NCBI RefSeq assembly: GCF_018283645.1
Contig: NZ_JAGSXH010000063.1
Location: 1 to 35,730 of the forward strand
Length of the DNA stretch: 35,730 bases
Reading direction: 5' to 3'
Source of the DNA: Actinocrinis puniceicyclus
GTDB lineage: Bacteria; Actinomycetota; Actinomycetes; Streptomycetales; Catenulisporaceae
The notes beneath the pieces are model-generated. The model was not told the DNA's origin and searched no databases. It worked only from the letters and a program-made list of their open reading frames with translations. The position numbers and the translations under genes were made by a program. Within the stretch, counting starts at the first letter, position 1, and each line of letters begins with the position of its first letter. Positions 1 to 35,730 of the stretch are shown piece by piece.

Positions 1-712
<712 letters not shown>

Positions 713-728
713 TTGGCGGACGAGTTCG

Positions 729-758
729 ACCGTAGGCAGGCCGCGCTTCGAAACTCAA
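729..758 (-). promoter_or_regulatory. Candidate housekeeping promoter for rpf
   Basis: On the minus strand TTGAGT (758 to 753) and TACGGT (734 to 729) are separated by 18 bases. This fits the vegetative actinobacterial sigma consensus (TTGAC-17/18-TANNNT). Transcription would begin near 722, just ahead of the riboswitch aptamer, as expected for a riboswitch leader of about 245 nt. Confidence 0.5.
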
Positions 759-1074
759 CTTCAGGCCTCTGTGGGGCATCTCACATGAACTATCGGTCAT
801 TGATTCACGACTTTCCGTTGAGCGGTAAGGGTTTCATTCGCACTGTCCGCACTGGTTCCAGTGCTCTGAGTCATATCCATGGCGCATCGTGACGGCCGAG
901 TCACCGCTTTCCCGACGCGGCTTCGCGCCGGGTGCCGACCGTCCGCCAGCCGTTCGGGTGATGCGTTGACCGTGCCGGATCGCCCCTCGCGGCCTAAGGT
1001 GTGAGAAAAAGATCCGGCATATAACCGCAAACCGCGCGATCTTCCCGGCGCGGCGCGAAGTTTGGAGCGTGGTC
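759..1074. other. Divergent intergenic region between rpf and glyA
   Basis: No coding region is supported between the rpf promoter and glyA. A perfect inverted repeat, GCACTGG-TT-CCAGTGC, lies at 849-864, about 90 bases upstream of the rpf promoter. Toward glyA there is a TTGACC at 966-971 and a TAAGGT at 995-1000, but they are 23 bases apart, too far for a standard promoter, so no glyA promoter is called. A GGAG at 1064-1067 is the likely glyA ribosome binding site. Confidence 0.4.
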
Positions 1075-2406
1075 ATGTCCCCCGTCGCCGCTCCCCGGTC
1101 CACCACCGCAGCGCCGATCGCCCCCTTCTTCGGCCCCGACTACGGCGCGTTGGTGCGCACGGACCCGCAGATCGCCGGCGTGCTGCTGGACGAGCTGGAG
1201 CGGCAGCGCGGCACGCTGCAGCTGGTCGCCAGCGAGAACCCCACGTCGCCCGCGGTGCTGGCCGCGCTCGGTTCGGTGCTTTCCAACAAGTACGCGGAGG
1301 GCTACCCGGGGCGCCGCTACTACGGCGGCTGCGCCCAGGTGGACGAGGCCGAGCGTCTTGCCATCGAGCGGGCCCGCGCCCTGTTCGGCGCCGAGCACGC
1401 GAACGTCCAGCCGCACACCGGAGCCGCCGCCAACCTCGCCGTGTACGCGGCCCTGCTCACCCCGGGCGACCGCGTACTGGCCATGGCGCTGCAACACGGC
1501 GGCCACCTGACTCACGGCGCCCAGGGCAACTTCTCCGGAACCTGGTTCGACACGGTCGGCTACCCGGTCGGCGAACAGACCGAGCTGATCGACTACGACA
1601 AGGTGCGCGAGGCTGCCAGGACGCACCGGCCGAAGCTGATCATCTGCGGCGCCACCTCCTACTCGCGGCTGATCGACTACGCCGCGTTCCGCTCGATCGC
1701 GGACGAGGTCGGCGCGTACCTGCTCGTCGACGCCGCACACTTCGCCGGTCTCGTGGCCGGGCGCGCCATCCCCTCGCCCGTTCCCTATGCCGACGTGGTC
1801 ACCTTCACCACGCACAAGACGCTGCGCGGGCCGCGCGGCGGGGCGATCCTGTGCCGGGCCGAACTGGCCTCGGCGATCGACCGGGCGGTCTTCCCGTTCG
1901 CACAGGGCGGTCCGTTGATGCACGCCGTCGCCGCGAAGGCGGTGGCGTTCGCGGAAGCCGCGCAGCCGGAGTTCCGCGCTTACGCGGCGCAGATCGTGGC
2001 GAACGCGCGTGCGCTGGCCGCGGCTCTCGCGCGAGAGGGCATGAGGCCGGTGTCGGGCGGCACGGACACGCATCTGGCGGTCCTGGATCTGCGCGGCGCG
2101 GCCGGCGGCGGGGTGCGCACGGCTGCCGGCGCCAAGGTCACCGGCCGCGAAGCGGAGCTGCGCTGCGAACGGGCCGGCATCATGATCAACCGCAGCTGTG
2201 TGCCGTACGACTCGGCCAAGCCGATGGTCACCTCGGGCCTGCGGGTAGGCACCGCTACGGTCACCACGCAAGGCATGCGGGAACCGGAGATGCAACGCAT
2301 CGCGGCCCTGATCGGCCGGGCGGTGCGGGACGCGGACGGCGCCGGCGCCCCGGCGGTTCAGAAGGATGTCGCCGAGCTGGTGCGCGAGTTCCCGCTGTAC
2401 GGCTAA
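1075..2406 (+). CDS. glyA: Serine hydroxymethyltransferase
   Basis: PLP-dependent cytosolic enzyme that interconverts serine plus tetrahydrofolate with glycine plus 5,10-methylene-tetrahydrofolate, the main source of one-carbon units. The 443-residue protein shows the family landmarks: LVASENPTSPAVLAALGS near the N-terminus, the KYAEGYPGRRYYGGC substrate loop, NVQPHTGAAANLAVY, the VDAAHFAGLVAG motif with the cofactor-contacting Asp, and the PLP lysine in TFTTHKTLRGPRGG (Lys248). A GTG at 1069 is in frame, but ATG 1075 is chosen because GGAG at 1064-1067 sits 7 bases ahead of it. It lies upstream of the wecA-like gene and the ATP synthase operon, an order resembling the streptomycete locus. 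Actinomycetes often carry two SHMT genes; whether this is the main one cannot be judged. Confidence 0.95.
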   Translation: MSPVAAPRSTTAAPIAPFFGPDYGALVRTDPQIAGVLLDELERQRGTLQLVASENPTSPAVLAALGSVLSNKYAEGYPGRRYYGGCAQVDEAERLAIERARALFGAEHANVQPHTGAAANLAVYAALLTPGDRVLAMALQHGGHLTHGAQGNFSGTWFDTVGYPVGEQTELIDYDKVREAARTHRPKLIICGATSYSRLIDYAAFRSIADEVGAYLLVDAAHFAGLVAGRAIPSPVPYADVVTFTTHKTLRGPRGGAILCRAELASAIDRAVFPFAQGGPLMHAVAAKAVAFAEAAQPEFRAYAAQIVANARALAAALAREGMRPVSGGTDTHLAVLDLRGAAGGGVRTAAGAKVTGREAELRCERAGIMINRSCVPYDSAKPMVTSGLRVGTATVTTQGMREPEMQRIAALIGRAVRDADGAGAPAVQKDVAELVREFPLYG

Positions 2407-2565
2407 CAGCAGGCGGCCCGGCCGGGCAACCGGGACGCGCCGCGCGGCGTCTGACTCGACGAGACGGCGTACGCTGATCGCCGACGAGGCGAGAGCGAGC
2501 CGAGTCGACGAGTCGATAACCCCGGGAGGATCCCGACCCGGCCGGAAGGCGGCGAGCGAAGCTAG

Positions 2566-3849
2566 ATGCGCGAGTATCTGGTCGTCATGGCGGTCGCCTG
2601 GGTGGTCACCTATCTGACCACCGGGCTCGTCCGCGTGGCCGCCATTCGCTTCGGCGCGGCCCCCGAGGTACGCGAGCGGGACGTGCACTCCGTACCCACC
2701 CCGCGGCTCGGCGGCGTCGCCATGTACCTGGGCTTCATGGCAGCCCTCGCCTTCGCCGCGCGGATGCCGATGCTGCACGAGCGGGTCTACACCCAATCCC
2801 TGGCGATCCCGGGCCTGCTGTGGGGCTCCGGACTGCTGATCGCGCTCGGTGTCGTCGACGACCGCTGGGGCGTGGACGCGCTGGTCAAGCTCGCCGGACA
2901 GATCTTCGCCGCCTCCGTGATGGTGCTCAGCGGCGTGCAGATCAACTGGCTGCCGATTCCCGGCTACGGCACCGTCGGGCTCGACCCGACCACCGCGGCC
3001 GTGCTGTCCATCCTGGTCGTCGTCGTCATGATCAACGCGGTCAACTTCGTCGACGGGCTCGACGGGCTGGCCGCCGGCATGTGCGCCATCGCGGCGCTCG
3101 CGTTCTTCGCCTACGCCTACCGGCTCCAGGTCGGCTACTTCATCACGGCGGCCGCGCCCGCGGTGATGATCGCCGCGATCGTGGCGGGCATGTGCTTCGG
3201 CTTCCTGTGCCACAACTGGTCGCCGGCGCGGATCTTCATGGGCGACTCGGGTTCGATGCTGCTGGGCCTGCTGCTTGCCGCGACCACCATCCTGGCCATC
3301 GGGCAGGTGGACCCGGACCAGGTCGTGCAGGCGGCGCACTCGCAGACCGCGGCCACGCACAAGAGCCTCGCGGTCTACATCCCGCTGGTGCTGCCTTTCT
3401 CCTGCCTGGCGCTGCCGATGATCGACATGGTCATGGCGGTGGTCCGGCGCACGGCAGCCGGGCGCTCGCCCTTCTCGGCGGACAAGCAGCACCTGCACCA
3501 CCGATTGCTGGAGATCGGCCACTCCAGGCAGCGCGCGGTCGTGATCATGTACCTTTGGGCGGCGCTGATCTCCGCGGCGGTGATCCTGGTGACGGTCACG
3601 CCGCAACACCGTCCGCCGATCCTCGTCGCGATGGGCGCGCTCGTGCTCGGCCTTCTGGTCCTTCTGCTGCCGCAGGCGCGCAGGAGAATGGACGCGCGCG
3701 CGGACCGGCGCGACGCCCGGCACGCCGCGCGCACCGGCCGGCGGGTCGCTCCCGCCGCGGCGGTGCTCCAGCACGGATCCGGGCCGAGGCCCGGGAAGCT
3801 GCCGGATCTGGTGCACAGCGCCGCGGATACCCGCAGGCCGCCGGGGTGA
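2566..3849 (+). CDS. wecA: WecA/MraY-family undecaprenyl-phosphate sugar-1-phosphate transferase
   Basis: Polytopic membrane enzyme of the PNPT superfamily that transfers a sugar-1-phosphate, probably GlcNAc-1-P, from a UDP-sugar to a polyprenyl phosphate. This is the first step of teichoic acid, arabinogalactan-linker or exopolysaccharide assembly. About eleven hydrophobic helices are visible. Diagnostic cytoplasmic motifs are PTPRLGG early in the protein, VVDD (Asp98-Asp99, metal site), NFVDGLDGLAAG (Asn160 to Gly171), the MGDSGS loop, and HLHHRLL around His309. The 427-residue protein has a basic, Pro-rich C-terminal tail of about 60 residues after the last helix, which looks cytoplasmic and disordered. 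ATG 2566 (MREYLVV) fits the family N-terminus; the nearest clear Shine-Dalgarno is distant, so the start is slightly uncertain. The symbol is by family; the actual acceptor polymer is not shown by the sequence. Confidence 0.87.
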   Translation: MREYLVVMAVAWVVTYLTTGLVRVAAIRFGAAPEVRERDVHSVPTPRLGGVAMYLGFMAALAFAARMPMLHERVYTQSLAIPGLLWGSGLLIALGVVDDRWGVDALVKLAGQIFAASVMVLSGVQINWLPIPGYGTVGLDPTTAAVLSILVVVVMINAVNFVDGLDGLAAGMCAIAALAFFAYAYRLQVGYFITAAAPAVMIAAIVAGMCFGFLCHNWSPARIFMGDSGSMLLGLLLAATTILAIGQVDPDQVVQAAHSQTAATHKSLAVYIPLVLPFSCLALPMIDMVMAVVRRTAAGRSPFSADKQHLHHRLLEIGHSRQRAVVIMYLWAALISAAVILVTVTPQHRPPILVAMGALVLGLLVLLLPQARRRMDARADRRDARHAARTGRRVAPAAAVLQHGSGPRPGKLPDLVHSAADTRRPPG

Positions 3850-4072
3850 GGCGGCGGTGTGACCGGCCCGTGCGGTCCGGGAGCAAATTCTCCGGTCCGC
3901 GCCGCGTGTCACGCGTGATCGAGGCCACCCCCACCGGGTAAAGACGCGCTCTTGTACTTGTGATAGGTTTCACGAGCAAGGAACCGTCCAGGATTCGACC
4001 GGAGCCGATGGCTCCTGCCCGTACTTCCCGTGACCCCGAGCCCAGACCGCACGAGCCACCCGGAGCCACACC

Positions 4073-4474
4073 ATGCAGGCCGACGACGTCCGCGCGCTAC
4101 GGCAGTCCGCCGTGCCGACGGCGGTCGTGGCCGTCGCGTGCGCCGCCGTCGCCGGGGCGGTCGTCGGCGGCAAGGGAGCGCTCGGCGCGGCGCTCGCGCT
4201 GCTGATGGTCACGCTGTTCTTCATGATCTCGACGGTCGTGGTCGGCCGCGCGGCGCGGCTGGGCCCGCAGAGCATGATGGTCACCGCGCTGGCGACCTAC
4301 CTTGTCAAGATCATCGTTCTCGCGGTGGTCACCGCCCAGTTCCGGGACACCACGCTGTTCAACGGCCGTGCCTTCGGGTTCACCGCCATCGCGTGCGTCC
4401 TGTGCTGGAGCGGCTTCCAGGTGCGTGCGTGGATGAAGGCGAAGACCTTCTACGTCGAGCCCGGGAAGCTGTGA
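4073..4474 (+). CDS. atpI: AtpI-like ATP synthase subunit I family membrane protein
   Basis: Small membrane protein of 133 residues with four hydrophobic segments (about residues 14-30, 35-58, 69-90 and 101-118) and short charged ends. Size, topology and position directly ahead of the ATP synthase genes match the F1Fo subunit I family (ATP-synt_I), thought to help c-ring assembly or ion uptake. There is no signature residue to settle the function. The first residues MQADDVRALRQSAVPTAVVA fit a cytoplasmic N-terminus. The next gene starts 133 bases downstream, so both are probably read with the atp operon. Confidence 0.75.
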   Translation: MQADDVRALRQSAVPTAVVAVACAAVAGAVVGGKGALGAALALLMVTLFFMISTVVVGRAARLGPQSMMVTALATYLVKIIVLAVVTAQFRDTTLFNGRAFGFTAIACVLCWSGFQVRAWMKAKTFYVEPGKL

Positions 4475-4607
4475 TCCCCGATGACCGCCATGCCTCGACG
4501 AGCCGCCGCCCGGATCAGCCACCGCGCGCGTCCCGGCCACTCGTTGCGGCGCCGCCGCGGGGCCGAGCTGTGCCGGGAGCACGCGGGAGCGCGCACCGGG
4601 GCGGGCG

Positions 4608-4880
4608 ATGAGCCCGACGACCCGCACACCCGCTGAGCCGCCCGCCGCCGACGAGCCGGCGCTGGCAGAGGCCAGGAAGACCGACGCCACGATGTGGGGC
4701 ATCCTCGGGCACATGGTCTCCGCCATCGTCGTGTACGGCGGATTCGGCTACCTTCTGGGGCGGTGGACCGGACACCCGATCCTGCTGTTGTTCGGCGTGC
4801 TCTTCGGCGTGGCGCTCTCGACCTGGTACACGATCCACTCGGTGAGCCGGATGGCGGACGAGAAGCCCCGGCGCAAGTAG
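4608..4880 (+). CDS. AtpZ/AtpI-type small membrane protein preceding atpB
   Basis: Ninety-residue protein with a hydrophilic, Pro/Ala/Glu-rich N-terminus of about 28 residues and two helices: MWGILGHMVSAIVVYGGFGYLLGRW and a second over PILLLFGVLFGVALSTWYTIH. The G-Y-L-L-G-R-W-x-x-x-P turn between two short helices is characteristic of the AtpZ/AtpI (F0F1-ATPase subunit, DUF-type) family found in front of atp operons. ATG 4608 lacks a strong ribosome binding site. The internal ATG at 4692 (MWGILGH) is an alternative that would drop the hydrophilic arm. It lies 126 bases upstream of atpB on the same strand and is probably an assembly factor, by context. Confidence 0.68.
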   Translation: MSPTTRTPAEPPAADEPALAEARKTDATMWGILGHMVSAIVVYGGFGYLLGRWTGHPILLLFGVLFGVALSTWYTIHSVSRMADEKPRRK

Positions 4881-5006
4881 TGTCGTGCCCCCGAACCCCA
4901 AGCGGACCGCCGACCGGACCGGTCTCGCGCCAGACCCGCACAGACCCTCCAAACCCAAGTCCCAGTCCCCGGCGACTGCGATGCGCCAAGCCGAAGGAGT
5001 GAACCG

Positions 5007-6144
<1,138 letters not shown>

Positions 6145-6183
6145 ACCGCTCCTCACGGACGACTGCCTTAAGGAGGCAATACC

Positions 6184-6747
6184 GTGGGACCCCAGGTCAC
6201 GATTCTGGCCGCCCCCAATCCGGTCATCCCGGACGGCCCTGAGCTGATCCTCGGCATCTTGGCGTTCGCCATCGTGTTCTTCTTCCTGTACCTCAAGGCG
6301 CTGCCCGGTATCAGGAAGCTGCTCGAGGAGCGTACCGAGGCGATCGAGGGCGGTCTGCTCAAGGCCGAGGCCGCGCAGGCCGAGGCCGAGCGGATCAAGG
6401 CCGACTTCACCGCGCGCCTGGCCGAGTCCCGGCATGAGGCGGCCGAGGTGCGCACCAAGGCCCAGGCCGAGGGCGCCGCGCTGGTGGACAAGGCCCGCGA
6501 GGAGGCCAACCGGCAGCGCGAGTCCATCGTCGCCGCCGGGCACGCTCAGCTGGCCGCCGACCGCAACTCCGCGGTCTCCGTGCTCAAGGCCGACCTCGGC
6601 AAGCTCGCCGTCGAGCTGGCGGACAAGGTCGTCGGAGAGCGGGCGACCGACGCCGCCCTGCAGGAACGGATCATCGACCGCTTCCTCGACGAGCTGGACG
6701 CCCGGCTCGGTGTCCAGGGCGCGGCCGCGGCCGAGCAGGTGAGCTGA
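6184..6747 (+). CDS. atpF: F1Fo ATP synthase subunit b
   Basis: Peripheral stalk subunit. It has 187 residues: a short periplasmic N-terminus, one membrane helix (about residues 20-40, ELILGILAFAIVFFFLYLKAL), then a long charged Ala/Glu/Arg-rich coiled coil to the C-terminus that would dimerise and reach the F1 head. The GTG start at 6184 follows a near-perfect AAGGAGG at 6170-6176. The stop overlaps the atpH start by one base (TGATG), so translation of the two stalk subunits is probably coupled. Unlike mycobacteria there is no b-delta fusion. Confidence 0.95.
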   Translation: MGPQVTILAAPNPVIPDGPELILGILAFAIVFFFLYLKALPGIRKLLEERTEAIEGGLLKAEAAQAEAERIKADFTARLAESRHEAAEVRTKAQAEGAALVDKAREEANRQRESIVAAGHAQLAADRNSAVSVLKADLGKLAVELADKVVGERATDAALQERIIDRFLDELDARLGVQGAAAAEQVS

Positions 6748-7559
6748 TGCGCGGCGCGAGTCGGGAATCGCTGCAGCAGGCGCAGGAGGCGCTGGCCGCG
6801 CTCACCGTGGTGCCGGCCACCGACGTCACGAAGCTGTCGGACGACCTGGCCGCCATCGGCGCGGCCCTCGACGGCGACGTGGCGCTGCGCCGGCTGCTGA
6901 CCGACCCGTCGCGGGACCCGGAGCAGCGCTCGCAGCTGGTGACCACCCTGCTGTCCGGCAAGGCCGGCGACCCGGCCGTGGAACTGGTCGCGGGCGCCGT
7001 ACGGTTCCGCTGGTCGGCTCCGCGCGACCTGGCCGACGCGATCGACGTGCTGGCCACCGAGGCGGAACTGTCGCTGGCCGAACGGGCCGGCAGCCTCGAC
7101 GCGGTTGAGGACGACCTGTTCCGCTTCGGCCGGATCCTGGTCGGCGAGCCCGAACTGGCCTCCGCGCTCTCCGAGCGCATCCCGGCCTCCCAGCGCACCG
7201 CGCTGGTGGACTCGCTGCTGGCGGGTAAGGCGAACCCGTCGGCGCTGCGACTGATCCACCGGCTGGTGGCCGCTCCGCGCGGCCGCTCCGTGGTCTCCGG
7301 GGTCGAGGAGCTCAGCCGGATCGCGGCCGAGCGCAGGTCCCGGGTCACCGCCCTGGTCTCGGCCGCGGTGCCGCTGACCGAGGCGCAGCGCGAGCGGCTG
7401 ACGGGCATCCTGGCGCGGGCCTACGGCCGGGAGATCCGCCTCAACGTCGAGCTGGACCAGGACCTGATCGGCGGCCTGACCATCCGGATCGGCGACGACA
7501 TCATCGACGGCTCGGTCGCCGGGCGCCTCGCCGAGGCCGCGCGGCGCGTATCGCAGTAA
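6747..7559 (+). CDS. atpH: F1Fo ATP synthase subunit delta
   Basis: Peripheral stalk subunit joining b to the top of alpha3beta3. It has 270 residues, considerably longer than the roughly 180-residue enterobacterial protein, as is usual in actinobacteria. The N-terminal helical domain is followed by the family C-terminal signature RLTGILARAYGREIRLNVELDQDLIGGLTIRIGDDIIDGSV, which matches the OSCP/delta consensus. ATG 6747 overlaps the atpF stop by one base. About 117 untranslated bases separate it from atpA. Confidence 0.94.
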   Translation: MRGASRESLQQAQEALAALTVVPATDVTKLSDDLAAIGAALDGDVALRRLLTDPSRDPEQRSQLVTTLLSGKAGDPAVELVAGAVRFRWSAPRDLADAIDVLATEAELSLAERAGSLDAVEDDLFRFGRILVGEPELASALSERIPASQRTALVDSLLAGKANPSALRLIHRLVAAPRGRSVVSGVEELSRIAAERRSRVTALVSAAVPLTEAQRERLTGILARAYGREIRLNVELDQDLIGGLTIRIGDDIIDGSVAGRLAEAARRVSQ

Positions 7560-7676
7560 CGCAGGCAGCGGCGACCCGGCGACCCGCCGGCAAGACGTGG
7601 CCCTCCGACCGAGGGCGCGCAGTACCGAAATCGCGGGCGAAGGCCCCGAGGAACCTAAGGGAGTAAGGGAAGACTC

Positions 7677-9317
7677 ATGACGGAGCTCACGATCCGTCCC
7701 GAGGAGATTCGGGACGCGCTGGAGCGCTTCGTCTCGTCGTACGAGCCTTCGGCCGCGAACGTCGACGAGATCGGTACGGTCACCGAGATCGGCGATGGTA
7801 TCGCCAAGGTCGAGGGCCTGCCCTCGGCCATGACGAACGAGCTGCTGAAGTTCGAGGACGGGACCCTCGGCATCGCGCTGAACCTCGACGTGCGGGAGAT
7901 CGGCGTCGTCGTGATGGGCGACTACGCCGAGATCGAGGAGGGGCAGACGGTCCGGCGCACCGGCGAGATCCTGTCCACCCCGGTCGGCGACGGCTTCCTC
8001 GGCCGGGTTGTCAACCCGCTCGGCGACCCGATCGACGGCCTCGGCCCGATCGAGGCGGAGTCCCGGCGCGTCCTGGAACTCCAGGCGCCCTCGGTCATGC
8101 AGCGCCAGTCGGTCAACGAGCCGCTGCAGACCGGCATCAAGGCCATCGACTCGATGACCCCGATCGGCCGCGGCCAGCGCCAGCTGATCATCGGCGACCG
8201 GCAGACCGGCAAGACCGCGGTCTGCATCGACACGATCCTGAACCAGAAGGCGAACTGGGACAGCGGCGACCCGAAGAAGCAGGTGCGCTGCATCTACGTC
8301 GCCATCGGCCAGAAGGGCTCCACGATCGCCGCGGTGCGCCAGGCGCTGGAGGACAACGGCGCGCTGGAGTACACCACGATCGTCGCCGCCCCGGCGTCCG
8401 ACCCGGCCGGCTTCAAGTACCTCGCGCCGTACACCGGTTCCGCGATCGGCCAGCACTGGATGTACGCCGGCAAGCACGTCCTGATCGTGTTCGACGACCT
8501 GTCCAAGCAGGCCGAGGCGTACCGCGCGATGTCCCTGCTGCTGCGCCGCCCGCCGGGCCGCGAGGCCTACCCCGGTGACGTGTTCTACTTGCACTCCCGG
8601 CTGCTGGAGCGCTGCGCGAAGCTGTCCGACGACATGGGCGCCGGCTCGCTGACCGGACTGCCGATCGTGGAGACCAAGGGCAACGACATCTCCGCGTTCA
8701 TCCCGACCAACGTCATCTCCATCACCGACGGCCAGTGCTTCCTGGAGACCGACCTGTTCAACTCGGGCGTGCGTCCCGCGGTGAACGTCGGCACCTCGGT
8801 CTCCCGGGTCGGCGGCGCGGCGCAGGTCAAGTCGATGCGGCAGGTCTCCGGCTCGCTGCGCGTGGACCTGGCGCAGTTCCGCGACCTGGAGGCGTTCGCG
8901 GCCTTCGCCTCCGACCTGGACGACGCATCCAAGGCGCAGCTCGCCCGCGGCCAGCGCATGGTCGAGCTGCTCAAGCAGCCGCAGTACACCCCGTACCCGG
9001 TCGAGGACCAGGTGGTCTCGATCTGGTCGGGCACCTCCGGTGAGCTGGACGAGATCCCGGTCGAGGACGTCCGCCGCTTCGAGCGGCAGTTCCTCGACCA
9101 CCTCAAGTCCGCGCACCCGGAGATCTTGCAGAGCATCGCGGCCACGAACGACAAGCTCTCCGACGACACGATCAACGTGCTGCGCTCCGCGGTCGACGGG
9201 TTCAAGAACACCTTCGAGAAGTCCGACGGCACGCTGTTGCGCGGCGGCGACGTGGCCGCCCCGCTCGACCCCTCGCAGGTGGGCCAGGAGACGATCACCC
9301 GGCACACGAAGGGCTAG
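7677..9317 (+). CDS. atpA: F1Fo ATP synthase subunit alpha
   Basis: Regulatory nucleotide-binding subunit of the F1 head. It has 546 residues: a beta-barrel N-domain, Walker A GDRQTGKT (residues 173-180), a Walker B-like [17 protein letters not shown], and the alpha signature [17 protein letters not shown] carrying the arginine finger. The C-terminus extends some 30 residues past enterobacterial alpha and ends in a charged tail ([18 protein letters not shown]...TRHTKG). Actinobacterial alpha subunits carry such extensions, and in mycobacteria the extension damps ATP hydrolysis. ATG 7677 follows AAGGGA at 7665-7670. Confidence 0.97.
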
Positions 9318-9373
9318 GACGCCTACCGTGACCAGCATGCAGTTCGACGAATCCGGAAGGGAGGGCTGAGGCA

Positions 9374-10282
9374 GTGGGAGCCCAACTTCGCGACTACCGG
9401 CGCCGCATCGCGTCCGTCTCCTCGACGAAGAAGATCACCCGCGCTCAGGAGCTGATCGCCACCGCGCGCATCGTCAAGGCGCAGCAGCGCGTAGCGCAGT
9501 CGACCCCGTACGCGCGCGAGATCACCCGCGCCGTCTCCGCGGTCGCCTCGCACTCCAACGCCAAGCACCCGCTGATCGGCGAGCGTCCGCGGCTGCTGCG
9601 CGCGGCGATCCTGCTGATCACCGCCGACCGTGGTTTCGCCGGCGCGTACAACACCGGCGCGATCAAGCAGGCCGAGCAGTTGGCCGCCTTGCTCGCCGGC
9701 GAGGGCAAGCAGGTCGACCGGTACGTGGTCGGCCGCAAGGGCGCCGCGTACTACCGGTTCCGCGGCGTGCCGATGGCCGGGGAGTGGAGCGGATTCTCCG
9801 ACAACCCGCAGTACGGCGACGCGGCGGCGATCGGAGACGCGCTGCTCGAGTCCTTCGAGAAGGGCGGCGAGAACGGCGGCGTGGACGAGATCCACGTGGT
9901 CTCCACCCTTTTCGTCTCGATGCTCTCGCAGAGCCCGGTGGTGGCGCGTTTCCTGCCGCTGGAGATCGAGGAGACCACCGAGGCCCCGGTCGGCGGGGTC
10001 TTCCCGCTCTACGAGTTCGAGCCCTCACCGGCCGAGGTCCTCGACGCGCTGCTGCCGCACTACATCAAGGCGCGGCTGTTCAATGCGCTGCTTCAGTCGG
10101 CGGCTTCGGAACACGCGGCGCGGCGACGGGCGATGAAGTCGGCGACGGACAACGCCACCGAGCTCATCAAGCAGTACACCCGGCTGGCCAACGGGGCCCG
10201 CCAGGCGGAGATCACCCAGGAGATCAGCGAGATCGTCGGCGGCGCGAACGCACTGGCCGACGCCTCAGCGGAGAGTCAGTAG
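9374..10282 (+). CDS. atpG: F1Fo ATP synthase subunit gamma
   Basis: Central rotor shaft. It has 302 residues: an N-terminal helix MGAQLRDYRRRIASVSSTKKITRAQELIATARIVKAQQR and a C-terminal helix MKSATDNATELIKQYTRLANGARQAEITQEISEIVGGANAL, both highly conserved. These form the antiparallel coiled coil inside alpha3beta3, around a Rossmann-like middle domain starting LLRAAILLITADRGFAGAYN. The GTG start at 9374 has a purine-rich GGAAGGGAGGG at 9355-9365. It follows atpA by 56 bases. Confidence 0.96.
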   Translation: MGAQLRDYRRRIASVSSTKKITRAQELIATARIVKAQQRVAQSTPYAREITRAVSAVASHSNAKHPLIGERPRLLRAAILLITADRGFAGAYNTGAIKQAEQLAALLAGEGKQVDRYVVGRKGAAYYRFRGVPMAGEWSGFSDNPQYGDAAAIGDALLESFEKGGENGGVDEIHVVSTLFVSMLSQSPVVARFLPLEIEETTEAPVGGVFPLYEFEPSPAEVLDALLPHYIKARLFNALLQSAASEHAARRRAMKSATDNATELIKQYTRLANGARQAEITQEISEIVGGANALADASAESQ

Positions 10283-10319
10283 CCATGAGACAGCGCCGAT
10301 CAGTACCGAGGGCCGCTGA

Positions 10320-11771
<1,452 letters not shown>

Positions 11772-11887
11772 TCGGTCCTCCCGTCCGGTGGTAGTCGGCC
11801 GGCCGGGTGCCGGGGAGGCGTCTTCCCCGACGCCCGGCCGCGACTGCCGCAACAACGAGAGCATCAAGCGAGCAGAGGAGCCGCACC

Positions 11888-12292
11888 GTGGCTGAACTCG
11901 AAGTGGCGCTGGTCGCGGCCGACCGCGAGGTCTGGTCCGGCACGGCGTCCATGGTGATCGCCAAGACGGCCGACGGCGACGTCGGCGTCATGCCCGGCCA
12001 CCAGCCGATCATGTCGGTGCTCAAGCCCTCGGTGGCCGTGATCAAGACTGTGGTGGACGGCGCGCCGGGCGACGTCCTGCGGGTCGCGCTGCACGGCGGC
12101 TTCATCGCCGTGGACGAGAACCGGGTTTCGCTGCTGAGCGAGGCGGCGGAACTGGCGAGTGAGATCGACGTCCCGCGCGCCGAGGAGGCGCTGGCCCGGG
12201 CTCGCGCCGGCGAGTTCGACCGCGACTCCGAGGCCGCGGCTGAGCGCGCTGAGCTGCGTCTTCGCGCCACCGGAAGGGCTACTGCGCAGTAG
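11888..12292 (+). CDS. atpC: F1Fo ATP synthase subunit epsilon
   Basis: Rotor subunit that couples F1 to the c-ring and can inhibit ATP hydrolysis. From GTG 11888 it has 134 residues: the N-terminal beta-sandwich (LEVALVAADREVWSG, GDVGVMPGHQPIMSVL, VALHGGFIAVDENRVSLLSEAAELASEID) and a C-terminal helical stretch rich in Ala/Glu/Arg. The frame is open 27 codons further upstream, but AGAGGAG at 11874-11880 and the family N-terminus (MAELEVALVAADREVW) mark 11888. It is the last gene of the atp operon. Confidence 0.95.
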   Translation: MAELEVALVAADREVWSGTASMVIAKTADGDVGVMPGHQPIMSVLKPSVAVIKTVVDGAPGDVLRVALHGGFIAVDENRVSLLSEAAELASEIDVPRAEEALARARAGEFDRDSEAAAERAELRLRATGRATAQ

Positions 12293-12322
12293 GTGCACGA
12301 AACTTCGCTAACGCACGGGATA

Positions 12323-12401
12323 CTACGTACACGAGTGACGTCGGATGGTAGTGAGAGTGCGTAGTACCGGTACTTGGCGACGCGTAGTGTGAGCGCGTAG
12401 T
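12323..12401. repeat. GCGTAGT repeats and 12-bp palindrome between atpC and the DUF2550 gene
   Basis: The 186-base gap after atpC holds three direct GCGTAGT copies (12359-12365, 12382-12388, 12395-12401), an inverted ACTACG near 12323, and a perfect palindrome AGTACCGGTACT at 12363-12374 overlapping the first copy. Such clustering suggests a protein-binding region controlling the downstream gene. No function is known. Confidence 0.45.
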
Positions 12402-12478
12402 CACGTGGAGGACACCGGTGCGAGTGAGCGAGGACAACGGAGAATCGTGCACACAACGGTGAGCGGCCGCGGCGAACG

Positions 12479-13084
12479 GTGGCGGTGTCGATGATGATCG
12501 TCACCGCTCTGCTGGAGTGGCTCGCGGCCGTGGCACTTATGTTGTTGTGTGCCATAGGCACGTTGTTCGCCCGGCGGGTGGTGATCCGCCGCCGCGGCGG
12601 CACTTTCGATTGCAGCCTGCGTCTGACCCCGGGGTCGGCGCGGGCTGCGGTGCATTTCGGCGCCCGTGTGCACGACCGCGGTTCTGTGCCCTCGGACGGC
12701 GGTGAAGGCGGTGGCGACGCGCACGGGCACCCATCGGCGTCCGAACGTGGCTCACGTACCCCGCTCAGTGCATCGGCCGTGCGTGCAGGCCGAGGCTGGT
12801 CGTACGGGATAGCGCAGTATGAGAACGACCGGATCGACTGGTACCGCATCTTCTCCTACGCGTATCGACCCGCCGCGGTGCTCACGCGCCGCGACCTGGA
12901 AGTGGTCGGCCGCCGCGACGCGGAGGGCGAGGACGAACTGGCGCTCTTCCCCGGCTGGACGATAGTGGAGTGCACGTTCGGTACGGGCCTGGTGGAGCTG
13001 GCGATGGCACCGGACGCGCTGACCGGGTTCCTGTCCTGGCTTGAGGCGGCCCCGCCCGGACAGAACGTCAGCCGGGTGTCCTGA
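12479..13084 (+). CDS. DUF2550 family membrane-anchored protein
   Basis: A 201-residue protein with one N-terminal membrane helix (MIVTALLEWLAAVALMLLCAIGTLFARR) followed by RRVVIRRRGGTFDCSLR, the recognisable start of the DUF2550 domain. The second half resumes the family pattern with GRGWSYGIAQYENDRIDWYRIFSYAYRPAAVLTRRDLEVVGRR. Between the halves lies a low-complexity insert of about 45 residues (His/Gly/Ser-rich) not typical of the family. DUF2550 genes commonly follow atpC in actinobacteria, and this position is kept here; the function is unknown. GTG 12479 is the upstream limit of the frame. ATG 12491 or 12494 are equally plausible starts because no clear Shine-Dalgarno is visible. Confidence 0.82.
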   Translation: MAVSMMIVTALLEWLAAVALMLLCAIGTLFARRVVIRRRGGTFDCSLRLTPGSARAAVHFGARVHDRGSVPSDGGEGGGDAHGHPSASERGSRTPLSASAVRAGRGWSYGIAQYENDRIDWYRIFSYAYRPAAVLTRRDLEVVGRRDAEGEDELALFPGWTIVECTFGTGLVELAMAPDALTGFLSWLEAAPPGQNVSRVS

Positions 13085-13097
13085 GCGGGCGTGCGGG

Positions 13098-13160
13098 GGC
13101 CGGTTTCGGGGACGGGTCGGTCCGGGGGCGCCGGGACCACCCTGCGACGCGAAACCGGCC
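13098..13160. terminator. Long inverted repeat between the convergent DUF2550 and pectinesterase genes
   Basis: GGCCGGTTTCG (13098-13108) pairs perfectly with CGAAACCGGCC (13150-13160). The intervening 41 bases contain a further short GGTCC/GGACC pair. Its place between two convergent genes makes a bidirectional terminator the likely role. There is no U tract, as is common in actinomycetes. Confidence 0.5.
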
Positions 13161-13250
13161 GCTCCATCGGTCTGGCCGGGCTCACACCGAGAACCCGACC
13201 GGGCCGATGAGAACCCGCCTGAAGCGCAAGAGTTCGCGCGACACGGTGGC

Positions 13251-14678
<1,428 letters not shown>

Positions 14679-14991
14679 GTCGGTTCCTTTCCCGGTGCTG
14701 GACGGAAAGTTCCACCCTTTGGCGCGGTGGCCGGCGGGCGCTTCTTGTTCGCGCCGTCCGGCCGCAGGCACCGGCCCGACCATGACTAAGCCCTCTGACC
14801 AGCCGCTGAGCGTGGTGTGCGCGGCGGCGGCGGGCTCGCGTACGGTCGGGCGCGCGCTGTCACCCGGACGGAGTGACAGGCACGGAAATAGCACGCGGAC
14901 ACGGCACGCGCACCTGCGCGGGCATGACGGACGCTGAGAAAGACAAGGGCCGTATGGGATTCCCCGCCGCGTCGTGCCCGGGCATGATTGT
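14679..14991. promoter_or_regulatory. Divergent control region with CTGTCAC-N9-GTGACAG inverted repeat
   Basis: The 313-base gap between the divergent pectinesterase and GNAT genes contains no supported gene. It carries a perfect inverted repeat, CTGTCAC at 14857-14863 and GTGACAG at 14873-14879 with 9 bases between, a form typical of dimeric repressor sites. No promoter hexamers are clear enough to call. Confidence 0.4.
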
Positions 14992-15483
14992 GTGGTGATC
15001 ATCAGGGTGGCCTTGCCCGGCGACTGGGCGCAGATCTGGCCGTTCTTCCACGCGATCGTGGCGGCGGGGGAGACCTTCGCCTACCCGCAGGAGCTGACCG
15101 CGGACGAGGGCCGCGAGCTGTGGATGCTCTCCCCGCCCCGGCACACGGTCGTCGCCGTCGACGAGGCCGGCGCGGTCGTGGGCACGGCGAACATGTACGC
15201 GAACCGGCCAGGCAACGGATCCCACGTCGCCAGCGCGAGCTACATGGTCGATCCGGCCCGCTCGGGGCAGGGGATCGGGCGCGCGTTGGTCGAGTACTCG
15301 CTGCGGTGGGCGCGTGCGGGCGGGTTCCGGGGAATGCAGTACAACGCCGTGGTGGCGACGAACGTGCACGCCGTGCGGCTATACGAGTCGCTCGGCTTCC
15401 TGATCGTCGGCACGGTGCCAGAGGCGTTCAGGCACCCGACCGAGGGGTATGTCGGGCTGCACATCATGTACTGCCCGTTCTGA
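14992..15483 (+). CDS. GNAT-family N-acetyltransferase
   Basis: Acetyl-CoA-dependent acyltransferase of unknown substrate. About 163 residues cover the whole GNAT fold: MVIIRVALPGDWAQIWPFFHAIVAAGETF (first strand and helix), VVAVDEAGAVVGTANMYANRP (central sheet), motif A VDPARSGQGIGRALVEYSLRWARAGG with the pyrophosphate-binding Gln-Gly-Ile-Gly-Arg, and motif B NVHAVRLYESLGFLIVGTVPEAF. The pattern is closest to the phosphinothricin/RimI-like group. The frame opens at GTG 14974. GTG 14992 or 14995 gives the usual short N-terminus, but no ribosome binding site decides, and a leaderless message is possible. It is convergent with the adenosyltransferase gene, only 14 bases away. Confidence 0.85.
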   Translation: MVIIRVALPGDWAQIWPFFHAIVAAGETFAYPQELTADEGRELWMLSPPRHTVVAVDEAGAVVGTANMYANRPGNGSHVASASYMVDPARSGQGIGRALVEYSLRWARAGGFRGMQYNAVVATNVHAVRLYESLGFLIVGTVPEAFRHPTEGYVGLHIMYCPF

Positions 15484-15497
15484 TTTCGAGCGCGCGC

Positions 15498-16091
15498 TCA
15501 GCCGGCCTCGCCCTGCTCGCGCGTCGCGCCGGGCTGCCAGAGCACGTCGCCGACCGTGCCCTGATTCGCGACGCGGGCCAGGATGAACAGCAGGTCCGAG
15601 AGGCGATTGAGATACTTCGCCGTCAGGGTGTTCATCGTCTCGCCGTGCGCTTCGAGAGCCGCCCAGGCGGAGCGCTCGGCCCGGCGGGTCACCGTCCGGG
15701 CGACGTGCAGAAGCGCGGCGCCCGCGGTGCCGCCGGGCAGAATGAACGAGCGCAGCGCCGGCAGGTCCTCGTTGAACCGGTCGCAGTCGCGCTCCAGCCG
15801 GTCGATCTCAGGCTGCTCGACGCGCAGCGGCACGAACTTCGGATCCTGCACGACCGGATTGCACAGGTCCGCGCCGACGTCGAACAGTTCGTTCTGCACC
15901 CGCGTGAGCACCGCGGCGATCGGTTCCGGCAGGCCGCCGAGGGCGATGGCGACACCGATCGCCGAGTTCGCCTCGTCCACATCCGCGTAGGCGATCAAAC
16001 GCGGGTCGTTCTTCGTGGTCTCACTCATGTCGCCGAGGCGGGTCGTGCCGTCGTCGCCGGTGCGGGTGTAGATCCGGGTCAGGTTCACCAT
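15498..16091 (-). CDS. PduO-type ATP:cob(I)alamin adenosyltransferase
   Basis: Transfers the 5'-deoxyadenosyl group of ATP to cob(I)alamin, giving the coenzyme B12 used by mutases and some reductases. From ATG 16091 it has 197 residues with the family motifs: the ATP-binding N-terminus TRIYTRTGDDGTTRLGD, YADVDEANSAIGVA, LTRVQNELFDVGADL, FILPGGTAGAALLHVARTVTRRAERSA with the key Arg residues, and YLNRLSDLLFILAR. The frame extends 39 codons upstream into sequence with no family similarity, so 16091 (or GTG 16088) is chosen; no Shine-Dalgarno is obvious. It is divergent from the 3-hydroxybutyryl-CoA dehydrogenase gene. Confidence 0.92.
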   Translation of the reverse strand: MVNLTRIYTRTGDDGTTRLGDMSETTKNDPRLIAYADVDEANSAIGVAIALGGLPEPIAAVLTRVQNELFDVGADLCNPVVQDPKFVPLRVEQPEIDRLERDCDRFNEDLPALRSFILPGGTAGAALLHVARTVTRRAERSAWAALEAHGETMNTLTAKYLNRLSDLLFILARVANQGTVGDVLWQPGATREQGEAG

Positions 16092-16200
16092 AATCGGCAG
16101 CGTACCCGGCGCGCCGCGCGGCGTGGCCGACCGGAGGCGCCCGCGATTCGGGGCGGCACATCGAGCGAACGAGCGAGCCGGGTAGGCTGCCTGTGCGTCG

Positions 16201-16216
16201 GTTACCACCGAGTAAC
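16201..16216. promoter_or_regulatory. Candidate operator GTTAC-N6-GTAAC
   Basis: A perfect inverted repeat GTTACCACCGAGTAAC lies in the divergent gap upstream of the 3-hydroxybutyryl-CoA dehydrogenase gene, 13 bases downstream of a TAGGCT that could be a -10 element (16183-16188). The symmetry and position resemble TetR-type operators controlling fatty-acid genes in actinobacteria. The regulator itself is not in the window. Confidence 0.45.
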
Positions 16217-16317
16217 GGCGCCGGCGGCGCGTATGTCACCAACGTCCGTGTCCCGGCGCCGGACGAGCATTTTTCGACGGACACACAGTCTACGAAGCGA
16301 AGAGGGAGCGTGGCAGA

Positions 16318-17172
16318 GTGGCCAAGCAGCTCGCCGTGATCGGAGCGGGCCTCATGGGGTCCGGGATCGCCCAGGTGTCGGCGGTGGCCGGGTATGACGT
16401 CGTGCTGCGCGACGTGACCCCGGAAGCGCTCGCGCGCGGCGTCGCCGGGATCGAGGCCTCGCTGGGCAGGTTCGCCGCGAAGGGCAGGATCTCCCGGGAC
16501 GACGCGGACGCCGCGCTCGGCCGGATCACCACCACCACGGACCTCGGCGCGGCCGGCGACGCGGACATCGTGGTCGAGGCGGTGTTCGAGGAGATCGAGG
16601 TCAAGCACGCGGTGTTCCGCGAACTGGACAAGATCTGCAAGGACGGCGCGATCCTCGGCACGAACACCTCCGCGCTGCCGATCACCCAGGTCGCGGCGGT
16701 GACCGAACGGCCCGAGTCGGTCGTCGGCACGCACTTCTTCTCCCCGGTGCCGATGATGGCGCTGTGCGAGCTGGTCCGCGGTTATAAGACCTCTGACGGC
16801 ACGCTCGCGACCGCGCGCGCCTTCGCCGAGTCGGTCGGCAAGACCTGCGTTGTGGTCAATCGGGACGTGGCCGGCTTCGTCACCACGCGACTGATCACAG
16901 CGCTGATCGTGGAGGCCGCGCGCCTGGTCGAAACCGGAGTCGCCAGCGCCGAGGACGTCGACCTGGCGTGCAAGCTCGGCTTCGGCCACGCCATGGGCCC
17001 GCTGGCCACCGCCGACCTGACCGGGGTGGACATCATCCGCAACGCGGCGCGCAACATCTTCAACGAGACGCACGAGGCGAAGTTCGCCGCCCCGGAACTG
17101 CTGAACCGGATGGTCACGGCCGGCGCGCTGGGCCGCAAGAGCGGCAGGGGCTTCTACGACTACGAGGGCTGA
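16318..17172 (+). CDS. 3-hydroxybutyryl-CoA dehydrogenase
   Basis: NAD(P)-dependent dehydrogenase that interconverts 3-hydroxybutyryl-CoA and acetoacetyl-CoA in short-chain fatty acid or polyhydroxybutyrate metabolism. It has 284 residues: a Rossmann fold with GAGLMGSGIA (dinucleotide loop, Gly9-Gly14), the strand end VVLRDV, the catalytic His139 in GTHFFSPVPMM, and the C-terminal helical dimerisation domain (VNRDVAGFVTTRLI ... GFGHAMGPLATADLTGVDI ... GRGFYDY). The GTG start at 16318 follows AGAGGGA at 16301-16307. A single-domain protein of this size is the FadB2/PaaH/Hbd type rather than the fused hydratase. A convergent hairpin terminator follows. Confidence 0.93.
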   Translation: MAKQLAVIGAGLMGSGIAQVSAVAGYDVVLRDVTPEALARGVAGIEASLGRFAAKGRISRDDADAALGRITTTTDLGAAGDADIVVEAVFEEIEVKHAVFRELDKICKDGAILGTNTSALPITQVAAVTERPESVVGTHFFSPVPMMALCELVRGYKTSDGTLATARAFAESVGKTCVVVNRDVAGFVTTRLITALIVEAARLVETGVASAEDVDLACKLGFGHAMGPLATADLTGVDIIRNAARNIFNETHEAKFAAPELLNRMVTAGALGRKSGRGFYDYEG

Positions 17173-17185
17173 CGCCCTGCGGGGT

Positions 17186-17224
17186 GGTGCGCCGGTGACC
17201 GCGTCTCGCGCTCACCGGCGCACC
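17186..17224. terminator. Bidirectional hairpin between the convergent dehydrogenase and pepN genes
   Basis: GGTGCGCCGGTGA (17186-17198) pairs perfectly with TCACCGGCGCACC (17212-17224) around a 13-base loop. The 13-bp GC-rich stem fills the 57-base gap between two convergent genes, so it can stop transcription from both sides. Confidence 0.75.
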
Positions 17225-17229
17225 CTCGT

Positions 17230-19788
17230 TCAGCCTCGGGCCGCCGCGTCGAGCGCCTCACCGCGCAGGGTGCGCTGCGTCCCGTCGCGCTGCTCCAGCA
17301 GCAGGCGGCGCAGCGGCGCGGGCACGCGCGTCGGATCCTGCGCGAGGGCCGTGTCCACCGCGTCGACGATCCGCTGCTCCACGATCAGCGACGGATACAG
17401 CCCGTTGACCAGAAGCTGCGCCATGTGCGGGGTGCGCGTCGCCCACAGGTCCGCGACCTTCGCGAAGTACTTGTCCGCGTAAGGCGCCAGCAGGTCGCGC
17501 TGATCGGCCTGACGGAAGCCGAGGACGACCGCCATCAGCGTCTCGTTCGGCAGCTCGTCCGAGTCCACCATCGAGGCCCACGCCGCGGCCTTCGCCTCCA
17601 CCGTCGGAATCGCCGCGCGCGCCGAGGCGGCGTGCCGCTTGCCCGCCGCCGTCGGGTCGCGCTCCTCCTCCGCCGTGATCTGGCCCTCCGGCGCCCGGCC
17701 GGTCGCCGCCAGCCGGTGCAGAAGCGTCCAGCGCAGCTCCGTGTCCACGACAAGGCCGTCGATCTGCTGCGTCCCGGCCAGCAGCCCGGAGAGCAGGTCC
17801 AGATGCTCGGTCGAGCGGGCCACGGCGGCCAGGGCGCGCGCCCACGCGAGCTGGACGTCGCTGCCGGGGTGCGCCGCGAGCAGCTGGGAGTGTGCGAACG
17901 CCGCCCACTTCGCCGCGCCCTCCTCGCGCCAGGCCGGGGCAGCGTACAGCTCGATCGCGGCCTTGACCTGCCGCTGGAGCGACTGGAGCACGCCGATGTC
18001 GCTCTCGCGCTGCGCACCCGAGATCACCAGCGCCACATAGTCGCGCGCCGGCAGTTCGGCGTTGCGCACCATGTCCCAGGTCGCGACCCAGCTCAGCGCG
18101 CGCGGGAGCGACTCGGCGAAATCGCCGATCGACTCGACCAGCGTGGCCACCGAGCGCTCGTCGAACCGGATGCGCGCGTACGACAGATCGTCGTCGTTGA
18201 GCAGCACCAGGTCCGGTTGCGCGACGCCGACCAGCTCAGGCACCGCGGTCGACGCGCCGTCCACGTCGAGCTCGATGCGATGCGTGCGCACCAGGCCCTC
18301 GGGCTTTCGGTCGTAGAGACCGACGGCGACCCGATGCGGCCGCAGTGTCGGGTAGTCGGCCGGCGCCTCCTGCGTGATCGTGAAGCTCGAATACGCGCCG
18401 CTGTCGTCGAGCGTGAACACGGGGCGCAGCGTGTTCGGGCCGGCTGTCTCCAGCCACGACTTCGACCACGCGCCGAGGTCGCGCCCGGACGCCTCCTCCA
18501 GCGCGCCGAGCAGGTCCGAAAGCCGGGTGTTGCCCCAGGCGTGCCGGCGGAAGTAGGTGCGCAGACCACTGACGAACGCGTCATCGCCCACGTACGCCAC
18601 CAGCTGCTTGAGCACCGAGGCGCCCTTGGCGTAGGTGATGCCGTCGAAGTTGACGTAAACGTCCTCCAGATCGCGGATCTCGGCCACGATCGGGTGAGTG
18701 GACGGCAACTGGTCCTGCGCGTAGGCCCAGGTCTTCTCGACGTTGGCGAAAGTCGTCCAGGCGCCGGACCAGCGCGTCGCGTGGACCTGGCAGCGCACCG
18801 AGGCGTAGGTCGCGAACGACTCGTTCAGCCACAGGTCGTTCCACCACTCCATGGTGACCAGGTCACCGAACCACATGTGCGCCAGCTCGTGCAGGATTGT
18901 CTCCGCGCGCCGTTCGTACGCGGCCTCGGTGACCTTCGAGCGGAAGATGTAGTCCTCGCGGAAGGTGACGCAGCCGGCGTTCTCCATGGCGCCCGCGTTG
19001 TATTCGGGCACGAACAGCTGGTCGTACTTCGGGAACGGGTAGGGCAGGTCGAACAGCTGCTGGAAGTAGTCGAAGCCCTTCTTGGTCACGTCGAGGATCT
19101 CCTCGGCGTCCAGGAACTCGGCCAGCGACTTGCGGGCGGCCACGGCCATCGGCACCGCGGTCCCGTCCGGCCCGGTGTAAGTGTCGCGCACCACGTGGTA
19201 GTCGCCCGCGACCAGCGCCGTGATGTACGTGGAGATCCGCTCGGTCGGAGCGAACCGCCACACCGCGCGCCCGTCGCCGAGCGGCTCGGGTCGCGGGGTG
19301 GGGGAGTTGGAGAACAGCTCCCAGTCCTGCGGCGCGGTCACCGTGAACCGGAAGGTGGCTTTGAGGTCGGGCTGCTCGAAGTCGGCGAAGACCCGCCGCG
19401 CATCCGGCACCTCGAACTGCGTGTAAAGTGACACCCCGCCGTCCACCGGGTCGACGAAGCGGTGCAAGCCCTCGCCGGTGTGGCTGTACGCGCAGGTGGC
19501 CCGTACCTTCAGCTCGTTGTCGGTCTCCAGCCCGTCCAGGGCGATGCGAGAGTCGGCGTAAACCGCCGCCGGATCCAGCGCCCGGCCGTTCAGCACGATC
19601 TCCTCGACACTCGGGGCGACGAGGTCGGCGAAGGTGGCGGAACCGGGCTGTGCGGAGAACCGCACGACGCTCGTGGACGCGAAGGTATCCGGGCCGGTGG
19701 TCAGGTCGAGCTCGACTTCGTAGGACGAGACCGACAGGAGGCGCGCCCGTTCGGCCGCCTCTTCACGGGTGAGATTGGTACCGGGCAC
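17230..19788 (-). CDS. pepN: Aminopeptidase N (M1 metallopeptidase)
   Basis: Cytosolic zinc aminopeptidase that removes N-terminal residues from peptides. It has 852 residues, the usual length of the actinobacterial PepN group. The substrate-recognition motif GAMEN is at residues 266-270. The zinc site HELAH (300-304) is followed after 18 residues by the third ligand Glu323 in NDLWLNE. The flanking FGDLVTMEWW and the downstream YAKGASVL region with the conserved Tyr also fit. The C-terminal half is the helical ERAP1-like domain. The GTG start at 19788 has AAGGAG 12 bases upstream (complement of 19801-19806). There is no signal peptide. It is divergent from the DsbA-like gene, as in streptomycetes. 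Confidence 0.95.
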   Translation of the reverse strand: MPGTNLTREEAAERARLLSVSSYEVELDLTTGPDTFASTSVVRFSAQPGSATFADLVAPSVEEIVLNGRALDPAAVYADSRIALDGLETDNELKVRATCAYSHTGEGLHRFVDPVDGGVSLYTQFEVPDARRVFADFEQPDLKATFRFTVTAPQDWELFSNSPTPRPEPLGDGRAVWRFAPTERISTYITALVAGDYHVVRDTYTGPDGTAVPMAVAARKSLAEFLDAEEILDVTKKGFDYFQQLFDLPYPFPKYDQLFVPEYNAGAMENAGCVTFREDYIFRSKVTEAAYERRAETILHELAHMWFGDLVTMEWWNDLWLNESFATYASVRCQVHATRWSGAWTTFANVEKTWAYAQDQLPSTHPIVAEIRDLEDVYVNFDGITYAKGASVLKQLVAYVGDDAFVSGLRTYFRRHAWGNTRLSDLLGALEEASGRDLGAWSKSWLETAGPNTLRPVFTLDDSGAYSSFTITQEAPADYPTLRPHRVAVGLYDRKPEGLVRTHRIELDVDGASTAVPELVGVAQPDLVLLNDDDLSYARIRFDERSVATLVESIGDFAESLPRALSWVATWDMVRNAELPARDYVALVISGAQRESDIGVLQSLQRQVKAAIELYAAPAWREEGAAKWAAFAHSQLLAAHPGSDVQLAWARALAAVARSTEHLDLLSGLLAGTQQIDGLVVDTELRWTLLHRLAATGRAPEGQITAEEERDPTAAGKRHAASARAAIPTVEAKAAAWASMVDSDELPNETLMAVVLGFRQADQRDLLAPYADKYFAKVADLWATRTPHMAQLLVNGLYPSLIVEQRIVDAVDTALAQDPTRVPAPLRRLLLEQRDGTQRTLRGEALDAAARG

Positions 19789-19968
19789 TTTGCTGCACGG
19801 CTCCTTACACGTAGGTGCTGGTTTGGTGTTCCGATCCTCGCACGCCCGGCCCCGGCCGGTCGCGGTGGAATCGAAGCGGCGCGATAACTGTTCGCAAGGC
19901 TAAACGGCCTCAACGCTGTACCCGACGTGTTCCGTTGATTCCGCGTCCCGTGAACGAGGGAGACTGTA

Positions 19969-20589
19969 GTGACTGAACGTGATGACGCAAGGGCGAGTGC
20001 GGACTTCTGGTTCGACCCGTTGTGCCCGTGGGCCTGGATCACCTCCCGGTGGATGCTGGAGGTCGAGAAGGTCAGGCCGGTGGACGTGAGCTGGCACGTC
20101 ATGTCGCTGGCGTACCTCAACCAGGACCGTGACCTGCCGGAGAACTACCGCAAGCTGATGGACACCGCCTGGGGCCCCGTGCGGGTGTGCATCGCGGCGC
20201 AGCAGCAGTTCGGCGACGAGGTGCTGCTGCCGCTGTACAACGCGCTGGGCGAGCGGCGACACCACCAGAAGCAGGAGTTCACCCGCGAGGTGATCCTGGA
20301 GGCGCTGCAGGAAGCCGGCCTGCCCGCGTCACTGGCCGACGCGGCCGACTCGGCCGAGTACGACGAGGCGCTGAAGGTCTCGCACCATCAGGGCATGGAC
20401 CAGGTCGGCTACGAGGTCGGCACCCCGGTGATCTCCGTCAACGGCGTGGCGTTCTTCGGCCCGGTGCTCTCGCCGATCCCGCGCGGCGAGGCGGCGGCCA
20501 AGCTGTGGGACGGGGTGTTGCTGGTCGCGGGCACCGACGGGTTCTTCGAGCTCAAGCGCACCCGGACCCGTGATCCGATCTTCGACTGA
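19969..20589 (+). CDS. DsbA-like thioredoxin-fold protein (mycothiol-dependent nitroreductase family)
   Basis: A 206-residue cytosolic protein of the DsbA/2-hydroxychromene isomerase fold. The N-terminus ADFWFDPLCPWAWITSRWMLEVEKVR closely resembles the actinobacterial Rv2466c-type group, in which mycobacterial members are mycothiol-dependent and reduce nitro compounds. The active-site motif here is C-P-W-A: Cys19 is kept, and the resolving cysteine of CPWC is replaced by Ala22. That implies a monothiol mechanism relying on mycothiol. The cis-Pro loop GTPVISVNGVAFFGPV is present. A GAGGGAGA about ten bases ahead supports GTG 19969. It is next to pepN and divergent from it, and convergent with the MMPL gene. 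Confidence 0.87.
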   Translation: MTERDDARASADFWFDPLCPWAWITSRWMLEVEKVRPVDVSWHVMSLAYLNQDRDLPENYRKLMDTAWGPVRVCIAAQQQFGDEVLLPLYNALGERRHHQKQEFTREVILEALQEAGLPASLADAADSAEYDEALKVSHHQGMDQVGYEVGTPVISVNGVAFFGPVLSPIPRGEAAAKLWDGVLLVAGTDGFFELKRTRTRDPIFD

Positions 20590-20595
20590 ACGCCT

Positions 20596-20631
20596 GGGGC
20601 CGTCCCGGCGCGGATGCACCGGGACGGCCCC
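20596..20631. terminator. Bidirectional hairpin between the convergent DsbA-like and MMPL genes
   Basis: GGGGCCGTCCCGG (20596-20608) pairs perfectly with CCGGGACGGCCCC (20619-20631) around a 10-base loop. The stem begins 6 bases after the DsbA-like stop and lies 48 bases from the MMPL stop, so it should end transcription in both directions. Confidence 0.8.
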
Positions 20632-20678
20632 TTCGCGGCGCCGGCGGCCGCCGGCGTCAAAGCAATGAGAGCACTGAC

Positions 20679-22904
20679 TCAACCGACGCGGGTGCCCTCG
20701 CGCTCGGGCGCCCGCGGCGCGCTTTCGGCCGCCTCTTGCGCCGCCGCGCCCGCACCCGAGCCGGCAGCCGCGTCGTCGTCGTCCGTCTCGCGCCGCGCCG
20801 GGCAGGGCTCGATCCGCAGGATCCGCGCCGCCCACACCGGCATCCACCAGTTCCACCGGCCGAACAGCGAGATCAGCGCGGGCACCAGCAGCGCCCGCAC
20901 GACGGTGGCGTCCAGCAGGATGCCCGCGCCCAGCGCCGTGGCGAAGATCTTCACGTCCGTGCTCGGCGCCGAACCGAGCGCGGCCATGGCCAGGAACAGG
21001 ATCAGCGCCGCCGAGGTGACCAGCCGCCCGGTGCGCCCGATCCCGGTCACCACCGCCCGGCGGGTCGAGCCGGTCGCGTCGTACTCCTCGCGCATCCGGG
21101 CCAGGATGAAGACCTCGTAGTCCATCGAGAGCCCGTAGAGGAACGCGAAGACCATCAGCGGGATCCAGCCGGTGATCGCGCCGGTGGCCGGGATGCCCCA
21201 GATCGCGTTGGAGCCGTGGCCCTTCTGCCAGACCAGCACCAGCACCCCGTAGACCGCGGCGAGCGAGAGCAGGTTGAGCGCCACCGCCTTGAGCGGCAGC
21301 ACGATCGACCGGAACGCCCGCGCCAGCAGCACGAAGGTGAGCAGCCCGAGCAGGGCGAGCATCAGCGGGAAGGTGCCGTAGACCGCGTGGATCAGGTCGA
21401 CCTCGACCGCGCCGAGACCCCCGGTCATCGTCCCGGGCACGGCGGCCAGCGCCCCGCGCAGCGCCCGCGTCGTGTTCTCACCGGCCGTGCTGGTGCTCTC
21501 CGCGGTCGGCACGGCCAGCACCAGCGAGGAGTCCGGGCGCGTCCAAGCGGCGCCGCTCGGCGTCGCGGTGAAATCGATGCCTGACACGCTCGCCGCGGTG
21601 GACGCCACGGTCGCGGTCGAGGCGCTCTTGGGCACGTAGAGCTCGAGCGGGGTCAGCACGCCGGTGGGGATGCCCGCCTGCCGGAGCATGAGCACGCCTT
21701 CGTGCGCCGGACCGCTCTGCGCCAGCGAGTCGGAGGAAGGGTCGCCGATCTTCAGGCCGGTGGTGTTGAACGCCAGCACCCCGAGCACGGCCAGAGCGCC
21801 GAGCGCCGCGATCCATCGCCGCCGCACCACCAGGTTCGCCCACGCGGTCCAGCTGCGGGAGGCCTTGTCCTCGTGCCGGATGCGGGGCCAGTCCAGGCGC
21901 TTGCCGATCCCGGACAGCAGGGCCGGGACCAGCGTGAGCGTCACGCACACGGACACCAGCGGGATGATCATGCCGCCGAAGCCGATCGAGCGCAGGAACG
22001 GCACCGGCAGCACGACCAGCGCGAGCAGGCCGAGGGCAACCGTGACGCCGGAGAAGGCGACCGCGCGGCCGGCGGTGCTCATCGCGCGGTGCACCGCGGT
22101 GTCGTTGTCGTAGCCGTGTGCCAGTTCCTCGCGCCAGCGGGTGACCAGCAGCAGCGAGTAGTCGATCGCCACGCCGAGCCCGATCAGGCCGACCAGGAAC
22201 TGCACGATCATCGACACCGAGGTGATCTCGGTGACTGCCAGGATGCCCAGGAACGCGGTCAGCACCGAGACGGCGGCGACCAGCAGCGGCACCAGCGCGA
22301 GCAGCGACGCGAAGACGAACAGCAGCACCGCGAGCGCGCCGATGCCGCCGATCATGATCTCGTTGAGGATGCTCAGACCCTTGCCGGACCCCGAGCCGGC
22401 GTTCTGCAACTGCTGCTCGCCGGTGATCCGCACCGTCGAGCCGGCCGGCAGCGCGGCGGTCAGCCGCTGCTGCACGGCCGCGGAGATCTGGTCCTGCACC
22501 TTACCGGTGGCCATGCCGCCGACGCCGGGGGTGAACACCAGCGCGAAGGTGGTGCGCCGGTCCGAGCCGATGAACTTCGCGTCGCCGGTGTTCGCGTAGT
22601 CGGCGATGCGCGTCTGCGGGATGTCCGCCAGCGCCCCGAACGCCGCGCTCACCCGCGAGCCGTCGGCCGGCACGCCCGCCGGCAGCTGCGCAACAGCCAC
22701 GAGCGGCGCGCCCATGCCGCCGTTGCCGTATTCGGCGGCGATCGCCTGGTTCGCCGTGTAACTCGGCTGGCCGGGCATCGAGAACGTCTTGTCGAGGTGG
22801 TTGGACAGCGTGCTGGACGCCGCGATGCCGGCGACGAACGCGACGAGCCACAGGCCGTAGATCCACTTGCGGTGCGCGGTGACAAAGGACGAGAGCCTGT
22901 CCAT
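20679..22904 (-). CDS. MMPL/RND-family membrane transporter
   Basis: Proton-driven transporter of the MMPL type, which exports lipids or hydrophobic compounds. From ATG 22904 it has 741 residues in two similar halves. Each half has one N-terminal helix, a large extracytoplasmic domain (CPGQPSYTANQ-like start; second near GLKIGDPSSDSLAQSGPAHEG) and a five-helix bundle. Typical motifs are GLGVAIDYSLLLVTRWREEL in the first half and FAFLYGLSMDYEVFILARMREEYD in the second, which hold the proton-relay Asp-Tyr pairs. The last 45 residues are acidic and Ala-rich. ATG 22904 has a strong AGGAGG (complement of 22917-22922) 12 bases upstream. The same reading frame continues upstream without a stop into the kinase, so the protein may also exist as a kinase fusion. 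Confidence 0.9.
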   Translation of the reverse strand: MDRLSSFVTAHRKWIYGLWLVAFVAGIAASSTLSNHLDKTFSMPGQPSYTANQAIAAEYGNGGMGAPLVAVAQLPAGVPADGSRVSAAFGALADIPQTRIADYANTGDAKFIGSDRRTTFALVFTPGVGGMATGKVQDQISAAVQQRLTAALPAGSTVRITGEQQLQNAGSGSGKGLSILNEIMIGGIGALAVLLFVFASLLALVPLLVAAVSVLTAFLGILAVTEITSVSMIVQFLVGLIGLGVAIDYSLLLVTRWREELAHGYDNDTAVHRAMSTAGRAVAFSGVTVALGLLALVVLPVPFLRSIGFGGMIIPLVSVCVTLTLVPALLSGIGKRLDWPRIRHEDKASRSWTAWANLVVRRRWIAALGALAVLGVLAFNTTGLKIGDPSSDSLAQSGPAHEGVLMLRQAGIPTGVLTPLELYVPKSASTATVASTAASVSGIDFTATPSGAAWTRPDSSLVLAVPTAESTSTAGENTTRALRGALAAVPGTMTGGLGAVEVDLIHAVYGTFPLMLALLGLLTFVLLARAFRSIVLPLKAVALNLLSLAAVYGVLVLVWQKGHGSNAIWGIPATGAITGWIPLMVFAFLYGLSMDYEVFILARMREEYDATGSTRRAVVTGIGRTGRLVTSAALILFLAMAALGSAPSTDVKIFATALGAGILLDATVVRALLVPALISLFGRWNWWMPVWAARILRIEPCPARRETDDDDAAAGSGAGAAAQEAAESAPRAPEREGTRVG

Positions 22905-24605
22905 GGCGCCTGATCCCCTCCTACTCCCGTGATCACGCGCCGGCTCTGTACGCGGCGCTTCATCCGAGAGCGAACCAGGACCGCCTGGCGTGGCACTGTG
23001 TCCTTGCTGTGAGAGCCCTGTGAGAGCTGGTACGTCGTTTTTCGCAATGTTCTCATCGGCGCCGGCCAGGGAACCCTCGACGGGCAGCGTCACCGTGAAC
23101 ACCGCGCCGCCGCCGGCCGCCGAACGCACCTCGGCCCTGCCGCCGTGCGCCGCCGCCACCGAGGCCACGATGGACAAGCCGAGCCCGGAGCCGCCCGCCG
23201 CGTCGCCGCGCTTGCGGGAGGCGTCCGCGCGATAGAAGCGTTCGAACACCCTCGCCTGCTGCTCCGGCGTCAGGCCGGGACCGGTGTCGGCGACCTCGAT
23301 GACCGCGTCCTGCCCGACCCGGCGCACGCTCACCGACGCCGGCGTCCCCGGCGGCGTATGCGCGCGGACATTCGAGAGCAGATTCGCCAGCAGTTGCCGC
23401 AGACGGTCGGCGTCGCCGCAAACCTCCACGCGCTGCGCGGCCGCGTCCACGCCGACGCCGTGCGGTTCGTCCTGTTCCTGCTGCTCGGCGCGCACCGTCA
23501 CCTCGACCGGCCACTGCGGTCCGGCCGCCTGCGAGTCGCGCGCCGCGTCGCGGGCCAGCGCCCCGAGGTCAACCATGCCGCGGCCCAGCGGCCGGCCCGA
23601 GTCCAGCCGCGCCAGCAGCAGCAGCTCGTCGACCAGCACACCCATCCGCGCCGACTCCGACTCGATGCGCCGCATCGCCAGCGCCAGATCCTCCGGCCGC
23701 GAGGCCGCCCCGCGCCGGAACAGCTCCGCGTAGCCGCGGATCGAGGCCAGCGGGGTGCGCAACTCGTGCGAGGCGTCCGCGATGAAGCGGCGCAGCCGCT
23801 CCTCCGAGGAACGCTGCTCCTGGAAAGCGCGCTCCAGGCGTGCCAGCATCGCGTTCACCGAAGCGCCGACGCGGCCGACCTCGGTCACCACGTCCGAGGG
23901 GTCGACCCGCCGGTCGAGCTCGCCCGCGCCGATCGCCACGATCTGGTCGCCCATCCGCTCGAAGGGCTCCAGGTTCCGCTTGATCCGCCGGTTCGCCATC
24001 ACCCCGACCATGCCGAAGGCCAGCAGCAGGGCGACGAACTCGATCCAGCCCACCGAGCTCATCGTGGTGTTCAGGTCCTGCTGTGAAACTCCGAGAATCA
24101 GATAGCCGCGCCCTCCGGGCAGCTGCGAGGCGCGCAGCCGGAACGCGTATCCGGGATGCACACTGCTCCCCGAGTCCGCGCTGAACAGCGTCGCACCATC
24201 GTGCTGTGGACCGGAGTGGGGCGGACCGAGCTTCAGCTGCGCGGGCAGTGCGGGCTCGTCGCCTCGCGCCGCCTTGAACACGATCCGGTTGTGCGGGTCG
24301 CGCACCTCGATGAAGATCGGCAACAGGCCGGTGTCGGTCATCAGGCGCCAGCTGGACTGCGCGTCCTTGGATGCGTTCAGATCCAGCGACTTCCCGAGCG
24401 GCTGCTGTGCGGCGTACTTGTTGAATAGCTGGGCGGTGCCGTTCAGCTGCGTGTCGAGCCGGTCCTGCATGACCGTGTGCACGGCGAAGAACGTGCAGAG
24501 GGCCGCCACCGTCAGGCCGAGCGCGAGCCTCGTCAGCAGCGTGTGCAGCAGCCGCTTGCGCAGCGTTCGTGCGCGGTGGACGCGCGGGAGCCGAAGTCTG
24601 CACAT
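22905..24605 (-). CDS. Sensor histidine kinase (frame remains open into the MMPL gene; no own stop codon)
   Basis: Membrane sensor kinase partner of the regulator upstream. From ATG 24605: helix 1 (about residues 21-46), a periplasmic sensor of about 140 residues, helix 2 (about 187-210), HAMP, the HisKA box with the phospho-accepting His280 in ADASHELRTPLASIRGY, and an HATPase domain with N box (RLRQLLANLLSNVRAHTP), DTGPGLT and GGSGLGLSIV. The kinase fold ends near residue 515 (AVFTVTLPVEGS). The next 52 codons are non-conserved and of intergenic character, yet contain no stop; the frame enters the MMPL protein at residue 568 and ends at 20679, for 1308 residues in all. Coordinates here cover the kinase part only. 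ATG 24605 overlaps the regulator's end: its AAGGAG lies in the last codons of that gene. Confidence 0.85.
22996..23022. promoter_or_regulatory. Three CTGTG repeats at 11-bp spacing upstream of the MMPL gene
   Basis: CTGTG occurs at 22996, 23007 and 23018, exactly 11 bases apart; on the minus strand they read as CACAG. The array ends 91 bases upstream of the MMPL start. One helical turn per repeat is the classic layout for tandem OmpR/PhoB-type regulator dimers. A matching array lies ahead of the response-regulator gene. Confidence 0.65.
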
Positions 24606-24608
24606 CGG

Positions 24609-25316
24609 CTACTCCTTGGGCAGCCGCAGCGAGTATCCGACGCCGCGGACCGTGTGGATCAGCGGCGGCCGCTCGCGGTCCACCTTCTTGCGCAGGTAGG
24701 AGATGTACGTCTCGACCACGTTGTCCCCGCCGCCGAAGTCGTACTGCCAGACGTGGTCGAGGATCTGTGCCTTCGACATGACGCGGCCCGCGTTGAGCAG
24801 CAGGTAGCGCAGCAGCTTGAACTCGGTCGGGGTCAGGTCGAGCAGCGCCCCCGCGCGCCGCGCCTCGTGCGCGTCCTCGTCCAGGATCAGATCCGCGAAC
24901 TCCAGGCGCTCGTCCTCCAGCGCCGGGCGGGTGCGGCGCAGCACCGCGCGGATCCGGGCGATCAGCTCGTCCAGGGAGAACGGCTTGGTGACATAGTCGT
25001 CGCCGCCGACGGTCAGCCCGGTGATCTTGTCCTCGGTCGCGTCCCGCGCGGTGAGGAACACCACGGGAAGCCTCACGCCCTGCGAGCGCAGCCGTCCGCA
25101 CACCTCGATCCCGGTGTAATCCGGCAGCATCACGTCGAGGACGGCCAGGTCGGGTGCGAATTGCGCGGCCTTGCCCAGGGCCTCGCGGCCGGTGCCGGCG
25201 GTGGCGACCTCGAAGCCCTCGTAGCGCAGCGCGAGGCCGACCAAATCCGTGATCGCCGCCTCGTCGTCGACGACCAGGATCCGGGCTTCCGGTTTGCCGT
25301 TCTGGCGCTCGGTCAT
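24609..25316 (-). CDS. OmpR/PhoB-family response regulator
   Basis: Two-component transcription factor of 235 residues. The receiver domain has the acidic pair Asp17-Asp18, the phosphoacceptor Asp61 in LAVLDVMLPD, the Thr in VVFLTARDA and the Lys in DDYVTKPFSLDEL. The C-terminal winged helix carries LDLTPTEFKLLRYLLLNAGRVMSKAQILDHVWQYDF and the wing ETYISYLRKKVDRERPPLIHTVRGVGYSLR. The frame is open another 35 codons upstream, but those codons cover the repeat array and the promoter region, so ATG 25316 (MTERQNGK) is the start. Its stop overlaps the kinase ribosome binding site, giving a translationally coupled pair. Autoregulation through the repeat array is inferred. Confidence 0.95.
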   Translation of the reverse strand: MTERQNGKPEARILVVDDEAAITDLVGLALRYEGFEVATAGTGREALGKAAQFAPDLAVLDVMLPDYTGIEVCGRLRSQGVRLPVVFLTARDATEDKITGLTVGGDDYVTKPFSLDELIARIRAVLRRTRPALEDERLEFADLILDEDAHEARRAGALLDLTPTEFKLLRYLLLNAGRVMSKAQILDHVWQYDFGGGDNVVETYISYLRKKVDRERPPLIHTVRGVGYSLRLPKE

Positions 25317-25379
25317 CGCGTTCAGCCCCCAGGTCTTCGCGCCGCTCCGGCTGTGTGCTGCAGAGCGTATGTAGTTCCA

Positions 25380-25417
25380 CTGTGCCGTACCTGGGGGATT
25401 CCTGTGAGCCGCCTGTG
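25380..25417. promoter_or_regulatory. Four CTGTG-type repeats at 11-bp spacing upstream of the response regulator
   Basis: CTGTG at 25380, CTGGG at 25391, CTGTG at 25402 and CTGTG at 25413 are spaced exactly 11 bases. The array ends 63 bases ahead of the regulator ATG, followed on the minus strand by TACATACGCT, a possible -10 region. The promoter-proximal unit (CACAGTGGAAC on the minus strand) closely matches that of the MMPL array (CACAGTGCCAC). It is probably the binding site of the regulator itself. Confidence 0.65.
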
Positions 25418-25504
25418 CCACCAGGCAAGCGCCGGAGCGCGCGCGATTCCACAGGTTGTCGTGGAACCGGCCACGCGCCCTACGCGGCGTGGGAAACTGT
25501 GCCC

Positions 25505-25975
25505 ATGCGTATCTTCCTCGGCTCGGACCACGCCGGCTACGAACTGAAGAACCGCCTGCTCGACCGTCTCAAGGAACTGGGCCACGAACCGGTCGACTGC
25601 GGTCCGCACGAATATGTGTCCACCGACGATTACCCGCCGTATGTGATGCGCGCGGCGCAGGGAGCGGCCGACGAGCCCGGCTCGCTCGGGGTCGTGGTCG
25701 GCGGCTCCGGAAACGGCGAGGTCATCGCCGCGAACAAGATCCACGGGGTCCGCGCCGCGTTGGTGTGGAGCGAACAGACCGCGACGCTTGCCCGTCAGCA
25801 CAACGACGCGAACGTGATCAGTGTCGGCGGGCGGATGCACCCGACCGAGGACGCCGTGCGATTCGTCGAACTCTTCATCGACACGCCGTTCAGCGGCGAC
25901 CCCAGGCACGCTCGGCGCATCGGCATGTTGTCCGAGTACGAGCGCAGCGGAGAATTGCCCGCGCTGCCGCAGTGA
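25505..25975 (+). CDS. rpiB: Ribose-5-phosphate isomerase B
   Basis: Interconverts ribose 5-phosphate and ribulose 5-phosphate in the non-oxidative pentose phosphate pathway. From ATG 25505 it has 156 residues: the N-terminal MRIFLGSDHAGYELKNRLLDRL phosphate and active-site motif, DYPPYVM, and GVVVGGSGNGEVIAANKIHGVRAAL. The SGNGE form, with Ser in place of the enterobacterial catalytic Cys and a following Glu72, is the actinobacterial variant in which Glu acts as base. NDANVISVGGRM and the C-terminal basic tail complete the family. The frame is open 50 codons upstream through the divergent promoter region, which is not part of the gene. Confidence 0.94.
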   Translation: MRIFLGSDHAGYELKNRLLDRLKELGHEPVDCGPHEYVSTDDYPPYVMRAAQGAADEPGSLGVVVGGSGNGEVIAANKIHGVRAALVWSEQTATLARQHNDANVISVGGRMHPTEDAVRFVELFIDTPFSGDPRHARRIGMLSEYERSGELPALPQ

Positions 25976-26155
25976 GGCCGGCGACCGTGGACCGTAACCC
26001 CCGCGAGCGCCGGGTGCGCGTCGGCGCCGTTTTCTTCACCTCCACTTCAGCTGCTTCAGGTACCCACTCGATCGGGTGATGGAAATGACGCCTGGCCATG
26101 CCGAGGAGAGTCCGCCTGGTGACGCCGCGCGCATCCGCTCGATAAGGTCACCCGC

Positions 26156-27340
26156 ATGGCGGTGACAGCCTCGGTTGAGCGCGCTACGGAAGACCGGCCG
26201 CGCGCCCGGTTGCGTCGCATCGCCGCCTTCGCGTTCTGGCTGCGGCGCACCGCGCTGCAGTCCGAGGCGTTCCTGCTGCCCGCGCTCATAGCGGCGTCGA
26301 TCTTCGTCGGCGTGATCGCGCATTTCCACACGGTGTGGGCACAGCCGGCGATGGTCACGCTGCCGCTGCTGCTCGGCGGCTTCCTGCTGCGCTTCACCGC
26401 ACAACTGGTGCTGCTGGTGGTCTCGGCACTGGTGGTCGTGGTGGACGCGCTGACCAGCCATCCGGCCCGGCCGACACCCGGCACGGTGCTGCTGATCGGT
26501 GCGACCGCGCTGATCGTGCTCGTGATGTCGCGCGGACGGGTGAGGCTCGGGGTGCGCGGCACCCGCGGCGAGTCCATGCTCTTCGACCTGCGCGAGCGGC
26601 TGCAGGCGCAGGGCCGGGTGCCGCAACTGCCCCGGGGCTGGCACCTCGAACTGGCGCTGAAGTCGGCCGGCGGCCAGTCCTTCGCCGGCGACTTCCTCAT
26701 CGCGGCACGCAGCGACCAGGACGGGGTGGACGGCTGGGCCGCGGATATGCCCGCCGAACAGAGCAAGGGCTGCGGTCGTCTCCAACTCGGCCTGGTCGAC
26801 GTCTCCGGCAAGGGCCTGCAGGCGGGCACGCGCGCGCTGCTGCTCTCCGGGGCGTTCGGCGGCCTGCTCGGATCGGTCCCGCCCTCGCAGTTCCTCGCCG
26901 CGGCCAACCGCTACCTGCTGCGGCAGGGCTGGGAGGAGGGCTTCGCCACCGCGGTGCACCTCGTCATCGACCTCGAAACCGGCGACTACGAGTGCTACAG
27001 CGCCGGGCACCCGCCGATCGCGCACCTGGCGGCCGGATCCGGCCGCTGGTCGTTGCGTGAGACCCCGGGCCCGGTGCTCGGTGTGCTGTCAGACGTGGAA
27101 TACACCCCGACGCGTGGCCGCCTCGAATACGGCGACGGCCTGATGCTGTTCACGGACGGAATGATCGAGCAGCCCGGCCAGGACCTGTCCGTCGGGCTGG
27201 ACCGGTTGCTCGGTGCGGCGGGCACGTTGCAGACCAAGGGCTTCGGCGGGGGCGCGGCGCGCGTCGTGGACACGGTGGCGCGCAAGACGAACGACGACCG
27301 GGCGCTGGTACTGGTGTGGCGCACCCGGCACGGCCTGTAA
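26156..27340 (+). CDS. Membrane-anchored SpoIIE/PP2C-family serine phosphatase
   Basis: A 394-residue protein. Residues 1-30 are basic, followed by three to four membrane helices (about 38-125), then a cytoplasmic PP2C domain of the SpoIIE/RsbU type. Visible landmarks are GWHLELALKSAGGQSFAGDFLIA (first metal Asp in GDF), LQLGLVDVSGKGLQAGTRALLL (second Asp), TAVHLVIDLETGDYECYSAGHPPIAHL, and the metal-binding DGLMLFTDGMIEQP with NDDRALVLVW. Such phosphatases usually dephosphorylate anti-sigma-factor antagonists. No STAS or anti-sigma gene lies nearby, so the partner is unknown. ATG 26156 has AAGG at 26144-26147. It is on the same strand as rpiB, 180 bases after it, and as the methyltransferase gene that follows. 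Confidence 0.9.
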   Translation: MAVTASVERATEDRPRARLRRIAAFAFWLRRTALQSEAFLLPALIAASIFVGVIAHFHTVWAQPAMVTLPLLLGGFLLRFTAQLVLLVVSALVVVVDALTSHPARPTPGTVLLIGATALIVLVMSRGRVRLGVRGTRGESMLFDLRERLQAQGRVPQLPRGWHLELALKSAGGQSFAGDFLIAARSDQDGVDGWAADMPAEQSKGCGRLQLGLVDVSGKGLQAGTRALLLSGAFGGLLGSVPPSQFLAAANRYLLRQGWEEGFATAVHLVIDLETGDYECYSAGHPPIAHLAAGSGRWSLRETPGPVLGVLSDVEYTPTRGRLEYGDGLMLFTDGMIEQPGQDLSVGLDRLLGAAGTLQTKGFGGGAARVVDTVARKTNDDRALVLVWRTRHGL

Positions 27341-27430
27341 CCGGACGGCCTCGCTTCGGCCCGCGCGGCGCGGCGGCGTTCCGCAGTAGCTCAGCTGACT
27401 GGATTTCAGACGACGCGTGTACTGCAAGCA

Positions 27431-27449
27431 CTCAGCGCACTACGCTGAG
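27431..27449. promoter_or_regulatory. Candidate operator CTCAGCG-N5-CGCTGAG
   Basis: A perfect inverted repeat (7-bp arms, 5-bp spacer) lies 37 bases upstream of the DUF574 methyltransferase start and 90 bases after the phosphatase stop. It could be an operator, or a short hairpin in the leader. Confidence 0.4.
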
Positions 27450-27486
27450 CATGTCAAGGTTCGTCAACAGCTGAAGAGGTCGTGCC

Positions 27487-28341
27487 ATGATATCCGCGAC
27501 TGCCAAGCCGTCGCCGAGTCAGGTGCCGGTCGGAGTCGACCCGGACCGGCCGAGTATCGCGCGGGTCTATGACGGGTTCCTCGGCGGCAAGGACAACTAC
27601 GCGGTCGACCGCGAGGTGATGAAGAAGGTGCTGCAAGCGGTTCCCGAGGCGGCGGACATCGCCCGGGGCAACCGCGGCTTCCTCAACCGCGCCTGCCGCT
27701 TCCTGGCCGCGCAGACGGACATCGACCAGTTCCTCGACTGCGGCTCCGGGCTGCCGACCGCCGAGAACACCCACCAGATCGTGCAGCGCGCCAACCGCGA
27801 CGCGGTCGTCGTGTACGTGGACAACGACCCGGTCGTGCTCGCCCACGGCCGTGCGCTGCTCGAAAGCGACGAACACGCCTACATCATCGAGGCGGACATA
27901 TTCGAGCCCGCGACGGTGCTGGCCCACGAGACCGTACGGCAGCGGATCGACTTCTCCCGGCCGCTCGCCCTGCTGCACGTCGGCACCCTGCACCATCTTG
28001 AGGGCGACAGTGGCGCGATCGTGATGAAGCAGTACATCGACGCGCTCGCCCCGGGCTCCTACGTGGTCTTCAGTCACTTCTACGACCCCGAGACGAGCGA
28101 ACTGACGCCGGTGGCCAAGCGGATCGAGGACGTGCTGGTGCACGGCCCGATGGGCGCCGGGCGCTTCCGCAGCCGCGACCAGATCGAGGCGATGCTGCCC
28201 GGCCTGGAGATCATCAAGCCGAACGCCGTGACGGAGCCCGGCCTGGTCGCCTGCTACCAGTGGTGGCCGGACGGCCCGATGCTCAGGCCACCGAGCCTGG
28301 CCGCGCAGTGCATCGCGGGCATCGTCGCCCGCAAGCCCTGA
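27487..28341 (+). CDS. DUF574 (S-adenosyl methyltransferase family, PF04672) protein
   Basis: A 284-residue member of the actinomycete-specific SAM-methyltransferase family, abundant in Streptomyces and relatives. The family hallmarks are easily read: DPDRPSIARVYDGFLGGKDNYAVDREV at the N-terminus, RGNRGFLNRACRFLA, the SAM-binding FLDCGSGLPTAENTHQIVQ followed by VVYVDNDPVVLAHGRALL, DIFEP, and ALLHVGTLHHLEG. The substrate is unknown for nearly all members, and nothing here adds a clue. GAAGAGG at 27473-27479 supports ATG 27487. It is convergent with the first PBP gene. Confidence 0.92.
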   Translation: MISATAKPSPSQVPVGVDPDRPSIARVYDGFLGGKDNYAVDREVMKKVLQAVPEAADIARGNRGFLNRACRFLAAQTDIDQFLDCGSGLPTAENTHQIVQRANRDAVVVYVDNDPVVLAHGRALLESDEHAYIIEADIFEPATVLAHETVRQRIDFSRPLALLHVGTLHHLEGDSGAIVMKQYIDALAPGSYVVFSHFYDPETSELTPVAKRIEDVLVHGPMGAGRFRSRDQIEAMLPGLEIIKPNAVTEPGLVACYQWWPDGPMLRPPSLAAQCIAGIVARKP

Positions 28342-28361
28342 CCGCGTAGGCGGCGAAGGCC

Positions 28362-28385
28362 GCGGTCCACCCGAGCGTGGACCGC
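28362..28385. terminator. Hairpin between the convergent DUF574 and PBP genes
   Basis: GCGGTCCAC (28362-28370) pairs perfectly with GTGGACCGC (28377-28385) around a 6-base loop, inside the 54-base convergent gap. It is a likely bidirectional terminator. Confidence 0.65.
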
Positions 28386-28395
28386 AGCCGGTCGG

Positions 28396-30960
28396 TCAGG
28401 ACACCGCCTTCAACAGGGCGTTGCACTCGGGTCCGGCCGTCTGGGCGCCGAAGTTGCCGCCGACCGCGAGCGCCGCGACCGCGAAGTCGCCGTGGACCGC
28501 GATCGTCCAGCTGTTCGCCGTCTTGCCCTGGACCTCGGCGGTGCCGGTCTTGCCGTAGACGCCGGGCTGCGTGAGCACGCCGGTCAGTGTGCCGTTGGTC
28601 ACCGCCGCGCGCATGAGCGTCTTGAGATTCTGGTCGGTCGACGCGGGCAGCGGCTTCAACGACAGCTGCGCCGTGCCCGGCGCCAGGATCGGCTGCTTGA
28701 ACGAACCGTTGGCGATGGTCGCCGCCACCGAGGCCATCACCAGCGGCGAGGTGGTGATCTGGTCCTGCCCGACCAGTTCCTCGGCGAGGCTGTTGGACGA
28801 GGTGTCCGGCACGGTGCCGTAGGTCGTCGGCTGGCCGAGGCCGACGTCCCACTTCTGGTTGAGGCCGTAGTAGTCGTGCGCGGTGCCGGCCAGTTCGCTG
28901 CGGGTCACCTTGCCCTCGAAGCTGCTGAAGGCGTTGTTGCAGGACTGGGCGAAGTCCCAGAGGAAGGACTCGCCGCCGCCGCCCTCCTGCTCGCTGTTGT
29001 GCAGCGTGATGCCGTCGGCGTTGAGGGTCTTCGGGCAGTCCCAGGTCTGGTTCAGGTTGTTGATGATGCCCTTGTTCAACACCAGCGTGGTGGTGATCGT
29101 CTTGAACGTGGAGCCGGGCGCGTACCTGCCGACCATCGCGATGTCCAGGCCGTTGGGCGGGTTGTTCGCCACCGCCAGGATGTTGCCGGTGGACGGCTGG
29201 ATGACCACCATCGAGCTGTTCGGGGCCTGATTGACCGCCTGCTGCGCGGCCGCCTGGACGTTCAGATCGATGGTCGTCTTGACCGCGGCGGTGCTCACCG
29301 GGTCGGAGATCTTCGCCACGCTCGAGGCCACCGAGCCGTCCGCGTTCTCCACCTGTACCTTCTGGCCGGGCGTGCCGTCCGTGGCCGGGGCGGACTTCTT
29401 CAGGCTGGCGACGATCCCGTTGAGGCTGGGCGCGTTCGAGCCGTTGATCTCCTGGCCGTTGCGGTCCACCACCTTGTCCGCGGTCGCCGGGATCTGGCCC
29501 AGGGCCAGCTTCTGGCCCGGCTTGAGGGCGGTGAAGAGCACACTGGGCTGCCACTTGACGAACCAGCGGGTGTAGCCGTTGACGTCCTTGGAGTAGGTGG
29601 CCATGCCCGAGTTGTACGACCACGCGCCGGCCGGGGTGCCGACCTGTGCCGCGACGCTGAAGGTCATCCAGCCGGCCGCGCTCGCGGTGCCCGGCATCAG
29701 CGACAGGCTGCTGACTTTCAGGTCGTTCTTGTACGCGGTCAGCTGGGCCAGCGCGGTGCCCGGGGCGTCGGTGATGTTCGCGGCGGCCTTGAGGTTGCCG
29801 TTCTGCCAGGCGGTCAGGAACGCGGTGCCGGTCTGCGTCGCATCCGAGCCGGCGTCCGAGCCGCTCGGGGAGAAGCCCACGGTCGGCACCGGTTTGGCGC
29901 TGATGCCCGGAACGCTGATCCTGCCGGTGAGCGCGAGCGCGGCGATCACCGCGACGATCACCACGGCGACGCCGGCGGTCACCAGCAGTGCGTGGTGGCC
30001 GCGGCGCCGTCCGGGACGCCGGCCGTTCGGAGTATCGCCGTACTCGTAGTCGTCGAAATCGTCGTAGTCGCTGTAGGGGCGCGCCGGCAGTATCGGCGCC
30101 TGACCGGCGGGTACCTCGTAGTTCGGGGTCCGGCGCGGCCGGTTGCGCGGCGGCTGTGCCTCCTGCGCCGCTTGCGGATGCCAGTCCGCGTCGGCGCCGT
30201 AGTCCGGTGATCGGCCCGTCGTGCCGCCGCGCACCGCCATGTCCGACTGGGGTGGCTGTGGCGTTCTCGGTACGTTGGCGCCGGCCCGAGGAATGGCCTG
30301 CGTCGGTGCGGCGGCGGCGTAAGGGCGCGGCGGGCTTGCCGCGGACGCGACGGGGATGACCTGCGTACGGTCGTCCGCGCCGGGAATCGACTCACGACCG
30401 CCGGGGACAGCACGCGTTGAAGGGTCGGCGGTGTCTTCGGCGGAGTCTCCTGTCTCGGCGGGTTCCGAGCCGGCGGCAGCACGCGGCTGCTCGTCACGCC
30501 CGGAGGGCTCGCTCACGGCCTTTGGCATGACCAGTTGGGTGACGTCGTTGTCCGGACCCGGTGTCGCGTTCAGCGCCTGGGTCAGCGCCTCATCCGGCCC
30601 GCCCTGGGCGTGGTCCGTGTCACGGTCGGCCTGTCGCTCCGACGGAGCAGCGGATTGCAACTGCGTACTGGTCTCGGGCTGTGCGGTGTCGGGCTGTGCG
30701 GTGTCGGGCTGTGCGGTCCCAGAGGTCGCGGAGGTCCCGGACTGCGCGGCCGCCGGCGTCAGGGCCTGCGTCTCGTCCTCCGGCTGTGCCTGAGCCGGAG
30801 GCGGCGTCGATTCCGGGTCGGAGCGTGACGGCGGGTCTTCCTGAGCCGCTCGCGAGCCCTCCTCCCGCGCCGCGGGCGGAGAACTGAACCACGAGTCCAG
30901 CGCGTCCTCGCGCTCCTGCGGCCCGTTTGCGGCCCGCTGCGGCTTGGTCTCGTCGGTCAC
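28396..30960 (-). CDS. Class B penicillin-binding protein with MecA_N-like domain and long disordered tail (copy 1)
   Basis: Membrane-bound peptidoglycan transpeptidase. From GTG 30960, behind GGGAGGGA, it has 854 residues. About 320 cytoplasmic residues are disordered and rich in Pro/Glu/Gln/Thr, followed by a single helix (about 322-345, HALLVTAGVAVVIVAVIAAL). An NTF2-like domain of the MecA_N type comes next (TAFLTAWQNGNLKAAANITD ... VKWQPSVLFTALKPGQ), then the transpeptidase. The three active-site motifs are intact: STFK (Ser617-Lys620), SCN (Ser673-Asn675) and KTGT (Lys804-Gly806). The cytoplasmic tail has several T-Q-hydrophobic sites (Thr141, Thr199, Thr220). The frame opens 93 codons further upstream, but ribosome site and composition favour 30960. 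A paralogue lies directly upstream on the same strand. Confidence 0.92.
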   Translation of the reverse strand: MTDETKPQRAANGPQEREDALDSWFSSPPAAREEGSRAAQEDPPSRSDPESTPPPAQAQPEDETQALTPAAAQSGTSATSGTAQPDTAQPDTAQPETSTQLQSAAPSERQADRDTDHAQGGPDEALTQALNATPGPDNDVTQLVMPKAVSEPSGRDEQPRAAAGSEPAETGDSAEDTADPSTRAVPGGRESIPGADDRTQVIPVASAASPPRPYAAAAPTQAIPRAGANVPRTPQPPQSDMAVRGGTTGRSPDYGADADWHPQAAQEAQPPRNRPRRTPNYEVPAGQAPILPARPYSDYDDFDDYEYGDTPNGRRPGRRRGHHALLVTAGVAVVIVAVIAALALTGRISVPGISAKPVPTVGFSPSGSDAGSDATQTGTAFLTAWQNGNLKAAANITDAPGTALAQLTAYKNDLKVSSLSLMPGTASAAGWMTFSVAAQVGTPAGAWSYNSGMATYSKDVNGYTRWFVKWQPSVLFTALKPGQKLALGQIPATADKVVDRNGQEINGSNAPSLNGIVASLKKSAPATDGTPGQKVQVENADGSVASSVAKISDPVSTAAVKTTIDLNVQAAAQQAVNQAPNSSMVVIQPSTGNILAVANNPPNGLDIAMVGRYAPGSTFKTITTTLVLNKGIINNLNQTWDCPKTLNADGITLHNSEQEGGGGESFLWDFAQSCNNAFSSFEGKVTRSELAGTAHDYYGLNQKWDVGLGQPTTYGTVPDTSSNSLAEELVGQDQITTSPLVMASVAATIANGSFKQPILAPGTAQLSLKPLPASTDQNLKTLMRAAVTNGTLTGVLTQPGVYGKTGTAEVQGKTANSWTIAVHGDFAVAALAVGGNFGAQTAGPECNALLKAVS
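30672..30716. repeat. Three 15-bp tandem repeats in the PBP cytoplasmic tail
   Basis: Three units of TGTCGGGCTGTGCGG (first copy with one change, TCTCGGG...) encode repeated Asp/Glu-Thr-Ala-Gln-Pro on the minus strand. The repeat adds low-complexity sequence to the disordered tail and can expand or contract in frame. Confidence 0.85.
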
Positions 30961-31198
30961 TGTCCAGTCCCTCCCGTGCTGGCGCGCCTCGGTCAGCGCA
31001 CTGCGGAGCATCGCTCCGGTCCGGCGCCGTTCACTTTGGGCACCCTGTTGAAGACGCTTCTCGGACCTTCTGCGTTGCATCCTAATGTGGGCGGTTTCGG
31101 CGCCCTTGCCCCGGTTCTCGGCAGGGAAACGCGGGCAGCCGGTGCAATACCCACCTTCGGGTTGTGAAACGCGGGGTGCCCTTACGGATGCGCCGGCA

Positions 31199-33409
31199 TC
31201 ACAGGTGCGACAGGACGTACCGCTCTTCCGGCCCTGCATAGACGGAGCCGTAGCCCGAGTCCTGCACCACGGTTCCGATCGCTATGTCCAGGTACGGGTC
31301 GTAGACCACCAGCCACGCGTTGGGCTTGCCGTCCTTGTTCGCGTCAGTCTCGGCGGTGCCCGTCTTCGCGTAAAGCGGGCCGGTGATGCCGGAGAAGACC
31401 CCCGCGGCCGTGCCGTTGAGTACCACCGCGTGCATGAGCGTCTTGAGGTTCGCGTCGATGCCCGAGGGCAGGGCGTTGGCGGTGACCTTCGTGACGCCGC
31501 TCACCAGGTAGGGCTGGTGGAAGGACCCGGTACCGACGGTCGCCGCGACCGAGGCCATCGCGAGCGGGGAGGCCACGATCTTGCCTTGGCCGAAGTTCTC
31601 CTGCGCCAGCTCCGCGCCGCTTTCGCTGCCCGGCATGCTGAAGTAGCGGTTCGGGCCCAGGCCGATGTCCCACGCCTGGTTCAGGCCGAAGTACGAGGAC
31701 GCGATGTTCGCCAGCTTCCCGCCCTCAAGCTGCTTGTAGAACTGGGTGAAGGCGTTGTTGCAGGACTGGGCGAAGTCGGTGATGAACGGTGTGCCCGGAG
31801 GCTCCGACTCCTCTTTCTTGGTGGTGTCGTCGGTGGCGTTGTGGTAGACGACGCCCTGCACTGTGTATTCGAGCGGGCAAGTCACCGGTGAGTACGGCGT
31901 GACGACGCCGTACTTCAGCAACGCAGTGCTGGTGACGATCTTGAAGGTGGAGCCGGGGGCCAGGCCACCGATCAGCGCCGTGTCGCCGCTGCCCGGGGTG
32001 TTGGCCACGGCGAGGATCGCGCCTGTGGACGGCCGCAGCACGACCATCGAGCTGCGCGCGCGCATCGACACCGCTTTCTCCGCCAGGGCCTGCACGGTCG
32101 GGTCGATCGTGGTCTTGAGCTCGGAGGCGTCCACCGGCTTCTGCAGCGTCGCCAGCGGCGTCTTGCCGACCGCGGCGCCCGAGGCGTCCATCACCTGGAC
32201 CGCGACTCCGGGGGTGCCGGTGCCGACCGGGGCCTTGCTCTCCAGCGAGACCGCTATGTTCCGGACCGCTGCATCAGAGTACGAAGAGAGCGTCCGGCCC
32301 GCGGAGTCGACCACCTTGTTCACGCTGGGCGGCATGGCCACCACGGTCAGCTGCTGTCCGTCGGCCAGGCCGGGCGCGAGTATCGACGGGCTCCAGCGCA
32401 CCGACCAGCCGTCGGGCTGCTTGTACGCCACAAGGCTGGAGTTGTAGCTCCAGGGCATGGTGCCGTTCTTACCGGTCATGCTCACCGTCGCGGTGGCCGA
32501 GAACGGCACAGTGGCCGACGGCCCGTCCGCGGACGCGGCCGCCGCCGTGCTCGCGCCGCTGCCGGACGCGCTCGCCGAGACGCTCGGGGAGGCAGGGGTT
32601 GACGCGGCGGCTTGGGCGGGCTGCGGCTTGAGCGTCAGGGAGCTGAGGTTCAGTCCCGACTTGTACGTGTTGAGCGCGGTCATGGCGTCGGTCGGGTCGT
32701 CGGTGTACTTGGCCGCGGCCTGCAGGTCGCCGGACTGCCAGGCGCTGAGGAAGGCGGTCGCGGTCTGCTCGGCCGCGGTGGCCGGGTCGGCGCTGGTCGG
32801 CTGGAAGCTGGTGTGCGTGGGGGAGGGGGACGAGCCGGCGGCCAGCGCGCCCCCGGTCTTGGCCGGGGACCCGCCACTCGACATCAAGTAGCCGACCAGC
32901 GCGATCGCCGCGGCGCCGGCCACCGCGCCGCCCGCGAGCAGCGGCTTGCGGACGCGCCCGGCCCGGCGGTCGTGCGGATGCGGCTCGTACTCGGGGTAGC
33001 TGTAGGCCGGCTCCGGTTCGGGCAGCAGCGGCCGCTGCTGGAAGGGGGCCGCCGGACCCGGACCCGGACCCGGACCGCCCGTGCCCGGACCCACGTCACC
33101 GGGAGCCTGAGCGCGGCCGGCGCTGCCGTAGCCGGTGCCCTGGCTGGGCTCCGCGGGCCACTGTGGTTGCTGTCCGTACCATTCCGGCCGCTCCTGCTTA
33201 CGCATCGGCTGCTCTGGCGCCGGCCTCATCGGGGGTATCGCGCCTATCTGCGTGGGCGCGTCGTCCGGAGAGGGAAGCGGTGCGTATGGCCGCGGCGTGA
33301 GGGGTGTCTGCCCTGGCACGGGGAAAGGCGCTCCCGCGGGCGGCTTCGGCGCTTGCGCACCCTGCTCGTCACGAAACCAGCCGTCAACCGGCGATCGATC
33401 GTCGGACAT
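31199..33409 (-). CDS. Class B penicillin-binding protein with MecA_N-like domain (copy 2, paralogue)
   Basis: Second transpeptidase of the same architecture, 736 residues from ATG 33409 with GGGAGGGAAG upstream. The cytoplasmic tail of about 150 residues is Pro/Gly/Gln-rich. It is followed by one helix (about 153-176), a Ser/Ala/Thr-rich linker, an NTF2-like domain (ATAFLSAWQSGDLQAAAKYTDD ... VRWSPSILAPGLADGQQ) and the transpeptidase with STFK (Ser487-Lys490), SCN (Ser549-Asn551) and KTGT (Lys682-Gly684). The blocks PSTGAILAVANTPG, LAPGSTFK, DFAQSCNNAF and YFGLNQAWDIGLG nearly repeat those of the downstream copy, so the pair arose by duplication. The open frame upstream of 33409 has no family similarity and crosses the tRNA genes. 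The gap to copy 1 is 238 bases. Confidence 0.93.
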   Translation of the reverse strand: MSDDRSPVDGWFRDEQGAQAPKPPAGAPFPVPGQTPLTPRPYAPLPSPDDAPTQIGAIPPMRPAPEQPMRKQERPEWYGQQPQWPAEPSQGTGYGSAGRAQAPGDVGPGTGGPGPGPGPAAPFQQRPLLPEPEPAYSYPEYEPHPHDRRAGRVRKPLLAGGAVAGAAAIALVGYLMSSGGSPAKTGGALAAGSSPSPTHTSFQPTSADPATAAEQTATAFLSAWQSGDLQAAAKYTDDPTDAMTALNTYKSGLNLSSLTLKPQPAQAAASTPASPSVSASASGSGASTAAAASADGPSATVPFSATATVSMTGKNGTMPWSYNSSLVAYKQPDGWSVRWSPSILAPGLADGQQLTVVAMPPSVNKVVDSAGRTLSSYSDAAVRNIAVSLESKAPVGTGTPGVAVQVMDASGAAVGKTPLATLQKPVDASELKTTIDPTVQALAEKAVSMRARSSMVVLRPSTGAILAVANTPGSGDTALIGGLAPGSTFKIVTSTALLKYGVVTPYSPVTCPLEYTVQGVVYHNATDDTTKKEESEPPGTPFITDFAQSCNNAFTQFYKQLEGGKLANIASSYFGLNQAWDIGLGPNRYFSMPGSESGAELAQENFGQGKIVASPLAMASVAATVGTGSFHQPYLVSGVTKVTANALPSGIDANLKTLMHAVVLNGTAAGVFSGITGPLYAKTGTAETDANKDGKPNAWLVVYDPYLDIAIGTVVQDSGYGSVYAGPEERYVLSHL

Positions 33410-33529
33410 GCGCGGTGCTTCCCTCCCACTACCGGTTCCCGCCGGGTCCACCCCCGAGAAAGACGCCGACCGCTGTCCAATCGTTGCCGTGTTCCCGAAA
33501 ACGTGACCGCAGTGTGACGAACGCGAAGC

Positions 33530-33572
33530 GGCCGCGCGCCCCGCCACCTGCCTGGCAGCGGGGCGCGCGGCC
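33530..33572 (-). terminator. Hairpin terminator downstream of tRNA-Gly
   Basis: GGCCGCGCGCCCCGC (33530-33544) pairs perfectly with GCGGGGCGCGCGGCC (33558-33572) around a 13-base loop. The 15-bp stem starts 5 bases after the 3' end of the minus-strand tRNA-Gly and lies upstream of the second PBP gene, so it should separate the two transcripts. Confidence 0.8.
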
Positions 33573-33577
33573 CGTGG

Positions 33578-33648
33578 AGCGGACGACGGGAATCGAACCC
33601 GCGTAGCCAGTTTGGAAGACTGGGGCTCTACCATTGAGCTACGTCCGC
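33578..33648 (-). tRNA. tRNA-Gly (anticodon TCC)
   Basis: On the minus strand the sequence forms a complete cloverleaf: acceptor GCGGACG with CGTCCGC, D arm GCTCAATGGTAGAGC, anticodon arm CCAGT-CTTCCAA-ACTGG with anticodon TCC (33616 to 33614), and T arm CGGGTTCGATTCCCG. Length is 71 bases. The 3' CCA is not encoded. A GC-rich terminator follows. Confidence 0.96.
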
Positions 33649-33793
33649 AGCGCCGCCCCATCTTGCCACACCGGCGCGGCTCGGGGCATCCGAGTTCCCT
33701 GCATCCTGGTCGTGGCCGCCCAACTGGGGGACGTCCCGAGGTATGCGATGCGCCGCGCGCCGTCGAACCGGTACGCTTCCCCTCGTTAAGGCG

Positions 33794-33867
33794 CGGGGTG
33801 TGGCGCAGCTTGGTAGCGCGTCCGCTTTGGGAGCGGAAGGCCGTGGGTTCGAATCCCGCCACCCCGA
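33794..33867 (+). tRNA. tRNA-Pro (anticodon TGG)
   Basis: Cloverleaf: acceptor CGGGGTG with CACCCCG, D arm GCGCAGCTTGGTAGCGC, anticodon arm TCCGC-TTTGGGA-GCGGA with anticodon TGG, and T arm GTGGGTTCGAATCCCGC. The C at position 1 is normal for proline tRNA. The gene has 74 bases with no encoded CCA. It is divergent from tRNA-Gly and marks the edge of an accessory patch. Confidence 0.96.
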
Positions 33868-34230
33868 CACATTGACCAGGCTCACCGCGGCCACCCACCA
33901 TCGGGTGACCGTTGTGGGTCTCAGCCGCTCCTACTCCCGCTGCGTTCCGGGCTGGTGGCGACTCGGTGGCTCGGGCCGGCCGGCGCGGGAGGATCGTTTC
34001 CCGGCGTCCGAGGTCCTCCGTTGTTCGCGTGGCCGCGAGCGTTGCCGCGTGGCTGACAAGCGAGCAGGCCGAAGTCGAGCCAGCCACCGCTGACCCACTC
34101 TCGGGGTGGCGGCGCCTTGCGCAGTCAGGGCCCGTGCCCACACGCGAGTTCCCGGATCACCGCCGCACAACCGGCCGCGGTCTCGTTCGCAACACCAGTC
34201 CGCTGCAGATCGGTCGACTCGCGCGAGAGA
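33868..34230. other. Gene-poor stretch between tRNA-Pro and the DUF operon
   Basis: No gene is supported in these 363 bases. Open frames on either strand have no recognisable domain or start signal. No terminator, promoter or att-like repeat of the tRNA end could be seen with confidence. It may be debris left by past insertions next to the tRNA. Confidence 0.4.
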
Positions 34231-34602
34231 CTATGGGCACTCTTCGAGAACGGCTCGCGGGGTGGGGCGAAGCGTCCCGTAAGGGGTGCGCCCTGCTGCG
34301 GTTGCAGTTCGAATCCCCGGGGCGTTGGCGAGGAGGTTGGTGATGGCGTCTAGCGCGACGTGTACCGCGTCTTGCAGGCCCGACTGGACGTGGAATCGGC
34401 TAATCAATCTATTGATATCATCATGCGTGACCGAGACCGCTAGAGTCAGCAGCTCGATACCTACGACGACGTCCAGCTCATCGAGGTCCACCGCGAGCTC
34501 TGGCGAGAACTCCACGGTCCGGGCCACATCGTTCTGCATCAGAAGGATGTACGCGGCGTCAGCCGTAGGGTCGATCTCGATCGTGATGGTCGGCTCAGTC
34601 AT
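34231..34602 (-). CDS. DUF2283 domain protein
   Basis: A 123-residue protein with the DUF2283 pattern in its first half: a Tyr/Asp/Ala-rich strand IEIDPTADAAYILLM, then VEFSPELAVDLDELDVVVGIELLTLA. DUF2283 proteins are small and often paired with DUF4258 proteins, as here, in what look like toxin-antitoxin-style modules; the biochemical role is unknown. The last 35 residues or so (GIRTATAAGRTPYGTL...) fall outside the domain and may be an acquired tail. The ATG overlaps the stop of the DUF4258 gene (ATGA). Base composition is lower in GC than in the core genes, with AT-rich patches such as ATTGATATCATC. Confidence 0.78.
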   Translation of the reverse strand: MTEPTITIEIDPTADAAYILLMQNDVARTVEFSPELAVDLDELDVVVGIELLTLAVSVTHDDINRLISRFHVQSGLQDAVHVALDAITNLLANAPGIRTATAAGRTPYGTLRPTPRAVLEECP

Positions 34603-34832
34603 CGGCCCTCCCAGGCTACGCTCTTGATCGTCTTATCGGCGGTCGGACTAGCGTCGGGCACGACCCACACCTTCAGTATGTCCCCGTTCAACCCTGGACC
34701 TCTATAGCGAATGCTGGGTTCGGGTGTCGCCAACCTCTCGATGTAGTGCTGAAGTGCATGTTCAATGTCCGCCTGAGACACCCGCCTGTGACGCATACGC
34801 TGCCGAGCGTGGAAGGTGTAGGTAAGTCGCAT
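34599..34832 (-). CDS. DUF4258 domain protein
   Basis: A 77-residue basic protein starting MRLTYTFHARQRMRHRRVSQADIEHALQH, the diagnostic DUF4258 opening: a strand, then H-A-x-x-R-M-x-x-R-x-V-S and a helix. A later strand pair around GDILKVWVVPDAS and a closing IKSVAWEG follow. DUF4258 resembles small RNase-type toxins in size and gene pairing, but no catalytic activity is established. The start overlaps the preceding gene's stop by one base (TGATG), and its end overlaps the DUF2283 start by four, so the three genes are translated together. Confidence 0.8.
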   Translation of the reverse strand: MRLTYTFHARQRMRHRRVSQADIEHALQHYIERLATPEPSIRYRGPGLNGDILKVWVVPDASPTADKTIKSVAWEGR

Positions 34833-35254
34833 CAGGAGCGGCCCTGCTGCGGGGACTCCTGCTCCTCAACCTCGAACGTGATCGCGTGTTCTTCCTCGCC
34901 GTCAATAGCGATCGACCAGCGATAAACCCCGGCCGCAATGAGCGGGACGGTCAGGTTGATCGCCAGTGGCACTCCGATGAGACCAAGATGGGGCTTCGCA
35001 TCGGGAGGCGTCGGGAGCAGGGACTCCACTCGCAGATGAGGGCCTTCGGGCGGGCGGAACAAGAGAGTCGCTACGCTTTCCGCCTGCCCTTCCGGTACGA
35101 GAAGGCGAAGCGCAAGTCCCACGGACTGCTGACTGGGCAGAGTCGGAACCACTACTCGGTCGAACCCGGCGCCGACCACGGTCAGTAAGCCGCCGGCGTC
35201 GACGCGCGCGAACTCCGCCAGCAGTGCGTACTGGAGTCGAGCCAAGTTGATCAT
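34832..35254 (-). CDS. DUF6941-like protein, first gene of the three-gene operon
   Basis: A 140-residue soluble protein. The opening LARLQYALLAEFARVDAGGLLTVVGAGFDRVVVPTLPS and the closing LPLIAAGVYRWSIAIDGEEEHAITFEVEE-type strand pattern match the small beta-rich DUF6941 family, recognised from memory and so with moderate certainty. Function is unknown. No Shine-Dalgarno precedes the ATG at 35254, so the message could be leaderless or begin at the hairpin upstream. Presence ahead of a DUF4258-DUF2283 pair may make it a third component of that module. Confidence 0.62.
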   Translation of the reverse strand: MINLARLQYALLAEFARVDAGGLLTVVGAGFDRVVVPTLPSQQSVGLALRLLVPEGQAESVATLLFRPPEGPHLRVESLLPTPPDAKPHLGLIGVPLAINLTVPLIAAGVYRWSIAIDGEEEHAITFEVEEQESPQQGRS

Positions 35255-35331
35255 CCAATCGGTTCAAGTCCGGAAGCTTTAGCACTGCGAGGCGAGTACC
35301 TGGCCAGAGCGCATGTCTTCAGGTCGAGACA

Positions 35332-35357
35332 GCGAGCACCTTACTAAAGATGCTCGC
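35332..35357. other. Hairpin between the DUF operon and the MITE
   Basis: GCGAGCACCTT (35332-35342) and AAGATGCTCGC (35347-35357) form an 11-bp stem with a 4-base loop. The single mismatch becomes a U-G pair in the minus-strand RNA, the strand of the DUF operon. It lies 78 bases upstream of that operon's first ATG and could be an operator, a leader hairpin, or the terminator of a leftward transcript from the right. Confidence 0.55.
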
Positions 35358-35387
35358 GGGCTCGGCTGCCATACTGATTGGGTCTCA

Positions 35388-35599
35388 GAGGGCGTTTGGT
35401 CTGGTTTTGGGGTCAACCGTCACGATAATTAGACGTCCGTTTTGCCCGATAAGTCGGGTACCAGACAGCGAATCGGCCAAGCGGCGGCGCTCGCAAGGCG
35501 CCGGAACACCCTCATACCGGGTTGTCTGTGGGTGTTTCGGCAACGCAGCGAGCGTCGTCGATCGGCCGATTCGCCCCCAAAACCAGACCAAACGTCCTC
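35388..35599. mobile_element. MITE-like element with 25-bp terminal inverted repeats
   Basis: The ends 35388-35412 and 35575-35599 are inverted copies of each other (24 of 25 bases; they begin GAGGGCGTTTGGTCTGG and GAGGACGTTTGGTCTGG when read inward). TCA flanks both outer ends (35385-35387 and 35600-35602), consistent with a 3-bp target duplication of the T-N-A kind made by some IS5-family transposases. The 212-bp interior encodes no transposase. It holds a second inverted pair, CGAATCGGCC (35469-35478) with GGCCGATTCG (35564-35573). GC content is lower than in the flanking core genes. It would need a transposase supplied elsewhere in the genome. Confidence 0.8.
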
Positions 35600-35640
35600 T
35601 CAGCTTGAGATTTGAGGTCGCGGGGATCGACTCCTGGCGG

Positions 35641-35669
35641 TTGACGGTGTTGTAGCGCATTGCTATAGC
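35641..35669 (+). promoter_or_regulatory. Consensus-like promoter reading out of the window
   Basis: TTGACG (35641-35646), a 17-base spacer and TATAGC (35664-35669), preceded by TGC as an extended -10 element. This is the best vegetative promoter match in the window. Transcription would start near 35676 and run rightward past the edge. The next ATG, at about 35710, has no ribosome binding site, and its gene cannot be judged. Confidence 0.6.
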
Positions 35670-35730
35670 CGGGGTGTCATGGCGGTGCGGCGGTGCGTGC
35701 CCGGCTTGCCATGAGCGCTATATCCGATTT

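Follow-up and report, generated by a model that had tools for sequence, protein, structure and literature searches.

Actinocrinis puniceicyclus carries a sensor histidine kinase and a transporter of the MMPL family joined in one reading frame. In the window, by which is meant the whole 35,730-nucleotide stretch of DNA analysed, translation of the open reading frames gives an uninterrupted minus-strand frame from the ATG at 24605 to the stop at 20679, and its 1308 codons encode a histidine kinase (HK) and a complete MMPL exporter with two repeats, separated by a linker of about 59 codons; the extent of the frame given in an earlier note, made from the letters alone, was thereby reproduced. Our reading, to which we give a probability of roughly 60%, is that the join is genuine and probably old, and that the DNA of the linker doubles as a promoter region through which the response regulator (RR) controls the exporter. 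The sequence leads one to expect two products: the RR-HK transcript would give a kinase-MMPL fusion, and the operator and ribosome binding site within the linker would give a free MMPL. The locus runs PepN, a DsbA-like gene, MMPL/HK/RR, RpiB and a PP2C-like gene (PepN was named by NCBIfam, the remaining neighbours by inspection), and its features are collected in Table 1.

Table 1. Features of the kinase-exporter locus, in window positions.
Feature	Position	Strand	Basis
HK-linker-MMPL single ORF, 1308 aa	20679..24605	-	translation and Pfam
Sensor histidine kinase part, residues 1-508 (HAMP, HisKA, HATPase_c)	23082..24605	-	Pfam and motifs
Linker, ~59 codons, intergenic-like DNA, GC3 0.58	22905..23081	-	composition, shuffles, structure model
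MMPL (MmpL3-like RND exporter) part, residues 568-1308	20679..22904	-	Pfam, PDB relative, motifs
OmpR/PhoB-type response regulator (RR)	24609..25316	-	PDB comparison, recognition helix
Three-copy PhoP-box-like array TCACAGGGCTCTCACAGCAAGGACACAG, 11-bp period, inside linker	22996..23023	-	
Shine-Dalgarno AGGAGG, 12 nt before MMPL ATG	22917..22922	-	
Second PhoP-box-like array upstream of RR gene, in RR-RpiB divergent region	25380..25418	-	

The two halves of the frame

Both halves have what their families call for. In the kinase part Pfam places HAMP at residues 213-258, HisKA at 271-337 and HATPase_c at 397-510, all above cutoff, and the fold ends at about residue 508. With the phospho-acceptor histidine in an intact HisKA motif (DASHELRTP), the N, G1, F and G2 boxes of the HATPase domain all present and a HAMP domain, it is a HisKA-type sensor histidine kinase, and these motifs are shared with the homologous protein of G013, a genome from another genus of the same family. 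The kinase of the window genome (G000) also has, ahead of the HATPase domain, an insertion of some 19 residues (within EQQEQDEPHGVGVDAAA; window ~23500-23430, minus strand), which is missing from G013.

The exporter half starts at a methionine, residue 568 (window 22904), and PF03176 (MMPL) matches it with 219 bits in two stretches, the best being 610-929. Its two repeats, the Asp-Tyr pairs kept in both transmembrane repeats (GVAIDYS and LSMDYE) and the helical membrane fold in the model make it an MMPL/RND exporter. Among solved structures its best relative is MmpL3 (1e-59). Is it then a trehalose monomycolate exporter, as MmpL3 is? That assignment was rejected: though MmpL3 is the nearest solved relative, the NCBIfam model NF052608 scores 241 bits against an equivalog cutoff of 1400.

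A linker that looks intergenic

The stretch between the two folds had been described as 52 codons of intergenic appearance, with no conserved residues. Its length has to be revised to about 59 codons, taking the fold end at ~508 and the methionine at 568, while its character is borne out, with few shared residues and a third-position GC content (GC3) of 0.56-0.58, where the kinase has 0.91 and MMPL 0.96. In G013 the linker GC3 is 0.72, and in both species it is lower than in every coding window of equal length from the same genes. Between G013 and its sister genome G012 there are 33 alignable linker codons, in which differences at codon positions 1/2/3 number 3/7/5 (7 nonsynonymous, 4 synonymous), whereas in MMPL they number 65/32/203. 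With that substitution pattern the linker peptide appears free of coding-type constraint, and neither this codon comparison nor the alignment of G000 with G013 revealed conservation of the linker at the protein level; judged from sequence, the peptide looks unconstrained in both fusion species.

Structure prediction gives a similar picture. In an AlphaFold2 model built on a 12-sequence alignment (mean pLDDT 75.7) the kinase CA domain ends at ~508 and the first MMPL helix begins at ~566, and from the last kinase strand to that helix, over residues 510-564, pLDDT is below 50, so that the linker of the window protein is predicted to be disordered. In the known families the kinase C-terminal end and the MMPL N-terminal end are both cytoplasmic, and topology is therefore no barrier to joining them. 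A disordered linker, if the model is right, would make an easy target for a protease, and a fused precursor might be made and then cut there to yield a separate kinase and exporter. We consider this rather unlikely: nothing speaks positively for it and no cleavage site was identified, though none was searched for systematically.

Operator-like arrays and a PhoP-like regulator

What the linker lacks as peptide it may make up for as DNA. The operator-like array that had been noticed there, TCACAG-N5-TCACAG-N6-CACAG, is found at this one place in the 6.77-Mb genome, with no match in controls and none in shuffles of the window, and with five other matches across 395 genomes of the class; its first copy sits 119 nt ahead of the MMPL ATG. 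A three-copy TCACAG array is also present in the G013 linker, and in G012 the array lies at the end of the MMPL contig, its third copy having one more mismatch. The ribosome binding site proposed earlier is likewise there, and in G000, G012 and G013 the MMPL ATG is preceded at 12-13 nt by a Shine-Dalgarno sequence, with GGAGG in the latter two.

Which regulator might act on the array? The PhoP box of Mycobacterium tuberculosis consists of direct repeats, TCACAGC-N4-TCACAGC (PMC4832192), and by its repeat and 11-bp period the linker array is PhoP-box-like, a putative site. The RR belongs to the OmpR/PhoB family, and its nearest protein in the PDB is M. tuberculosis PhoP, with 285 bits as compared with 172 for the next. 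Its recognition helix is NVVETYISYLRKK, that of PhoP NVVESYVSYLRRK; of the base-contacting residues of the latter (N212, V213, E215, S216, Y217 and Y220; PMC4832192) all are kept apart from Ser216, which is Thr, and a PhoP-like helix in this family points to a response regulator of the M. tuberculosis PhoP type, which would bind such direct repeats.

The array in the divergent region has four copies (GCACAG/TCACAG/CCCCAG/GCACAG), again with an 11-bp period, and related repeats also precede RR in G013, G012 and two genomes of the g2 group, which suggests, as far as sequence can, that the two-component system is autoregulated. Between kinase and MMPL no terminator-like site was detected, nor did the linker or its surroundings show an Rfam element, which disposes of such an element ending the kinase transcript there. 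The linker yielded no promoter-like site, and the RNA fold z-score, -1.5, is unremarkable.

A second fused frame in another genus

A search of 60 genomes, the window's own and relatives, identified the same arrangement in G013, where RR-HK-MMPL recurs with kinase and exporter in one 1263-residue frame without a stop. Identity between the two fused proteins is 58% overall, 52% in HK and 61% in MMPL, and their linkers differ in length, both being in frame. In G012 the kinase frame is open up to the end of its contig and the MMPL frame is open for 33 codons upstream to the end of its own, with the same box; since the two lie on separate contigs with the gap between them unsequenced, G012 was left out of the fusion count. 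When the whole protein was used to search about 260 genomes no further full-length fusion appeared, nor did one appear in plasmids.

The earlier note had offered two options: that the kinase lost its stop, with a fusion made alongside an internally initiated transporter, or that a base is wrong near the kinase end. For the latter, a missing or extra base near 23060 would mask a kinase stop. The TGA in another frame to which attention had been drawn is present (GATGAG TGA, frame +2, 8 codons past the fold), at a place where the kinase could well end, and the genome is a draft in 430 contigs. However, the independent assembly of G013 is open too, and as its linker is free of stops in all three frames, no single indel could expose one there. 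On that evidence sequencing error was rejected as the main explanation, and we deem it very improbable. The first option, still as a prediction, is supported by the G013 frame, the box and the ribosome binding site. As to the kinase C-terminus in relatives, whose comparison had been called for, G013 is open like G000; the kinases of the g2 genomes stop about 30 codons past the fold and have no MMPL adjacent.

Chance, or selection for the fusion?

A linker peptide that is not under purifying selection could be open merely because stops are rare in GC-rich DNA. The kinase stop would then have been lost by accident, the fused product would be translated with no role of its own, and the free MMPL driven by the operator would do the work. 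Dinucleotide shuffles of the linker are stop-free in a given frame in 30% of cases for G000 and 82% for G013, and when the one-in-three chance of a frame match is included the chance of openness is ~10% and ~27%, respectively. Taken singly, the open linker of G000 is only mildly unusual, and GC3 and substitution pattern are those of non-coding DNA; sister genera that lost a gene on one side or the other have, moreover, kept parts that look intact. The second, diverged case makes the openness more unusual. Two deep lineages, with kinases 52% identical and linkers of unlike length, are both in frame, for which the joint chance is ~3% if they are independent; if instead the frame is ancestral, all later changes of length preserved it. 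Weighing these points we would allow accidental read-through perhaps one chance in three. The joint figure favours maintenance of the fusion, short of proof, and selection for it is plausible.

How the locus may work

On the reading we prefer, that of a genuine join over a regulatory linker, a promoter ahead of RR with its PhoP-type box array would make RR and HK, under autoregulation. As neither stop nor terminator-like site intervenes, translation of the kinase should continue into MMPL: ribosomes translating the kinase would all pass through the disordered linker into the exporter, with a low-level 140-kDa HK-MMPL membrane protein as the outcome expected from the code. The kinase would phosphorylate RR, and RR-P, on binding the three-repeat box in the linker, would boost transcription of MMPL alone, the free protein probably initiating at M568 from its own Shine-Dalgarno, as the conserved box and Shine-Dalgarno imply. 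Acting on both arrays, RR-P would thus raise RR-HK and free MMPL alike, and one stretch of DNA would encode the peptide linker while serving as operator and as the site where ribosomes load. The fusion would probably keep a constant amount of kinase physically tethered to the exporter; that transport state could feed back on the tethered kinase, in the manner of BceS/BceAB flux sensing, is speculation. A stronger version, that the kinase-RND exporter polypeptide was itself selected, with linker DNA that is both PhoP-type operator and start region, providing a switch between a single tethered copy for sensing and many free copies for transport, we put forward tentatively, inclining somewhat against it.

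Comparison with known systems

In M. tuberculosis the PhoP-PhoR kinase is a separate protein. The likeness of the present system to it lies in the RR, nearest to PhoP in the PDB and with a near-identical recognition helix, and in the matching operator repeat and 11-bp period; the difference is that here kinase and MMPL exporter share a frame, which also contains the box. Fusions of transporter and kinase are already known. The CbrA/SLC5 kinases have an SLC5 symporter, with the transporter first and the kinase last, and assignment of the present protein to the SLC5-STAC histidine kinases was rejected as Pfam gives MMPL, and neither SLC5 nor STAC. In CbrA both activities are present in the one polypeptide, and the text consulted describes no embedded operator or internal start (PMC7096432). 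In Amt5 of Kuenenia stuttgartiensis a histidine kinase is joined to a membrane domain of transporter type, though of another transporter family, and there the Amt domain is a sensor without efficient transport (PMC8534201). The BceS kinase reads the activity of an exporter, BceAB, that is induced by its regulon (PMC8534201), but there kinase and exporter are distinct proteins associated in a complex, the exporter being an ABC transporter, and the analogy would be one of function only. The earlier note knew of no described polypeptide with kinase and RND-type exporter, and our literature search, of partial coverage, likewise turned up no relevant paper on an HK-MMPL or HK-RND fusion; a kinase-first one was not found described.

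If the fusion is made and used, transporter-kinase fusions would extend to RND/MMPL exporters, with the kinase first, and the locus would be a simple test case for the sensing of exporter state beside a PhoP-like regulator. An operator and an internal start would, as predicted from sequence, lie inside the frame that encodes the kinase expected to drive that same operator. Even were the fusion incidental, the shared putative sites connect a PhoP-like two-component system with an MmpL3-like exporter in more than one actinobacterial family.

History of the locus and of the wider module

Within the family the parts come in different combinations, of which the window has the full set. The g2 genomes have RpiB and RR-HK, then the DsbA-like gene and PepN, with no MMPL; the g3 isolates have MMPL and RpiB, without RR-HK and without the array. 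Where MMPL is absent the kinase has a stop, and where RR-HK is not adjacent MMPL is an ordinary one. Standalone MMPL orthologues begin at the same methionine, mostly with stops close upstream (in about one in six, by hand count, the frame stays open for more than 150 nt before the start), and MMPL therefore needs no kinase. The HK and MMPL trees concur in placing G012 and G013 together as sister to the G000 group, and because of that agreement a tandem HK-MMPL is most simply ancestral. The simplest history, then, has an old RR/HK/MMPL module in which HK and MMPL became tandem and in frame in an ancestor within the family, some genera later losing MMPL or RR-HK, so that the fused frame is probably old in the family rather than a recent mutation of the kinase.

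G012 has two related MMPL copies (L055, L056/L057), one linked to RpiB without RR-HK and the other with the array at a contig edge; the latter is probably part of an RR-HK-MMPL cassette. Given the RpiB-linked copy, acquisition of the G012/G013 cassette by horizontal transfer or duplication is kept in view as another route.

Further afield the fusion appears as a lineage-specific form of a module found elsewhere as separate genes. Of the arrays ahead of MMPL, those of the three cassettes (G000, G012 and G013) are the strongest; loci with a divergent or nearby RR-HK have weaker forms, and G112 and G258 have arrays of intermediate strength in front of MMPL. In another family (G422 and G297; L120 and L122) a related RR-HK operon diverges from an unfused MMPL, with a weak PhoP-box-like array between them. 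In G450 (L127, 772-5391) distant relatives of HK and MMPL stand in tandem, with a kinase stop and some 160 bp between them, and a Streptomyces chartreusis plasmid (L138) carries MMPL-RR-HK as three separate genes.
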